Shown: piece by piece, positions 1 to 64,000 of the stretch
Layout of the letters: every line of letters begins with the position of its first letter
Numbering within the stretch: position 1 is the first letter of the stretch
Source of the DNA: Pyrococcus horikoshii OT3
GTDB lineage: Archaea; Methanobacteriota_B; Thermococci; Thermococcales; Thermococcaceae
Direction of reading: 5' to 3'
NCBI RefSeq assembly: GCF_000011105.1
Contig: NC_000961.1
Location: forward strand, 668,662-732,661
Length of the DNA stretch: 64,000 bases
Made by a program: the position numbers and the translations under genes
The notes under the pieces: generated by a model
The model's input: only the letters and a program-made list of their open reading frames with translations
What the model was told of the DNA's origin: nothing
Databases searched by the model: none

Positions 1-416
1 GGGGTTAGTAATACTATCTCCCTCTTCTCAAGGAAGTGGAGAGGAATTATTTCTCCCCAAGTTAGTGGAAATCTTGAGTATCTTCCCTTAGCACTTGCGA
101 AGTTTATATCAACGATTGGAAACCTTCCTCTTGCTTCCTTGAATATCTTCTCGGCCAACATTCTATCTGTTTTATACTCGCTTTCACTTGGCACATGTAC
201 ATCGTTAAAGGGAAGCCAGGGGATTAGGTATTCCGTCATAATTATTCCAAGTTTGTCGCTTATCCTGACGTTATGTGGGCTTATCAATACGTAGGTTTCT
301 GAATCTTTTAACCTCCTTCCTATCTCCTTTAATGCTTCATTTAACTTTCTACTTTCATCGTCTGGGGGATAAACTGCTTCGTTTCCATGAGGCATTACGG
401 CCATTCCAACTAGCAT
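1..416 (-). CDS. LigB-like class III extradiol dioxygenase-type protein (3' part outside window)
   Basis: Reading leftwards from an ATG at 414-416 the frame stays open to the window edge, giving about 138 residues that begin MLVGMAVMPHGNEAVYPPDD. The N-terminus has the look of the LigB/MEMO-like fold: a short strand ending in a PHG motif that carries a possible metal-ligand histidine, then a helix (DDESRKLNEALKEIGRR), then a strand ending in ISPHNV, a second His-containing loop typical of these proteins. The protein is a stand-alone cytosolic enzyme-like domain; the substrate cannot be told. It is divergent from the FBP aldolase/phosphatase gene, with about 110 bases between the two starts. 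The family call rests on pattern recognition of the N-terminal half only. Confidence 0.6.
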   Translation of the reverse strand, partial: MLVGMAVMPHGNEAVYPPDDESRKLNEALKEIGRRLKDSETYVLISPHNVRISDKLGIIMTEYLIPWLPFNDVHVPSESEYKTDRMLAEKIFKEARGRFPIVDINFASAKGRYSRFPLTWGEIIPLHFLEKREIVLLT

Positions 417-526
417 AGCACCACCTTAAATGAATAAATCTTAGAGTATTAAAACAGTTTGGGGGAAGCAAATCTTTTTAAGTGGTTATAAATAGTATAA
501 ATTGGCTTTTTTCAGAGGTGGTTGCG

Positions 527-1654
527 ATGGCCGTTGGTGAGAAGATAACTATAAGCGTTATAAAGGCTGATGTTGGTGGATGGCCGGGACACTCCAGAGT
601 TCATCCAGCCCTAATTGAAAAGGCCAGGGAGGTTCTTTCTGAAGCCCAGAAGAACGGGACGATAATAGACTTCTACGTAACTTACGCTGGAGATGACCTT
701 CAGCTGATCATGACCCATAAGAAGGGTGTAGACAGCCCCGAGGTTCACGGGTTAGCTTGGGAGGCATTTAAGAAGGCTACTGAGGTTGCTAAGGAGCTTG
801 GTCTTTACGGAGCTGGTCAGGACTTGCTTAAAGATGCCTTTAGTGGTAACGTTAGAGGACTGGGACCAAGCGTTGCTGAGATGGAAATAACCTTAAGAAA
901 GAGCGAGCCAATAGTTACCTTCCACTTAGATAAGACCGAGCCGGGAGCTTTCAACCTACCGATCTTTAGGATGTTTGCAGATCCCTTTAATACTGCAGGG
1001 TTAGTCATAGATCCAAAGATGCACATGGGATTCAGGTTTGAGATCTGGGATATTTTAGAGCACAAGAAGGTTATAATGAGCTCTCCAGAGGAAATGTACG
1101 ACATCTTAGCCTTAATAGGAGCCAAGAGCAGGTACGTTATCAAGAGGGTCTATCCAAAGGAGGGCCACCCAGTACCAAAGGATGAACCAGTTGCTGTAGT
1201 CTCAACTGAGAAGCTTTATGAAGTTGCAGGAGAGTACGTAGGAAAAGATGATCCTGTAGCAATAGTAAGAGCCCAAAGTGGCCTTCCAGCCCTGGGAGAA
1301 GTTCTAGAACCATTTGCATTCCCACACTTGGTTAGTGGATGGATGAGAGGTAGCCACAACGGCCCACTAATGCCAGTTCCTCTAAAGTATGCAACGCCAA
1401 CGAGATTCGATGGACCACCTAGGGCCGTAGCTCTAGGATGGCAGATAAGCCCGGAAGGAAAGCTTATCGGACCCGTTGACCTCTTCGATGATCCTGCATT
1501 TGATTGGGCGAGACAGAAGGCCCTAGAGATAACTGATTACATAAGAAGGCATGGGCCTTTCGAACCACACAGGCTACCATCTGAGGAAATGGAGTACACA
1601 ACCCTTCCAGGAGTTCTAGAAAAGTTAAAGGATAGATTTGAGCCGATAGAGTAG
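527..1654 (+). CDS. fbp: Fructose-1,6-bisphosphate aldolase/phosphatase (FBPA/P)
   Basis: Bifunctional gluconeogenic enzyme of thermophilic archaea: condenses dihydroxyacetone phosphate with glyceraldehyde 3-phosphate, then hydrolyses the 1-phosphate to give fructose 6-phosphate, using several Mg ions and a Schiff-base lysine. The product from this start is 375 residues, the usual size. The N-terminus (KITISVIKADVGGWPGHSRVHP) carries the metal-binding Asp and His of the family, and FYVTYAGDDLQLIMTHKKG and GLGPSVAEME follow as expected. I chose the ATG at 527 because GAGGTG lies just upstream and the family starts directly before this strand; the frame is open 15 codons further up, but that extension is not family-like. 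A/T-rich TATA-like sequence lies around 470-485. Its stop abuts the stop of the convergent MarC gene without a spacer. Confidence 0.95.
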   Translation: MAVGEKITISVIKADVGGWPGHSRVHPALIEKAREVLSEAQKNGTIIDFYVTYAGDDLQLIMTHKKGVDSPEVHGLAWEAFKKATEVAKELGLYGAGQDLLKDAFSGNVRGLGPSVAEMEITLRKSEPIVTFHLDKTEPGAFNLPIFRMFADPFNTAGLVIDPKMHMGFRFEIWDILEHKKVIMSSPEEMYDILALIGAKSRYVIKRVYPKEGHPVPKDEPVAVVSTEKLYEVAGEYVGKDDPVAIVRAQSGLPALGEVLEPFAFPHLVSGWMRGSHNGPLMPVPLKYATPTRFDGPPRAVALGWQISPEGKLIGPVDLFDDPAFDWARQKALEITDYIRRHGPFEPHRLPSEEMEYTTLPGVLEKLKDRFEPIE

Positions 1655-2260
1655 TTAAATTCCGAATGCTCCTTTTATTCCATTTATTATCATTTGCATG
1701 GCCATTGAAGTAAGAATTAGGCCCATCATTCTTGTTGTGACTTTAACTCCAACCCTTCCGAGCCTCTCTATTATCTTGTTACCTGAATATAAGATTCCAT
1801 AAGTTGTAAGCCCTATTGCAATTATCGTGAGGATTACGATCCCAGGGGACTCCTTAGTCATATATAGCATAACGGTTGTTATAGCTCCGGGCCCTGAGAT
1901 TAGTGGAATGGCTAGGGGTATTACAGCTACCTCTTCCAGTGTCACATCCTCTTCATCTATCTTAACGGAGGAAAGCTTTCCAGACAGCATTTCCATTCCC
2001 ATCCTGAACAGAAGTATTCCCCCAGCTATTGCAAAGGCATCGATACTTGAACCGAAGAATTTGAATATCCATTGCCCAACTAGTGCAAAGACTGTGAGAG
2101 TTATGAAGACTGTAATTGAGACTTTCTTAGCTACTTCATGCTTAATCTCAGCAGGTAAATGACCGACAACACTCATAAATACGGGAACGGCCCCAATGGG
2201 ATTTGTAATGGCAAACATTCCTGTGTAGAGGATCATGAACGTTTTTATAGCTTCTAGCAT
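1655..2260 (-). CDS. MarC family integral membrane protein
   Basis: A 201-residue protein with about six hydrophobic segments and the MarC/UPF0056 pattern: an N-terminal ITNPIGAVPVFM segment, a central ALVGQWIFKFFG segment and the LAIPLISGPGAITTVMLY loop, which is the most conserved part of the family. MarC proteins sit in the cytoplasmic membrane; their transport role is unproven (early links to multiple antibiotic resistance were not confirmed, and amino acid export has been suggested for some). GGGGGAG stands just before the ATG at 2258-2260. The gene is monocistronic and convergent with the FBP aldolase/phosphatase gene, sharing no spacer with it. Confidence 0.88.
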   Translation of the reverse strand: MLEAIKTFMILYTGMFAITNPIGAVPVFMSVVGHLPAEIKHEVAKKVSITVFITLTVFALVGQWIFKFFGSSIDAFAIAGGILLFRMGMEMLSGKLSSVKIDEEDVTLEEVAVIPLAIPLISGPGAITTVMLYMTKESPGIVILTIIAIGLTTYGILYSGNKIIERLGRVGVKVTTRMMGLILTSMAMQMIINGIKGAFGI

Positions 2261-2368
2261 CGTGCTCCCCCAGGGTCGGTAAAATAAATACTTAAAAAGC
2301 TAGCGGAAACTTATGTGGTCTTTTTGTCAACTAAATTTGAAGTAAACTTTCCCCTGTAAGAAGAGAAG

Positions 2369-3100
2369 CTAATACTTTTCCAATAAGTTTTTCCACCTTT
2401 CCCTCGTTCTTTTTAAGCAACCTGGTGGCATAAGTTCCCTCTCTGGACAGTAGCCAAGTTGGATGCATCTTGGCCCTAGCTTAGCCCACTCAATTATCGG
2501 CTTGAGCTCTTTCCTTTTGGCAATTTCCTCAAGCATCTTCCAAGCAACTTCCCTGATCTCCCATTGGGCCCTCTCGCATAATCTCAATCCAAAGAAGTGC
2601 TTTAGTTCCCTTAGGTTCATCGTTACTACAATTTTCGTTTTAACTGATTGGGGAAGGATGAATCTTGCATCCTCTTGATGTATCCCCCTTTCAATGCTTT
2701 TCTCGTACAATTCTAAAGATCTCTTAAGTAGCTCTTTCCACTCTTTTAATAACTCCGAATCTTTTTTTATGGACTCCGGTATGACGAAGGTTTCCTCAAC
2801 ATCTTCAGGGTTTATTTTAATGTACCTTTGACTCTGTTGGGTGTAACTTGCTATCCTATGCCTAACGAGCTGATGCGTGCACACCCTTGAGCATCCCTCT
2901 ATGGAGAATGTGAAAGTTGCATGCTCCAGGATTGATTCGTGTCCGTAGCTTAGGATTCTAGGTAGGTGAATTTCAACATCATTAGGGGATATCTTCTCAA
3001 AAGCTTCGGTACTCCAACCATCCCAATAGCTTATAAGTGCAGCCCAAGTAACTGTCTCCAAGGGTTTGGGAGTGTAATTTATCAGTTTTACCTTAACCAT
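2369..3100 (-). CDS. thyX: Flavin-dependent thymidylate synthase ThyX
   Basis: Makes dTMP from dUMP using methylenetetrahydrofolate (or an archaeal equivalent) and NADPH through FAD. The ThyX signature is complete: RHRIASYTQQSQRY at residues 80-93, with the RHR motif and the Ser residues that bind dUMP phosphate; the preceding CSRVCTHQLV and the C-terminal NLRELKHFFGLRLCERAQWEIRE are also typical. The start at 3098-3100 (MVKVKLINYT) has GAGGGAGT upstream; a further upstream ATG would add 18 residues with no family match. Length 243 residues is normal. No classical ThyA is seen in the window. The tRNA-Arg gene lies divergently about 90 bases away. Confidence 0.95.
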   Translation of the reverse strand: MVKVKLINYTPKPLETVTWAALISYWDGWSTEAFEKISPNDVEIHLPRILSYGHESILEHATFTFSIEGCSRVCTHQLVRHRIASYTQQSQRYIKINPEDVEETFVIPESIKKDSELLKEWKELLKRSLELYEKSIERGIHQEDARFILPQSVKTKIVVTMNLRELKHFFGLRLCERAQWEIREVAWKMLEEIAKRKELKPIIEWAKLGPRCIQLGYCPERELMPPGCLKRTRERWKNLLEKY

Positions 3101-3192
3101 TTTGACTCCCTCTACTATCTTTGAGGGCTTGTTATTAGGTTTATGCAACCGCAAGATTTAAAAATGCTCTATGGCCACAAAATTTTGGGCAT

Positions 3193-3270
3193 GGACCGGT
3201 AGCCTAGCCAGGACAGGGCGGCGGCCTCCTAAGCCGCAGGTCCGGGGTTCAAATCCCCGCCGGTCCGCCA
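3193..3270 (+). tRNA. tRNA-Arg (anticodon CCT), CCA encoded
   Basis: A full cloverleaf folds by eye. The acceptor stem GGACCGG (3193-3199) pairs with CCGGTCC (3260-3266), followed by discriminator G and an encoded CCA (3268-3270). The anticodon stem GCGGC (3221-3225) pairs with GCCGC (3233-3237) around loop CTCCTAA, anticodon CCT at 3228-3230, which reads AGG. The T stem CGGGG/CCCCG closes a TTCAAAT loop. The D arm lies in 3202-3219. No intron. AGG is a major arginine codon in this genome. TATA-like TTTAAAAA lies about 30 bases upstream. A C/D box sRNA follows about 45 bases downstream. Confidence 0.97.
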
Positions 3271-3314
3271 GATTTCTTTTCTTGCCCTTTCGACTTGAGT
3301 ACAATTCTCTAAGG

Positions 3315-3369
3315 GCGATGATGTAGGGTGGCGTCCCTGACATATGATGAAGCCTGCGATGGCTGAGCA
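3315..3369 (+). ncRNA. C/D box guide sRNA (2'-O-methylation guide), upstream of tfx
   Basis: The four boxes are in order with textbook spacing: C box ATGATGT (3318-3324, last base off consensus RTGATGA), 12-base guide (3325-3336), D' box CTGA (3337-3340), 3-base spacer, perfect C' box ATGATGA (3344-3350), 12-base guide (3351-3362), D box CTGA (3363-3366). This is the compact double-guide layout of Pyrococcus sRNAs that assemble with L7Ae, Nop5 and fibrillarin. By the N-plus-five rule the D' guide would methylate a G and the D guide a C. I did not identify targets. It lies between tRNA-Arg and the Tfx gene, so co-transcription with the tRNA is possible. Ends are approximate. Confidence 0.85.
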
Positions 3370-3415
3370 AATTATTTTTACCCTTTTCCTTATATGTAAG
3401 CAGAGGTGCTTACCA

Positions 3416-3847
3416 ATGAAGACGTTCTTAACGGAGCAACAAATAAAGGTTTTAGTTTTAAGGGCTAAAGGCCTTAAACAGAGTGAAATTGCTAAGATAC
3501 TTAAGACTACGAGAGCTAACGTTAGTATATTGGAGAAAAGAGCTTTAGAGAAAATAGAAAAGGCTAAAAATACTCTTCTTCTATGGGAGCAAATAAACTC
3601 GAAGGTCAACGTAAATGTTAAGGCTGGTGAGGATATATTTAGCGTGCCCGAGAAGCTTTTCAAAAAGGCCGATGAGGCTGGGGTTAAAGTTCCTTATAGC
3701 ACGGCCGAAATAATAGCTTTTCTTGTTGAGCATGCTCCAATAGAGAATAGGCTTGCAAAGAGGGATTTCGTAATATTCCTGGATTCAAAGAATAGGCTGA
3801 GAATTAGTGATTGCCTGATAAACTTGGATGAAATAGAGAAAAAATAA
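3416..3847 (+). CDS. Tfx family DNA-binding protein (HTH transcriptional regulator)
   Basis: A 143-residue regulator with an N-terminal helix-turn-helix (LTEQQIKVLVLRAKGLKQSE, then IAKILKTTRANVSILEKRAL), the sigma-70-region-4-like layout of Tfx, known from Methanothermobacter where it binds the promoter of the molybdenum formylmethanofuran dehydrogenase operon. The C-terminal half (residues 70-143) is the conserved Tfx effector or dimer domain. The ATG at 3416 follows GAGGTG; an upstream in-frame ATG lies inside the C/D box sRNA and is rejected. Its target here is unknown. It is convergent with the ior operon, one base apart, so that operon is not regulated from a shared promoter. Confidence 0.82.
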   Translation: MKTFLTEQQIKVLVLRAKGLKQSEIAKILKTTRANVSILEKRALEKIEKAKNTLLLWEQINSKVNVNVKAGEDIFSVPEKLFKKADEAGVKVPYSTAEIIAFLVEHAPIENRLAKRDFVIFLDSKNRLRISDCLINLDEIEKK

Positions 3848-3848
3848 A

Positions 3849-4457
3849 TCAGAGGTTGAGCATTTCCTTTGCGGCTTTAACTCCTAAGTCAAAGGCCTTC
3901 ATGTTAACGTCAACGGCCTTTGGAGGAACGCTGAGCCTTATCACCTCTTTTACGTGCTCAGCTGAAAGTGGAAATCCTGGGGTTTGAGTTAGTGCTCCAA
4001 TAAGAACTACGTTGGTAGTTATCACGTTTCCAGCTTCTATGGCTAGTTTTTCAGCATCAAAAGCTAGGAATTTGCCATTAAACTCTTCTTCAACAATTCT
4101 TTTTATCTCTTCCAGGCTTGGGTAAGTTGCGAGACCCATTGAAACTTGGACTGGTGGAATTGGTCTTGCGTTAGTGAACACGAGACCTCCTTTCTTAAGG
4201 TAATTTATATACCTCAAAGCTTCGACGGGTTCGAAGCTTAGTATTACATCGGCTTTTCCTTCAGGAACCATTGCTCCATAAACGTCATCACCAAAACGGA
4301 CGTAGGCTATAACTGAACCAAACCTCTGACTCATTCCGTGGACTTCGCCCACCCTCACTTTGTACCCTGCTTTAAGAGCTGCCCATCCCAATAGATTCGC
4401 AGCAGTAAGGATACCCTGACCTCCAACACCCGTAATAACGATATTGTACTCCTTCAT
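3849..4457 (-). CDS. iorB: Indolepyruvate ferredoxin oxidoreductase, beta subunit
   Basis: Small subunit (202 residues) of the oxygen-sensitive enzyme that converts aryl pyruvates (indolepyruvate, phenylpyruvate) plus CoA to aryl-acetyl-CoA, reducing ferredoxin. It is the gamma-type domain of 2-oxoacid oxidoreductases: [20 protein letters not shown] at the N-terminus, the [13 protein letters not shown] loop, and the pattern of strands typical of POR gamma. Its ATG overlaps the iorA stop by four bases (ATGA), so the subunits are translationally coupled. It is the last gene of the operon acyl-CoA synthetase alpha - iorA - iorB. Confidence 0.95.
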
Positions 4458-6400
4458 AGCTCTCCCTCCCTAACCTTCTCGAAAGCTCCGAATGGACAGA
4501 CCTGTGCACAGCCTCCACAGCCCCAGCACATGAGAGGATCGACTCTAGCTTTCTTCTTCTCTGCATCCCAGTAAATTGCTGGACAACCATAGGCGTTAAT
4601 ACAGATCTTACATCCTGTACACTTCTCCTCGTTGACCTGGTAGATTGGCCACTGTTTTCCTTCCCTCCTTAATTGCCCGATCCTGTAGAGGGCACATGCC
4701 CTCCTTGAGACGACTACACTAACTCCCTCAACCTCGAGGGCCTTCTTTATAGTTTCATAGGTCTCCTTTATGTCGTAAGGATCAACGACGGCAACAAAGT
4801 CAGCTCCCATAGCCCTGGCCACTTCCTCAATTAGTATTCTCTTTCCGGGTCCGTGAGGTGTTTCACCGGTTCCTGGGTTTGGTTGGTCTCCAGTCATTGC
4901 GGTAACCATGTTATCCATAACCACTATTAGAACGTTGGAGCGGTTGTATATTGCATTGGCCAAGGCCGGCAATCCAGTGTGGAAGAATGTTGAATCACCA
5001 ATTGTTGCGACAATGATCTTCTTCTCTTTACCTGTTTTTCTTTGCTCCTCTCCTAGAGCTCCATTGAGGGCTATACTTAATCCGTGAGCTACTCCAATGG
5101 AACCTCCCATCGCTATAGTCGTATCGACGGTTTTGAGCGGTGGTAGAACTCCAAGGGTGTAACATCCTATGTCACTTGGGAATATCGCCCTTGGTGTCGC
5201 GGCTTTCCTAATTGCAAAGAATGTGTTCCTGTGGGGGCATGCTGGACAGAGTGAGGGCGGTCTCGGAGGAACCATTTCCTGAACTTTCTTATACTTCTCA
5301 TCTATTTCTTGGAAGTTTATTGGCGTTTCAACACCTAAGAATTTTGCTACCGCTTCTACGGCCCTCCTAGTCGTCATTTCATAAACCCTTGGCACTAGAT
5401 CCTTTCCATGGATTTCAATGTTGATGTTGTTATCGAATGCCCATACCTTTACCTGCTCCTCAACAACGGGTTCAAGCTCTTCAACTATGAGAACTCTCTC
5501 TAATCCGTTAAAGAACTTCTCTAGCAATCCGTAGGGAACTGGGAAGGGCGTTCCCAGCTTTAATATCTTTACATTGTCAATTCCAAGCCAGGCTAGAGCT
5601 TCCTTGACGTAAGCATAAGACAATCCCGGAGCTATTATTCCAACCTTTGCATCCTCCGGACCTTCTATCCAGTTAAATGGGGATGTGTTAAATTCTTCCC
5701 TGAACTTTTCTATCGTTTCCAATAACCATGGATGCTTAGGCCTTTGAAACGCTGGTATATCTACGTACTTCTCTGGGTTCTTCTTAAAGTTACCGAACTT
5801 CCTTTTTCCCTCCTTTATTTCCTGGGGAAGCTCTCCCAGGACAACATCCCCTCTCATATGAGAGCTTCTTGTTGTCGTCCTTAGTATGACCATCTGTCCA
5901 TATTTTTCGCTGATCTCAAATGCATACTTTACCATATCTTTTGCCTCTTGAACGCTTGAAGGCTCTAAAACAGGAATGTTTGCAAACTTTGCTATTGCCC
6001 TTGTATCCTGCTCGTTTTGACTACTCCACATGCTTGGATCATCTGCGACTACTACAATCAAGCCGCCGTTGATACCCATGTAACTTACGGTCATGAAGCT
6101 ATCCATTGCAACGTTTAATCCAACGTGCTTCATAGCGGTCATAGCCCTTAATCCTGCCCAGGAAGCGCTTAGTGCCGTCTCAAATGCAACCTTTTCGTTG
6201 GTTGAATACTCCATATAAACTCCGGCCTTCTTTGCTACCATGGCCATGGTATCCGTTATTTCAGAACTTGGGGTTCCAGGATAAGCTGCGTAAACCCCGA
6301 TGTTACCTTCCAGGGCCCCTCTAACTATGGCTTGATTTCCTAAAAGGAGGACCTTTTCCCCGGGTTTATCCCATAAGACTATGTCAGTTACTTTAACCAT
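4454..6400 (-). CDS. iorA: Indolepyruvate ferredoxin oxidoreductase, alpha subunit
   Basis: Large subunit (648 residues) of aryl-pyruvate:ferredoxin oxidoreductase, used in fermentation of Trp, Phe and Tyr after transamination. Domain order: POR-alpha-type pyrimidine-binding domain ([20 protein letters not shown], with the TNEKVAFE glutamate region), a linker domain, the thiamine pyrophosphate domain ([11 protein letters not shown], then [19 protein letters not shown] with the GDS...N motif), and a C-terminal ferredoxin-like domain with two cluster motifs, [14 protein letters not shown] and [12 protein letters not shown]. The first cluster has an irregular last spacing, common in IorA. ATG at 6400 has GGAGGTG upstream and lies one base past the stop of the synthetase gene. 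Confidence 0.96.
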
Positions 6401-7774
6401 TCATTCCACCTCCAAAATTCCAACGTTTTTAGCCTGCTCAACGAGAGCGTAAGCAGCGGATGCAACATCTTCAGGTCTCTCATAGGTCGGGATTCCATTC
6501 TTTTCGAGAAGTTCCTTAGCCTTCTCGCTCACGTACCCGGCCATAAACATGGCTAGAACTGGCTTTTCATTGTTAACCTCTTTTACCGCTCTAATAATTC
6601 CTTCAGCGTGCTCCGTTAGCGTCATTCCTGCAAAGGTTGGGACGACACATATCGCGATCAGCATATCAACGTTTGGATCTTGAAGAAGAAGCTTTGCGGT
6701 TCTGTAGTAATCCTCTCCCCTTGCGGATGCTATCATATCAACTGGGTTTTTTACAGCGGCCATTGGTGGTAGGAATGACCTGAGTTCCTCTATTGTTTTT
6801 TCCTCCAGGGTGGCCAATTTTAATCCACGTTTATCAAGTTCATCAGCAGTTAGGACTCCTGGGCCTCCAGCATTAGTCATTATGGCTACTTTATTTCCTC
6901 TAGGTAAAGGTTGTGAAAATGCTCTAGCCATGCTGAGCATCTCATCTATAGTGTTCGCTACTAAAACTCCGCTCTGCTTAAATGCTGCCTCATATATTTT
7001 CCAACTACCCGCTAAAGAACCTGTATGGCTTGATGCTGCTCTTGCGCCACTTTCACTCTTTCCAGCTTTTAAAGCTATGATAGGCTTCTTCTTTGTAACT
7101 CTCTTTGCAACTTCCATGAATTTTTTTCCATTTCTAACTCCCTCTATGTACAGGGCTATTGCTTTGTCTTCTTCAGTATCCGCTAAGTATTCCATTAGTT
7201 CAGCGAAGTCAACATCGGCCATGTTACCAACGCTTATGAATTTTGAAAATCCAATGTCTTCCTTTATTGTCTTATATACTATCCCTGCTCCTAATGCACC
7301 GCTTTGGCTTATGAATGCTACGTTTCCTTTCTTAGCGACGGTTATAAAAGTGGCATTCAAATCAACGTGGGTATTCATTATTCCAACACAGTTCGGCCCT
7401 ATGATCCTCATTCCGTACTTGTGGGCTATCTCAACTAGCTCCTTTTCCTCTCTCTTCCCTTCCTCCCCTGTTTCTCCAAACCCTGCGGTTATTATAACTA
7501 CTCCCTTAACTCCCTTCTCGCCACATTGGATTAGCGTATCTTTTACAAATCTCTTTGGGACAACTATTATTGCCAAGTCAATTTCATCTGGAATATCCTT
7601 AACACTTTTATACGCCTTGACGCCTTGAACTTCTTCCTCCTTTATGTTTACTGGATAAACTTTGCCCTTCTTATACTCTTTTAGATTTTTGAAAACCTCG
7701 TAGCCGAGCTTTTTTGGATCATTAGAAGCCCCTATTACGGCTATTCCTTTAGGATTAAAGAAATAGTCAAGCAT
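6401..7774 (-). CDS. ADP-forming acyl-CoA synthetase, alpha subunit
   Basis: Alpha subunit (457 residues) of nucleotide diphosphate-forming acyl-CoA synthetase (EC 6.2.1.13 type), which turns acyl-CoA plus ADP and phosphate into the acid, CoA and ATP: the substrate-level phosphorylation step of peptide fermenters. A CoA-binding Rossmann domain comes first (IAVIGASNDPKKLGYEV), then ligase domains; the phosphorylated histidine is His250 in SSHTGSLAG. The beta (ATP-grasp) subunit is not in the window, as is usual in Thermococcales where alpha and beta are unlinked. Lying first in an operon with iorAB, it most likely serves aryl-acetyl-CoA (the ACS II type described in P. furiosus); that specificity is inferred from context. 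GGTGG precedes the ATG. Confidence 0.92.
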   Translation of the reverse strand: MLDYFFNPKGIAVIGASNDPKKLGYEVFKNLKEYKKGKVYPVNIKEEEVQGVKAYKSVKDIPDEIDLAIIVVPKRFVKDTLIQCGEKGVKGVVIITAGFGETGEEGKREEKELVEIAHKYGMRIIGPNCVGIMNTHVDLNATFITVAKKGNVAFISQSGALGAGIVYKTIKEDIGFSKFISVGNMADVDFAELMEYLADTEEDKAIALYIEGVRNGKKFMEVAKRVTKKKPIIALKAGKSESGARAASSHTGSLAGSWKIYEAAFKQSGVLVANTIDEMLSMARAFSQPLPRGNKVAIMTNAGGPGVLTADELDKRGLKLATLEEKTIEELRSFLPPMAAVKNPVDMIASARGEDYYRTAKLLLQDPNVDMLIAICVVPTFAGMTLTEHAEGIIRAVKEVNNEKPVLAMFMAGYVSEKAKELLEKNGIPTYERPEDVASAAYALVEQAKNVGILEVE

Positions 7775-7876
7775 TTTCTTCCACCAATCTGATGCTTATA
7801 CTCCTACCTTATAAGACTTCTTAGGCTTTAGTGGACTGTAAAATTCATTGATGATCAAAATTTAAAAGAGGGAGGA

Positions 7877-8209
7877 TTAGACCTTAAACTTCTCAGTTAA
7901 ATACTCCCTAAGGGCCTCTACATCCTCCCTTTTGATAACTTCCATGAGCTCGTCAAATTTCCTTTCTCCCAGGGCCCTTTTGAGGTAATAATAAAGATCA
8001 ACGGCATCCTCCACAATCTTGCTTTGTCTCCTTCCCTCCTCCCCATATAGCTCTATTAACTTTCTATTTGTATCTAAAGATATGTATAGAGTCTTCTGCT
8101 TTTTCTCAGATTTTAAGTCCTTTTTCTCCTCAGTTCTTTTTCCGGGCTTTGTTAGATCATCTAAAGAGCCTGAAAATAATTTTGGTATCTTTTTGCTATC
8201 CTTCGACAA
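7877..8209 (-). CDS. Small ribbon-helix-helix partner of ParA (SegB-like)
   Basis: A 110-residue protein with a polar, lysine-rich and probably disordered first 38 residues, then KTLYISLDTNRKLIELYG, a strand followed by two helices (RQSKIVEDAVDLYYYLKRAL) in the layout of a ribbon-helix-helix DNA-binding dimer, and a charged helical tail. Size and layout match SegB, the RHH partner of ParA-type SegA in Sulfolobus, although sequence similarity was not tested. The start is TTG at 8207-8209, supported by a strong GGAGGTGAT eight bases upstream. It overlaps the end of the parA gene by 14 bases and ends the cdrS-like/ftsZ/parA operon. It probably binds a centromere-like site or its own promoter. 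Confidence 0.72.
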   Translation of the reverse strand: MSKDSKKIPKLFSGSLDDLTKPGKRTEEKKDLKSEKKQKTLYISLDTNRKLIELYGEEGRRQSKIVEDAVDLYYYLKRALGERKFDELMEVIKREDVEALREYLTEKFKV

Positions 8210-8966
8210 GTGAAATCACCTCCCTTGCGAGTTTTTCAAATGCCCTACTAGCTTTTCCATTGGGGTCATACTCAAGGATGCTCTTGCCTTCTGCTTGGGC
8301 TTTTTCAATGGTCACAGTCTTTGGTATAGTGGTTAATATTGGGGCTTCGGGGTATAACTCCTTTAATTCTTTAAGCCTCTTTTCTGGGATCTTAGTCTGC
8401 CTTGTGAACTTATTAGGGACTATTCCCAGAAGTCTTAGGCCTTCATTGGTTTCATCTTTGATCATTTTCATTAAATTAAACATGAGTTGCATCCCTATAA
8501 CCCCAAAATAACTCAACTCCAATGGAATGAGCACATAATCCGAGGCCGTTAATGAATTAACCAGGAATATTCCCATGCTTGGGGGATTATCAATTATTAT
8601 GTAATCATACTCCGGATATACTGGCTTGAGGGCTTTTTCAAGTCTCCTCTCTCTATTATAGGTGTTTAAAATCTCTATCTCCTTAGCGGAGAGGGTTAAG
8701 TGGCTGGGTATTAAGTGTATGTTTTCGTTAATTTCTATTAAAACATCTTCTACAGTGCTTTCTTTTGTCATAAGGGTTCCAACGTTCTTGTTTTCGTAAT
8801 TAATTACGTCCATACCAATTAATGCAAACGTAAGATTAAACTGCGGGTCAATGTCTACTAAAAGTACTTTTTTTCCAAATTTTGAGAGAGAATATCCGAG
8901 ATTTAATGCTATCGTTGTCTTTCCAACTCCCCCTTTTTGATTCGCTATGCTAATTACTACGCCCAT
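8196..8966 (-). CDS. ParA/SegA family partition ATPase
   Basis: A 256-residue Walker-type ATPase of the ParA/MinD superfamily. Residues 11-18 form the deviant Walker A box KGGVGKTT; DIDPQFNLT (A') and IIIDNPPS (Walker B, with Asn in place of the common Thr) follow, and the C-terminal IPKTVTIEKAQAEGKSILEY is typical of chromosomal Soj/ParA. Such proteins bind DNA non-specifically as ATP dimers and move DNA or protein cargo with a DNA-binding partner, here the overlapping downstream RHH protein. GGTGAT precedes the ATG. Forty bases separate it from ftsZ upstream, so it should be in the same transcript. No plasmid-like features surround it, so a chromosomal role is likely. Confidence 0.9.
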   Translation of the reverse strand: MGVVISIANQKGGVGKTTIALNLGYSLSKFGKKVLLVDIDPQFNLTFALIGMDVINYENKNVGTLMTKESTVEDVLIEINENIHLIPSHLTLSAKEIEILNTYNRERRLEKALKPVYPEYDYIIIDNPPSMGIFLVNSLTASDYVLIPLELSYFGVIGMQLMFNLMKMIKDETNEGLRLLGIVPNKFTRQTKIPEKRLKELKELYPEAPILTTIPKTVTIEKAQAEGKSILEYDPNGKASRAFEKLAREVISLVEG

Positions 8967-9006
8967 TTAATCACCTAAAGTTATCTGAAGAAAAGAATTA
9001 AAAAGT

Positions 9007-10460
<1,454 letters not shown>

Positions 10461-10501
10461 CCCTACAACACCCTTCAGCGGAATTCCCTATTCTAAGGCT
10501 T

Positions 10502-10600
10502 GAGTTTATCTAGTTAAATATTTTTTGGCTTAAATTATTTTTGTGATATTATGAACTTAAAAAACTTTTAAATTTATACCGGTCAAAATTTAAAAATTTT
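10502..10600. promoter_or_regulatory. Divergent promoter region between the cell-division operon and cgi121
   Basis: The 167 bases between the two divergent starts are very A/T-rich. A TATA-like box ATTTAAAAAT near 10588-10597, preceded by purine-rich BRE-like sequence, fits a start about 25 bases on and serves the plus-strand cgi121 gene. On the minus strand AATATTTAAC (about 10513-10526) could serve the RHH-ftsZ-parA operon. No operator repeat long enough to be convincing was seen by eye. Confidence 0.45.
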
Positions 10601-10627
10601 TAGCAACACAATTGGTGAGGGGGAGAA

Positions 10628-11092
10628 ATGTATTTATCGGTGGTTATTTCCAAATATACCATGCTAGAAATAAAAACAAAATTTGGAAATATATGTATTG
10701 CAAAAGTCCACTTAAATGAGGATGATGTAGGGAAGGTTCTAGAGGCTTGCGATGAACAATGCCAGGTTATGAGGACTAAATGCTATGAAGAAGTTGTTTT
10801 TGCCACAATACTTGCTCTTAAATCCTTTAATTCTGAGAGAAACACTGCCAAGACTGTAAGGGGGGAAATTTTGCTGAGGTTGGCCGGAGTAAAGCAGATC
10901 AAGGATGCTTTAAAATTAGTCGGCGCATCGAAAGGGGAGAATTTTATTGTCATCTTTAATGTTGATAATCCGTGTGACAAGCTTCGGAGGTTACTGCAAT
11001 CCCTCGGCATAAGGGAAATTGAACTAAACAAATGCCCCCAGGAAGAACTGAAAAAGTCCCTTGAAAAAATGGCTATGGTTGAAGCCTTTTAA
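10628..11092 (+). CDS. cgi121: KEOPS complex subunit Cgi121-like
   Basis: A 154-residue protein resembling Cgi121, the fifth KEOPS subunit, which binds Bud32 and helps recruit tRNA for N6-threonylcarbamoyladenosine synthesis at position 37. Recognisable parts are the EVVFATILALKSFNSERN helix and RGEILLRLAGVKQIKDALK, the conserved core of the family, followed by the strand FIVIF. It contains six cysteines, more than usual for a Pyrococcus protein of this size. GGTGAGGGGGAG directly precedes the ATG. It is divergent from the ftsZ operon and stands alone, other KEOPS genes not being in the window. Confidence 0.8.
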   Translation: MYLSVVISKYTMLEIKTKFGNICIAKVHLNEDDVGKVLEACDEQCQVMRTKCYEEVVFATILALKSFNSERNTAKTVRGEILLRLAGVKQIKDALKLVGASKGENFIVIFNVDNPCDKLRRLLQSLGIREIELNKCPQEELKKSLEKMAMVEAF

Positions 11093-11138
11093 AAAGTTTT
11101 ATAAATTTTTCATGTAATCCGGTTCTGGGTGTTCAAAA

Positions 11139-12314
11139 ATGAGAGAAAAGAGGAAGTATTTTATCGCTGAGAGGGTCCTCCTTATCAAAAGATCGAAAAT
11201 AAGAGAATTATTCGAAAGAGCTTCTAAAATGGAGGATGTAATATCTTTAGGAATCGGAGAACCAGACTTTGATACTCCTAAAAACATAAAAGAAGCCGCT
11301 AAAAGAGCTCTAGATGAAGGATGGACTCATTACACTCCAAATGCAGGAATTCCAGAGCTAAGAGAAGCCGTCGTTGAATACTATAAGAAATTCTATGGAA
11401 TTGATATAGAGGTAGAAAATGTGATAATAACAGCTGGAGCGTATGAGGGTACTTACTTAGCCTTTGAATCATTATTGGAGAGAGGAGATGAAGTTATAAT
11501 ACCAGATCCAGCTTTTGTTTCATATGCTGAAGATGCGAAAGTCGCAGAAGCAAAGCCAGTTAGGATTCCTTTAAGAGAGGAAAACAATTTCTTACCCGAT
11601 CCTAACGAGTTGTTAGAGAAGATATCAAAGAATACTAGGATGATAGTGATAAACTATCCAAATAATCCGACTGGGGCAACGCTAGATAAGGAGTTGGCAA
11701 AGACAATTGCAGACATAGCGGAAGATTACAACATTTACATACTAAGTGATGAACCCTATGAACATTTCATATACGAGGATGCAAAGCATTATCCAATGAT
11801 AAAATTCGCACCAGAGAATACAATACTTGCAAATTCATTCTCAAAGACGTTTGCAATGACGGGCTGGAGGTTGGGATTTGTAGTTGCTCCTTCCCAGGTA
11901 ATTAAAGAAATGACAAAGTTACATGCATACGTAATAGGGAATGTAGCTTCGTTTGTTCAAATTGCTGGAATTGAGGCATTAAGGAGCGAAGAGAGCTGGA
12001 AGGCCGTTGAGGAAATGAAAAAAGAATACAATGAAAGGAGGAAAATTGTTGTAAAACGGCTCAAGAATATGCCAGGAATAAAGGTTAAAGAACCAAAGGG
12101 GGCATTTTACGTATTCCCAAATATATCCGGAACTGGAATGTCTAGTGAAAAATTCAGTGAATGGTTATTGGAGAAGGCTAGAGTGGTCGTGATCCCAGGA
12201 ACAGCGTTCGGTAGGATGGGTGAAGGTTACGTTAGAATAAGCTACGCGACTAGTAAGGAGAAACTCATAGAAGCTATGAATAGAATTGAAAAAGCCTTGG
12301 AGGGTGAAAAGTGA
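11139..12314 (+). CDS. Class I/II aminotransferase (PLP-dependent, aromatic or aspartate type)
   Basis: A 391-residue fold-type I aminotransferase. Landmarks: SLGIGEPDFDTP, NNPTGATLDKE with the Asn of the PLP pocket, LSDEPYEHFIYED, the PLP lysine Lys236 in NSFSKTFAMTGWRLGF, and the substrate carboxylate-binding Arg in GYVRISYAT. It would move amino groups between an aromatic, aspartate or alanine-type amino acid and 2-oxoglutarate; the exact substrate cannot be read. Such enzymes feed the aryl pyruvate oxidoreductase encoded earlier in the window, a functional rather than positional link. Its stop overlaps the GTG start of the downstream GDT1-like gene (GTGA). Confidence 0.92.
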   Translation: MREKRKYFIAERVLLIKRSKIRELFERASKMEDVISLGIGEPDFDTPKNIKEAAKRALDEGWTHYTPNAGIPELREAVVEYYKKFYGIDIEVENVIITAGAYEGTYLAFESLLERGDEVIIPDPAFVSYAEDAKVAEAKPVRIPLREENNFLPDPNELLEKISKNTRMIVINYPNNPTGATLDKELAKTIADIAEDYNIYILSDEPYEHFIYEDAKHYPMIKFAPENTILANSFSKTFAMTGWRLGFVVAPSQVIKEMTKLHAYVIGNVASFVQIAGIEALRSEESWKAVEEMKKEYNERRKIVVKRLKNMPGIKVKEPKGAFYVFPNISGTGMSSEKFSEWLLEKARVVVIPGTAFGRMGEGYVRISYATSKEKLIEAMNRIEKALEGEK

Positions 12315-12574
12315 AAGATGTCCTCCAAATATTTTTACTTATCTTTTTAGCGGAACTTGGGGATAAAACCCAGCTAGCCACGATTACTTTTGCAACTAAG
12401 TATGGATGGTTAAAAGCCTTTATTGGAGCAGTTTCGGCCCTTGCCGTTGTTAACCTGATAGGAGCTCTAATCGGAGAAAAAATAGGGGACTATTTTACAA
12501 TGAGTGTGATCAATAAAGCGGCGGGTATTCTGTTCATTATATTCGGTATCCTAATATTCTTCGATAAAATTTAG
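12311..12574 (+). CDS. GDT1/TMEM165-like (UPF0016) membrane protein, single-unit form
   Basis: An 87-residue protein with three hydrophobic segments and one copy of the family's diagnostic motif E-x-G-D-K-T (AELGDKTQLATITFA, residues 15-29). Eukaryotic GDT1/TMEM165 and many bacterial MneA-type exporters have two such units in one chain and carry Mn or Ca against protons. Here one unit is encoded, so the working transporter would be a dimer. The start is GTG, overlapping the aminotransferase stop, which predicts translational coupling. The metal carried is not readable from sequence. Confidence 0.85.
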   Translation: MKDVLQIFLLIFLAELGDKTQLATITFATKYGWLKAFIGAVSALAVVNLIGALIGEKIGDYFTMSVINKAAGILFIIFGILIFFDKI

Positions 12575-12585
12575 GGGGTGGTAGA

Positions 12586-13779
12586 ATGGGTAGATGGAGG
12601 GCCGTGATACTTGACACAATATTAATGACGGCCGGATTTGGAACTCTAACGTTTATGGGAGTTGCAAAGCCAGATATAATCCATCACTTTGGAATCTCGA
12701 GCAATGAATTCGAGTTGCAACACATAGCTTACGTTTTTGGATTATTTATAGCGTTTCTCCTGGGTAGTACGAGAATATATGAGGGATCCTTCAGGAGGAG
12801 CGTTGGTATAGCAATTTCCTGGGCCGCGATACCCCAAATGCTAATCCCCTTCGTTGGAAATTGGAATGTGGTTGTATTCTTAAGGTTCATTCAAGGTTTT
12901 GTAGTTGGCCTAGTACCCCTATTTAGCACTCAGATAGCTAGGTACTTTGTCTCGGAAAGGCCGTTCGCCAAAGGGATAATACTATCTGGAATCTTCTGGG
13001 GAGGAGTCTTTGGTAGTATTAGTGCAAGCTATATACTTGGCAGGATACCCTGGAAGGAGAGCTTCGTGATAACGGGCCTTATAATGTACCTAGTTTATAT
13101 TATATGGTACTTCCTAACTGATGATTTTGAGATTAAACATCAGAAAGAAGGAGAGGCAACTGTAAGCATTTGGAAACTCCCCTTTACTTGGGTACTTGGC
13201 TTTACGTTTTTCCCGGCCCTATGGGTTATATTCACAATAATAGGGTTTTCAGCAAAGCTTGGATATGACATGGGTTGGAGCAAGGAGCAGGTTGCAACTT
13301 TATCCACCTCCCTAAACATTTCAAAGGCCCTCTGGAGTATAGGGTTTGGATACCTAGGATATTTGCTCTCAAGGAAGAATACAACTCCCAGGGGCCTCTT
13401 TGAAGCAATTGTTAAGGTTATGATACTTGCGTATATAGTGTCTTTCCTGGGCTTAGTGACTTACTCCAAGGGTATACTCTCCGGTAATTATCCCTTAGTC
13501 CTAGCGAGCGTGATCTTGGTTGGAGCCCTTCAAGGGACGGGGCCAGCATTTTGGACAAGTGCTCCGGCCGTGTATCCTGAAAGCTTAGTAACTAGGGCTA
13601 ACTTTGCATTAGGGTTAATTTCCAATTCAGCCAATGCAATAGCTCCAACTATTACTGAAGTCTTAGCAAGGTATAGCATCGCCTTAGCGCTTGCTGAACT
13701 TTCTATAATGCCTCTGGTGGGAATATTGACCCTAATAATTGTAAGTAGAATGAAACTTCCAATTGAGGTTAAGGACTGA
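12586..13779 (+). CDS. MFS transporter, substrate unknown
   Basis: A 397-residue polytopic protein with about twelve hydrophobic segments in two halves joined by a charged central loop near residues 178-190 (TDDFEIKHQKEGEATVS), the Major Facilitator layout. AVYPESLVTRANFALGLISN in the tenth or eleventh segment is the kind of motif seen in multidrug and sugar MFS carriers. GGGGGTGGT precedes the ATG. It follows the GDT1-like gene by 11 bases and may be part of the same transcript. It ends 11 bases inside the convergent MoxR cluster's last gene. I do not recognise the substrate. Confidence 0.8.
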   Translation: MGRWRAVILDTILMTAGFGTLTFMGVAKPDIIHHFGISSNEFELQHIAYVFGLFIAFLLGSTRIYEGSFRRSVGIAISWAAIPQMLIPFVGNWNVVVFLRFIQGFVVGLVPLFSTQIARYFVSERPFAKGIILSGIFWGGVFGSISASYILGRIPWKESFVITGLIMYLVYIIWYFLTDDFEIKHQKEGEATVSIWKLPFTWVLGFTFFPALWVIFTIIGFSAKLGYDMGWSKEQVATLSTSLNISKALWSIGFGYLGYLLSRKNTTPRGLFEAIVKVMILAYIVSFLGLVTYSKGILSGNYPLVLASVILVGALQGTGPAFWTSAPAVYPESLVTRANFALGLISNSANAIAPTITEVLARYSIALALAELSIMPLVGILTLIIVSRMKLPIEVKD

Positions 13780-14185
13780 GCACGGAGATCCGGATAAACG
13801 CGTACAAGAGCAGTAAAAAGAGAACTGCAAGTAAAGTAACATCGAGGGAAACACCAGCTAGGGATATCGCATACACTCCAAAGTACGTTAATAAACTTAG
13901 TCCAACTGCAACTATGAGATAGAGAAAGTGCTCCATTGGTGCCCTTATTTTTTCCATCTCTCTAATTTCTACGACCAATAATCCCAGGGCCATTATTGCG
14001 ACTCCCACGATATTAGTGATCCTGAACACTATAAGGTACAAGGCCAATATCCCCAGGCTAATAATACCAAGGGTATGGGAAAGTAGGGATAGGGTCATGA
14101 TCCCTATTAAAATTACTCCATGTGGTAGAGGATAGAGAAGGAGTGCAAGTACAATCATTAGCAACAACGATGATAATCCTCTCAT
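13769..14185 (-). CDS. Small membrane protein of the MoxR/DUF58 cluster
   Basis: A 138-residue protein, four to five hydrophobic segments and almost no soluble part, with one charged loop (EIREMEKIRAPMEHF). No family recognised. Its ATG follows GGAGGAG and overlaps the stop of the DUF58 gene (ATGA), so it is co-translated with the cluster and probably belongs to the same membrane complex. The 3' end overlaps the convergent MFS gene by 11 bases. Confidence 0.7.
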   Translation of the reverse strand: MRGLSSLLLMIVLALLLYPLPHGVILIGIMTLSLLSHTLGIISLGILALYLIVFRITNIVGVAIMALGLLVVEIREMEKIRAPMEHFLYLIVAVGLSLLTYFGVYAISLAGVSLDVTLLAVLFLLLLYAFIRISVLSP

Positions 14186-15414
14186 AGAATTCTCCTCCTA
14201 ATTGAATTCAGTATCGTTGCCTTTAATGGTTCCCTTACGTTCCAGTCTATTACGATCCCCCACTCTCTAACCTTCTTAATCCTGGCCATTCTCTTTAGGC
14301 TAAGTATCCTTATGGCGATCTCTTCCTCTTTGCTCTTTGGTTCTCTTAGTGAATATGGATTGGGACTCAATACGACAATTTTATAACCGAGTTTGTATAA
14401 TTCAAATATGGCCTTCTCGCTCTCTTGAGTTAAGAGGGGCGAAATGAATATTATCTGAGCCCTCGGGGGTAGCCTAGTTCTGGCCAAGTGCTCAACCTGA
14501 TATGCAATAAGGTTATTCTTATCAGGTTTGCTCATACTAAGTACATCTATACACTTAAAAAAATGCCTCTTCCCATAGTCTACCTTTATCCACACGGGAA
14601 CTGCTTCCGAAATTAAAAGTCCAAAGCTAGTCCCATTTTCTAATGCATCCATAAGCAGGGATGCCGCAACCCTAATTAGGTAGTCGAATACTTCCTTACC
14701 CTTGTATGTAGCATCTACTATCAAGACAACGTCTACTTTCCTCTCACTTTCGAATTCATTTGCCATAATTTTTCCCGTCTTTGCCGTGGCCTTCCAGTTT
14801 ATTACCTTCATAGGATCTCCAGGTCTATATTCCCTCACTGCATGGAACTCTAGTCCCTCCCCTAACCTTGGAGAGGGTAAATGCCCCGTTGTTATCTTTG
14901 TTCCTTTTGTCGAATAGGGGGTTACTACTTCCTCTATTCTCGGAACTCCAATTATCTCATCATAAACCTCAACAATATAATCCTCCTCGAAGAGTCCAAA
15001 GGGATCTCTGTACGAGATTCTTACCCCAGGAAATTCGTGTTTTCCTCTTGAAACTCTAACTTTATACCTAAATACTCTCTCCTCACTCCTCCTCAGGGAT
15101 GTTATCCAATAGTTCCTATCAATAACTTTCAATGAGGGAGGCGTTAAATCCTGGATATAGAGGGATTTAATGTTCGCTCCTGAGACTACCCTTATTGTGA
15201 TCTCAGTTTCTTCTCCCTCTATTAGCCTGTGCCTTCTTATCTCCCTTGATACTTTTACCTCGATTGCGGGCTTAAAGAAAAGTGCTGAGAATAGGAAAAC
15301 GAAGAGAACTGGAAGGGTAAGTACAATCCCTTCCCATCTCAATAGGAGATATGAGGATATAACGATTATCCAGATAATGGTTAATAGTGAGTATGCTTTT
15401 CCCGTTGCCTTCAT
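14182..15414 (-). CDS. DUF58 domain protein (MoxR-associated)
   Basis: A 410-residue protein with two N-terminal membrane segments (about 10-50), a beta-rich domain (residues 50-170) and the DUF58/vWA-like domain, marked by AVREYRPGDPMKVINWKATA near residue 200 and a metal-site-like LIVDATYKG. Proteins of this type partner a MoxR AAA+ ATPase, encoded directly upstream with a six-base gap. MoxR/DUF58 pairs are thought to act as metal-insertion or protein-maturation chaperones of cell-envelope processes; no specific client can be named here. GAGGAGAA precedes the ATG. Confidence 0.88.
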   Translation of the reverse strand: MKATGKAYSLLTIIWIIVISSYLLLRWEGIVLTLPVLFVFLFSALFFKPAIEVKVSREIRRHRLIEGEETEITIRVVSGANIKSLYIQDLTPPSLKVIDRNYWITSLRRSEERVFRYKVRVSRGKHEFPGVRISYRDPFGLFEEDYIVEVYDEIIGVPRIEEVVTPYSTKGTKITTGHLPSPRLGEGLEFHAVREYRPGDPMKVINWKATAKTGKIMANEFESERKVDVVLIVDATYKGKEVFDYLIRVAASLLMDALENGTSFGLLISEAVPVWIKVDYGKRHFFKCIDVLSMSKPDKNNLIAYQVEHLARTRLPPRAQIIFISPLLTQESEKAIFELYKLGYKIVVLSPNPYSLREPKSKEEEIAIRILSLKRMARIKKVREWGIVIDWNVREPLKATILNSIRRRIL

Positions 15415-15420
15415 TTCTCC

Positions 15421-16365
15421 TCACTCAAACTTCGGTACGGGAACCCTTTCCAGGATCTTTTCTATTACGCTTTCTTGACTAACCCTAGTGTACCATAACT
15501 CCCTTTTCAGGATTATTCTATGGCTTAAAGCTGGAATTGCTACGGCCTTAACATCGTCTGGGATTACATAATCCCTTCCTTCTATAGCAGCATAGGCCCT
15601 GGAAAGTTTTAGCAGGGCTAGACTACCCCTAGGAGAAACGCCGATCTCGATATCCCTCTTGTCTTCCCTGGTAGCCCACACGAGGGAAGTTATATATTCA
15701 ATTATGGCATCGCTAACGTAGACATCCTCGACTTCCCTCTGCATTTTTAAGACATCCTTAGGAGATAGCACCGTTTCAATTTCCACCTCATCTTGCTTTC
15801 TCTCTATTCTTCTCCTTAATATTTCTTTCTCCTCATCCTTACTTGGATATCCCATTCTAAGCCTAACCAAGAACCTATCTAACTGAGCTTCCGGTAAGGG
15901 GTAAGTTCCTTCCTGCTCTATAGGATTCTGGGTTGCTATAACTATGAAAGGTTTAGGAAGCTTGTACGTGACACCCTCTATGGTAACTTGTCTCTCCTGC
16001 ATCGCTTCCAGTAGAGCGGATTGAGTCTTTGGAGGGGCCCTATTTATCTCATCAGCTAAAAGTATGTTAGTGAACACGGGGCCTTTTTTAAATTCAAACT
16101 CGAGAGTTTTCTGATTAAAGACGTTAACTCCCAGGATATCACTAGGTAAGAGATCTGGGGTGAATTGAACCCTTTTGAATTCCAATCCTAAAGCTTTAGC
16201 AAAACTTTTAGCCATAAGCGTTTTTGCGAGTCCAGGAAGGTCTTCGATTAGTATATGGCCATCGGCAAGTATTGTAGCTAGAACTAGCTTTAAGACATTA
16301 TCTTTCCCAACTATTGCCTTTTTAACTTCCTCTATAACCATTTGTGCTTTCTTTTGAACGTCCAT
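15421..16365 (-). CDS. MoxR family AAA+ ATPase
   Basis: A 314-residue AAA+ protein with Walker A variant LPGLAKT (about residue 40), Walker [21 protein letters not shown], pore or H2-insert region [10 protein letters not shown], sensor 1 [10 protein letters not shown] and the Arg-rich [13 protein letters not shown]. This is the MoxR/RavA order. It likely remodels a partner through the adjacent DUF58 protein. GGAGGA six bases before the ATG at 16365 fixes the start, even though it lies 44 bases inside the upstream gene. Central gene of a five-gene minus-strand operon. Confidence 0.92.
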
Positions 16366-16729
16366 TTATATCCTCCTCCACTTTTGTAAGGATCCTCTCA
16401 AGATCCCTAATGGAGTCTCCCTCCCAACGAAATTCATCCTCTCTAAATTCGAGGCCTAATATGTTGTATATATCCCTAACATGTTCAAGGATTATTTTTC
16501 GGGATATAGGACTAGTGTTTGCCCTCTTAACGATTCTAGCAAGCCTTTCAATTTCATCCTTCATACTGGTTCTAAAGGATATATTTGGAAGTTTTGGTTC
16601 CCATCCTTCTAGGGAGTACGCGAATAGTATCATAGCCGTTAGGAGGGCCGATATCCATCTAACTAAGTAGTTTCTGAAAAGTACGGCCCCCAAGGCAAAG
16701 ATTAGGGGGATTATGTATTTACTCCTCAC
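16322..16729 (-). CDS. Hypothetical membrane-anchored protein of the MoxR cluster
   Basis: A 135-residue protein with two close N-terminal hydrophobic segments (about 5-45) and a charged helical cytosolic part. The start is GTG at 16727-16729, overlapping the preceding DUF4129-type gene by 11 bases; its 3' end runs 44 bases into moxR in another frame. The long overlap would be unusual for an unimportant frame, and strong charge patterning after the membrane part supports coding. No family recognised; role inferred only from the cluster. Confidence 0.6.
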
Positions 16730-17519
16730 CCTTTATCACCATGTAAAGCTTATATGCTCTCTCTGCATCATTTATAGTTACCTTCTCGGGTGCATATTTT
16801 GCTTTCTCAAATAACTTTGCCAATTCGACATACGCTTTTCTCTTGTATGTGACCTTACTTGCATGTTCCCAATGGGTCCAACTTTCCCTGTAAGGGATCC
16901 CGAGAACTTCTAGCCATAATACTGCTTTTTTATATAGCTCAATTACTGCTTCTCTAGGGTTTGAAAACATATCTATCCCTCTCTCTTCAAGGCTAGCATC
17001 GAATTTTTGAAGTTCCTTTTTTATCCTCCTTTTTTCAGCTATGGTCGAAATGCTCTTAGATGCAGAGACTGAAAGGAGGAACAGGGCTATCATGAAAATT
17101 ATTACCGGAACATAGAAAGCAAGTCCCAACTCAGTTCCCTTCCTTGTAAAAGTTGAGGGAATAACGAGAGGGTTTTGGGGTGGGATCTGAGAAGTGTTCG
17201 CTATCTCTTTTACTCTTCCTAAATGGGGAAGTAATTTTATTATCACTAGAAAATACGTCGCTAACATGAGGGAGGAGACTACTATCAAGATTATATTCCC
17301 CAGTGGGCCTGCCTTTGAGTGGCGTCCTTTAATTTTCTCCATATTTAGGATCGCCAACAATAAGAATAACATTGCAATGAATATGTACCCAAAGATGAAG
17401 AGTGTTAGGAAGAGCTCGAGGATCCTCTCACTACCACTTTTATTGTTAAATTCGGCCCCGAGCATTAATCCGAGTATAAACAATATGCCAATGAAGGTTA
17501 TTAATATTTTGAGCTTCAC
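16719..17519 (-). CDS. DUF4129-type membrane protein, first gene of the MoxR cluster
   Basis: About 266 residues: three N-terminal membrane segments, an outside loop rich in Pro, Ser and Thr (IANTSQIPPQNPLVIPSTF), a fourth membrane segment near residue 145, and a cytosolic helical domain whose REAVIELYKKAVLWLEVLG and LAKLFEKAKYAPEKVTINDA look like the DUF4129 C-terminus. DUF4129 proteins commonly accompany MoxR-DUF58 pairs, some with transglutaminase-like partners; none of the latter is seen here. Two GTG codons compete; the one at 17517-17519 sits six bases after GAGGTG and is preferred over that at 17526-17528. Confidence 0.75.
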   Translation of the reverse strand: MKLKILITFIGILFILGLMLGAEFNNKSGSERILELFLTLFIFGYIFIAMLFLLLAILNMEKIKGRHSKAGPLGNIILIVVSSLMLATYFLVIIKLLPHLGRVKEIANTSQIPPQNPLVIPSTFTRKGTELGLAFYVPVIIFMIALFLLSVSASKSISTIAEKRRIKKELQKFDASLEERGIDMFSNPREAVIELYKKAVLWLEVLGIPYRESWTHWEHASKVTYKRKAYVELAKLFEKAKYAPEKVTINDAERAYKLYMVIKGEE

Positions 17520-17559
17520 AGGGGACACCTCATTTGTCTTTCAGACAATTATCTAGCTC

Positions 17560-17600
17560 AGCAGATTAAAAGCTTTATATAATGTAAAAAATCTTTCATA
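17560..17600. promoter_or_regulatory. TATA-like box in the MoxR cluster / symporter divergent spacer
   Basis: CTTTATATAATG at about 17572-17583 is the clearest TATA-like element in the 160-base divergent spacer. Its distance from the minus-strand GTG is about 55 bases and from the plus-strand ATG about 100 bases, so it may serve either strand; a second A/T-rich stretch near 17625 suits the symporter better. Confidence 0.35.
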
Positions 17601-17682
17601 AATTTCAAATTTTGAGCAGGAAAGCCTTAAATAGTTCATTAAGCTATACTAAAAGGTGAATAGTCTACATGGGGGATCAGCA

Positions 17683-19236
17683 ATGGGCGGTATAATGGAC
17701 TTCGTGAACTGGCTTGATGGTGAAGTTTGGGGACCACCAATGATAGTGCTTCTCCTAGGTACAGGGCTGCTATTGACCATAATTCTCAAGGGAATCCAGT
17801 TCACAAGGTTGGGTTGGTCCATAAAGTATACCCTATTTGAGGGAAGGAAGAAAACTGGTGAAGGAGATATAACACCCTTCCAAGCTTTGATGGCAACGAT
17901 CTCTGGAACCGTTGGAATTGGTAATATCGCTGGAGTTGCAACGGCTATTCACTTTGGAGGCCCTGGGGCACTGTTCTGGATGTGGATCACCGCACTATTC
18001 GGAATGGCAACGAGGTATTCAGAAGGTCTACTTGGAGTCGCATTCAGAGATAAACTTCCAGATGGAACAATGATAGGAGGATCGTTCCATAATTTAGAGA
18101 AAGGCTTTTCTCAGGTGAAGGGAACTGGCGTTAGTAGAACGATAGCTTCATTGCTAACTATCCTGTTTGCTATATTCATAGCAAAAGATGGTCTTGGTCT
18201 CAGTGGAGGACTCAGGGCTCTTGCATTTGCGATTGCGATACTCTTTGCAATATTGGGTCTTGCATTGCTTAAAGAAGATTACCTCCCAGCTATTGGGAAG
18301 ATATTAGCTATATTATTCGCTCTATTTGCCTCAATAGCTGCATTCGGTATTGGAAATATGACCCAGGCTAACTCTGTTGCAGATGCACTTAAAACGGCCT
18401 TTGGAATTCCGGAATGGATAACGGGGTTAGCTTTGGCGATATTGACCTTCATCGTAGTCATAGGTGGTATAAAGAGAATCGGTGAAGTAGCGGAGATGCT
18501 CGTTCCATTCATGGCAATAATATACTTCTTATTTGCAATAGGTGTCTGGATTAAGTTCGCAGGTCAGATACCACATGCAATAGCAATAATAGTTAAGGAT
18601 GCATTTACAGGAAAGGCCGTTGCAGGTGGGGCCGTTGGTCAGGTGATAATCTGGGGTGTAAAGAGAGGTCTATTCTCTAATGAGGCAGGTTTGGGAACGG
18701 CAACCCTTGCCCACGCTGCAGCTAGAACCGATCACCCAGCAAGACAAGCTCACGTTGCTATGCTAGGCCCATTCATTGATACACTGATAATCTGTTCATT
18801 AACTGGAGTAAGCATAGTCGTTACAGAAGCCTACACTAAGTTCCCGGATCTTAACGGTGCACCATTGACCCAGGCAGCCTTCGCTCAGGCCTTTGGTCAT
18901 ATGGGAGAGATCATGGTTGCTATAGGTATTATCCTCTTCGCATATTCAACGATACTTGCATGGTCCTTCTACGGAAGGCAGAACGTCATGTACCTTGGTA
19001 AGTGGGTAACTCAGGATCCAAAGAAGTTTGCAAACCTCTATCCAAAGCTCCACCTAGTTTACAACTTGCTCTTCGTTATCTTCATCTACATAGGTGCAGT
19101 TAAGCCCCTCGAGGATGTATGGAACTTCTCAGACATGATGAATGGACTCATGGCAATACCTAACCTGATAGCATTAATAGTCCTCTATCCAATAATCAAG
19201 CAGTACACTGAAGAGTTCATTGCAAAGAATCCATAA
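17683..19236 (+). CDS. Alanine/glycine:cation symporter (AGCS family)
   Basis: A 517-residue polytopic carrier of the APC superfamily that imports alanine or glycine with sodium (or protons). Family marks: the N-terminal WLDGEVWGPPMIVLLLGTGL, GDITPFQALMATISGTVG with the NIAG turn, GMATRYSEGLLGVAFR, and RGLFSNEAGLGTATLAHAAA, the AGCS signature. Ten or more membrane segments. The start at 17683 follows GGGGGAT at a seven-base distance; an upstream GTG is not supported. The next gene, 50 bases on, encodes a class III aminotransferase-fold enzyme, so the pair may handle alanine together. Confidence 0.93.
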   Translation: MGGIMDFVNWLDGEVWGPPMIVLLLGTGLLLTIILKGIQFTRLGWSIKYTLFEGRKKTGEGDITPFQALMATISGTVGIGNIAGVATAIHFGGPGALFWMWITALFGMATRYSEGLLGVAFRDKLPDGTMIGGSFHNLEKGFSQVKGTGVSRTIASLLTILFAIFIAKDGLGLSGGLRALAFAIAILFAILGLALLKEDYLPAIGKILAILFALFASIAAFGIGNMTQANSVADALKTAFGIPEWITGLALAILTFIVVIGGIKRIGEVAEMLVPFMAIIYFLFAIGVWIKFAGQIPHAIAIIVKDAFTGKAVAGGAVGQVIIWGVKRGLFSNEAGLGTATLAHAAARTDHPARQAHVAMLGPFIDTLIICSLTGVSIVVTEAYTKFPDLNGAPLTQAAFAQAFGHMGEIMVAIGIILFAYSTILAWSFYGRQNVMYLGKWVTQDPKKFANLYPKLHLVYNLLFVIFIYIGAVKPLEDVWNFSDMMNGLMAIPNLIALIVLYPIIKQYTEEFIAKNP

Positions 19237-19286
19237 TGCCTTTTCTACCCTTTTCTTATTACCCTTTTTCTTTGGAGGTGATTCTA

Positions 19287-20660
19287 ATGGAGTACCCAAA
19301 GATAGTTGTTAAACCTCCTGGGCCAAGGGCTAAAGAGTTGATTGAGAGGGAAAAGAAAGTATTATCTACGGGAATTGGAGTGAAGCTATTTCCATTGGTT
19401 CCAAAGAGAGGCTTTGGGCCTTTTATAGAAGATGTAGATGGCAACGTTTTCATAGACTTCCTAGCTGGGGCCGCCGCTGCATCCACAGGATATGCTCATC
19501 CAAAACTTGTTAAGGCCGTTAAAGAGCAGGTGGAACTTATCCAGCATTCAATGATAGGTTATACTCATAGTGAAAGAGCGATAAGGGTTGCTGAAAAACT
19601 CGTGGAAATCTCTCCAATCGAAAATTCTAAGGTGATTTTTGGATTGAGCGGTAGCGATGCTGTTGATATGGCTATAAAGGTTTCAAAGTTCTCAACTAGG
19701 AGACCTTGGATACTCGCCTTCATAGGGGCCTATCATGGACAAACTCTAGGGGCCACTTCAGTAGCATCATTCCAAGTTTCCCAAAAGAGGGGCTACTCCC
19801 CATTGATGCCGAACGTTTTCTGGATACCTTATCCAAATCCGTTTAGAAACATCTGGGGCATAAACGGTTACGAGGAGCCAGATGAATTGATAAATAGGGT
19901 TCTAGATTACCTAGAGTATTACGTCTTTTCTCACGTTGTTCCTCCAGATGAAGTCGCGGCATTATTTGCTGAACCAATCCAGGGAGATGCAGGGATCGTT
20001 GTCCCTCCAGAGAACTTCTTTAAAGAGCTAAAGAAGCTACTTGAGGAATATGGGATACTACTTGTAATGGATGAAGTTCAAACGGGGATAGGGAGAACTG
20101 GAAAGTGGTTCGCAAGCGAATGGTTCAATGTAAAGCCAGACATGATAATATTTGGGAAGGGAGTAGCGAGTGGAATGGGACTGAGCGGAGTTATAGGGAG
20201 AAAAGAGATCATGGATATAACGAGTGGTTCAGCTCTGTTAACTCCAGCTGCAAATCCGGTAATTTCAGCTGCAGCAGAAGCTACCCTCGAGATAATCGAG
20301 GAGGAAAATCTTCTCAAGAATGCCCTTGAGGTTGGAGAATTTATAATGGGGAGGCTAAAGGAAATCAAAGAGCGGTTTGAGATAATTGGAGATGTAAGAG
20401 GCAAGGGTTTGATGATAGGAGTTGAGATAGTCAAGGAGAATGGAAGGCCGGATCCCGAGATGACTGGTAAGATATGCTGGAGGGCATTCGAGCTTGGCTT
20501 GATACTTCCGAGTTATGGAATGTTCGGGAACGTGATCAGAATAACGCCCCCACTAGTTCTTACAAAAGAGGTCGCGGAGAAAGCTCTTGAAATTATAGAG
20601 AGGGCAATCAAGGATACCTTAACTGGGAAGGTAGAGAGGAAAGTAGTAACTTGGCACTGA
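19287..20660 (+). CDS. Class III aminotransferase-fold PLP enzyme (possible alanine/serine racemase)
   Basis: A 457-residue fold-type I enzyme of the 4-aminobutyrate/ornithine aminotransferase group. Landmarks: FIDFLAGAAAASTGYAHPKL, GSDAVDMAIKVSKFSTRRPW, AYHGQTLGATS, the PLP-phosphate aspartate in LLVMDEVQTGIGRTGKW and the PLP lysine Lys291 in IFGKGVASGMGLSG. Pyrococcus horikoshii has members of this group shown to racemise amino acids, including one for alanine and serine; the alanine symporter immediately upstream fits such an activity, but sequence alone cannot tell racemase from transaminase. The start follows GGAGGTGAT. The stop touches that of the convergent mbf1. Confidence 0.88.
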   Translation: MEYPKIVVKPPGPRAKELIEREKKVLSTGIGVKLFPLVPKRGFGPFIEDVDGNVFIDFLAGAAAASTGYAHPKLVKAVKEQVELIQHSMIGYTHSERAIRVAEKLVEISPIENSKVIFGLSGSDAVDMAIKVSKFSTRRPWILAFIGAYHGQTLGATSVASFQVSQKRGYSPLMPNVFWIPYPNPFRNIWGINGYEEPDELINRVLDYLEYYVFSHVVPPDEVAALFAEPIQGDAGIVVPPENFFKELKKLLEEYGILLVMDEVQTGIGRTGKWFASEWFNVKPDMIIFGKGVASGMGLSGVIGRKEIMDITSGSALLTPAANPVISAAAEATLEIIEEENLLKNALEVGEFIMGRLKEIKERFEIIGDVRGKGLMIGVEIVKENGRPDPEMTGKICWRAFELGLILPSYGMFGNVIRITPPLVLTKEVAEKALEIIERAIKDTLTGKVERKVVTWH

Positions 20661-21188
20661 TCACTTCTTCTTTTTCTTCTTTACCTTTATCCTGGCGATG
20701 TCTCCTAAAGTTGGTTCATAATCCCTAGGTATCACAGGCTTCTGCTCGAAGTCGGCTTCGACTTTCTCGACGAGCTTTATCTTAAAGAATCTTTCAAGCT
20801 TTCTTGCTTCCTCTATCGTTGGTGTATACTCTCCATGAGCTATTCTCCTTAAGAGGTTAACTGAAAGGCCAACTTTATGGGAGAGCTCCTCATAGCTGAG
20901 CCCACTCTTTCTAATGGCCTCCATAACCCTTTCGGCATAATCTTCAACTATATCCTCAGTAATCAGGGGTTTCTCCCTTCTAACACTTGGTACCCTCGGT
21001 TTTGAGGAGGTAATTCTTCTCCTCGGCTCCCTCCTGGGCATAATGCTAAAGGTTCCCGGCTTTCTTCCATATTTCCTATAACAATCATCACAAACTAAAA
21101 GTTCAGCACCCTCTATCCTTATTATATGCCCTTCCCCTTTAATTTCCCTTCCACAAAGCTCACAGTACTTGGGCTTTGCCTTTGCCAT
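20661..21188 (-). CDS. mbf1: Multiprotein bridging factor 1 homologue (zinc ribbon plus HTH)
   Basis: A 175-residue archaeal MBF1. The N-terminal zinc ribbon is CELCGREIKGEGH followed by CDDCYRKYG; a basic linker follows; then a lambda-repressor-type HTH (GLSYEELSHKVGLSVNLLRR and IAHGEYTPTIEEARKLERFF), and a lysine-rich tail ending KKKKKK. Archaeal MBF1 binds translating ribosomes rather than acting as the TBP coactivator of eukaryotes. ATG at 21186-21188 follows GTGGGG. The start region lies back-to-back with a C/D box sRNA on the other strand. Confidence 0.92.
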   Translation of the reverse strand: MAKAKPKYCELCGREIKGEGHIIRIEGAELLVCDDCYRKYGRKPGTFSIMPRREPRRRITSSKPRVPSVRREKPLITEDIVEDYAERVMEAIRKSGLSYEELSHKVGLSVNLLRRIAHGEYTPTIEEARKLERFFKIKLVEKVEADFEQKPVIPRDYEPTLGDIARIKVKKKKKK

Positions 21189-21239
21189 AAGTTTCCCCAC
21201 TAAGCCTTTTAAGGTAGCTTTATTAAAAAGGCTACGGTC

Positions 21240-21294
21240 TGCGATGATGAGAGCGAACTGCACTGAAAAGTGATGACAGGGCCTTGCTGAGCGG
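21240..21294 (+). ncRNA. C/D box guide sRNA between mbf1 and alkA
   Basis: Boxes in order: C box ATGATGA (21244-21250), 12-base guide (21251-21262), D' box CTGA (21263-21266), three bases, C' box GTGATGA (21270-21276), 10-base guide (21277-21286), D box CTGA (21287-21290). All four boxes match consensus. TATA-like TTTATTAAAAAG at about 21219-21230 lies a little over 20 bases upstream, giving it its own promoter. Predicted 2'-O-methylated targets both pair with a C in the guide (21258 and 21282), so both would be G; I could not identify them. The sRNA ends right at the start region of alkA, so the two may share a transcript. Confidence 0.88.
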
Positions 21295-21302
21295 TGATCG
21301 GA

Positions 21303-22145
21303 ATGATAGACCTAGCTAAGACAACAAACGAAATGATCAAGAACGGAACTTGGAAATATGAAAAGGGAACATTTTGGCAAGCCTTGCCTCAAGGAATAGT
21401 TGGATACGATGGAGAAAACTTCATCCTCCCAGATGAACTAAATAAAAGAGATAGAAAGTTAGTAAAGGAGAAGATAAAGTTTATTCTTGGCCTAGATACT
21501 GATCTGGACTCTTTTTATTCCGAGATCAGTGATTCAAAGTTTTCTTTTCTCATAGACGAGTTCTATGGATTAACTATCCCAGCTGCACCGAACGTTTATC
21601 AAGCTATAGTTGAGGTTATAGCACAGCAACAGGTCAGCTTCGAATTTGCCCAAAAGGCAATAAAGAACCTGGTAATCCTATCTGGAAAAAAGATCAATGA
21701 CCTCTACCTATTCCCTGGGCCCCAGGATATAATTAGGCTTGGTGAAAAAATTAAGGAGGCTAAACTTGGGTATAGGGGTAATTACATTCTATCAGTTACC
21801 GAGGAATACCTAAAGGGAAGGCTTAAGCTGGATCTAAGGGACATGGACGAAAAGGAGGCCATTAGATATCTAACGAGATTCCGAGGAATTGGAAAGTGGA
21901 GCGCAGAGCTCTTCCTAATGTATGGGCTAAGGAAGAACGTATATCCCGCTGGAGACTTAGGCTTGAGAAGGGGAATAGCAAAGATATTTAACTTAAGCTT
22001 GAAGAAGGTAACTGAGAGGATAGTTAGGGAGATCATTGAACCTTACGGAAGATGGAAGAGTTTACTCGCATTTTACATTTTATGTTACGATAGAAAAACT
22101 GAAATGGAGGTGAGAAAGTGGAAATCAGAGAATTCCAAGAGATGA
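21303..22145 (+). CDS. HhH-GPD DNA glycosylase (AlkA / 3-methyladenine type)
   Basis: About 280 residues. Removes alkylated bases (3-methyladenine and relatives) to start base excision repair. The core has IVEVIAQQQVSFEFAQKAIK (the Q-rich helix of AlkA/OGG proteins), the helix-hairpin-helix RFRGIGKWSAELFLMYGL and the catalytic aspartate in NVYPAGDLGLRRG. No C-terminal iron-sulfur cysteines, so it is AlkA-like and not MutY/EndoIII-like. A GTG three codons earlier (21294) is possible, but GGTGAT lies best for the ATG at 21303. The last 28 bases overlap the start of the MazG gene. Confidence 0.9.
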   Translation: MIDLAKTTNEMIKNGTWKYEKGTFWQALPQGIVGYDGENFILPDELNKRDRKLVKEKIKFILGLDTDLDSFYSEISDSKFSFLIDEFYGLTIPAAPNVYQAIVEVIAQQQVSFEFAQKAIKNLVILSGKKINDLYLFPGPQDIIRLGEKIKEAKLGYRGNYILSVTEEYLKGRLKLDLRDMDEKEAIRYLTRFRGIGKWSAELFLMYGLRKNVYPAGDLGLRRGIAKIFNLSLKKVTERIVREIIEPYGRWKSLLAFYILCYDRKTEMEVRKWKSENSKR

Positions 22146-22408
22146 TCAGGGAGATTTACTATCACAAAGACAGAAGGAGGGGGGTGGAGAGGACTTTTTT
22201 CTGGTTCATCGAAGAGGTTGGAGAACTTGCTGAAGCCTTAAGGAAGGGGGATAGGGAATCTATGGAGGAGGAATTTGCTGACGTCCTTGCTTGGCTCGCC
22301 AGCTTAGCTAACTTAGTTGATATAGATCTTGAGGAAGCCGCTAAAAAGAAGTACCCTGGGGTTTGCCCATATTGTGGGAAGAAACCTTGTGAGTGTGAAG
22401 AGGATTGA
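22118..22408 (+). CDS. MazG-like nucleotide pyrophosphohydrolase with zinc tail
   Basis: A 96-residue all-alpha NTP pyrophosphohydrolase that hydrolyses (d)NTPs, often damaged ones, to monophosphates. The metal motif is FIEEVGELAEALRKG followed by EEEFADVLAWLASLA, i.e. E-E-x-x-E and E-x-x-D. The C-terminus has CPYCGKKPCEC, a zinc knuckle common in archaeal members. The start is GTG, preceded by GGAGGTGAG inside the end of alkA; the two repair-related genes are coupled. Its stop TGA overlaps a TTG start of the next gene. Confidence 0.9.
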   Translation: MEIREFQEMIREIYYHKDRRRGVERTFFWFIEEVGELAEALRKGDRESMEEEFADVLAWLASLANLVDIDLEEAAKKKYPGVCPYCGKKPCECEED

Positions 22409-24501
22409 GGGGGCTAATACTGGCGATCATTTCAGTAATTTTAATTTTCACTTCAAGCCCCTACGCTATTCTATTGGGCCTTCTAATTTTCGGGTATTTA
22501 ATTGCTCATCGACTTGATGTTGAGCCCTTGCTAAGTGGACCCGGTCTTGGTATTGTAATCTCAACCCTCACAGTATTAGCGATAAGTCGAGTTGGAATTG
22601 ACGTATCATTTTCGAGGATAATAATAGCTGCTCTTGCTTTATTGCTAGGGATTAAAGTAGATATAAAGGGGAAAATTGAAAGAGAGAAGATTCTTGACTT
22701 CGGGATGATTGCAATATCATCCCTTCTTGGCCTTGTAGTTAGGAGCTTTTACTTTCTTCTTCCAGATTACAGGGCAGCGGATACTTGGTTCCATGCTTCC
22801 AAAGTTAAAATGATAATTTCAACTGGAACGGTTTATTTTTCCCACGTTCCAGGATATTTTTCAGCTCAAATAATTAAGTACCCTCCAGGGTACCACGCTT
22901 TAATAGCCCTTCTCTCTGGATTCAAGGGGGAAAATATAATATATGGCATGAACTCTCTAAGGATTTTTGAGATACTGTACCTCCCAGCTTTAGCATACTT
23001 GGTAGGAAGGGAAATAAGGAGGGAAATCGGAATATTTGCCGCCCTTTTAACGAATTTCTCGGCCCTCTATTATTACTTTGTCCAATATGCACTCCTCCCG
23101 GCCTTCACTAACTACATGATTTTCCTGCTTTCAGTTTACTTCCTGGAAGTTGCCATGAGGGATAGGGGAATTAAAATCAGCATAATGCTTGGAATTACAT
23201 CGGGAATCATGGCCGTGGTTCACCCTTATCAGTACATACTTTTCCAAGCAACAGCATTTTTCACGACGATATTATCCAAAAATAGGAAGGTGTTTTTAAC
23301 TCAGCTTATCCTTAGTGCGAGTGTTTTCCTGGTATTTACGCCATTCTCTACGGAATATGCAGTAAAAGGAATATTAATGAATCCTAGATTTTCAAACAAG
23401 GATAATCCCAATTTTTTAATCTCAATTCTAAGGTACTCCTTTGTTGACAATGGGCAAATACTCTTTGGGCTTTCTTTAATTCTCGCTTTAATTCTATCCC
23501 TGATGAGGGGAGGTTCAATTGAAAAGGGACTTTCCTTGTCTTTTTTATTGATAATCTTCATGATGCTTGATAAAACTTACCTGAACATTAGGATTCCTTA
23601 CTTATCGGCAGTGTGGAACTCAGAAAGGGCTTTCATGTTGACCACGCCACTCATCCCAATTCTGGAGGGAATTGGGTTAAACTATATATTTAAGGTAAAG
23701 AAAGAACTAGCAGCCATTTTCCTAGTTGTAGGAATGATGATCTCTTATCCTTACTTGAGAATTGAGCATCTTGCGAGTGAGTCTTCTTACCTTCTTGACC
23801 CTGAGGTTGTAGATTTCATAAAGGAAGTCTCAAGGATCGCTGGAAATGAAACGGTGATGACGGCTTGTGAATTTGATTCAGGAAGATGGATTCCAATTCT
23901 CACAGAAACCCCAATAGTTTGCTATTCAAAAAACATTTCAGAAGCGAGATACCTATATGTGGATACAAGAGGAGCGGGGGAGATTGAAGTATATCCAATA
24001 AACATAGTAAACTTCCTTGACAGGAGAGTTGTTCTGTTTAGAGATGGCCTTTGGCTCCTTGATTTGAATAAGCATGGGAAGCCCACTGGAGATGTTCTGA
24101 GCTATTATCATACAAACGGAACAATTAGCTACATAAAAGATACCAAATGGTTCGTTTATGGATGGGTCAATAAAAATTATGCAACGATGAAGTTGAGGCT
24201 TAAGGGCTTCCCCTATGCAATTATGATAGTTAATACCTCCTCAATTCTTTTTTCAACTTCAGAAAGTTTCGATAGAATAGAGATAAGGATATCGGGAAAA
24301 AAAGGGAGAGCGCTTGAAATTTACCTTGATGGAGAGTTCATTAAAAGGTATGAATTCAAGACCGAATATGGAGATGAAAGAATAGTTCTAAAAGTACGTG
24401 TAGATCCGGGAATGCACTATCTAATATTGTACTCTCCGAATACAACTTATAAAATCCCAATAGGAGTAAAGGAGATCATGCTTAAGAGGGAAGGCCCATG
24501 A
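22405..24501 (+). CDS. Large membrane protein, GT-C glycosyltransferase-like
   Basis: A 698-residue protein with about twelve membrane segments up to residue 460, then a 230-residue extracytoplasmic beta-rich domain containing several N-glycosylation sequons. After the third segment the loop LPDYRAADTWFHASKVKMI carries an acidic-Trp-Phe-His motif of the kind used by lipid-phosphate-sugar dependent GT-C enzymes. Acceptor and sugar unknown. The start is TTG overlapping the mazG stop (TTGA), with GAGG upstream, so it is translationally coupled. The next gene, another GT-C protein, overlaps by four bases; the two may glycosylate surface proteins or lipids. Confidence 0.7.
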   Translation: MRGLILAIISVILIFTSSPYAILLGLLIFGYLIAHRLDVEPLLSGPGLGIVISTLTVLAISRVGIDVSFSRIIIAALALLLGIKVDIKGKIEREKILDFGMIAISSLLGLVVRSFYFLLPDYRAADTWFHASKVKMIISTGTVYFSHVPGYFSAQIIKYPPGYHALIALLSGFKGENIIYGMNSLRIFEILYLPALAYLVGREIRREIGIFAALLTNFSALYYYFVQYALLPAFTNYMIFLLSVYFLEVAMRDRGIKISIMLGITSGIMAVVHPYQYILFQATAFFTTILSKNRKVFLTQLILSASVFLVFTPFSTEYAVKGILMNPRFSNKDNPNFLISILRYSFVDNGQILFGLSLILALILSLMRGGSIEKGLSLSFLLIIFMMLDKTYLNIRIPYLSAVWNSERAFMLTTPLIPILEGIGLNYIFKVKKELAAIFLVVGMMISYPYLRIEHLASESSYLLDPEVVDFIKEVSRIAGNETVMTACEFDSGRWIPILTETPIVCYSKNISEARYLYVDTRGAGEIEVYPINIVNFLDRRVVLFRDGLWLLDLNKHGKPTGDVLSYYHTNGTISYIKDTKWFVYGWVNKNYATMKLRLKGFPYAIMIVNTSSILFSTSESFDRIEIRISGKKGRALEIYLDGEFIKRYEFKTEYGDERIVLKVRVDPGMHYLILYSPNTTYKIPIGVKEIMLKREGP

Positions 24502-26507
24502 AAAGGAGGACAATTTTTATTCTATTAGGGGTATTAGGAGTTTACATAATCTTGAGGGTGCCCTTCCTTTTTTCAATGGATGAGTTTAGCGATTATGATG
24601 AGGGAACATACCTTTTAATTGCGAGGAGCATAAACCAGGGGTACTTACCATATAGGGATATTTTTGCAGTTCATCCCCCCCTTTTCTACTATCTATTAGC
24701 CCTATGGCTTAGGATATTTGGAGACTCTCTGATTGCTGGAAGATTACTCTCTATGTTCATTGGGATCCTTTCGGTTTTCCTGGGATATTCTATTGGAAGT
24801 AAGCTAGGGGGAGAGGATACAGGGCTCCTCCTAGCTGGAATTTTAACCCTTGATCCCTTCCTTATCTTTTACAATGCAAGCGTTTATCACTTAACCCTAA
24901 TAGAGTTTTCCGTTTTGCTAACGATCTACCTATGGTTGAGGGGTACCTCTGATCTAATTACGGCCTTCATTCTGGGTATCCTTTCAACGGTGAAGCATAC
25001 ACTTCTCCCATATGCTTTAGCATTTCTTCTCTTCAGGAGTTCGGAATTCAGCGAGATCAAAATTGATAAAAAGAAGGTAGTTAGGGCATTCTTTTTGGCT
25101 TATACCTTCTTGTTGATCGTAGAAACTTTGCTAATAGTTGCTTACCCTAACCAATTGTCTAGGAACCTCCTAATTCTACCTGGGATTAAAAAGGGTGAAA
25201 TCATCGGTAGCTTCCTTCCCGTATTACTGTTCCTGATATTCTTCCTGTTCACTTTAAGGGCGTTTAGCACGTTCTCATTTACCAAGATTATCAAAATGGT
25301 TAAGCTTAAGGTTGCTCTGTTGATGCTTTTGGCATTCATTCTTGGTAGGGGTCTACTCGAGATCCCCCTCGGTTTGATGGTTTCGAAATACTATTTTTCA
25401 ATGGTCTACATGGCTAACTCTTCGAGGTATGTACCTTTCCTTAACATCCCCAACCTCTTTGCCGATATACTCAGGGTAATCCGAGAAGGAAAACTAGAAC
25501 TTCTCTATCCATACTATTCAATTTTAATCCTCACTTTTATCCTGCTAATAAGGGGAGGGAGGGGAAGTTCTAAAGTTGGTGCCTTAGCATTAATGACTGC
25601 TCTTATGTACTTTATTTTTCCAATTCAGCCCGTTGCAAGGTTTTTATATCCAATCCTTCTCCTTATTATAATTTACCTCGCTTCGGCGCTCCCTCAAAAT
25701 AAAGTTAATATCGCTTTAGTATTCTCCCTAATATTTATCCTCTCAGTTACAATGGTTGCAAAGGTTCCAAAGGGAGAGCTTGCGATACCCTTCGCTACTC
25801 ATACAAAGGAAATAAGAGAGGAAAGCAGGGTTATCCTGGAGAACATTAGGGAAGGATATGCTATGAATCCGATGGATGCTTACCTATTCAATATAGATGA
25901 GCCCAGGTTTTACATTGACAACTTTGGGATACTCTACCTTAAAGGGGAAGACCCAAAGAGGTTTTTAGAGTCTCTCAATACTTCCTATGTAGTTTTAAGT
26001 ACATGGGTATTTGCGATAATGGATAATTCCCCAGTGCTTAGTGCGGAATATGGGGAGATAATAAAGTATCTAGTTGAGAACGGTACCCTTGTTTACGGCT
26101 TAGCCTACACCGATACTGAAAAGCTTTTAGTGTATTCTCTAGCTAGAAATTCTGGAATCTCGTTTTTTATAAGTTCCAAAGCTTTAGATGTACATTACAA
26201 CGGTTCCCTTATATTTAAGATAAAACCGAGCAACGATACTAGGAAAATTTTGGTTAAACAGATCTCCAGTCATTATTACCTGCTATATACATCTGGAAAT
26301 AATAGTCGGACTATTTATCTGAAGGTGATTGGGAATAGGATAGAGATATCAGATCCCGTGTATATAGAGTTCCCTGCTCCTGTATGTATAATTGGGGAGA
26401 ATAGAATCCGCTACAAAGATTTTGAAATAGGGATCGTGAAAGGAAACATGTCTAGGATCTCTGACACCTTAATAAAAGTAAGGGGCGAATTGGAGATTAC
26501 CCATTAA
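24498..26507 (+). CDS. PMT/ArnT-like dolichyl-phosphate-sugar glycosyltransferase (GT39/83 type)
   Basis: A 669-residue GT-C membrane enzyme. The first extracytoplasmic loop has the DE motif (FSDYDEGTYLLIARSINQGY), followed by DIFAVHPPLFYYLLALWLRI, as in protein O-mannosyltransferases and ArnT. Around ten to twelve membrane segments precede an extracytoplasmic domain from about residue 430 with many sequons. It should transfer a sugar from a polyprenyl phosphate outside the membrane. ATG overlaps the previous stop (ATGA). The 3' end overlaps the convergent pilin-like gene by 11 bases. Confidence 0.85.
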   Translation: MKRRTIFILLGVLGVYIILRVPFLFSMDEFSDYDEGTYLLIARSINQGYLPYRDIFAVHPPLFYYLLALWLRIFGDSLIAGRLLSMFIGILSVFLGYSIGSKLGGEDTGLLLAGILTLDPFLIFYNASVYHLTLIEFSVLLTIYLWLRGTSDLITAFILGILSTVKHTLLPYALAFLLFRSSEFSEIKIDKKKVVRAFFLAYTFLLIVETLLIVAYPNQLSRNLLILPGIKKGEIIGSFLPVLLFLIFFLFTLRAFSTFSFTKIIKMVKLKVALLMLLAFILGRGLLEIPLGLMVSKYYFSMVYMANSSRYVPFLNIPNLFADILRVIREGKLELLYPYYSILILTFILLIRGGRGSSKVGALALMTALMYFIFPIQPVARFLYPILLLIIIYLASALPQNKVNIALVFSLIFILSVTMVAKVPKGELAIPFATHTKEIREESRVILENIREGYAMNPMDAYLFNIDEPRFYIDNFGILYLKGEDPKRFLESLNTSYVVLSTWVFAIMDNSPVLSAEYGEIIKYLVENGTLVYGLAYTDTEKLLVYSLARNSGISFFISSKALDVHYNGSLIFKIKPSNDTRKILVKQISSHYYLLYTSGNNSRTIYLKVIGNRIEISDPVYIEFPAPVCIIGENRIRYKDFEIGIVKGNMSRISDTLIKVRGELEITH

Positions 26508-26691
26508 TTTCTTTCTTTGTTATGTTCGTTATACCCTGCTTGATTGCCTCTGTTGAATTGTTGAACGTTGCAACGGCCGTTGAGGTCATTCCATGATTAG
26601 ACCTGACCACGTAGCCAATCACGAGAAAGACAATAATGATCGTTATTCCAAGAATTAGCAGATATTCCACAGCGGACTGTGCTCTTCTCAA
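26497..26691 (-). CDS. Class III signal peptide protein (type IV pilin-like)
   Basis: A 64-residue protein with the archaeal class III signal QSAVEYLLILGITIIIVFLV: the prepilin peptidase would cut before Gln5, leaving a hydrophobic assembly helix and a 35-residue outside part with sequons NNST and NIT. Such proteins build pilus-like or surface fibres. Its tail is short, so it may be a minor or capping pilin. It is transcribed after the second pilin-like gene 40 bases upstream. Confidence 0.82.
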   Translation of the reverse strand: MRRAQSAVEYLLILGITIIIVFLVIGYVVRSNHGMTSTAVATFNNSTEAIKQGITNITKKEING

Positions 26692-26732
26692 TCTCAGCTA
26701 CCCCCGAAAATAAAAAAAGAAAGTTAAACTCC

Positions 26733-26924
26733 TCAGCCTGAGGCATTCTTGATCTCTTTGCTTATAGCTTCAGAGATCATCTTTCCTGCTTCGCTGATCG
26801 TGCTATTTGCTTGTTGTCCTGCGCTCTGCCCTGCACCTCTAAGGTACTTGATTACCACTGCAATTATGATCAACGCTGCTGCAATCATGAACAGATACTC
26901 AATTGCTCCTTGGGCCTTCCTCAT
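26733..26924 (-). CDS. Class III signal peptide protein (type IV pilin-like)
   Basis: A 63-residue protein: MRKAQGAIEYLFMIAAALII, i.e. basic leader, QGAIEYL cleavage motif and hydrophobic helix, then a small helical domain rich in Gly, Ala, Gln, Ser and ending KEIKNASG with a sequon. GGAGGTG lies four bases before the ATG at 26922-26924; a GTG three codons further up is part of the ribosome binding site. Paralogue of the next gene downstream on the same strand; both are probably processed by the same prepilin peptidase. Confidence 0.84.
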   Translation of the reverse strand: MRKAQGAIEYLFMIAAALIIIAVVIKYLRGAGQSAGQQANSTISEAGKMISEAISKEIKNASG

Positions 26925-27026
26925 CTCTTCCACCTCCTTATTTCCATATATTTAAGACAAAAATCCTATATATACCTTGATCCTCAAATTTGTCTAGGTT
27001 GCAATCATTTTTGCAGGGGTGGTGGG

Positions 27027-27578
27027 ATGCTTATTTTGTTACACAGCGAGGGTGCTAGTGTTCGTGATTGTATTAGAACGCTAATTAGAATGAGCAAAAA
27101 TAGATTACCTCAACAAGGTAAAATAACTAGTTCAAAAATAAAGATATCGACAGGAGCTTTCCTTTCCGTTAATCTAGCCTTAATCGTTGATCTAGCTCAA
27201 CCCTATAAACCAGGGATAGCGGTTGAATATTCGGTATCAGGAAGTAAAGATAAAGCCCTTGAAGATCTTCAGGAGAAGCTTAACTCTTATGTAACTCCGG
27301 AGATAGAAGTGTTTGACTTTCAAATAGAGACTTATACTACTCCTGTAACAAGAAGAACATATGCAATTGGAGTTTTAGTTTACAACAAGCCCAGGAAAGC
27401 TAACACTAAAGATTTCATGCTCCAGAATAGGAGAAAGATTCTAGCTAAAGTTCTTGAGCTTTTGAATTATAACATCAAGGCCCTAAACATTTCTGAGCTT
27501 GCTAGGATGTTTGGCGTTTCCAGAGATACGATTTACAACGATATTCAGCAAATAATAAAAAACGTTGATAAAGTTTAA
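27027..27578 (+). CDS. HTH domain protein, likely transcriptional regulator
   Basis: A 183-residue protein, start ATG 27027 after GGGGTGGTGG. Residues about 30-130 form an alpha/beta domain with no family I recognise. The C-terminus (LNISELARMFGVSRDTIYND, then IQQIIKNV) is a clear helix-turn-helix of the SorC/DeoR-like or resolvase-like type. It is divergent from the pilin-like genes across a spacer holding TATA-like CCTATATATACC (26966-26977), and is followed 40 bases later by tmcA. Target unknown; the divergent pilin genes and itself are the obvious candidates. Confidence 0.65.
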   Translation: MLILLHSEGASVRDCIRTLIRMSKNRLPQQGKITSSKIKISTGAFLSVNLALIVDLAQPYKPGIAVEYSVSGSKDKALEDLQEKLNSYVTPEIEVFDFQIETYTTPVTRRTYAIGVLVYNKPRKANTKDFMLQNRRKILAKVLELLNYNIKALNISELARMFGVSRDTIYNDIQQIIKNVDKV

Positions 27579-27618
27579 GTTTTTAAGGCATAAATTTGCT
27601 CTTTTATTGGGGTTTAAA

Positions 27619-30069
27619 ATGACGATCAAGGTTAGGTTTCCCAAGGATATCCGCGAGTATGCGAGGAAGGAAAATGTTAAAGAATCATTCATTAGGTTAG
27701 CTGAAACCGCATTAGCTGAGGCTATCTCTAACTTTCATCGTAGGATGATTATCCTCCAGGGAGATACCCTCGAGAAGGCGAAGCTCGCTGGAATTTTAGC
27801 TGGTGGAGTTGCAAGGGTCCTATCCGAATATATTCCCGAATTTTTAGAGAGGAAGCTTAGGGATGAGGATAAAATTGAGGTTCTATATGCGACGGATGCG
27901 TTAGGGGAAGAAACTTATGGGAGGAAGAGGTTCGAGGAGTTTAGAAAGCACTTCTCAATCCTAGCCCCTAACACTGAATTAACTTCCGTGACGTTTAAAT
28001 ACAGCAGGGATATCCTGGGTAGGACGTTTGATGTTTTAGTGTTAGACTTAAGTTATGACTATTCCCCAAATGACCTTGGTAGGATAATAGAAACGGTTAG
28101 GGGTGGTGGTGTAGTATTCATCCTTACGAATCCTTTTGAGAAGTGGAAAGACATGTGGACTGGCTTCCATAAGAGTCTTGTGACTCCGCCTTACACTATA
28201 GATGATGTGAAGAAGAGATTCAATAGGAGGTTAATAAGGAAGTTTACCGAGCATAGGGGGATATACATAGTTAATGCTGATAAGAAGAAGATAGAAAGGA
28301 GGCCCAGGAAGAATAAGAGTCAAGCAAGACTCCCTGAAAGGGAAAAAGTTGAGATACCAGAAGATATAAGGTTTCCCAAGGAGCTCTATGAGTTATGCTT
28401 AACTAGGGGTCAAGTGGAAGTTCTCAGGGCCTTTGAGGATCTAATAGACAACCCTGGGATGATAGTTTTAACTGCGGATAGGGGAAGGGGAAAGAGCGTC
28501 TCCGTCGGTATAGCCTCCATAGGTTTGGCCGTGAAAAGTAAGAAAAAGAATTTTAGAATTGTGGTTACCGCTCCAGAAATTGAGAATGTCCAGAGTTTAT
28601 TGAAGTTCGCGGAGAAGAGCCTTAAGACTCTGGGGTACAAGACTAAGATTGTTAGGGAGAACGGTTTGATAAAGGAAGTGTACGCTAAGGGGATAGGGAT
28701 CAGATATTACCCACCGACCAAGGGATATAAGCAAAGGGCAGATCTCTATATAATCGATGAAGCCGCTGGTATACACGTTCCGATACTTCACAAGTACCTT
28801 GAAAAAGAAAGGGTAGTCTTTTCCTCCACTATACATGGATATGAGGGGGCCGGTAGGGGATTTTCTGTTAAGTTTCTGAAGAAAGCTAAGGAAAAAAGAA
28901 ACTACAAGGAAATTCATCTTTCCGTTCCAATAAGATATGCTGAGGGAGATCCCATAGAGAGGTGGCTCTTTGATGTCCTCCTCCTGGATGCAGAACCTGT
29001 GGAACTCACTGAAGAGGATTACGAGCTAATTAGGAAGATGGATGTTTATTTAGAGGAGCCCGACTTGGATGATTGGTTCGAGAATGATAGGGAAGATTTA
29101 AGGCACTTCGTCGGTATTTACGTGTTAGCTCATTACAGGAACAGGCCAAGCGACGTAGCCCTTTTAGCCGATGCCCCTCACCATGAAGCTAGGGTTTTGA
29201 GGCTTAAGAATGGAAAGATAGTTACCGCGATACAAATAGCTAGGGAGGGAGGTATTCCAAAGGCCGTAATTGATAAGATGGCTAAGGGATACAAACCCCC
29301 AGGAAATATAATTCCAGATATGATGGTAAAGCACCACTACGCTAAGGAGTTTGCCAAGCTGAAGGGGTATAGAATTGTTAGAATAGCTACCCATCCAGAT
29401 GCCATGGATCTTGGCCTTGGAAGTAAGGCTCTAGAATTACTCGTAAAGGAGGCCGAGGAGAGAGGCCTTGATTGGGTTGGTTCTGGTTTTGGTGCAAGTG
29501 AAGAGCTAATAAGGTTCTGGGTTAGGAACGGATTTGCTGTCGTTCATCTTAGCCCTACGAGAAATCCGGTCAGTGGTGAGTACACGGCAATAGTTATCAA
29601 GCCGATAAGCGAGAGAGCTAAAGAGATCGTGAAGAAGGCGAACAGTGAATTTAGGCTGAGGCTTACCGAATGGTTGGGTGACACCCATAGGGATTTAGAA
29701 CCTGAAATAGCTAAATGGCTCTTTGAGACCCCATTCGGGGAGTCCGTGGATTATCCCATATACCTGACTAAAGTGCAGAGAAAGAGACTGGAGATGTTCA
29801 TAAAAAGGGTACTCACTTATGACACAGTCGTTGATGCCGTTAAGCCCTTGGTAAAACTTTACTTCCTCGACGGATGGATGAGACCTTACTTAGATGATAG
29901 GCAGATCGTGCTCTTAATTCATAGAGTTCTCCAAGCCCACGACTGGAAGGAAACTGCGAAATTGTTGAATAGGACTGAGGTTTACACAATGGTGGAACTT
30001 AGGGATGTTATAAGGGGACTCTGGTACTACTATAAGCATATCCTTAATGAGGAAAAAGATATAAAATAG
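27619..30069 (+). CDS. tmcA: tRNA(Met) cytidine acetyltransferase TmcA
   Basis: An 816-residue enzyme that makes N4-acetylcytidine with acetyl-CoA and ATP; in Thermococcales the homologue acetylates many CCG sites in rRNA and other RNAs at high temperature. Order: DUF1726 N-terminal domain, RecA-like ATPase with LTADRGRGKSVSVG (about residue 285) and IIDEAAGI, then GNAT domain with ATHPDAMDLGLGSKALELL (about 590), then the tRNA-binding C-terminal domain. ATG at 27619 follows GGGGTTT; an upstream in-frame start overlapping the HTH gene is not supported. Confidence 0.95.
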   Translation: MTIKVRFPKDIREYARKENVKESFIRLAETALAEAISNFHRRMIILQGDTLEKAKLAGILAGGVARVLSEYIPEFLERKLRDEDKIEVLYATDALGEETYGRKRFEEFRKHFSILAPNTELTSVTFKYSRDILGRTFDVLVLDLSYDYSPNDLGRIIETVRGGGVVFILTNPFEKWKDMWTGFHKSLVTPPYTIDDVKKRFNRRLIRKFTEHRGIYIVNADKKKIERRPRKNKSQARLPEREKVEIPEDIRFPKELYELCLTRGQVEVLRAFEDLIDNPGMIVLTADRGRGKSVSVGIASIGLAVKSKKKNFRIVVTAPEIENVQSLLKFAEKSLKTLGYKTKIVRENGLIKEVYAKGIGIRYYPPTKGYKQRADLYIIDEAAGIHVPILHKYLEKERVVFSSTIHGYEGAGRGFSVKFLKKAKEKRNYKEIHLSVPIRYAEGDPIERWLFDVLLLDAEPVELTEEDYELIRKMDVYLEEPDLDDWFENDREDLRHFVGIYVLAHYRNRPSDVALLADAPHHEARVLRLKNGKIVTAIQIAREGGIPKAVIDKMAKGYKPPGNIIPDMMVKHHYAKEFAKLKGYRIVRIATHPDAMDLGLGSKALELLVKEAEERGLDWVGSGFGASEELIRFWVRNGFAVVHLSPTRNPVSGEYTAIVIKPISERAKEIVKKANSEFRLRLTEWLGDTHRDLEPEIAKWLFETPFGESVDYPIYLTKVQRKRLEMFIKRVLTYDTVVDAVKPLVKLYFLDGWMRPYLDDRQIVLLIHRVLQAHDWKETAKLLNRTEVYTMVELRDVIRGLWYYYKHILNEEKDIK

Positions 30070-30088
30070 TGGCATATTTATCCAAATC

Positions 30089-31084
30089 GTGAAGAAGGTA
30101 ACGACCCTGCTAATAGTGCTCTCAGTCGCCTCAATATTTTTAGCATTATCTCTCGGTTCAGTTAAAATACCGATTAAGGAAGTAATATCATCTCTTTCTC
30201 CGACTTCGATATCCCTCTATAGGAAAGGAAACCTCTCTGGCTCTAAATTTATTATCCTCGACGTTAGGTTACCTAGGATAATCCTAGCATATTTAGTCGG
30301 CTTTTCTCTAGCCTTAGCTGGAACAGCGAGTCAAGCATTATTCCGGAATTCCTTGGCCGATCCCTATATCTTAGGGATAAGTGGGGGGGCTTCAATAGGG
30401 GCGGCTTTAGCTCTAGCTTACAATCCGAGGTACATTGAGCTGTTCGCCTTTATCGGGGCTATAGCCGCTGTTTACCTCGTTTACTCGATCTCAAAGGTGA
30501 ACGGTCACATACCTGTCGATGTACTTCTCTTAGCTGGGATTGCGGTTGGCTTTTTCTCCCATGCAATAACCTCCTACATACTCTATATGAACAAGGATAG
30601 GATACACGAGGGGTTGGTATGGCTGTTTGGAACGTTTGCCTTAGCTACCTGGGCTAAGGTTTTACTGATGCTCATAGGCACGATCATAGGATCTAGCATG
30701 TTATTCTTAACCTGGAAGGAGTTAAACCTTCTCTTGCTCGGTGAGGAGAGCATAGCATTAGGCCTCGACGTTAATCTGTACAGGAAATTAATAATAGTGG
30801 CGATCTCACTTCTAACTGGAGTGGCCGTGGCCGAAAGCGGGATAATAGGATTTGTTGGTTTGGTTAGCCCCCACATAATGAGGATGATCGTGGGCCCTAA
30901 TCACAAGAGGCTTTTACCAACCGCTGCTATGTTTGGTGGGATTCTACTCGTTACCTCAGACGTTCTCTCAAGAACTTTAGTTGCCCCGGTTGAGATTCCA
31001 ATAGGAATAATGACATCTCTATTTGGAGCTCCTTTCTTCGCTTACCTTTTAATTAGAAAGAAGAGAGGTGAGCTTTATGCCTGA
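30089..31084 (+). CDS. FecCD/BtuC-type ABC importer permease
   Basis: A 331-residue permease with about ten membrane segments and the BtuC/FhuB landmarks: LDVRLPRIILAYLVGFSLAL, GISGGASIGAALALAY (the coupling region) and GFVGLVSPHIMRMIVGPNHK. Imports iron-siderophore, haem or cobamides. No substrate-binding protein is found nearby. The start is GTG 20 bases after the tmcA stop, without a clear ribosome binding site. ATPase gene follows with eight bases of overlap. Confidence 0.9.
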   Translation: MKKVTTLLIVLSVASIFLALSLGSVKIPIKEVISSLSPTSISLYRKGNLSGSKFIILDVRLPRIILAYLVGFSLALAGTASQALFRNSLADPYILGISGGASIGAALALAYNPRYIELFAFIGAIAAVYLVYSISKVNGHIPVDVLLLAGIAVGFFSHAITSYILYMNKDRIHEGLVWLFGTFALATWAKVLLMLIGTIIGSSMLFLTWKELNLLLLGEESIALGLDVNLYRKLIIVAISLLTGVAVAESGIIGFVGLVSPHIMRMIVGPNHKRLLPTAAMFGGILLVTSDVLSRTLVAPVEIPIGIMTSLFGAPFFAYLLIRKKRGELYA

Positions 31085-31793
31085 ACTTGAGGTGGATATA
31101 TCATTTTCCTACGGTAATTTTGAAGCCCTAAGGGATGTCAAGTTTAAGGCGAAAAAAGGAGAACTCTTAGCTATAATAGGCCCTAACGGATCTGGAAAAT
31201 CAACTTTGCTCAAGTGCATAGCTGGTATACTAAAGCCTAGAGGTAAGATAGTGTACGATGGTATAAATCTATTAAATCTTAAACCCAAGGAGAGGGCTAA
31301 GATAGTTTCATACGTCCCACAGTCCTCATTTCCACAGTTCTCTTTCACCGTTGAGGAATTCGTAGAGCTTGGAACTTATGCAAGGGGAGGCGACATTGAA
31401 GATGCCCTAAAGAGAGTTGGGCTCGTTGAAAAAAGGCATGAGCTCATCACAAGACTTAGTGGTGGTGAGTATCAGCTAGCCCTTATAGCCAGGGCCCTTG
31501 CCCAGGGAAGTGAGGTCATGCTCCTGGATGAGCCAACGAGTCACCTAGACATAAATCACACGAAGAAGGTCATTGAGATCCTCCAGGAGTTAAAAAAAGA
31601 AAAGCTTATAATTGCCGTTTTTCATGATCTAAATCTTGCAATTAACTATTCTGATGAGTTATTAGTTCTTAAGAATGGAGAGGTTGCATGGCTTGGTGAT
31701 CCTAATTCTCTTCCCCTGGAGGTAATAGGAAAGGTATATGGAATAGTGCCAAAGTTCCTCGAGGTTGATGGGGTGAAGACAATACTACCTTAA
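31077..31793 (+). CDS. ABC importer ATPase (FecE/BtuD type)
   Basis: A 238-residue nucleotide-binding protein: Walker A GPNGSGKST, Q-loop in YVPQSSFPQF, signature LSGGEYQLALIARALAQ, Walker B EVMLLDEPTSHLD and switch His in FHDLNLA. It energises the FecCD permease just upstream for uptake of iron chelates or cobamide. ATG at 31077 has GAGGTGA five bases upstream and overlaps the permease stop. Its last residues end 30 bases before the THEP1 gene, which has its own TATA-like sequence. Confidence 0.92.
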   Translation: MPELEVDISFSYGNFEALRDVKFKAKKGELLAIIGPNGSGKSTLLKCIAGILKPRGKIVYDGINLLNLKPKERAKIVSYVPQSSFPQFSFTVEEFVELGTYARGGDIEDALKRVGLVEKRHELITRLSGGEYQLALIARALAQGSEVMLLDEPTSHLDINHTKKVIEILQELKKEKLIIAVFHDLNLAINYSDELLVLKNGEVAWLGDPNSLPLEVIGKVYGIVPKFLEVDGVKTILP

Positions 31794-31820
31794 CTTTATT
31801 AACCACTAAAGGTAGCTTAA

Positions 31821-33175
<1,355 letters not shown>

Positions 33176-33199
33176 TTTCCTTACTTGAGAGGTGATAGC

Positions 33200-33913
33200 A
33201 TGACGGTGTTCATTCCCAATGGAGAGGAGCCGAATCAAGAGGGAGTTAGATACGTGGCCAAGCTACTGAAAAGGGAAGGACTTGTGAGAGATATAAACTT
33301 CGCCACGTTAGATGAAATTCCTCTAGATAATTCTTACGTTCTTGGGGATCACTCCGGGACGTACTTTATATTAAAAAAGATAAGGCCAAAGGCCATGATA
33401 AGTTTAGATGCTCATACAGATTTAATGCAGGATTACTTTGATCACGCTTCTTGGCTGGCCTATGCGTTGAAAGATAACGTTATAGAGAGGGCCTCGGTAA
33501 TTGGTGCAGTTCTAATGATACCAACAACTTCTGGAACTAAGCTCTGGACGAGAAGGGTAAAGATATTCCCAGCATTACCAAGGACTAGAAAAGTAAGGGG
33601 TAAATGGAAAGCTTACATTAACCTTAAGCAACATGGAGTTAAAGCGGTTATTAAAGAGGCCAAGGAATTCCTTGGGAAGGAAATATATCTGTCAATAGAC
33701 TTAGACATCCTAAGTCCAGAATATAGGATAGCTCGATTCCAGCATGGAGAACTTACCCTTAAAGAGCTTCTCGATTTGATAGATAAAATTAAGGAGAACT
33801 TCGATATTATAGCGTTTGACATAGCTGAAATCTCTTACAGAGTTGCAAAGTCAAAATATGGAAGGAGGGCTATAATTGAAGCGTTTTCCTCCCTAAAGGA
33901 GGTGTTTGAATGA
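33200..33913 (+). CDS. Arginase/agmatinase-fold ureohydrolase
   Basis: A 237-residue protein with the two metal-binding motifs of ureohydrolases: SLDAHTDLMQDYFDHASW (D-A-H-x-D) and LSIDLDILSPEYR (D-x-D), plus an upstream GDHSGTYF segment where the family has a metal His. It is shorter than agmatinase (about 300), lacking parts of the substrate lid, so substrate is uncertain: agmatine, a guanidino compound or another amide. Start ATG 33200 follows GAGGTGAT. The next gene overlaps by four bases. Confidence 0.83.
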   Translation: MTVFIPNGEEPNQEGVRYVAKLLKREGLVRDINFATLDEIPLDNSYVLGDHSGTYFILKKIRPKAMISLDAHTDLMQDYFDHASWLAYALKDNVIERASVIGAVLMIPTTSGTKLWTRRVKIFPALPRTRKVRGKWKAYINLKQHGVKAVIKEAKEFLGKEIYLSIDLDILSPEYRIARFQHGELTLKELLDLIDKIKENFDIIAFDIAEISYRVAKSKYGRRAIIEAFSSLKEVFE

Positions 33914-34227
33914 TAACGGATGAAGAGATTAGGAAAGTCATTGCACCTCTTCTTCTCTCTGGAGCGAAAATGCTGGATAAGCATTGTCCAAAGTGTGGTT
34001 CACCTCTCTTTGAAAAGGATGGAAGGGTGTTTTGTCCAGTTTGTGAATACAGGGAAAAACAGAAAAAAGAGATGGTTAAGGGGGTTGAAGAAAGGCTAAT
34101 GGAGAAGTTAACTCAATTGGCAAATTCCCTTCCCGATGACATTGATGAACTTGAGAAACACTTAAGGGTAATGGAGAAGATAATTGAAGTGTTGGAGAAA
34201 TACAAAAAACTGGAGGGGAGAAGATGA
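33910..34227 (+). CDS. UPF0148 / autoantigen p27-like zinc protein
   Basis: A 105-residue protein with N-terminal helix (ITDEEIRKVIAPLLLSGAKM), a zinc ribbon CPKCGSPLFEKDGRVFCPVC and a C-terminal coiled coil. This is the layout of the UPF0148 family, related to human SSSCA1/p27. Role unknown, possibly in RNA or replication complexes. ATGA overlaps at both ends place it in a tight set with the ureohydrolase-like gene upstream and the small HTH gene downstream. Confidence 0.85.
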   Translation: MITDEEIRKVIAPLLLSGAKMLDKHCPKCGSPLFEKDGRVFCPVCEYREKQKKEMVKGVEERLMEKLTQLANSLPDDIDELEKHLRVMEKIIEVLEKYKKLEGRR

Positions 34228-34436
34228 AGAATACAAAAGTTTTGAAGGTTCTTGAAAATGGTCCAAAAACTGTTGAAGAGATCGTAAAGGAGACGGGAAT
34301 TAGAGACATGGAAGTGAGGAGGTATCTCCTTAGGTTTGCAGAGCAGGGAAAGGTTGAAAGCTTTCAAAAGGATGGGAAGGTATTTTGGAAGCTGAAGGAG
34401 AAAGATGAGCTCGAGGAAGAGTTCAAGTACGTGTAA
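34224..34436 (+). CDS. Small winged-HTH protein
   Basis: A 70-residue single domain: KVLKVLENGPKTVEEIVKET, then RDMEVRRYLLRFAEQGKVES and the beta wing VFWKL. A winged helix-turn-helix of about the size used by small archaeal regulators. GGGGAG precedes the ATG, which overlaps the previous stop. Last gene of the run that begins with the THEP1 gene; 650 bases of gene-poor sequence follow. Confidence 0.7.
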   Translation: MKNTKVLKVLENGPKTVEEIVKETGIRDMEVRRYLLRFAEQGKVESFQKDGKVFWKLKEKDELEEEFKYV

Positions 34437-35080
34437 CCTTGCTCCTCTAATTTCTCCTTCAACAATTTAGCATTGGTTGAAATTAAGCTTAAACTAATTC
34501 TCTAAACGAAGACTCTCCATATGTATGGCTTCTTCTTGTTATTGTTGGATTAGTGGTTATTCTAAGAGTTTCTGCATACTATGTTCATGTTTAATCTCTT
34601 TACAAGAAAGTCAATGAAGGAAGAGTGCCCTTTCCTTTATGCCTTCTGAAAGAAAGTTTTAACAATTCCTGGGCTTGACTTCATCCAGCATCCTGCAAGT
34701 ACAGGTTCATCGACAACTAGAGGGAGGATGAAAGGTAAAATATCTCTTTAGCAGGGTATTCCTCAGCTAGAGAGACCTAAGGCACTTGGAGGGATAATAA
34801 CTGGGATATTATATATGGTAATTCCTCAATATGGAGTCCTCATATTCTGGAAGATGGCAAGAACTTTTTTGAGAAGAAATTATAGTCAGGAACTTGCTCG
34901 GAGAATGCTACGACAAACCCTACGGGTGTTAACTATATCTCAGGTATATAATATTGTGCAAAATGTGTTGTAATGTGTTATTGTAATTTTTTATTTTAAT
35001 GGTAAGTGTTATTATTCTACTACTCTGGACTCACTTTATTTATCCATAAGGTTTTTATGTACTATAGGAATTAGTTAAAT
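34437..35080 (+). pseudogene. Gene-poor stretch with decayed coding fragments
   Basis: No complete gene is visible. On the plus strand, a fragment reading EDSPYVWLLLVIVGLVVILR, followed by seven more residues, ends at a stop near 34591: a membrane-anchor-like protein end with no upstream frame. A second fragment, open from 34752 to a stop at 34971, includes LERPKALGGIITGILYMVIP and FWKMARTFLRRN, protein-like but without a start beyond an internal ATG. Both look like remains of membrane proteins. The last 110 bases are A/T-rich, with a TATA-like TTTTTATG near 35051. No insertion sequence ends or direct repeats were recognised. Confidence 0.45.
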
Positions 35081-35083
35081 TTG

Positions 35084-36100
35084 GTGATTCTTGTGTTGGG
35101 GATTGGCTTGTGGTGGATAAGGTGGAATGATACTCTGGGTGGTTATGAGTCTAGGATGACTCTTGGTGGGAGGAGTCCAGGAACGTATTATGATGAGGTC
35201 CAGTTGTTTAAGGAGAGGGGTTTTGATAGGGTAGTCTTCCTAGGTGAGGAGGGGAGGGGAATCAACTACACTGGGAATGGGTTTGCGGATGCTCGTTACC
35301 TAGCACTGTGGATTAGGACTCACATCACCTCAATAGATTATTACATCACAATACCATTCTCCTATGGTAGTGGTGAGCTTAGGGATAACCCTGCCAATGG
35401 GTTCGAAAACTCTTACTGGAGGAGTTGGATTGACGGAGTCCTCGGGGTTGATGATGACAACAGACTCGGCTTCTACTGGAGCTACGAAAGCTGCCTACAA
35501 GGAACAATCAATGACCCAGTTCCTAAGAAGAAACTTAATCTTAAAAAGGAAGATGAGATTAAAGAGTACGAGAGTAAATACATTGAGTTCCTCCAGGAAA
35601 TGAGTGATTACATTCACAGTCATGGACTGGAATTAATTTGGATTCCAGCGACTGGAACCAGAGATGCTACGTATTTAAAAAATAATAGTGGGATACCCAC
35701 TCTAGCTGGATATTTCGACCGTGTTTTTGTTCAATTAAATTATTATCAATATAACTCACAATATACCTTCAACAAACTTGTTGAAAAAATCAAATGGATA
35801 TATGAAGAATCACTCTCAATAGAGATGGAAGCTGACTGCGCGGTTCTCGAGGGTAAACGTGGGCACTGTGCTGAGTGCGAGTATGCAAATAATGAACCTG
35901 TTTACTGTAATAACGCAAAATGTCTAGAACGTGCCTGCGATTATATAAGTGGTATATTAGAAGCATATTGGGAGTTATTCCACCGCCCACCTTTATCGCC
36001 GGAAACTGTAGTTAACAGGCTCTTTCCTCATAGAGCCTACTACTTTGGCACTGACTTTAAAGTAGTTGACAAGGTGAGGTCAAAATGTCCAGAATGGTGA
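35084..36100 (+). CDS. DUF4855-like protein
   Basis: About 338 residues. The middle resembles DUF4855: TLGGRSPGTYYDEVQLFKER, DRLFYWSYE-like segment NRLGFYWSYESCLQG, then HGLELIWIPATGTRDATYL and VFVQLNYYQYNSQ, a TIM-barrel-like order. The domain occurs in secreted or surface proteins and may bind or cleave polysaccharide, which is unproven. The start is unclear: TTG 35081 or GTG 35084, with no ribosome binding site but a TATA-like TTTTTATG about 30 bases upstream, so a leaderless start or a lost N-terminus. Six cysteines near the end (CAVLEGKRGHCAECEYANNE) and at least four CGT arginine codons are unusual. Ends 16 bases inside the next gene. Confidence 0.65.
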   Translation: MILVLGIGLWWIRWNDTLGGYESRMTLGGRSPGTYYDEVQLFKERGFDRVVFLGEEGRGINYTGNGFADARYLALWIRTHITSIDYYITIPFSYGSGELRDNPANGFENSYWRSWIDGVLGVDDDNRLGFYWSYESCLQGTINDPVPKKKLNLKKEDEIKEYESKYIEFLQEMSDYIHSHGLELIWIPATGTRDATYLKNNSGIPTLAGYFDRVFVQLNYYQYNSQYTFNKLVEKIKWIYEESLSIEMEADCAVLEGKRGHCAECEYANNEPVYCNNAKCLERACDYISGILEAYWELFHRPPLSPETVVNRLFPHRAYYFGTDFKVVDKVRSKCPEW

Positions 36101-37749
36101 TTGTATCTTTTCTCACTATATTTTTATTCCTAACTCCTATAGCTTCAGCTATTCATACAATCAAAGCTCCTGGAGTGATATATGAAGTAAAATACTCCGT
36201 TGTTTCAAATGGAACAGTGGTTTTAATACCTCTATCAGTTTTTCAATATGATTTTCTTTGTTGTCCAAATAGCTCAATAGCAAAATTTGGTGAGTGGTAT
36301 TATCTCCTCTACTATGACGGCTCACAACTTTATCTCTTGAACTTCACGTATGCACTTGCTCATCCTCTCAGAGTTGCATTTGTTAATGGTAGTTGGTATG
36401 TAGAGATTTCAACATATAAAGATTCATGCGATGAGATTACTAGCTCAGTCTATAGTTTAAACCTGGCAAATTTTTCTTTCAAGAAGGTGAATACTAGCTG
36501 GTCTAGACTTGTATGGAATAGTCAAAGCGTTAATGAAATTAATGGTTGGAAAATAGTTATTCCTAATCTTTCAACGAACTCAAGCTTTCCTACAACTGTG
36601 GATATTATTGTTATTAACAGTAAAGAGAACGCTAATCTCCTCAATAACTCTAAAAGAGTTGTCTTGACGACCTCTCCAAAGTTCCCAGTGTACTTCCTTC
36701 TAAGGAAGGGGAATCGAATTAGAAACATTACATTAGTTTACATAAACACTACTCCTGTATCTTGGATCGAGTACGGCTCAAGACGAGTGACTGGAATATC
36801 TGGCTATTGGTTTCCAGAAAATATCAAGGTAATTAGGATTGGCCCCAAAGGGGAACTTCACGTTCCCTTCTGGAACGTCAAAGTTTTGAACGCTCAATAT
36901 TCAATAGTTTCAAGTGGAAAGGATGCAATAATTTACCTTTCAATATCAGTTCTTTCTCCTTACTGCCCTCCACACCTTGTTGCAAGTGGCTATAATTGCA
37001 GTAATACGAGTGAAGTCACCATCATGGGTGGAGGTGAATATCTCCTCTATTTCAACGATTCAAAACTTTATTTATTGAACTTCTTAAAGCCCTATAATAC
37101 CGTCATTGAAAGTTATAACGGAGCAGTTTTTGTCAATGGCTCCTGGTACTTAAACATAACTTTCTTCAACAGGAGTAATTTAAGATTTGTGGATAAAATA
37201 TACCAATTTAATTCGCGTGATTTTTGCATTAAACCTGTAAACGTTAATTGGTCAAGGCTCCTGGAGGAAAGCAAGAATATTAACACAATCAATGGATGGA
37301 GGATAGTTACCTTTGACCAGCAGAGTTCGGATAGGTGGGGGTTAGCTCCCATTTATACTGTCTGTGCATCTCCTTTTAAAGAGGCAATTAAGTTAAATTA
37401 CCCCTGTAAAAGCCTGATAATTCAAAAATTTGTTAAAATTCCAATTCAATTCATACTTGAAAGAAGTGAGACAGAGAGAAACATTACAATGGCTTACTTT
37501 GAAATGAATTCAACAAGTGCTGACTACAAGCTTTCTAAGGATATTATACCTGTTGATATACCATTCTGCCAGCAGTCAAAAAGTGAGAGAAGAGAAAGTA
37601 CGAGTAAGGAGAAAAATGAAACTACTACTTCCTCCACTACTTCTACTACCTCCCCCACACCAAAAGAAAAACACAAAATCTGCGAACCAGGAGTTATTGT
37701 GTTGTTACCTCTCATATCTATAATCATCTCAAGGATTAGAAGGAGATGA
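36085..37749 (+). CDS. CGP-CTERM-type surface glycoprotein with duplicated domain
   Basis: A 554-residue secreted protein. Signal peptide (VIVSFLTIFLFLTPIASA), then two homologous units: unit 1 has YYDGSQLYLLNF (near residue 75), FVNGSWYVEIS and INGWKIVIP; unit 2 has YFNDSKLYLLNF (near 320), FVNGSWYLNIT and INGWRIVTF. A Ser/Thr stalk (ETTTSSTTSTTSPTP) leads to the C-terminal sorting signal CEPGVIVLLPLISIIISR followed by arginines; the usual Cys-Gly-Pro is Cys-Glu-Pro here. More than fifteen N-x-S/T sequons suggest heavy glycosylation. GGTGAGGT precedes the ATG, which lies within the end of the DUF4855 gene. Function unknown; the shared unit is not a family I know. Confidence 0.82.
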   Translation: MSRMVIVSFLTIFLFLTPIASAIHTIKAPGVIYEVKYSVVSNGTVVLIPLSVFQYDFLCCPNSSIAKFGEWYYLLYYDGSQLYLLNFTYALAHPLRVAFVNGSWYVEISTYKDSCDEITSSVYSLNLANFSFKKVNTSWSRLVWNSQSVNEINGWKIVIPNLSTNSSFPTTVDIIVINSKENANLLNNSKRVVLTTSPKFPVYFLLRKGNRIRNITLVYINTTPVSWIEYGSRRVTGISGYWFPENIKVIRIGPKGELHVPFWNVKVLNAQYSIVSSGKDAIIYLSISVLSPYCPPHLVASGYNCSNTSEVTIMGGGEYLLYFNDSKLYLLNFLKPYNTVIESYNGAVFVNGSWYLNITFFNRSNLRFVDKIYQFNSRDFCIKPVNVNWSRLLEESKNINTINGWRIVTFDQQSSDRWGLAPIYTVCASPFKEAIKLNYPCKSLIIQKFVKIPIQFILERSETERNITMAYFEMNSTSADYKLSKDIIPVDIPFCQQSKSERRESTSKEKNETTTSSTTSTTSPTPKEKHKICEPGVIVLLPLISIIISRIRRR

Positions 37750-37756
37750 GGTCGAA

Positions 37757-38707
37757 ATGTCTCGGTGGATAGTTCCTCTTCTCTTATTAACCCTCCTATC
37801 TTTCCCAGCCCTAGCGAGTAAGCCCCTAATACCAGTTGGAGGAGATGTCGTTGAGGTTTACTATAATATCTACTCTAACGGTACTGCAGCCCTAATAAGC
37901 ACTGAAGTTGCAGATCTTCAAGTGACCTGTGGGATGGAGATGGTATGTTGGCCAGAAGTGGGCCGAGCATATCACTATTTGTTCTTTTACAACGGCTCCC
38001 AGTTGTATTTCCTGAACTTTACACCAGCCCTACTGGAGTTATTACCTCCTTCCTTTGGCCCAGAAAACATAAGTTACGACCTCATTTATTTATATCCGGA
38101 ACTGTACTGGAATGGCTCCTGGTACGTGAACATTAGCTATTATCCAGTTGGTGGTATATACCGTTTTGGTGGTATGTATATTCTAGACACTAAGAATTTC
38201 TGTATTGAGCCGACCAATTTAACATCTCCAGAGTGGAAGCATACTATTAACGGGTTGTGGATTGAAATACCAAAGATATTCTATAGCGGAGAATACTGGC
38301 ACTCTAGCTCCCACAACTCGGCCCACTTCATAATTCTCACTAATACCAGCCTCCTAAACGATCCTATTTACGGCCCAGCTTATAACCAGGTCTTTAAGCA
38401 CATCCCTACATTGACCGTGAATTGGACTCAATTCCCAGTTTATTTCATTCTCAGTAGACATAGAGTGAGGAAAAACATTACCCTATTTTACCTTAACATT
38501 ACCGACATTGTCAGGGGTGGTTATCTACCGGAGGATGTCAAGATAGCTAACGTGACAGTATGTAAGGAGGAGCAGGGTACGAAAATTGAAGGGAATACTA
38601 CCTCCAAGTCAGAGGAGGAGAACACTATTACAGGTTCAAAAGTGTGCGGACCCGGATTAATCCTTCTCCTCACAGTAGCCCTAACATTGACAAAAAGAAG
38701 GAGGTGA
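37757..38707 (+). CDS. CGP-CTERM surface glycoprotein, single-unit paralogue
   Basis: A 316-residue secreted protein: signal peptide (IVPLLLLTLLSFPALAS), one copy of the unit found twice in the upstream protein (FYNGSQLYFLNF near residue 75, WNGSWYVNISYYP, INGLWIEIP, then the strand FPVYFILSRHRVRKNITLFY), a short polar stalk and the canonical CGP-CTERM KVCGPGLILLLTVALTLTKR. Many sequons. GATGAGGTC precedes the ATG, seven bases after the upstream stop, so the two glycoproteins and the DUF4855 protein form one operon. The cysteine is probably lipid-linked after cleavage by an archaeosortase-like or other system. Confidence 0.82.
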   Translation: MSRWIVPLLLLTLLSFPALASKPLIPVGGDVVEVYYNIYSNGTAALISTEVADLQVTCGMEMVCWPEVGRAYHYLFFYNGSQLYFLNFTPALLELLPPSFGPENISYDLIYLYPELYWNGSWYVNISYYPVGGIYRFGGMYILDTKNFCIEPTNLTSPEWKHTINGLWIEIPKIFYSGEYWHSSSHNSAHFIILTNTSLLNDPIYGPAYNQVFKHIPTLTVNWTQFPVYFILSRHRVRKNITLFYLNITDIVRGGYLPEDVKIANVTVCKEEQGTKIEGNTTSKSEEENTITGSKVCGPGLILLLTVALTLTKRRR

Positions 38708-38720
38708 GGGAAAGAAGAGA

Positions 38721-39515
38721 TCAGGCATTTTCTGCCTTCTCCCAGTACTCCTCAAACCTCTTCTTGAACAAGTCAACAACCCTGTGATCCTTGATCCAGA
38801 CTTGGGTCTCGTAGTTGAAGTATCTGGCCGCTAAGTCTTCCAGGGCGAAGAACACTTCCTCATCGCAGACTAGCATTGGAAGGTCAAATTTGTCCAAAAC
38901 CTTCAGCTCGAGCTTTCCTTCTTTTGCGTACTGGACGATCTTTGACGTCTTTATTCTAGCTAGTAAGTTCTTCGTTAAAATTATCCTTGTCTTTACTCCC
39001 CTGTCGACAGCTTTTATGATATCATCCTCGAGGTTTATGGCGATAAATCCATCGTCAGCTAATAGAATTTCCCTCTGGACTTCTTCCAGCATCTCCTTCG
39101 TTTTCAGCGTTGAGTTCTTAATTCCCCTTACTACCCATACCCTCTCAACTCCATACTTCGGAACTTCGGTCTCGATAAGTGGGGCCATAAGCTCTAGTAG
39201 TTCTTCCTTAGCCTTCTTCTTGGCTTCTAATTCTTCTTTAACTCTCTCCTGCCAGTCTTGTATGAACTTCTCAAGAACGTTAGCCGGGTGAACTGGCCTG
39301 TACTTGTTCGTCTTACCTGGTTGGTTCATTGCAAATCCTTTCTTCTCTAGGCTCCTAAGCACATCGTAAGTTCTTGGAGCTGGCACTTCGGAAACACTTG
39401 CCAACTCAGCAGGGGTAAGTACTCCAAATGCTACCAAGGCAACATATGCTCTTGCCTCATATAAGTTTAATTCAAAGTGTTCCTGTAATAGTTCTACCAT
39501 TCTTTCTTTGCTCAT
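38721..39515 (-). CDS. trmBL2: TrmBL2-like DNA-binding chromatin protein
   Basis: A 264-residue TrmB-family protein. Residues 15-75 form the winged HTH (LYEARAYVALVAFGVLTPAE ... RTYDVLRSLEKKGF); a coiled coil (VKEELEAKKKAKEELLELM) follows, then the TrmB effector-like alpha/beta domain without the C-terminal sugar-binding extension. TrmBL2 of Thermococcales coats DNA into thick fibres, represses many genes and affects supercoiling. Its place next to reverse gyrase, as in P. furiosus, supports the identity. The start at 39515 has GGTGG upstream. A 210-base A/T-rich leader separates it from the 3' end of the reverse gyrase gene. Confidence 0.9.
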   Translation of the reverse strand: MSKERMVELLQEHFELNLYEARAYVALVAFGVLTPAELASVSEVPAPRTYDVLRSLEKKGFAMNQPGKTNKYRPVHPANVLEKFIQDWQERVKEELEAKKKAKEELLELMAPLIETEVPKYGVERVWVVRGIKNSTLKTKEMLEEVQREILLADDGFIAINLEDDIIKAVDRGVKTRIILTKNLLARIKTSKIVQYAKEGKLELKVLDKFDLPMLVCDEEVFFALEDLAARYFNYETQVWIKDHRVVDLFKKRFEEYWEKAENA

Positions 39516-39725
39516 TTTTACCACCGTCAAGGACTTGTCAATATAATGAAAGATCTCTTGTTATATAAACTTTTCCCATAATTGAATTAAAGTTATAACT
39601 TTATCTAATGTTCTGAGTAAATACTTGGTCCATTTATACTAAAATTGCATCATAATGCATATTCATTACTTCCTTAATAAGATTTTCCATATACTAAAAG
39701 GTACAAAAATAAAGAGGAGAAGATC

Positions 39726-42700
39726 TTACCTTACGTATCTTTTAATCTCCTCATAAAGCTCATTTAGAACATCTTGATAATCGGCCTTGGCTTCTTCCAC
39801 CATATCCATGATTTTCTCGAGTTGTCTCGTCCTCTCCTCACTAACAAGATCCTTATATTTGGTAATTAAATACTGGTATACCTTTATCCCCTTCTCAGTT
39901 GGAACGAGCTTCTTCTTCCCCTTCGTCTCTATGACGTATCCCCTCTGGAGTAGGGTTTGAACTATTTTTGCATACGTTGATGGCCTTCCTATTCCCCTCT
40001 CCTTCATAAGCGCTATCACATCTCCCTGAGTGTAGAGGGAGACCTTGGGAGCCCTCCACTGTTTTACCTCTTTAACCCTTAGTCTCTGACCCTTCTCAAG
40101 TTTGGGTATCTGTCTAAGCGGAAGGGACTTTATCTTGGACCAACCATCGTAAAGCACATCTATGTAGCCTTCAACCTCTACATCCTTAAATGGTGTTGAA
40201 ATAATAGCTTTCTCATAAAGTATCTTTGCAGGCTTCATCTGGCTTGCCATGAACCTTCTAAATATTAAATCATACAGCCTGAAGTGATCCCTAGTTAGGT
40301 TCTTGGGTATAGTTATTATCCCATCCCTTATGAGCTGTATCAACCTTCCCGTATCTATCGGCCTCGTAGGTCTTATCGCCTCGTGAGCTCCTTCTTCACC
40401 CCACTTCCTTGGGGTAAAGTATTCCTCCCCAATTTCCTGGGTTATGTATTCCTTTGCTACCTCTATTCCCGTATTACTCACGTGTATGCTGTCGGTTCTA
40501 TGGTAAGTGCAGTTGTGGGAAACAATTCCATTCGAGATGAAGTTCTCCGTGGTCGTCGTAAAGTCGTAGAGCTTTCCTGTATAGTGCCTCTCTTCAATTT
40601 TCTCTACTCTAACCCAGGTAACCCTCGCTTCAACTAGAGAGTTGAGAAACTCCTTTTCAGGGCTATCTTCAGCGTATTCAAGGACTTTAGCAACTTCATC
40701 CCTTGGAATTTCCTCGTCTAAAATTCTGTTCTTAAAGCCATCCCTAAACTTTAGCTTTCTGAAGATGGAAGCAACGGGTAGGAAATCTCCCTCATTCTTC
40801 GATATCGAGTAGACTTTATCAAATTGGGACTTTTTAATCCTTAGGTATGGATAAATCTTCTCCCTAAACTTCTCTAGGTCACTTATTATCAACTCCCAAA
40901 CTCCCGCGTGTTCATCCCTTCTAAGGTTGTTAACTATTCCAATCTGGTACAGATAAACGCTAAGCATCCTAAGGATGTCGCCTCTCTTTGATGTCAATAC
41001 TGCTCTCCTTAAGAATGTTCCACTCGCATCAAAATAGCCCGCAATCATTGCATTGATATACTCCTCGCGTAACCCAAACACCAGCGAATGGAGCTTCCCC
41101 TCTCCAACACCCAGTCTCCTGAAGACTTCGGCTAGGATCAGATGTGAGAAGCCAATATGATCTGCAGACTCAAAGATACGAACAAAGGGGAGGGCTTCTT
41201 CAATAACTGGTTTGACATCCTTCTGGAATATTACGACTTTATCACCTTTCAGGGTTCCTTTCCCAAGGATTACACCGAAGATATACCAGAACCTCTCGTC
41301 TAGCTCGATTGATATTTGCTTTGAGTCCATCTCTTGTTCACGATTATTCAATTCCTGGGAGGAGGAATTCTCATACTCACTTATTCCGAGCTCCTTCAGA
41401 AGTTGAGGTAGGGTATATTTCTTCCCACCACGGTGGCCGAGATTATAGATAAAGGCGACGTAGTCTCCCTCTCTGATGTTCTTAGCGGAAACCCATCCAA
41501 TTTTGCCATCCCTCATTACGAGAAGTCCGTGATCGGGGGTTGCTTTAATTTCATGTCCATTCTTCAGTTTAATGACTTTTATTGGACCATCCCAATCTAT
41601 CTCCCAGAACTTAAGGGCCTTTGCCTCTTTCGGCTTGAGACCGTTTATACCAAGTAAACTTTCCTCAGAGTTTTCAACCGCTTCTCTTATCTCTATAATC
41701 CTACCATCAGAAAGGCTGACGAGTGTATCGGGAGTTACACAGAGACCGGCCTCAAACAGATCCTGGGCTAGTTGCATAGTCTTAGTTGCTGAGAATCCCA
41801 GGAATCTAGAGGCATCCTGCAACATGGTATCGGTTGTATAGGGAGGAAGGGGATTTACATCCTTCTCCTCTATTATTACGTCTTTAACTTCTACTTCCCT
41901 AACTTCACCTTTCGCATTCTCTATTGTCACGTTTATTCCGTTCTCAAGTATTATTCCAAGGAAGTCAGTTTCGCTTTCGGTGAATTCTTTATATCTCTGA
42001 ACTATCCAACCTAGAACTGGCGTTTGAACCCTTCCAGCTGAAAGGTTCCTATTCTCAAAGACTTCCCATAGTTTCTGGCTTAATTCAAACCCTATCCACC
42101 TATCTTCGATCCTCCTTACTAGCTGGGCATTTACCCTGTCTTCATTTATATCCCTGGCTTCCCTTATCGCTCTGAGTATCGCTGGTCTCGTAACTTCATG
42201 GAACTCTATCCTCTTTATGTTAGGAGCGTATGGAGCTAGCACGTTCCTTATATCCCAGGCTATTTTTTCTCCCTCTGTATCTGGATCCGTTCCTATAAGT
42301 ATCTCATCAACTTCGAGGGCTAGTTCTCTCATTGCTTTAACGTTCTCTAAAGCATCATGAACGTTTCTGCTGCCGCACCTTGGACAAACCCCTTTCTGTT
42401 CCCAGTCCACGAACTGGTGACCGCAATCCCTACACCTCTTTATAGTGTCATAAACTGGGACGAAGTACGGCTTTCCATTGTTCTTCAGTATTAAGACTCC
42501 ATGGTAGCCTTCATTGGTCACCAGATCGAACATGTGCCCACCGCTCGCTAAAATAGTTAGCATCTTGTCACCTATGCTAACTTCATATGCCGTTAGATCT
42601 CCAATTTTTCTCTTGCTCGGTTGCCCAAAGAAGCTTGCAATCGTTCTAGCCTTATTGGGGCTCTCCACTATCATAAGGGCTGATTTAACTAGATCTTTTA

Positions 42701-44600
42701 CCTGCTCGCTTATCTTCCCCTCAATTACGAGCTTAACCTTCTCTCTATCCCTGTCGATCTCCTTAAGAACTTCTTTGAGGTTTACCTCCTCAAATTTCTT
42801 AATATCAAATTCGACAAAGCGCCAGCGCATCTGCCTTATTAAACCGTTGAAAACTTTCTGATCGTCAACTATAATCACGCTAAGCCCCTTCGTTATTCCC
42901 CCAGCAAATAGCCTGGAAGTTCTACCGCTGGCCTGGATGTATGTCCTTACATCTGGTATCTCAATGTAAAGCTTCCCTTCTATCTCTTTTAAGCTTAAAA
43001 ATGGATTCTCAGCGATCTTTTTTATGACTTCTTCATCCTTGAGGACTTCCCTCAAGAACTCAACGGATTGCTTAAAGACCTCAAGTACGTGATTGTGAAA
43101 CCCTTCAAGCTCGAGTCCTTCTGCCAGAGCTTCCTCTATTTTCATTAATTCGTACTGAGGAATATTCCTTATAAGCCTTCTCAGCCTAGCGTAGAGTTTT
43201 TCTCCTTCGCTCTTTTTCTCCTCAGGTAAAAACTCAAGTATTTCGCTCATTAAACCGAGAACCCTGTATATTGTCGGTTGCTCGAGATCCATAGAGAATC
43301 TGAACTTTGGAACTCCTGTAAATATAGCAAACCTGATGAGGTGAGGTAGATCAAGCCCCCTAACAAGGGTTCCGTAATAAGTGGCAACTCCAACTAAATA
43401 GTCAATCTCACCTTTTTCAAATAGCTCTAGGCCTTTCTTGTTTTTAGCAGACACTAGCTCCACTTTAAATCCCTGAGATTTAAGATAGTCCGTTAATTCC
43501 TCGGCATACTCAATTCCCTTATCTATTGGAACGAAGATTAATCCTCCCTTTCCAAGCTTCCTAAGCAGTTCGACAACGTGCTCCTCAATGGGTTTTTCAG
43601 GTAGCAAATAAGTATCGACTATGTTCCTAAGAACGCTCCTCCCACTTCCAACTTCAAATCCCAGGAGTTCCCTGTAAAGTTTAATCCTATCTCCCTTTGC
43701 GCTACCAGTTGCTGAAGCTACGATTAGGATCCCTATCTTATTCCTCCTTTTGTACTCCTCGATTTCATCCTCTATCTTTTCTATCTCTTTGTTAAGTTTC
43801 TCTATTTCCTCTTCGTTCTTTTTCTCATTTTGAAGGAGTTTTGCAAGTTGTTTCTTTAGCTTTATAACTTCCCATGCCCTACCTATTATCTCCTCACTGA
43901 ATCCAAGCATTATTAAAGATCTGTCTATATTCTTACTCGCTTTTAAGAATGCATCAACGTCATCAACGAAGATTAAATCGAACTTCTTGTCTTTAAGTAA
44001 CTCTTTGAATCTAGTTGCCAAGAATTGGCTTGATGTAATTAATATGTCAAAATCTCCATTCCTTATCTTTTCTAGGGCTTCCTCCTTTTCTTTCTTCCTT
44101 AAGTTCCCGTGATAGTATACAAGCCTCACGGAAACGTTTGCTTTTTCAAGCATGCTCTCTATTTTTTTAACGGTTTGAATTACTAAAGGAGTTGTTGGAA
44201 CAACTATGTAGCTCTTTTTTCCTTTCGTCGCAAAATAAATCGAAATAAAAGCCCCAAATGTACTTTTTCCCATTCCTGTTGGAGCTATTATTGAGAAGCT
44301 TTTTCCCCTTATGATCCTCTTTACCCAAGTCCTCTGAGCGCTCCAGAACTTAAATCCAGTTGACTTTTCAAATAACTCCTCTATCTCACTAACTTCCTTA
44401 TTTAATCTATAAAGCTCCTCCCAGTCCTTCAAGGTGCCTCTAAGCTTTAGGGCATTTCTAACGGCAACGATCAACTCATTATAATCCTCAGATAGAATAG
44501 GCTCACTAAGACAACCTTCACAGGGATTTTTATTCGAAAGTCTCTCATCAGTTATTGCCCCTCTACAGTTGGGGCACATTCCCCTATAAATCGCCTTCAT
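39726..44600 (-). CDS. rgy: Reverse gyrase with in-frame intein
   Basis: The 1624-residue precursor gives a 1214-residue enzyme once the 410-residue intein is removed, the normal length. ATP-dependent positive supercoiling enzyme found in hyperthermophiles. Order: zinc finger C9-C12-C27-C30; helicase-like module with Walker A PTGMGKST (107-113) and VDDVDAF (212-218), a latch region; second zinc finger CRDCGHQF ... CPRCG; TOPRIM with [18 protein letters not shown] and [16 protein letters not shown]; topoisomerase IA domain with catalytic tyrosine in TYHRTDS (Tyr1366 of the precursor, 956 after splicing). The intein interrupts two residues before that tyrosine. The ATG at 44598-44600 has GAGGGAACC upstream. 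Confidence 0.98.
40512..41741 (-). mobile_element. Intein in reverse gyrase with decayed LAGLIDADG endonuclease
   Basis: In-frame protein intron, residues 954-1363 of the precursor (410 residues). It starts [18 protein letters not shown] (block A nucleophile Cys1), has block [15 protein letters not shown] and ends in block [12 protein letters not shown] with the terminal His-Asn, followed by Cys+1 of the host, so splicing residues are all present. Residues about 130-330 contain the two-motif endonuclease: IFGVILGKG (motif 1) and IAGYFDASG (motif 2). The residue that holds the catalytic acid (eighth of the motif) is Lys in the first (codon 41259-41261) and Ser in the second (codon 41022-41024). 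Splicing is expected to work; DNA cutting is not. Confidence 0.96.
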
Positions 44601-44710
44601 TTCGGTTCCCTCTTATCATTATTTCCCTAGCTCAACTCTTAAAAAGATTTCTTAACGCTTTAAATCAAAAAATAATCCTTAATAGACAAAGTTATAAAAA
44701 TAAGGAAATT

Positions 44711-45130
44711 CTAAAGTTTTAATTCTTCCCAAAGTGCTAGACCATATTTAGTGGGCTTTCTCTCGATCTTTTCTCCCTTTAGTTCCTGAAGGAAAATTTC
44801 CGCGACAAACACTTCTCCTTCAACTAGATGGCCTCCGAATACTATTCCCTCCTCGTTCCCTAATGAGACGTGGGCATGTACAAAAGGTTCCCCATCCTTA
44901 AGGCTTACGTTCCCGATTAGGGATATCAGTTCATAACTTCCTTTAAGGGGTATCACCTTATATTCCTTCTTTTCCTCTAAGAAATATCCTATTTTAGGGT
45001 TCTTGAGTGTCCCAATTCCATTTATGATGGCCGTTTCTATACCTTCCTTCTTGCAGAAGTTTTTGATGTAGGTTAGCAACTCCTCCCCCTCAGGCACCCT
45101 AAAGAGGTATGTCCTACCGAGCGAGAACAT
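44711..45130 (-). CDS. PPC/DUF296 domain protein
   Basis: A 139-residue single-domain protein of the plant and prokaryote conserved (PPC, DUF296) family: FRVPEGEELLTYIKNFC, INGIGTLKNPKIGYF, and the metal- or trimer-related VHAHVSLGNEEGIVFGGHLV. Stand-alone archaeal members form trimers; plant versions carry AT-hooks, absent here. Function not established. ATG 45128-45130 fits GGTGA upstream; an in-frame GTG four codons earlier is an alternative. It is divergent from the UPF0251 gene. Confidence 0.88.
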   Translation of the reverse strand: MFSLGRTYLFRVPEGEELLTYIKNFCKKEGIETAIINGIGTLKNPKIGYFLEEKKEYKVIPLKGSYELISLIGNVSLKDGEPFVHAHVSLGNEEGIVFGGHLVEGEVFVAEIFLQELKGEKIERKPTKYGLALWEELKL

Positions 45131-45198
45131 CCCAGTCACCACTTCCCATTATCAAATAAAGCATATAAAACGTTAGGGTAAAGTTAAGTTTGATAACC

Positions 45199-45531
45199 AT
45201 GCCATTCGGATGGGGAAGAGGAAGGGGAAGAAGAAGGAAGATGAGGATGATAAGATTTCCCCCTCAAGTTAGACACTTCTATCCAGCAATCCCATCAGTG
45301 GGGCCTCCAAAACCTCCAATAATAATGACCTATGAAGAATTTGAAGCCCTTAGGCTAGTTGACTATGAAGGATTAACCCAGGAAGAAGCCGGGAGAAGAA
45401 TGGGTATTTCTAGGGGAACAGTTTGGAGGGCCTTAACTTCAGCTCGAAAGAAAGTTGCACAAATGCTAGTGGAAGGGAGGGAGCTAATAATCCTTCCCCA
45501 GGGAAATGAGATAGTTCGTGATGAGAAATGA
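45199..45531 (+). CDS. UPF0251/DUF134 HTH protein
   Basis: A 110-residue DNA-binding protein with a very basic, Gly/Arg-rich start (GWGRGRGRRRKMRMIRFPPQ), the DUF134 core MTYEEFEALRLVDYEGLTQE and a sigma-70-like HTH (AGRRMGISRGTVWRALTSAR). GCATATAAAA lies about 30 bases upstream of the ATG, and no Shine-Dalgarno is seen. A TTG three codons earlier is possible. The gene overlaps the next by four bases (ATGA), which links it to a membrane-bound HTH protein. Confidence 0.85.
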   Translation: MPFGWGRGRGRRRKMRMIRFPPQVRHFYPAIPSVGPPKPPIIMTYEEFEALRLVDYEGLTQEEAGRRMGISRGTVWRALTSARKKVAQMLVEGRELIILPQGNEIVRDEK

Positions 45532-46355
45532 GAAGGATCATTGCCTTGCTCCTTTTGACGCTTTTTGCAAGCTTTGCATATGCTGAAAATGTTAAGCTAA
45601 CTGTATTTCCGGATGGATATGTTAAAGTTTCAGTCAAGATTAACGTTACTAAAGGGGAAAACGTTTCTATTTCCCTTCCATTCTATGAATTTTCGAACTT
45701 AAGCGTAACGTTAAATGGAAAAGAGATCCCTTTCATCCTGGGGGAGAATAAAATAGTAGTTTACTCAAGTGGCGATGGAACCCTTGAAGTTACTTACATA
45801 ACCCCCGAGTTAACTGAAAAGCATGGAAAGACATGGAAAGTTATTCTCCCTTTCAATGATACTAAAGAAGTTGTCTTACCAAACGATGCGGTAATAGTTG
45901 GTCTCTCGGGGATCCCTATTTCCATAAGGGATAATGCTGTAATCATGCCCAAGGGAGAACAGTATATAGAATATATAACCCCCCACATTGCCACCTCCAG
46001 TTCCACTGGTAATAATGTAGATTTAACCTTAGAAGGAATTTTAACCTTGACGTCATTCGCTCTTGGTCTTATTTTAGGCGCTTATGGAAGTAAAATTCGA
46101 ATTTTATTTAGTAGAGGGGTCACACTAGATGATCTAGCTAGAAAGTATAATTTAAACAAGGAAGAGCAGGATGTTTTGCTTTATATACTGGAGCAAGGTG
46201 GGAGAGTAAGACAGGCGGATATAAGGAACGATTTAGGCATCCCGAGAACTACAACTTGGAGGATTCTAAAGAGGCTTGAAAAGAATGGCCTTGTAAGGCT
46301 TTTAAAGATTAACAATGAAACACATGTTGAGCTAAGGGTTAAAATAAAAGGTTAA
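45528..46355 (+). CDS. Membrane-anchored one-component regulator (outside beta domain, inside winged HTH)
   Basis: A 275-residue protein read in one chain as: signal peptide or first membrane segment (1-18), a 150-residue beta-rich extracytoplasmic domain with N-glycosylation sequons, a membrane segment (about 168-188: LTLTSFALGLILGAYGSKIR), and a cytosolic winged HTH (EEQDVLLYILEQGGRVRQAD, IPRTTTWRILKRLEKNGLVR). An outside signal could be passed to DNA binding without a kinase. Its ligand and targets are unknown. It is coupled to the UPF0251 gene and convergent with the next gene, whose stop overlaps by four bases. Confidence 0.8.
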   Translation: MRRIIALLLLTLFASFAYAENVKLTVFPDGYVKVSVKINVTKGENVSISLPFYEFSNLSVTLNGKEIPFILGENKIVVYSSGDGTLEVTYITPELTEKHGKTWKVILPFNDTKEVVLPNDAVIVGLSGIPISIRDNAVIMPKGEQYIEYITPHIATSSSTGNNVDLTLEGILTLTSFALGLILGAYGSKIRILFSRGVTLDDLARKYNLNKEEQDVLLYILEQGGRVRQADIRNDLGIPRTTTWRILKRLEKNGLVRLLKINNETHVELRVKIKG

Positions 46356-46810
46356 GGCCTTCCTAGAACTAATCCTATGATCGAAAGGATCATTATCAGG
46401 AATATACCATAGTCTGGTACAATCGTTTTTGCTCCCATTAAAATTAAAAACAGGAATATACTTCCAATGAGAGCTAATGCAAACCCTGACCTTGAAAATA
46501 GGGCAAGAATTGCCCCTATTGGGACTGCAAATATTAGCCCAACGATGGTTGCCATTAGGAGAGATAGTAAGTTCACTTCCATTGGTAGTTCTCCGCTCCT
46601 ATCGAATTCCTCTAACATGGAGATGAGATCGCTTGAAACTAATCTTTGTTTACCTATAATAGTTCCTAGAAGGTAAGTTCCCGTAGCAAAGGATACTGGA
46701 CCGTATCCTACTTCAATGATCTTACCATGCATTTCGATTCTTACTACTGGAGCAACTAGAAGAGTAAGCAGCAATACTATTGCAATTCCAATTCTAGCTC
46801 CTCTTCCCAC
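46352..46810 (-). CDS. Hypothetical membrane protein
   Basis: A 152-residue protein with four hydrophobic segments, the first close to the N-terminus (GIAIVLLLTLLVAPVVRIEM), then an outside loop of about 60 residues, then three closely spaced segments. No family recognised. The start is GTG at 46808-46810 with GGGGGTGA upstream. Convergent with the membrane regulator gene and divergent from the LEA-like gene; possibly a simple partner of either. Confidence 0.65.
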   Translation of the reverse strand: MGRGARIGIAIVLLLTLLVAPVVRIEMHGKIIEVGYGPVSFATGTYLLGTIIGKQRLVSSDLISMLEEFDRSGELPMEVNLLSLLMATIVGLIFAVPIGAILALFSRSGFALALIGSIFLFLILMGAKTIVPDYGIFLIMILSIIGLVLGRP

Positions 46811-46895
46811 CTAGTTTCACCCCCTGTTTAATAGCTTTGTTCGCCCTTAAATAGGTTACCATAAGCTTAAATTCTCTAGAGATAACCTAAAAATC

Positions 46896-47342
46896 ATGAG
46901 ATTGAAATCCTGGGTAATAGTAGTAGGTATTGTTATTGTATTATCCATCAGCTTCTTCCTAAGCGAGAACATGATAATTGTACCCAAAGTTAGTGTTTCG
47001 AGCATGAAGATCCAGATAGGGGGACTCGTAAACTCTTCTCTTGTTGTAACCCTCAAGATTTACAACCCTAATCCTACTCCAATTACAATTACGGGAATTG
47101 AATACGCATTATATTGTGATGATGGAGTGATGATCTCGAAGGAAAATATAACAAAATCTATCGTAATCCCGGGTGAAAGCGTTGAATATCTCGATCTTGT
47201 AGTTAAAATGAGATATGGAACGTTAAAGGCAATATGGGGAGAATTAGAAGCAACAGATAGAATTAATTGGTATCTTAAGGGGAAACTATATGCTAAGCTT
47301 GAAGATAAAAATATTACTATATCATTTAATTGGAGAAATTGA
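46896..47342 (+). CDS. LEA14-like (WHy) domain secreted protein
   Basis: A 148-residue protein with one N-terminal membrane anchor (WVIVVGIVIVLSISFFLS) and a beta-sandwich with the Water-stress/Hypersensitive (WHy, LEA14) pattern LVVTLKIYNPNPTPITITGI. Archaeal members sit on the cell surface; role unknown, protein protection having been suggested for LEA14. Carries a few sequons. No ribosome binding site is obvious (ATAACCTAAAAATC precedes the ATG), so the transcript may be nearly leaderless. Confidence 0.8.
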   Translation: MRLKSWVIVVGIVIVLSISFFLSENMIIVPKVSVSSMKIQIGGLVNSSLVVTLKIYNPNPTPITITGIEYALYCDDGVMISKENITKSIVIPGESVEYLDLVVKMRYGTLKAIWGELEATDRINWYLKGKLYAKLEDKNITISFNWRN

Positions 47343-47516
47343 AGTTTTGGACTTTCAATTCGACAAATTTATTCAAAAATATAGGGTTAAATTTTAACAT
47401 ATCACTAATGCAATCTTGAGAATCTATGATCTTCAATGCCAAATTCCGATCCATAAAAATTAAATATACGCTTCGACGTACATAGTTTTAAGATTTAAAA
47501 TTGGGGGTAATCTTAG
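47343..47516 (+). promoter_or_regulatory. Promoter region of the peptide importer/amidohydrolase operon
   Basis: A 174-base A/T-rich spacer. Near the end, TTTTAAGATTTAAAATTGGG (about 47486-47505) includes a TATA-like stretch followed by the ribosome binding site GGGGGTAATC before the ATG at 47517. A second TATA-like TTAAATATACG lies near 47460. No clear palindromic operator was found by eye. Confidence 0.4.
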
Positions 47517-49310
47517 ATGAAAAAGAGAAGTTTGTTTGTAATAACACTCTTTCTCGTTTTAGTAGTTAGCCAATTAGGAATTGCCAAGGCCTCAGAAGTG
47601 AAGGTATTTCCAGGTGTCAAAAGAATCGGAGGAACACTAATAGTTCTTTATTGGGGCGATCCAAAGAGCTTCAATCCAGATGCACAGGTAGACGATGCAG
47701 GATATGGAATAGCGAATCAGATATTCTGTAAGCTCGTGACCTTAGATAGGGACTACAACGTAATTCCAGATCTCGCTTATAAATGGGAAATTAGTGACGA
47801 CGGCAAGGTTTATACATTCTATCTTAACCCAAATGCAACATGGCATGATGGCGTTCCGGTGACAGCTGAAGATGTAAAATGGACTTTTGAGGCCATAAAA
47901 AAGTACAAGGGGATCGCCTATGGAATAATCCATGCCGATAACATAGAGAAAATCGAGGTAGTTGACAACTATACAGTGCGCTTTTATCTAAAGGAGCCCT
48001 TTGCACCATTCTTGTCATTCCTAGCATGGTATGGAACGTTTATACTACCAAAGCACATTTATGAGAAATATAGTGACTGGTTAGATCCAAAGAACCCCTA
48101 CTTAAACAAGCCCATTGGATGTGGGCCCTTCAAGTTCGTTGAGTGGGTAAAGGGAGATCACATAACACTAGTCGCTAACGAAAATTACTTCAGGGGAAGA
48201 CCGGGAATTGACAAGATCATTTACAAGATAATACCTGACGCTTCCGCAGCATTGCAGGCTTTCTTAGCTGGTGAAGGAGACGTCCTTGGTCAAAGACCTC
48301 CTCTAACCGAAATTCCAAGATTGAAGTCCACTCCTGGTGTATCTGTCTCGATAAGGCCAGTTCCTAGCAGGTGGTATCTAGGGTTTAACCTCAAACGCCC
48401 ATATCTCCAAGATGTAAGGGTTAGACTGGCAATAGCATATGCAATAAATAGAAAAGAGCTAGTAGAAAAAGCTGAGAATGGACTCGGTTACCCAGCAGAG
48501 GGAACATATGTACCTGCAATTAAGTGGGCCTATAATCCAAACGCTAAATTACCTGAATATAATCCAGAGAAGGCAAAACAATTATTAGATGAGGCAGGAT
48601 TTAAAGATATCAACGGAGATGGGTTTAGGGAAACTCCTGATGGAAAGCCTCTTGAACTTAGACTGCTTTACTTTACTGGAAGCGATACAAATGCCATATG
48701 TACTTTAATCAAGGAGCAACTAGCAAAGGTAGGATTGAAGGTTAAGCTTGAAAGTTACGAGATAGCAACATGGGAACAAAAAGTTGTTAAAGAAAGAGAC
48801 TTCGATTTAGCCCTCGTAGATGGATTCCAGGGTCCTGACCCTGCAAACATGGAAATAAGATTTAAATCAACGGCATATATAAATTTTGCTGGATATAACA
48901 ATACAGAGTTTGACAAACTCCTCGAAGAAGCTGCTAAGACCACAGATACAGAAAAGAGAAAGGAGCTATACTGGAAAGCTCAGGAGATTCTCGCTAAGGA
49001 TCTTCCGTATTTACCTCTCGTGGATCTTGTGGCAATTTCAGTATGGAGAAGTGAATTCCATGGAATGCCCTGGGAAGACGAAGCAGTAGGGAAAGTCGGA
49101 ATTGGAAGTTATGCTATGGTATGGTGGGAGAAAGGAAAGCCGATAGAAGAAACTACTAATAAACCTACTTCAGAGACAAAAACTTCCATCTCGAGTGCGT
49201 CGCCAACTCAAACAGCCACTAAAGAGAAGGGAGTCTGTGGACCGGCAAGTATCCTCAGCTTGATCATAATTCCAGTAGTCTTTAGATTGAAACGTAGATT
49301 TTCTTCTTGA
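47517..49310 (+). CDS. Peptide/oligosaccharide ABC importer substrate-binding protein with CGP-CTERM anchor
   Basis: A 597-residue family 5 (OppA/DppA) binding protein: signal peptide (SLFVITLFLVLVVSQLGIA), SBP_bac_5 core (LIVLYWGDPKSFNPDAQVDD, NATWHDGVPVTAEDVKWTFE, KPIGCGPFKFVEW, DVRVRLAIAYAINRKEL), then a Ser/Thr stalk (SETKTSISSASPTQTATKEK) and CGP-CTERM signal GVCGPASILSLIIIPVV plus basic tail. So it is anchored at both a stalk and C-terminal lipid or membrane end. First gene of an operon with two permeases, two ATPases and two amidohydrolases; the ligand is probably a small peptide-like or cyclic amide compound, inferred from the enzymes. Confidence 0.92.
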   Translation: MKKRSLFVITLFLVLVVSQLGIAKASEVKVFPGVKRIGGTLIVLYWGDPKSFNPDAQVDDAGYGIANQIFCKLVTLDRDYNVIPDLAYKWEISDDGKVYTFYLNPNATWHDGVPVTAEDVKWTFEAIKKYKGIAYGIIHADNIEKIEVVDNYTVRFYLKEPFAPFLSFLAWYGTFILPKHIYEKYSDWLDPKNPYLNKPIGCGPFKFVEWVKGDHITLVANENYFRGRPGIDKIIYKIIPDASAALQAFLAGEGDVLGQRPPLTEIPRLKSTPGVSVSIRPVPSRWYLGFNLKRPYLQDVRVRLAIAYAINRKELVEKAENGLGYPAEGTYVPAIKWAYNPNAKLPEYNPEKAKQLLDEAGFKDINGDGFRETPDGKPLELRLLYFTGSDTNAICTLIKEQLAKVGLKVKLESYEIATWEQKVVKERDFDLALVDGFQGPDPANMEIRFKSTAYINFAGYNNTEFDKLLEEAAKTTDTEKRKELYWKAQEILAKDLPYLPLVDLVAISVWRSEFHGMPWEDEAVGKVGIGSYAMVWWEKGKPIEETTNKPTSETKTSISSASPTQTATKEKGVCGPASILSLIIIPVVFRLKRRFSS

Positions 49311-49351
49311 TTTTTATTTTTATTCCCCTTTTCTTTGTTGGAGGTGAGAGA

Positions 49352-50323
49352 ATGGGATCAATGAAGGTTTATATTATAAAGAGGAGTATTCAACTCATCC
49401 TGGTAATATTCTTCGTCTTGTTCTTAAATTTTATAATAATAAATGCCGCTCCTGGTAATCCCGCTCAACTCATGGCTGGAGAGTATAGTACAGAGGAATA
49501 TATTAAGGCAATAGAAGCCCGATGGGGATTAGATAAACCTATTCACATTAGATTCTTGATATACATGAAAAACCTCCTGCATGGGGATTTAGGATATTCT
49601 TATAGATATCTTGAACCAGTTTCAAAACTTATAATGGAGAGAATTGGAAAAACCCTACTTCTCACAGTTCCAAGTATAATTTTGGCATTTCTAGTTGGAG
49701 TATGGCTTGCAAGAATAGCAGCGAGGAAGCCTGGAGGTAAGCTTGATGTATCGCTCTCTATAATAACTTTGATATTTTACTCAATGCCTTCATTTTGGCT
49801 TGGCCTGCTTTTAATCTTAGTATTTGGAGTTAAACTTGGAATTTTGCCAATAGCGGGAATGACTAATATTAGGGCCGTTTACTCAAGCTCTTGGGATAAG
49901 GCATTTGATATATTAAAACATATGGTCCTCCCAGTTACGACGCTCATGCTAATTCAGATTCCAGCATACTTTAGGATTACTAGGGGAGCCATAATTGAAC
50001 AGTCTACAGAGGATTATGTGAAAACCTTTGATGCGGTAGGGTTTTCAAAGAAGCACATTTTCAATAAATACATATTCAGAAACGCCATCTTACCTCCAGT
50101 TACCATTCTAGGTCTTAGGCTCGGTTATGCGTTTTCTGGTGCTGCCCTAGTTGAAATAGTTTTTGGATGGCCAGGAATGGGAAGACTATTGCTAGATGCT
50201 GCATTTGCAAGGGATTATCCTTTGATAATGGGAATTTATCTAGTGATTGCAGTTAGTGTAGCCGTTGCGATATTCATCACAGATCTATTGTATGCGGTTC
50301 TCGATCCTAGGATAAGGTATTAG
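49352..50323 (+). CDS. Oligopeptide-type ABC permease (DppB/OppB)
   Basis: A 323-residue permease with six membrane segments. Landmarks: YIIKRSIQLILVIFFVLFLN first segment, NAAPGNPAQLMAG with the conserved outside loop, WGLDKPIHIRF, and the EAA loop region GFSKKHIFNKYIFRNAILPP. The start at 49352 follows GGAGGTGAG at the usual distance; the frame is open upstream from 49307, overlapping the binding-protein gene, but that extension is a run of hydrophobic residues with no family match. Confidence 0.93.
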   Translation: MGSMKVYIIKRSIQLILVIFFVLFLNFIIINAAPGNPAQLMAGEYSTEEYIKAIEARWGLDKPIHIRFLIYMKNLLHGDLGYSYRYLEPVSKLIMERIGKTLLLTVPSIILAFLVGVWLARIAARKPGGKLDVSLSIITLIFYSMPSFWLGLLLILVFGVKLGILPIAGMTNIRAVYSSSWDKAFDILKHMVLPVTTLMLIQIPAYFRITRGAIIEQSTEDYVKTFDAVGFSKKHIFNKYIFRNAILPPVTILGLRLGYAFSGAALVEIVFGWPGMGRLLLDAAFARDYPLIMGIYLVIAVSVAVAIFITDLLYAVLDPRIRY

Positions 50324-50334
50324 GAGGGATAAAA

Positions 50335-51186
50335 ATGGTGAATAAAGTTTTTAGAGCATTGTCTGAGATTAAATATACAAAAACAGGTCTCATAGGGTTA
50401 ATTCTGCTGTTAGTATTAGTAGTTATAGCGTTAATAACGCCATTACTCCCATTACCAGATCCACAATCCACTGATTTTCAGCCCTTTTTGCCACCCTCAA
50501 AGGATCACCCGATGGGAACAGATAACCTCGGTAGAGATATCTTTAGTAGGGTTCTATGGGGGACAAGGACTTCCCTATTGGTGGGTTTAGTAGCGGCGGG
50601 TTTATCGGCTATAATAGGAGTTCTAGTCGGAGGGGTTGCGGGTTACTATGGGGGAACGATAGATGACATCCTAAGTAGGATAACTGAAATATTCCTGGTA
50701 ATACCAGGATTTTTCCTAGCTCTCCTTGTGGTTTCAATTTTTGGAAGTAGCTTGCTTAACATTATGATAGTCCTTGGCCTATTAATTTGGCCCTCAAATG
50801 CAAGGCTTATGAGGGCTCAAGCCCTTTCATTAAAGGAAAGAGAATTTATTCAAGCCCTTAGAGTTGCCGGCGTGAGTGACCTGAGGATAGTTCTTAGGCA
50901 TATAATACCAAATGGAATACAGCCGATAATAGCAAATACTTTCCTCCAAATGGCGGGGGCCATAATTACCGAAGCTGGACTTAGCTTCATAGGGCTTGGA
51001 GATCCAAACGTAGTGAGCTGGGGGAAAATGATATATGAGGGGCAGATATACATCACTACTTACTGGTGGGTACCTATATTCCCAGGAGTATTCCTGGTTC
51101 TAACGGTGTTAGCTTTGAACCTGCTTGGAGATGGGCTCTTAACTTTACTTAATCCAAAGCTTAGAAGAGCGATTGGGGTGAGTTAA
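50335..51186 (+). CDS. Oligopeptide-type ABC permease (DppC/OppC)
   Basis: A 283-residue permease, second channel subunit. GLIGLILLLVLVVIALITPL is the first segment; HPMGTDNLGRDIFSRVLWGT is the DppC signature; AGVSDLRIVLRHIIPNGIQP is the EAA loop that contacts the ATPases. Six membrane segments. GGAGGGAT precedes the ATG. It ends one base before the first ATPase gene. Confidence 0.94.
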   Translation: MVNKVFRALSEIKYTKTGLIGLILLLVLVVIALITPLLPLPDPQSTDFQPFLPPSKDHPMGTDNLGRDIFSRVLWGTRTSLLVGLVAAGLSAIIGVLVGGVAGYYGGTIDDILSRITEIFLVIPGFFLALLVVSIFGSSLLNIMIVLGLLIWPSNARLMRAQALSLKEREFIQALRVAGVSDLRIVLRHIIPNGIQPIIANTFLQMAGAIITEAGLSFIGLGDPNVVSWGKMIYEGQIYITTYWWVPIFPGVFLVLTVLALNLLGDGLLTLLNPKLRRAIGVS

Positions 51187-52170
51187 ATGAACTCAATTCT
51201 TGAGATCGAAGGTTTAACTGTTAAATATAAGACAAGATATGGAACAGTTCATGCACTTTCTAACGTCTCATTTAGTGTTAAAAAGGGTTCCATAGTTGGA
51301 ATAATCGGTGAGTCAGGTAGTGGAAAATCCACTCTTGGTCATACAATTCTTAGAACGCTTCCAGAAAATGCAAGAATAGAAAGTGGGAAAATAATGTTCG
51401 AGGGAAGTGATCTTTTAGAGATAGATGAGGAAGTGTTTAGGAGGGAATTTAGATGGAAAAAAATTTCAATGATATTCCAAAATTCTATGAACGCGTTTAG
51501 TCCAGTTCATAGGATTCAAGATCAACTTTTAGACGTTGCAAGGAAATGCTTCCCAAACAAATCAAGGAATGAGCTTTTAGAAATAATAAAGGAAAAACTA
51601 AGAATTGCCAATATAGACGAGAGTGTTCTCAAGAAGTATCCACATGAGCTCAGCGGAGGGCAAAGACAGAGAGTTGCTATTGGAATGGCACTTTTAGCTG
51701 ATCCAGAGATAGTCATTGCAGATGAGCCAACGACGGGGCTTGATGTTGTTACTCAGTACCAGATCCTAAATAGGTTAAAGGAAATTCAAAAAGATCTGGG
51801 TATAACTCTACTTTTAATAACTCACGATGTTTCTGTGGTTGCAGCCCTTAGTACGGATGTTCTTGTCCTTTATGCGGGTAAAGTCCTGGAGTATGGGGAC
51901 ATAAAGAGAGTATTTAAGAACTCCCACCATCCCTACACCTATTTACTCCTTAGATCCTATCCTGAAATGGGAAAAGAAAAGCTCTATGAAATTCCAGGTT
52001 CGCCTCCAGACTTACGTAACCCTCCATCTGGCTGTGTATTCCATCCAAGGTGTCCATACGCTACAGATCTCTGTAGAAAAGAAGAACCAAAACTTGTGGA
52101 AATTGAAGAGGGGCATTTCTCTGCTTGTCATTATGCAACGTCCTTTAATAAGGAGGTGAATTCTTTATGA
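51187..52170 (+). CDS. Oligopeptide ABC importer ATPase (DppD/OppD)
   Basis: A 327-residue ATPase: GESGSGKSTLGHTILRTLP (Walker A), QRVAIGMALLADPEIVIADE with signature LSGGQRQRVAIG, and the oligopeptide-family C-terminal extension CVFHPRCPYATDLC, a four-cysteine motif (the last Cys near the end in FSACHYAT) that in some homologues holds an iron-sulfur cluster. Paired with the next ATPase as a heterodimer on the two permeases. Confidence 0.94.
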   Translation: MNSILEIEGLTVKYKTRYGTVHALSNVSFSVKKGSIVGIIGESGSGKSTLGHTILRTLPENARIESGKIMFEGSDLLEIDEEVFRREFRWKKISMIFQNSMNAFSPVHRIQDQLLDVARKCFPNKSRNELLEIIKEKLRIANIDESVLKKYPHELSGGQRQRVAIGMALLADPEIVIADEPTTGLDVVTQYQILNRLKEIQKDLGITLLLITHDVSVVAALSTDVLVLYAGKVLEYGDIKRVFKNSHHPYTYLLLRSYPEMGKEKLYEIPGSPPDLRNPPSGCVFHPRCPYATDLCRKEEPKLVEIEEGHFSACHYATSFNKEVNSL

Positions 52171-53138
52171 CGTCAGATACGTTAATCGAGGTAAAGAATC
52201 TAACGAAGTTATTTCCAGTTACCAGTTCAATTCTTGGGAAAAAGATCTCAATAAGGGCCGTTGATAATGTTAGTTTTGAAATCAAAAAGAACGAGATACT
52301 AGGGCTTGTTGGTGAGTCAGGATGCGGGAAATCAACCCTTGGAAAGCTACTAGTTCGCCTACTGGAACCAACGTCTGGAACTGTTTTATTCAAGGGTCAG
52401 GATATTTATAAATTGAGAGGAAAGAAGTTAAAAGAGTACAGAAAAAGTGTTCAAATGGTCTTCCAGAACCCTTATACGTCTTTTGATCCAAGGTTAACGC
52501 TATTTGAGAACATTGCAGAGCCGCTATATACTCATAAGCTAGCTCTTAACAAGGAAGAAGCCCTAACATTGGCAATGCAATATTTTGAAGATGTGGGCTT
52601 AACTCCACCCGAAGACTTCCTAATGAGATATCCGCATGAACTTAGTGGAGGGCAACTTCAGAGGGCCTCTATAGCTAGGGCCATTGCACTTGAGCCTGAA
52701 TTTATAGTTGCGGATGAACCAACTTCAATGTTGGATGCCTCCCTTCGTTCTGGAATACTGAATTTGATAAAAAAGCTCAGAAAAGAGCTTCACACAAGTT
52801 GGCTCTTTATAACCCACGACTTACCATCAGCTTATTACATAGCTGACAGGATAGCCGTTATGTACTTAGGCAAAATAGTCGAGATCGGAGAAAGTAAGGA
52901 AGTTCTTAAGAATCCCTTGCACCCATATACTCAGGCATTACTTGAGGCAAACCTCCCAATAGATCCAGATGCCTCACTAAAAGAACCAAAGGTAAAAGGA
53001 GAACCTAAGCCAGTTTTTGAGACTGGATATTGTAGATTTTTCCCAAGGTGCCCATATGCATTTGAGAAATGCAAAAAAGAAGAACCTCCTCTTGTTGAAG
53101 TTAAAAAGGATCACTACGTTGCTTGTTGGCTTTATTAG
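52167..53138 (+). CDS. Oligopeptide ABC importer ATPase (DppF/OppF)
   Basis: A 323-residue ATPase: GESGCGKSTLGKLLVRLLEP (Walker A), signature LSGGQLQRASIARAIALEPE, Walker B IVADEPTSMLDASLRS, His switch THDLPSAYY; C-terminal cysteine motif CRFFPRCPYAFEKC with the last Cys in YVACWLY. Overlaps the previous gene by four bases (ATGA) and ends 11 bases before the first amidohydrolase; GGAGGTGA marks the next start. The partner of the upstream ATPase. Confidence 0.94.
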   Translation: MTSDTLIEVKNLTKLFPVTSSILGKKISIRAVDNVSFEIKKNEILGLVGESGCGKSTLGKLLVRLLEPTSGTVLFKGQDIYKLRGKKLKEYRKSVQMVFQNPYTSFDPRLTLFENIAEPLYTHKLALNKEEALTLAMQYFEDVGLTPPEDFLMRYPHELSGGQLQRASIARAIALEPEFIVADEPTSMLDASLRSGILNLIKKLRKELHTSWLFITHDLPSAYYIADRIAVMYLGKIVEIGESKEVLKNPLHPYTQALLEANLPIDPDASLKEPKVKGEPKPVFETGYCRFFPRCPYAFEKCKKEEPPLVEVKKDHYVACWLY

Positions 53139-53149
53139 GAGGTGATTAA

Positions 53150-54295
53150 ATGCTCGTAATAAAAGGAGTTAAGGCCTACACAATGAGCAATATTGGGGTA
53201 GTTGAAAAAGCGAATATCATAGTAAAGGACGGAAAGATAGTTGACGTAACCCAGGAGCTCCCGCCACTAGAGGGAAAAACAGTGGTTGATGGAGAAGGAC
53301 TTATAGCTTTACCCGGCCTAATAGATCCACACACTCATCTTGGAGTTTATTCCTTAGAATGGGAGTATGGGGATCATGGTACCGAAAAGTCCGACCCAAT
53401 AACACCTCATTTTAAGGTAATTGATGGCCTTGATATATTCGATCCAGGGTTCAAGGATGCAATAGCGGGTGGTGTTACAACAGTATCAGTGGAACCAGGC
53501 GCTCCCCTCTCCTGGGCCAGCTACGAGAAAACAACTATTATGCCCGGTCAATCAGCAATTCTAAAAACAAATGGTAGGATAATAAAAGAAGAAGCCGGGA
53601 TAAAGATAGCGGTAGGAGGTCATGTGAGGAAGTTCCTTGAAGAACTCAAATTAACTCCGACTACGAGGATGGGAATATTTGCCATGATAAGAATGATACT
53701 GCACAAAGCGAAAGAATACCTCGAAAAAGAGGATAAGCAATATGATCCAAAGCTTGAAGCTCTTGCGACTCTATTAAAGAATGAAACCGTCGCAAGAGTT
53801 CATGCTCATCTTTCTAGGGATATGCTTTCGATAATCCGGTTACTAAAGGAATTTGATATTAAAAACATAATCATAGAGCATGGAACAGAAGCCTACAAGA
53901 TTTCAGATGTTTTGAAAGAGAATGGGATACCTGTAATCCTGGGTCCCGTGATATTTCCAAGGAGAGGCGTTGAATTAAGGGAACTCTCCTCAAAACTGGC
54001 TTTTCAACTTTACAATTCAGGCATGATGTTCGCCCTCACAACGGATCATCCAGCACTTCCGATTCAGTACCTAACTTTAGTTGCCGCAGCTTGCGTTGGG
54101 GAAGGTTTACCCTATGAGGAAGCCCTTAAGAGCATAACAATTAATCCTGCAAAAATACTTGGGATTGATAGATTTGTAGGGAGTCTTGAGCCAGGAAAAG
54201 ACGCAGATATAGTCCTGTTTGATGGTGATCCGTTAAACCCTGAGAGCAAGGTTATGTACACGATAATAGATGGAGAGGTAGTTTATGAGAGGTGA
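53150..54295 (+). CDS. Amidohydrolase (first of tandem pair)
   Basis: A 381-residue metal-dependent hydrolase of the imidazolonepropionase-like group. Metal-site motif LIDPHTHLGVYSLEWEYGD (His-x-His), HAHLSRD and IEHGTEAYK further His residues, and the catalytic aspartate in LTTDHPALPIQY; NPAKILGIDRFVGSLEPGKDADIVLF is the family's C-terminal composite-sandwich motif. Likely opens cyclic amides, ureides or peptide bonds of compounds brought in by the linked importer; substrate not readable. Overlaps the next gene by four bases. Shares an exact 54-base block with it. Confidence 0.88.
   Translation: MLVIKGVKAYTMSNIGVVEKANIIVKDGKIVDVTQELPPLEGKTVVDGEGLIALPGLIDPHTHLGVYSLEWEYGDHGTEKSDPITPHFKVIDGLDIFDPGFKDAIAGGVTTVSVEPGAPLSWASYEKTTIMPGQSAILKTNGRIIKEEAGIKIAVGGHVRKFLEELKLTPTTRMGIFAMIRMILHKAKEYLEKEDKQYDPKLEALATLLKNETVARVHAHLSRDMLSIIRLLKEFDIKNIIIEHGTEAYKISDVLKENGIPVILGPVIFPRRGVELRELSSKLAFQLYNSGMMFALTTDHPALPIQYLTLVAAACVGEGLPYEEALKSITINPAKILGIDRFVGSLEPGKDADIVLFDGDPLNPESKVMYTIIDGEVVYER
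54161..54214 (+). repeat. 54-bp exact repeat, copy 1 (in amidohydrolase 1)
   Basis: Begins GGGATTGATAGATTTGTAGG and ends GACGCAGATATAGTC; identical, base for base and in the same codon frame, to 55327-55380. It encodes GIDRFVGSLEPGKDADIV. Bases directly before and after differ. The two genes are otherwise diverged, silent positions included. Confidence 0.97.
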
Positions 54296-55464
54296 TTAAT
54301 ATGAAAGCCCTAGTTGGAGGAATTATTCTGCCAGTTTCTAGTCCCCCAATTAAAAATGGGGTTCTTCTATTTGATGAAGAATCGGGAAAGATAGTTGCCG
54401 TTGGCAAAAAAGAAGAAGTCACAATCCCAGAAGATGCGGAAATTATAGAGGCTCCCGGAAAGTATATTTCTCCAGGATTTGTTGATGCTCACAGTCATAT
54501 TGGCATGATCCCAGATGGTCTTGAATGGGAATTCCAAGAAGCAAACGATTTTTACAGCCCCATAGCTCCGCACTTAAGAGCAGTGGATGGTTTCGATCCA
54601 TACGATGAAGCCTTTAAAGAGGCAATAGCTGGGGGAGTAACAACGGTTGCTACGGGCCCAGGGAGCGCTAACGTTATGGGGGGAATTGGACTCCTGGCAA
54701 AAACTTATGAAGAGGGATTTGAGAAAATTATTAAACCTGAAGCCTTTATAAAGATGGCTTTAGGTCCAAAGAGACCCAGGGAATATAAGAGTAAATATCC
54801 ATATCCAACCACTAGAATGGGAACTGTAGCACTCATGAGAACCTGGTTTAAGCGCGCGAGAGAGTTTATGGAAGGAAAAATTAAGACTGACAACATAGAT
54901 GAAGAAGAAATTGAAATGTTGAGGTTACTTGCAAGGGCTTTGAAAAGGGAGATCCAAGTTAAAATACACCTTTCAACATCTCCAGATGAGATATATGCAG
55001 CTATCAGGATAATTAAGGAATTCAACTTAAATGCAACTATAGACCATGCCTTTGGAAGTCAACTTGTAGCTGATATGCTCAGCAGGGAGGGCATCCCAGT
55101 TATATATGGACCACCTATGATAACTAGAATCGCATCCTTCTTTAGGTACGTAGATGATAAAGCGCCAGTATTACTCTTCAAAAAAGGGGTCAACGTCTCA
55201 ATAATGACAGATCATCCAGTATTACCCGAGAAGCACTTACGCTTATTAGCTGCTGTAGTTGCTAGAAATGGTTTATCACTAGATGATGCTCTGAAGCTGA
55301 TCACAATAAACCCAGCTAAAGCTCTAGGGATTGATAGATTTGTAGGGAGTCTTGAGCCAGGAAAAGACGCAGATATAGTCATATCCTCAGATCATCCAAT
55401 AAAGCCAACCTCCAAAATTGAAATTGTATTTGGGAGAGGAAGGGAGGTATATAAAGCGGATTAG
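54292..55464 (+). CDS. Amidohydrolase (second of tandem pair)
   Basis: A 387-390-residue paralogue of the preceding enzyme. Motifs: VDAHSHIGMIPDGLEWEF, AIAGGVTTVATGPGSANVMG, KIHLSTSPDEIY, IDHAFGSQ and MTDHPVLPEKHLRLL; the same metal ligands are in place, with Ser and Phe differences around the site, so the two may act on related but different substrates. The ATG at 54301 (MKALVGGII) lies after GAGGTGATT and may be the real start, against an upstream ATT/ATG start at 54292. Last gene of the importer operon. Confidence 0.86.
   Translation: MINMKALVGGIILPVSSPPIKNGVLLFDEESGKIVAVGKKEEVTIPEDAEIIEAPGKYISPGFVDAHSHIGMIPDGLEWEFQEANDFYSPIAPHLRAVDGFDPYDEAFKEAIAGGVTTVATGPGSANVMGGIGLLAKTYEEGFEKIIKPEAFIKMALGPKRPREYKSKYPYPTTRMGTVALMRTWFKRAREFMEGKIKTDNIDEEEIEMLRLLARALKREIQVKIHLSTSPDEIYAAIRIIKEFNLNATIDHAFGSQLVADMLSREGIPVIYGPPMITRIASFFRYVDDKAPVLLFKKGVNVSIMTDHPVLPEKHLRLLAAVVARNGLSLDDALKLITINPAKALGIDRFVGSLEPGKDADIVISSDHPIKPTSKIEIVFGRGREVYKAD
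55327..55380 (+). repeat. 54-bp exact repeat, copy 2 (in amidohydrolase 2)
   Basis: Second copy of the block at 54161-54214, 1166 bases further along in direct orientation. Perfect identity over all third codon positions points to recent gene conversion or a very recent exchange. Confidence 0.97.
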
Positions 55465-55502
55465 CTTCCCTTATCTCTCCACTATGACATGCTAAGATCT
55501 CC

Positions 55503-56102
55503 CTAACTTTCTGCATTCTTAATTATCTCCCACTTTTTTATGCTTTCCTCTAGTGCACTCCTAACGGCCTTTCCAATGCTGATCCCTAGCTTTGTTGCAG
55601 TTCCAGACCATTCAACTTCTCCCTCTCTTGCAAATATTCCAATTCCATCGCTTGTTGTCCCAGTCGCATTGTAGCCAAGTCTTAGCAAAGTATAAGTTTT
55701 TGCTTCGGTGGCCGTCATCACAGCGTTAACCATTGCCCCAACGGTCAGCCCTTTATCTATAACTAAAGCTATGTTTATCGTTCCCATCTTCCATTTGTCA
55801 GGGTAATCTCCAGCTATGGCTGGATTCGATATTCCCGCAGTTACATAGGCTTCAACCCTCCAAACCTTTTTAATTGAGAGTACCTTCCCTACATCAACTG
55901 CTGTCATAAAGCCGACAAAATTCTTCAATCCCATGTTTCTCTCGAATTCTAGGCAATCCTTCTTATAGTCCCCAGAATAGTCTTTATCAACTTTCATGAA
56001 AAAGAAACCCCTTGCTCGAGTTAGCCCTCCTCTATGAGGGGCGTTACTGAGAGCTATTAACTCTTTATCAAAAACCCTGACAAAACTCTCATTCTCGTTC
56101 AT
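55503..56102 (-). CDS. cbiZ: Adenosylcobinamide amidohydrolase CbiZ
   Basis: A 199-residue enzyme that cuts the amide between cobyric acid and aminopropanol in salvaged adenosylcobinamide, letting archaea that use the cobyric acid route rebuild cobamides. Family marks: LALSNAPHRGGLTRARG-like start (IALSNAPHRGGLTRARGFFF), YVTAGISNPAIAGDYP and GTTSDGIGIFAREGE. ATG follows GGGG. Genes for cobamide import are not adjacent (a FecCD-type importer lies 24 kb away). Confidence 0.88.
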   Translation of the reverse strand: MNENESFVRVFDKELIALSNAPHRGGLTRARGFFFMKVDKDYSGDYKKDCLEFERNMGLKNFVGFMTAVDVGKVLSIKKVWRVEAYVTAGISNPAIAGDYPDKWKMGTINIALVIDKGLTVGAMVNAVMTATEAKTYTLLRLGYNATGTTSDGIGIFAREGEVEWSGTATKLGISIGKAVRSALEESIKKWEIIKNAES

Positions 56103-56131
56103 TGTTTGTTTCCCCTAAAAAAGTAAAAAAA

Positions 56132-56587
56132 TCACCATATAAGCACTTCATACTCCTCCTCATTTAATGAATCAATTACATTATCCCATTCACTGCTTGG
56201 GAACACCTCCCAAGACCAATCGTATTCCTCTGTAAAGTTTAGCGTCAAGGTTTTTATGAAACCATAAATCCTGAGAACGAAGAATATTGTAAAGTTACCC
56301 ATTTCTTCTCCAATTTCCTCAAGTTCCCTTATCAAATCTCTAAGTTTAATCAGTCTTGATATCTGGTCTATTGTAAGCTTTTCTTGCCCGTTAATTCCCT
56401 GAAGCTCTTCAACCGTTCTCATTATATCCTCAATCTTATTCTCAATCTTTAACATTGTCTTAAAGTCATTTAGAACAGGACTATTGACACTATCGTAGTG
56501 CCCCAAGTACACAATTAGAGCCTTTTTAACGTTCTCATCGTCCTTCTTGGATCTTATCTTTACGACCACGTAGTAAGGTTCCTCCAT
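56132..56587 (-). CDS. Hypothetical helical protein
   Basis: A 151-residue protein, strand-rich at the start (PYYVVVKIRSKKDDENVKKA) and end, with a long central helix pair (DIMRTVEELQGINGQEKLTI, RLIKLRDLIRELEEIGEEMG). No membrane segment, no cysteines, no family recognised. The ATG at 56587 is preferred over that at 56593 because GGGGGG lies six bases before it. It follows the 59-residue zinc protein by about 11 bases and is likely its operon partner. Confidence 0.65.
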   Translation of the reverse strand: MEEPYYVVVKIRSKKDDENVKKALIVYLGHYDSVNSPVLNDFKTMLKIENKIEDIMRTVEELQGINGQEKLTIDQISRLIKLRDLIRELEEIGEEMGNFTIFFVLRIYGFIKTLTLNFTEEYDWSWEVFPSSEWDNVIDSLNEEEYEVLIW

Positions 56588-56598
56588 CTTCATCCCCC

Positions 56599-56778
56599 CT
56601 AGTCAAAGTCCCATATCGTTCTTCCTTTATAAAATAGCATTACATATCCACAATTTTCGCAAATTACTATTTTAACCTTATGGGCCGTGAAGCCCCATTT
56701 ACTATCAAGCTTTCCCTCTTCAATTCTAAACTTAGTTCCTCCACAGAGCGGACACTTTAGGTGTTTTCTTTCTTCCAT
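56599..56778 (-). CDS. Small zinc ribbon protein (59 residues)
   Basis: Reading left from ATG 56776-56778 to a TAG at 56599-56601: MEERKHLKCPLCGGTKFRIE then EGKLDSKWGFTAHKVKIVI, CENCGYVMLFYKGRTIWDF, D. CPLC and CENC are two zinc-binding knuckles separated by 27 residues, a classic zinc ribbon. GGTGA sits six bases before the ATG. Nothing but the zinc ribbon is present; nucleic-acid or protein binding is likely. It is too short for many gene callers. It heads the pair with the helical protein downstream. Confidence 0.85.
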   Translation of the reverse strand: MEERKHLKCPLCGGTKFRIEEGKLDSKWGFTAHKVKIVICENCGYVMLFYKGRTIWDFD

Positions 56779-56841
56779 TTGGTTTTCACCGGAAGGAATT
56801 ACCTTACCTCAAATTAAGCTTTTTGTTTTAACCCTCCCAAT

Positions 56842-57948
56842 TTAGGATCCTGAAATAGAGAGATGCAAAATGAAAATAGATAAAATAAGTGTTAACAGGA
56901 AGTATGGAACAGAATAACGATGAAACTTTCCTGTTTCTACCTCTCCTATTCTAATCGCAATGAGATTTGCTAGCGAACCTACTATTAGACCAGTTCCTCC
57001 GATGTTGACGCCAGCCGCTAAAGATATCCAATCCTTTCCTTCATTGAGAAGGAGAATCGTCGCTGGCACGTTGCTGACTAGCTGACTTAGAAAGGCAGAG
57101 GTCAGGAAGAGCTTGACACCAGAATTAGGGAAGGAAACTCCAGAAGAAGAAAGGATATGTGCGATCTCTCCAAAATCTACAAAAATGAATATAAACATCA
57201 GGAGAAGTCCCCAGTCAAAGCCAAAGAGAACTTCCCTCCCGATCAATAGGAACACTCCAAAGGTAATCGGAAAAGTCCAGAGTGCCTTTCCTCCTTGCGC
57301 AAAGGTTATATCTCCTACAAGGAGAATCATAGAAGTCCAGAGGAAAGAGGTATTGATATTTACTGGAGGAAGCTCTTTTCTCTCGATTTTGTCATTGAAT
57401 ATTAAATAAGCGAGGAATAGTAGTAGAAGAAGCCAAAGAAGGACAAAGGGTAACATTTCCAGAACGAAAGAATGGAAAGGGATTGCATAACTATTCCAGA
57501 TTATGATATTCTGTGGATTCCCTATGGGAGTTAGCGCTGAGCCAATATTGGCCGCTATTGCTGAGAGAACTACGAGACTACTTAAATCTTCTTCTGAAAC
57601 TTTGGAAATGGTAACTATGAGAGGAATGAAAATAAGCATAGCTGTATCGTTCATTATAATACTAGAAGAGAAAGCTATTGTTAGAAGGAGAATAAAGGCC
57701 AGCCTTCTCCCAGAGCCACCAGATACAGAGATAAGATAGGATGAGAGACGTGTAAAAATTCCTGACAGTTCTAATCCTCTCGAAACGAGTATTAGAGAGG
57801 CTATTAAAGAAATATTTCTCCAGTCTATCAAACCAGGTGTTCTCTGGAGGAGAGAATTATCTCTTAAAAGGAGGATTAAGTAAAGAAAAATAAGAGTAAA
57901 GAGGAACCACTCTTTCTTTACAAAGTCTCTAATTCCTTCATAATCCAT
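56842..57948 (-). CDS. ArsB/anion permease-like transporter
   Basis: A 368-residue polytopic protein of the ion transporter superfamily that includes ArsB, CitMHS and NhaD. Key motif: SSIIMNDTAMLIFIPLIVTI followed by NIGSALTPIGNPQNIIIWNS, the helix-hairpin with conserved Asn-Pro. About ten segments. It may move arsenite, dicarboxylates or other anions; no ars operon genes are linked. ATG at 57948 lies in the end of the upstream gene with GGAGA nearby, so the two are coupled. Confidence 0.8.
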   Translation of the reverse strand: MDYEGIRDFVKKEWFLFTLIFLYLILLLRDNSLLQRTPGLIDWRNISLIASLILVSRGLELSGIFTRLSSYLISVSGGSGRRLAFILLLTIAFSSSIIMNDTAMLIFIPLIVTISKVSEEDLSSLVVLSAIAANIGSALTPIGNPQNIIIWNSYAIPFHSFVLEMLPFVLLWLLLLLFLAYLIFNDKIERKELPPVNINTSFLWTSMILLVGDITFAQGGKALWTFPITFGVFLLIGREVLFGFDWGLLLMFIFIFVDFGEIAHILSSSGVSFPNSGVKLFLTSAFLSQLVSNVPATILLLNEGKDWISLAAGVNIGGTGLIVGSLANLIAIRIGEVETGKFHRYSVPYFLLTLILSIFILHLSISGS

Positions 57949-58390
57949 GGCGCCTTATCTCCTCTGTTAGTCTATAATCAGGTATAATTTCTTTTCCATC
58001 TGCGGAGACACGGATGTGAAGAATTATAAAGCTTTTCCACGCTACTGGCACGATCCAGCAATTTTCAGGTTCTCTGAACTCTGCCGCTGGGAGAATTTTG
58101 GCTTCCTCCAGAATTTTTTCCACTTTCTCTTCAATCTCTCCAACTTCTCCCGCTCTTGAACTTCTAGGACAGCCTTTGGGGAGGGGCCTCTCCTTTTTGG
58201 GATCATAGTGAAGTCTATCAATAGCAAAATTCAAGTATAGAATTGGAACATCAACTCCATCAGGCTTTATTAGTGGTTTTCCCACCCTAAAGAGCGGAAG
58301 AGCATTCCTAACAAGTTTAATAGCTTTCTCTGCATTCTCAACCTCAACAACCCTATCGCATGGTTTGCTATGAAATGGGGGAAATGGCAT
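57938..58390 (-). CDS. Hypothetical protein, Thermococcales type
   Basis: A 150-residue soluble protein, start ATG 58388-58390 after GGTGA. Conserved-looking segments: PFHSKPCDRVVEVENAEKAI, DGVDVPILYLNFAIDRLHYD, KKERPLPKGCP, and PVAWKSFIILHIRVSADGKE. One pair of cysteines. No family recognised. It is translationally joined to the ArsB-like permease gene and could regulate or modify its transport. Confidence 0.65.
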   Translation of the reverse strand: MPFPPFHSKPCDRVVEVENAEKAIKLVRNALPLFRVGKPLIKPDGVDVPILYLNFAIDRLHYDPKKERPLPKGCPRSSRAGEVGEIEEKVEKILEEAKILPAAEFREPENCWIVPVAWKSFIILHIRVSADGKEIIPDYRLTEEIRRHGL

Positions 58391-58987
58391 GTACTTCACC
58401 AGATTTCTAAGTGGGGGAATGTATATATTTGTCTTGCTTGAGCATACCTAGCCTAATAACATAGATGGACTTTAGGTACTTCAAAAGGAATGTCTGCTCA
58501 AGTATGCTTGCTCTTTAGAACCCAAGAGCATCAAATATGAGCACAAATTACCCCTGTCTGGTATCATCGGAAGCCCAACTCTATCATTGTGGTGATGTAA
58601 TTGTAGAATCTTACCTTAAAAATCTCTCAAAAATGAAACACTTTTAAAAATGAACCTATACCAAGAGAGCCCACAGAAAGCCCCTCGTGATATTTTATAC
58701 TTGTTGAGCAAAGAAAAAGTTTGAAAAGACCAAGCTTGAAGCTTCGGTTCTTAAAGGCGGCGATAGTTCAAGTTGGATAAAATGGGTGTCATTTAGATCA
58801 AGTTTACTGAGACTTAACTTTTTTTACCTTAGCTTAATTTCTATAAAAATAAACTAACATATAATACAATATAGCTAGGTATAATAGTAGTTATTATAAC
58901 AAAATAAAAACGAAGTATTTAATATAAACTATTATTTAATAGAATTTTGGCAAAATAATTAAACGAATATAGTAGGAGGGGGAACAT
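58391..58987. other. AT-rich gene-poor gap
   Basis: About 600 bases without a convincing gene. From 58800 on the sequence is extremely A/T-rich (TATAAT-like stretches near 58865-58960), which could hold the promoter of the small membrane protein gene and bend or melt easily. The left part contains a short frame KLEASVLKGGDSSSWIKWV (from about 58730) running to a stop near 58850 without a start, and an inverted pair CTTGAGCA/TGCTCAAG (about 58437/58495). Either could be remains of a lost element; neither is firm. No C/D box, tRNA or repeat array found. Confidence 0.5.
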
Positions 58988-59236
58988 ATGAATACGGGAA
59001 TCGGAGCACTAATTTTAATTTCTTCCTTAATAATTTTGAACCTCCTACTCTGGGAAGAAGAGAAAAGATACAAGAAAGAAGTAATAAGGGGGCTTGCATA
59101 CCTAATAGTTGGAAGCATTCTCTGGAAAGCTGGATGGAAAGTGGATCCAGTTGTAGTCATAGTTCTACCAGCAATTACCATAATCTCCTGGGGTTTAATG
59201 GACTTAATTCAACTAGATAGATCATCAGAGAGTTAA
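58988..59236 (+). CDS. Small hypothetical membrane protein
   Basis: An 82-residue protein with two or three hydrophobic segments (IGALILISSLIILNLLLW, LAYLIVGSILWKA, VVVIVLPAITIISWGLM) and a short charged loop (EEEKRYKKEVIRG). The ATG follows AGGAGGGGGAAC. No family recognised. It stands alone after the AT-rich gap and 80 bases before the OsmC gene. Confidence 0.65.
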   Translation: MNTGIGALILISSLIILNLLLWEEEKRYKKEVIRGLAYLIVGSILWKAGWKVDPVVVIVLPAITIISWGLMDLIQLDRSSES

Positions 59237-59315
59237 AAGAAAAGTTGAAGTGAGGTTCAACTATGAACAGGGTAAAACTTATGGCTTGAAACCAAATTCA
59301 AATATGGGGATAACT

Positions 59316-59738
59316 ATGGAAAGGCTCGAATATCAAGCCGAGCTTACATGGGATGGAAACGTTGGGAGTAGAGCTAAAGTAAGAGAGTTCGAGTTCTCAA
59401 TCGATACGAATACAGATGGTTTTAATAAAGGACCTAATCCCACAGAGTACCTTTTGGCAGCACTTGGAGGTTGTCTAACTGTTAATTGGGGTAGATTGAT
59501 TAAGAAGATGAGGCTGAACGTCGAGAGCATGAAGATTACGGTTTCCGGTTGGAGAAGCAGAGATGAACCTCAGCTCAAGGAGATAAGATACAAGGTTAGA
59601 ATAGTTACAAACGAGCCGGAAAAGAAAATTTTGAGGGTTAAAGAACTTGCCGAAAAATATGGGACGGTTTTCAACACCGTAGGGAAGGAAAAGATAAAAG
59701 GTGAAGTTGAAATTGTCAGGCCTGATAGTAAACCCTAA
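59316..59738 (+). CDS. OsmC family protein
   Basis: A 140-residue OsmC/Ohr-like protein: LEYQAELTWDGNVGSRAKV, NPTEYLLAALGGCLTVNWGR, SGWRSRDEPQLKEIRY. Only the Cys in GGCLT is present, so it resembles the OsmC-like (not the two-Cys Ohr) type; a thiol-peroxidase role is uncertain. I set the start at 59316, where GGGGAT lies at a fair distance; a GTG at 59250 would add 22 residues outside the usual family start. Last 23 bases overlap the convergent radical SAM gene. Confidence 0.8.
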   Translation: MERLEYQAELTWDGNVGSRAKVREFEFSIDTNTDGFNKGPNPTEYLLAALGGCLTVNWGRLIKKMRLNVESMKITVSGWRSRDEPQLKEIRYKVRIVTNEPEKKILRVKELAEKYGTVFNTVGKEKIKGEVEIVRPDSKP

Positions 59739-61086
59739 GTAGTCCCCTTATGGCCCTCTTAATTATGAAGCCATGATGCTCAAATATATCCTTGATTAAC
59801 ACTTTTGGTCTTAAGTAGAAGGAGATGTAAGCCTTCCTTAATAACTTAGATATCTGCTCGGAGGTGAAATGCTTCAGCTTCATAACGGGGTCGATCGTAG
59901 TGTACTTCCTCCAATTCATTGTGAGCAGCAAATTGTTGGCTATAGCGTACTCCCAAAGCCTCGTTCCAGGATAGGGAGTTGCTATCGTGAACTGAGCATA
60001 GTCTATATCGAGCTTCTTAGCAAACTTTATCGTGGCCTCGACTTCTTCCCTAGTTTCATCCGGGAACCCTATTATAAAGGATCCCAAAGCGTGAAGGCCA
60101 AACTTCTTTGCAGTTTTAACGGCATCAATTGATTGCTGTGGAGTTATTCCTTTCCCTATAAACTCAAGTATCCTGGGGGATGCTGATTCTATTCCAAAGT
60201 ACACTGTGTGACAGCCGCCCTCCTTCATAGCTTTGGCAACCTTCTCATTGAATGTATTGACCCTAGAAGAGGCCGTCCAACTTATATCAAGACCTTCCTG
60301 CTTTATCCTTAGAGATATGTCAATGGCCCTCTTCTTGTTCAGCGTAAAGGTATCGTCTAAGAACTCTATTTCTTTGATCCCGTATTCATAGTGAAGTATC
60401 GAGAGCTCTTCGATAACCCTCTCTACGCTGTGCCCCCTCCATCTCTTCCCAAATTGTAGTGAAGAAGAACAGAACACGCAGTTAAAGGGACATCCTCTAC
60501 TGGTCATTACTACACCAAAGGGGACTCCATCGGCTTTGTATTTATCCATTGGAAGTAAGTCGTATGAAGGAATTGGGATCTCATCCACGTTCTGGATTAA
60601 AGGCCTGGGTGGCTCGTTTCTCACCTTCCCATTTTCCTTATAAGAAAGGCCTAGGATACCCTTGAGTTCCCTACCCTTACTTAGGGCATCCACCAGCTCT
60701 TTAAATGTTAGTTCTCCCTCTCCCCTGACAACTGCATCAATGCATGGGCACTCTCTCATTGTAAGCTCTGGAGTGAAAGTGACGTGAGGTCCGCCCATAA
60801 CGACAAAAACGTTCTCGTTGATGTTCTTTGCTATTTTAGCAACGGTGTAAGCGTCGTACATTGCCGAGGTTGTAGCAGTTATCCCAACTATGTCCGGGTC
60901 AAACTTCTTTATTATCTTAGCTATGTCAGAGAACGTTAGATCCTCAGCTAGGCCATCGATTATTTTAACGTCATGCTCCTCCCTTACCATTGAAGCTAGA
61001 TAGGCAAGCCCCAAGGGAGGTCCAGTAGTTCCAACAACTCGCTTTATTGCACTCTCTGTTGGCGGTAGAACTAAGAGGATCTTCAT
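59716..61086 (-). CDS. B12-binding domain radical SAM protein
   Basis: A 456-residue enzyme. The N-terminal Rossmann-like cobalamin-binding domain (PPLGLAYLASMVREEHDVKI; no DxHxxG signature seen, as in several of these enzymes) is followed by the radical SAM barrel with CNCVFCSSS-like cluster motif MTSRGCPFNCVFCSSSLQFG (Cys-x3-Cys-x2-Cys), GIESASPRILEFIGKG and a C-terminal helical tail. Members of this class include lipid-modifying enzymes of archaea (tetraether, ring and bridge synthases) and many unknown ones. The substrate cannot be named. ATG at 61084-61086 after GGGTG. Confidence 0.8.
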   Translation of the reverse strand: MKILLVLPPTESAIKRVVGTTGPPLGLAYLASMVREEHDVKIIDGLAEDLTFSDIAKIIKKFDPDIVGITATTSAMYDAYTVAKIAKNINENVFVVMGGPHVTFTPELTMRECPCIDAVVRGEGELTFKELVDALSKGRELKGILGLSYKENGKVRNEPPRPLIQNVDEIPIPSYDLLPMDKYKADGVPFGVVMTSRGCPFNCVFCSSSLQFGKRWRGHSVERVIEELSILHYEYGIKEIEFLDDTFTLNKKRAIDISLRIKQEGLDISWTASSRVNTFNEKVAKAMKEGGCHTVYFGIESASPRILEFIGKGITPQQSIDAVKTAKKFGLHALGSFIIGFPDETREEVEATIKFAKKLDIDYAQFTIATPYPGTRLWEYAIANNLLLTMNWRKYTTIDPVMKLKHFTSEQISKLLRKAYISFYLRPKVLIKDIFEHHGFIIKRAIRGLLRVYYQA

Positions 61087-61325
61087 TACTTTCACCCTCT
61101 CTGAATATTCATTAGGTTTTGATATGTCATTCGTAAATAAAATTTATCTGGACAGATCTGAATAACAAAGAGGTAATCTAAAAATTTGTTCTTAGCCCAG
61201 ATTTATCGAAATTCATGGGATCCCAGGAAATGCAAAATTCTTAAAATATCTTCACATGAATTCAATTTCGAAAAATTTATGCGGGGATAATAAATACCCG
61301 AAGGTATAGCAGAGGAGTGATAAAA

Positions 61326-62255
61326 ATGAACGTCGTTATCGAGGCCATAAATCTAACTAAATATTATGGTAACTTTCCAGCAGTTAGGGGGGTTACCTTT
61401 TCCGTCAATGAAGGTGAAGTCTTCGGCTTCCTAGGCCCTAATGGGGCCGGGAAGACCACAACTATAAGAATGCTAACGGGCGTGCTAAAACCTACCTCCG
61501 GTCAAGTAAGAGTCTTGGGATACGATATGACTCGCGAGCCTGAAAAACTTAAAGCTCGGCAGAGAATGGGGATCGTTCCAGAAATGGCCAATCCTTATAT
61601 TGATCTAACGGCTATGCAGAACCTTAAGCTCATGGGAGAGCTCTATGGTTTGCCGAAGTGGGAAATAGAAAAGAGAAGTATAGAATTACTAAAACTCTTC
61701 GAGCTTTACGAGAAGAGAAATATTAAGGTAAGAGGCTTTTCGAAGGGAATGAGACAAAGGTTAGTTTTAGCCATGGCCATGATAGCAGATCCCGAACTAT
61801 ACTTTCTTGACGAACCTACAAGCGGCCTTGATGTAATAAGTGCACGCATAATAAAGGATATAATCAGGGATGAGAAGAAAGCTGGAAAAACTATCTTCTT
61901 AACGACTCATAATATGAATGATGCAAATGAGCTCTGCGAGAGGATAGGAATAATTAGGAAAGGGAAGCTCGTGGCCATAGATACCCCAGAGGGCCTGAAA
62001 AGACTTACTAAGGAGCATCTTTCCGTTGAAGTTTCACTTAAGCCAATGATGTTTGACCCATCAGTCTTAAGTTCAGCACTCCGAGTTGAAAGGTTAGGGG
62101 ACAAAGTAAAAATTTACACAAATGATCCAGATAAAACAGTAAAGGAAATCGTAGAATACGCTAAGGAAAGAAAATTAAAGATAGTAAGTATCAGAACTTT
62201 GTCCCCAAGTCTCGAAGATGTGTTCGTAGAGATAATAGGTGGTAAAAATGATTGA
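61326..62255 (+). CDS. ABC-2 type exporter ATPase
   Basis: A 309-residue ATPase: GPNGAGKTTTIRMLTGVLKP (Walker A), GMRQRLVLAMAMIADPELYF with signature FSKGMRQRLVLAMA, Walker B FLDEPTSGLD, switch His in TTHNMND, and a C-terminal regulatory domain from residue 225. The exporter pair is of the drug/lipid/antibiotic efflux (DrrA) kind. ATG at 61326 follows GAGGAGTGA; TATA-like AAAAATTTATG lies about 50 bases upstream (61270). Confidence 0.92.
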   Translation: MNVVIEAINLTKYYGNFPAVRGVTFSVNEGEVFGFLGPNGAGKTTTIRMLTGVLKPTSGQVRVLGYDMTREPEKLKARQRMGIVPEMANPYIDLTAMQNLKLMGELYGLPKWEIEKRSIELLKLFELYEKRNIKVRGFSKGMRQRLVLAMAMIADPELYFLDEPTSGLDVISARIIKDIIRDEKKAGKTIFLTTHNMNDANELCERIGIIRKGKLVAIDTPEGLKRLTKEHLSVEVSLKPMMFDPSVLSSALRVERLGDKVKIYTNDPDKTVKEIVEYAKERKLKIVSIRTLSPSLEDVFVEIIGGKND

Positions 62256-62988
62256 ACAGCTAAAACGATCGTTTGCTGTAGCCAAGAAGGATATGCTGAT
62301 CTTCTATCTGAAGGGTCCAGTAATAATAATGGGACTCATCTTTCCCTTCTTCCTCTTCCTTGCATTCTTCATTGGTAGAAACCTTGAAAAAGCCCAACTT
62401 TTCACCGCCTTAATTTCAATGACGGCTTTCTTCACGAGTACCGCAGTTGGACCTACGATAATTCCTTGGGAGTGCCGTGGTCGAACGTTTGAAAGATTAA
62501 TAACTGCACCCGTCTCCCTAACAACTGTCTTACTCGGAGATCTTCAAGCATCATTTTACTTTGGAACGGCTATAACCTTCATAATCTCAACCGTGGCAAT
62601 CTTTATACTTTCAATAAGGCCTAACCTCCAAATATTTCTAGTAGCAACAATTCTAGCTATATTAACTTTCTCGGCAATGACGATTCTAATGTCCTCTTAC
62701 CCACCAACCGATGTTCCCGCAGATATCATGATGCTATCCTCACTTGTTAAGTTCTCCCTCCTGTTTATAAGTGGAATCTTCGTTCCCTTAAAGGATCTAC
62801 CAAAATATGCACGGTGGATTTCATACGCTTCGCCCTTAACTTATTACGTAGATGCACTAAGGAACTCCCTTGGAGATGGATGCTTACCTCTATGGATAGA
62901 TTTTGGAATGCTAGCACTCTTCGGGATCTTATTCTTTTTAAGTGGAGTTGCAATTCATAAAAAGGTGTTAGAGAGGAGATTTACTTAG
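62248..62988 (+). CDS. ABC-2 type exporter permease
   Basis: A 246-residue permease with six hydrophobic segments: LKGPVIIMGLIFPFFLFLAF, an outside loop with PWECRGRTFERLITAPVSLTTVLL (the ABC-2 motif), and ISGIFVPLKDLPKYARWISY plus a PLTYYVDALRN tail. Works with the ATPase whose gene it overlaps by eight bases. AGGTGG sits before the ATG. Export substrate unknown. Its stop overlaps the convergent NifX-like gene by four bases. Confidence 0.9.
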   Translation: MIEQLKRSFAVAKKDMLIFYLKGPVIIMGLIFPFFLFLAFFIGRNLEKAQLFTALISMTAFFTSTAVGPTIIPWECRGRTFERLITAPVSLTTVLLGDLQASFYFGTAITFIISTVAIFILSIRPNLQIFLVATILAILTFSAMTILMSSYPPTDVPADIMMLSSLVKFSLLFISGIFVPLKDLPKYARWISYASPLTYYVDALRNSLGDGCLPLWIDFGMLALFGILFFLSGVAIHKKVLERRFT

Positions 62989-63350
62989 TGCTCCTTTTCT
63001 ATCTTTTCCTTCCAGTCGTAATCTATCTTAAGTTTCCCACCTATGAACGCCTTGATAACATCACTAATCCTTCCGTAAACCCCAGTTACAACGCTTATCC
63101 CTAAGGAATTGAAGTACTCAATAGCCCTCCTACCAATCCCATATGTCAGAACAATTTTTGCACCATGATCTTTTATGAAATTTGGCAGATCTCCGGGCCC
63201 ATGTTCTTCAAAGGGAACTTCAACGACTTCAACATTCTTTACGTCCTCCCCTTCGATATCCACAAATACAAAGTACCTGGATCTTCCAAAGTGCTTAGAA
63301 ACATTGCTCTTGATCCCTCTATCATCTTCCGCCGGAATTGCCACCCTCAT
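62985..63350 (-). CDS. Dinitrogenase iron-molybdenum cofactor (NifX/NafY-like) domain protein
   Basis: A 121-residue single domain of the NifB/NifX cofactor-binding fold: RVAIPAEDDRGIKSNVSKHF, GRSRYFVFVDIEGEDVKNVE and GAKIVLTYGIGRRAIEYFNS. There is no nitrogenase in Thermococcales; such proteins may carry iron-sulfur or molybdenum/tungsten-related clusters. ATG at 63348-63350 with GGGCGAT upstream. It is divergent from the stress protein gene across a 170-base spacer. Confidence 0.87.
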   Translation of the reverse strand: MRVAIPAEDDRGIKSNVSKHFGRSRYFVFVDIEGEDVKNVEVVEVPFEEHGPGDLPNFIKDHGAKIVLTYGIGRRAIEYFNSLGISVVTGVYGRISDVIKAFIGGKLKIDYDWKEKIEKEH

Positions 63351-63518
63351 GTAATCGCCCAATCTATGAAAAAATGCTCATATAAATAAACCTTTTCATA
63401 ACTTAGGTCATTTAAACTTGTCTTTAGTTACACATTTTTGCCCAGTAAAGTTTAAATGTGTTCGATATATCTGACATATAAAGGAAATGTAAAATGAAAA
63501 TTATGTCAGGTGATATTC

Positions 63519-64000
63519 ATGTTCAGGAAAGTTCTATTTCCAACGGATTTCAGTGAGGGAGCATACAGAGCAGTCGAAGTATTTGAAAAGAGAAATAAAA
63601 TGGAAGTTGGGGAGGTTATACTCCTCCACGTCATTGACGAAGGTACCCTAGAGGAGCTCATGGATGGTTACTCTTTCTTTTATGATAATGCAGAGATTGA
63701 GCTCAAAGATATCAAGGAAAAGCTCAAGGAGGAGGCCTCAAGAAAGCTTCAAGAGAAGGCTGAAGAAGTTAAGAGAGCATTCAGGGCAAAAAATGTTAGG
63801 ACTATAATTAGATTTGGAATTCCCTGGGATGAAATCGTGAAAGTTGCTGAAGAGGAGAACGTCTCTTTAATAATTCTTCCGAGTAGGGGTAAGTTAAGCT
63901 TATCTCATGAATTCCTGGGCTCAACTGTCATGCGTGTTTTGAGAAAAACGAAGAAGCCTGTTTTAATAATAAAGGAGGTGGATGAAAATGAATTGGCTAA
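63519..64000 (+). CDS. Universal stress protein (UspA-like), 3' end outside window
   Basis: At least 160 residues from the ATG at 63519-63521, after AGGTGAT. Begins MFRKVLFPTDFSEGAYRAVE, with the Usp nucleotide-binding fold and the C-terminal ATP-binding loop PSRGKLSLSHEFLGSTVMRV, i.e. the G-x9-GS pattern, ending KPVLIIKE. Central charged helix (KDIKEKLKEEASRKLQEKAE) is longer than usual. GGAGGTGG followed by an ATG at 63988, in another frame, suggests that a coupled gene starts just at the window edge. TATA-like ACATATAAAG lies near 63474-63483. Confidence 0.88.
   Translation, partial: MFRKVLFPTDFSEGAYRAVEVFEKRNKMEVGEVILLHVIDEGTLEELMDGYSFFYDNAEIELKDIKEKLKEEASRKLQEKAEEVKRAFRAKNVRTIIRFGIPWDEIVKVAEEENVSLIILPSRGKLSLSHEFLGSTVMRVLRKTKKPVLIIKEVDENELA

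Follow-up and report, generated by a model that had tools for sequence, protein, structure and literature searches.

The reverse gyrase gene of Pyrococcus horikoshii OT3 is interrupted by an intein whose LAGLIDADG homing endonuclease has the wrong residues at its two catalytic acid sites. This raises the question of whether the element can still move, and whether its state is a matter of its own history or of the genome in which it resides. The window, i.e. the whole stretch of 64,000 bases that was analysed, covers positions 668662–732661 and lies within a single contig of 1,738,505 bases. The features on which the argument relies are the following, in positions of the window.

39726..44600, minus strand: reverse gyrase gene (rgy), open reading frame of 1624 aa with the intein; NCBIfam TIGR01054, 1509.7 bits
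41742..41765, minus strand: 24 bases of N-extein adjoining the insertion; possible co-conversion footprint (tentative)
40512..41741, minus strand: intein, 410 aa, flanked by ...DLFEAGL and CTYHRTDS...; PF14890, TIGR01445 and TIGR01443
41406..41741, minus strand: N-terminal splicing region, aa 1–112, conserved; TIGR01445 at aa 1–75; boundary set by us
40629..41405, minus strand: decayed LAGLIDADG endonuclease region, aa 113–371, from the ortholog alignment; boundary set by us
41256..41282, minus strand: LAGLIDADG motif 1, IFGVILGKG; Lys161 at the acid site, codon AAA at 41259–41261
41019..41045, minus strand: LAGLIDADG motif 2, IAGYFDASG; Ser240 at the acid site, codon AGT at 41022–41024
40512..40628, minus strand: C-terminal splicing region, aa 372–410, conserved, with His-Asn at its end; TIGR01443 at aa 391–410
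40488..40511, minus strand: start of the C-extein next to the intein, Cys+1 followed by TYHRTDS

Catalytic and splicing residues of the reverse gyrase intein

The element corresponds to aa 954–1363 of the reverse gyrase open reading frame and is an intein by several signs: TIGR01445 and TIGR01443 both score above their cut-offs, the host protein is conserved, and PF14890 (Intein_splicing) covers aa 8–410 with 104.8 bits (cut-off 35.8, E 5e-30). Its endonuclease is of LAGLIDADG descent, as indicated by two motifs that align with those of orthologs and by a match of PF14528 (LAGLIDADG_3) at aa 227–296 (32.6 bits, cut-off 22.5, E 9.8e-8). With about 260 aa of endonuclease region left, it is not a mini-intein. 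The splicing residues, which the original prediction had listed as intact, are indeed all present as in the orthologs: Cys1, T68xxH71, His409-Asn410 and Cys+1. We take the topoisomerase tyrosine of reverse gyrase to lie within the TYHRTDS stretch of the C-extein.

A search of 94 Thermococcaceae genomes yielded 15 other inteins at exactly the same rgy site (L010–L024); L009, from a second collection, is the same contig as L010 and was left out of the ortholog count. The eighth position of a LAGLIDADG motif is the metal-binding acid, and an active enzyme would carry an acid there in both motifs. The motif register was set with the 15 same-site inteins, which align without gaps in the surroundings of both motifs and all have Asp at both sites (LGDG and DTDG), as against Lys161 and Ser240 in the window. 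All 15 encode these acids by GAT or GAC, as against AAA and AGT, so that at least two base changes were required for each acid lost. The loss of both acids that had been read from the window sequence is thereby confirmed, and its placement at 41019–41279 proved correct to within one residue (the motifs span 41019–41282). The 15 relatives share the insertion site of the window copy and a splicing-domain identity to it of 0.70–0.84 (14 of 15 compared); they are 488–490 aa long, and the window copy alone is decayed.

Replacement of a lost acid by a neighbouring one was ruled out, the register being fixed by an ungapped and strongly conserved context; alignment with the same-site Thermococcaceae inteins thus bore out the original assignment of the acid sites and offered no nearby acid able to substitute. 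The intact orthologs, too, invariably have Asp at position 6 of motif 2, and a profile built from the 15 orthologs aligns motif 2, in a weak match, with the GDG motif of I-MsoI. Sequencing error is an unlikely cause of the changes, since two bases differ per acid codon and 56 invariant columns are altered.

Decay of the endonuclease region

The window intein measures 410 aa as against 488–490 aa in its orthologs. In-frame deletions, which the original prediction had not noted, total 79 aa relative to the 489-aa orthologs. They comprise one gap of 46 aa, which the alignment splits, and further gaps of 3, 9, 2, 5 and 14 aa, and every one of them lies in the endonuclease region. Among the columns that are invariant in the 15 orthologs, 56 of the 137 in the endonuclease region are broken in the window (29 substituted, 27 deleted), as compared with 3 of the 85 in the splicing regions (aa 1–112 and 372–410), a difference that is highly significant (Fisher p 3.5e-11) also when substitutions only are counted (9.4e-6). 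When each of the 15 orthologs was left out in turn as a control, at most 4 of 89 splicing columns and 7 of 144 endonuclease columns were broken.

Branch ratios were used instead of dN/dS because dS was saturated in 6 of 8 splicing pairs and 8 of 8 endonuclease pairs involving the window intein. On a fixed tree of 14 orthologs (the duplicate L009 and L023, which lacks the N-extein, having been dropped), where the window copy falls beside L013 and L015 with a support of 46, the window branch measures 0.193 for the splicing and 0.469 for the endonuclease region, the remaining tree 1.691 and 1.993, respectively. The endonuclease branch is thus about 2.1-fold longer than predicted from the splicing branch (bootstrap 1.16–3.98), one of the 60 replicates failing to exceed 1. 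For the exteins, the window branch (0.440 vs 1.897) gives a ratio of 0.232, practically that of the endonuclease (0.235), which leaves the splicing domain as the sole usable yardstick; the tree behind these ratios is that of the intein, which the exteins do not follow. AlphaFold2 models made from two-row alignments were set aside (mean pLDDT 43.0 for L009 and 38.8 for the window intein).

Judged by these sequence comparisons, the rgy intein is very likely a once mobile LAGLIDADG element in a late phase of the homing cycle, predicted to splice and to be unable to home, and its DNA-cutting activity has probably been lost. The sequence part of the original prediction to this effect, namely lost acids and kept splicing residues, stood up to comparison, and the excess decay of the endonuclease supports it further; the behaviour itself stays a prediction. 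Selection on the endonuclease would have ceased, upon which both acids were replaced and in-frame deletions built up, as can be read from the alignment; the conserved splicing domain would have remained under purifying selection, presumably because reverse gyrase forms only when the intein leaves. We consider these two steps, taken jointly, to be highly probable.

A single dead intein is of a known kind. Decay after fixation is predicted in passages of the work that describes the homing cycle (PMC1654191), and an endonuclease that is degenerate or absent next to a kept splicing function is described, in the parts of PMC6801210 available to us, for TFIIB of Methanocaldococcus and for the CDC21-1 mini-inteins of P. 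abyssi and P. horikoshii. Unlike CDC21-1, which according to the same parts has lost the whole endonuclease domain, the rgy intein would stand at an intermediate stage. Its closest counterpart is PhoVMA (PDB 7QST; PMC8966425) from the same species, to which the VMA intein of the window genome is identical over residues 2–376. Going by excerpts of that paper, PhoVMA is likewise a LAGLIDADG intein that lacks both acids and keeps splicing, which for rgy is predicted. The two differ in host gene and insertion site and, as far as those excerpts describe it, in the form of the decay, motif 2 of PhoVMA being truncated by a deletion and both rgy motifs being kept with Lys and Ser. In the titles, abstract openings and passages of the literature that were covered, nothing describes the rgy intein of P. 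horikoshii as dead, and neither an assay nor a structure of this intein was found.

Loss of acids across the genome and the genus

The window genome (G000) contains 14 inteins, Lon included; P. horikoshii OT3 is credited with the same number in portions of PMC6801210.

Four of the 14 (RadA, PolII and two CDC21 inteins) are devoid of an endonuclease motif, three (KlbA, RIR1 and Lon) have both acids, and seven of the ten that bear an endonuclease have lost both (L098, L105–L109 and the window intein, 40512–41741). Except for reverse gyrase and VMA, the host genes carry names that are our own provisional assignments, made partly by eye. The residues at the two acid sites of the seven dead inteins are as follows.

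rgy: K/S
RFC: G/N
IF-2: R/N
LHR: S/N
RtcB: N/N
PolI: S and N or deleted
VMA: N/deleted

A decay index that leaves out the acid columns gave the same picture for the seven dead families: 17.6–48.1% of the invariant core endonuclease columns are broken in the window genome as against 0–5.6% of the splicing columns (only four such columns in PolI), and intact copies of the same families reach 13.9% at most. For the live controls KlbA and RIR1, the only ones with enough relatives (3 and 4 comparators, respectively), the endonuclease and splicing values are 23.3 vs 9.7% and 13.4 vs 15.6%. The KlbA value speaks against a clean separation of dead from live inteins, although so few comparators inflate both values. 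For each of the seven dead copies of the window genome, the four family members of highest identity are intact, and we therefore place each loss on the P. horikoshii lineage. The 'closest relative' is, however, biased toward intact copies, decayed ones changing faster; in the case of IF-2, the top match by score is a half-lost copy (G011, D/H). Intact motifs are no proof of activity.

The six other dead inteins were searched for in the 94 genomes at E 1e-40, matches without a locus were fetched, and both positions were scored. The resulting seven-site panel comprised 188 inteins, of which 184 were readable; the other four, with one unreadable site, were left out, and so was L136, a further piece of the RFC intein that is split in two in G039. 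At these sites, which were picked because they are dead in the window genome, both acids are lost in 7 of 7 inteins of that genome. Among congeners, at least one acid is lost in 10 of 22 inteins and both in 6 of 22; among other genera, one acid is lost in 8 of 155 and both in none of the 155 (congeners vs other genera, Fisher p 2.5e-6). When the loss label was shuffled within sites, the window genome being excluded, the observed per-genome pair count was reached in 0 of 5000 shuffles, the top single-genome loss count (4) in 16 of 5000 and the genus count in 1 of 5000; these shuffles do not model shared descent, and the IF-2 losses in G004 and G007 resemble one event. The threshold of E 1e-40 misses strongly decayed copies, possibly in other genera too: one such copy, the G007 LHR intein (N/N, 288 aa), fell below it and was seen only in the census described next.

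The census considered sites that had not been picked as dead, starting from the PF14890 matches listed in seven congeners and in five genomes from another genus (g3, presumably Thermococcus). Motif pairs were scored site by site and tallied by hand, inteins with no clear motif pair being left unscored, and the PolI intein of G028 was dropped since its C-terminal end was not found. Among the matches listed, the congeners hold 72 inteins (49 scored, 13 mini-inteins and 10 unscored), and both acids are kept in 28 of the 49 scored and at least one is lost in 21. Genus g3 holds 39 inteins among the matches listed; all 32 scored keep both acids, 2 are mini-inteins and 5 are unscored. Within these counts, the losses clearly cluster by genome.

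Such clustering brings up a lineage-level cause, for instance lost gene exchange or lost exposure to empty alleles, that would have released, or selected against, all endonucleases at once, the rgy intein being one part of a larger event. Double loss in seven of the ten endonuclease-bearing inteins of the window genome argues in its favour, as do the double losses in congeners that are lacking in other genera and cluster by genome, and the intact state of the four nearest copies in all seven families. On the other side stand the choice of panel sites, the three inteins of the genome that retain both acids, a search blind to strongly decayed copies with its bias toward intact closest relatives, and shuffles that disregard shared ancestry; moreover, long residence by itself could yield the same pattern. 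A cause of this kind is a serious possibility, if somewhat less probable than its opposite. The same tentative standing applies to a genome-wide shutdown of homing in P. horikoshii, accompanied by a lesser one in the genus, as suggested by seven unlinked sites at which one lineage has lost both acids and the same-site relatives in other genera have not.

Decay of individual inserts is ordinary, and VMA, one of the seven, has already been published as dead; decay across a whole genome is unusual. By way of comparison, sequence blocks identified an endonuclease in 72.4% of Thermococcales inteins in multi-intein genes and 83.7% of those in single-intein genes, going by sections of PMC10643990. 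Titles, abstracts and passages of the literature contained no report of genome-wide endonuclease decay or of endonuclease death clustered by host genome. The clustering matters more than the rgy case alone: the homing-cycle model handles elements singly, and decay clustered by host would indicate a cause at the level of the host. If so, a trait of the host lineage (e.g. lost gene exchange), and not only the fixation of each intein, would drive endonuclease decay, and the fraction of live endonucleases in a genome would serve as a measure of how much genes were exchanged in the past.

Two further genomes deserve a comment. In the congener G008, at least one acid is lost in 4 of 4 seven-site inteins (L132, L139, L235 and L251), namely RFC (S/D), IF-2 (K/K), PolI (E/N) and VMA (I/I). 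G072, of genus g3, is an outlier beyond the genus: one acid is lost in 3 of its 5 seven-site inteins (L157, L176 and L232), and its rgy intein retains both. In addition, the PolI intein of G028 (G028:C1:1091082-1092387, L267) is in two pieces, one of which contains an in-frame TGA, and represents either a broken frame or a sequencing error.

Remaining function and origin of the element

The window endonuclease has a dN of 0.21–0.27 relative to L010–L015, with dS saturated. Values this low imply that the region is not free-running: either its decay is recent or a role as scaffold persists. In the latter case, the domain would no longer cut and would be retained as a splicing scaffold, in a mutualism of the HINT and HEN domains, or as a DNA-binding module. 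Besides the low dN, the intact frame and an ungapped endonuclease identity of 0.68 to L011 are consistent with retention, and TliVMA deprived of its endonuclease is, according to passages of PMC8966425, largely unable to splice. The open frame, however, says little, as a frameshift would also ruin reverse gyrase; PhoVMA, from the same organism, splices without its endonuclease, as the same passages have it; and the deletions together with 29 changes at invariant positions speak against retained DNA binding. We therefore regard a retained function as rather unlikely. Weak nicking or cutting through other residues at the metal site is most improbable, for although other conserved core residues persist (e.g. 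Lys252 and Gln173), both acids are gone, residues beside Gln173 are deleted, and PhoVMA, which shows a comparable loss, is reported in the available part of PMC8966425 to be inactive and to cut DNA only after active sites have been grafted onto it.

Under the preferred reading of an element that splices and no longer homes, the first step would have been the arrival in the P. horikoshii lineage of an active intein from the rgy group that other genera carry today. Homing is its probable route, and this step is the weakest of the account. Of the 94 Thermococcaceae genomes, 16 carry an intein at the rgy site, 75 have an empty site and 3 (G052, G056 and G091) could not be resolved; G083 was scored as empty on a match that crosses the insertion site and starts at a contig end. 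That 75 of 91 resolvable genomes, among them all 8 congeners (a hand count), are empty indicates that the host fares well without the intein. That its place next to the catalytic tyrosine keeps the intein in P. horikoshii, as put forward in the original prediction, is a conjecture which these data neither strengthen nor contradict. With 15 relatives of intact motifs, a mostly empty site and unharmed splicing ends, the rgy intein is a clear-cut intermediate in the homing cycle.

Splicing-domain identity to the window (14 of the 15 orthologs compared) is 0.81–0.84 for L010–L015 and 0.70–0.76 for L016–L022 and L024; the exteins, by contrast, are roughly equidistant from all carriers (identity 0.74–0.79, and 0.75–0.76 to L010–L015, which are of other genera), which speaks for the proposed entry. 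In the left flank, bases 1–30 are 0.90 identical to L010, L011, L015 and L023, as compared with 0.73–0.87 for the other 11 carriers and 0.70–0.80 for the eight empty congeners, so that the ranges of carriers (0.73–0.90) and empty congeners overlap. Over bases 31–60, identity is 0.83 to L059 and L060 (the two congeners measured) and 0.53–0.57 to L010, L011 and L015. The right flank is best matched by the empty congener L060 (0.87), carriers reaching 0.63–0.80. Tentatively, the left flank may be a short, one-sided co-conversion tract left by homing. At the protein level, selection for splicing-friendly extein residues could be an alternative source of the likeness. The residues before the intein are FEAGL in 15 and FETGL in 1 of the 16 carriers, the window included, and the empty congener L066 also has FEAGL. 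Cys+1 is found in 16 of 16 occupied genes vs 2 of the 30 empty genes that were examined out of 75; the -3 residue in these 30 is Leu in 28, Ala in 1 and Val in 1.

The two empty genes with Cys at +1 are those of the congeners G007 (L059) and G004 (L060), where this residue is possibly a scar of precise intein loss or else the ancestral state. Finally, L015 (G015) has an extein that is 0.97 identical to that of L019, yet its intein is of the L010 type and that of L019 belongs to the other group, which points to replacement or transfer of the intein in L015. This mismatch of intein and extein implies that rgy inteins move between hosts.
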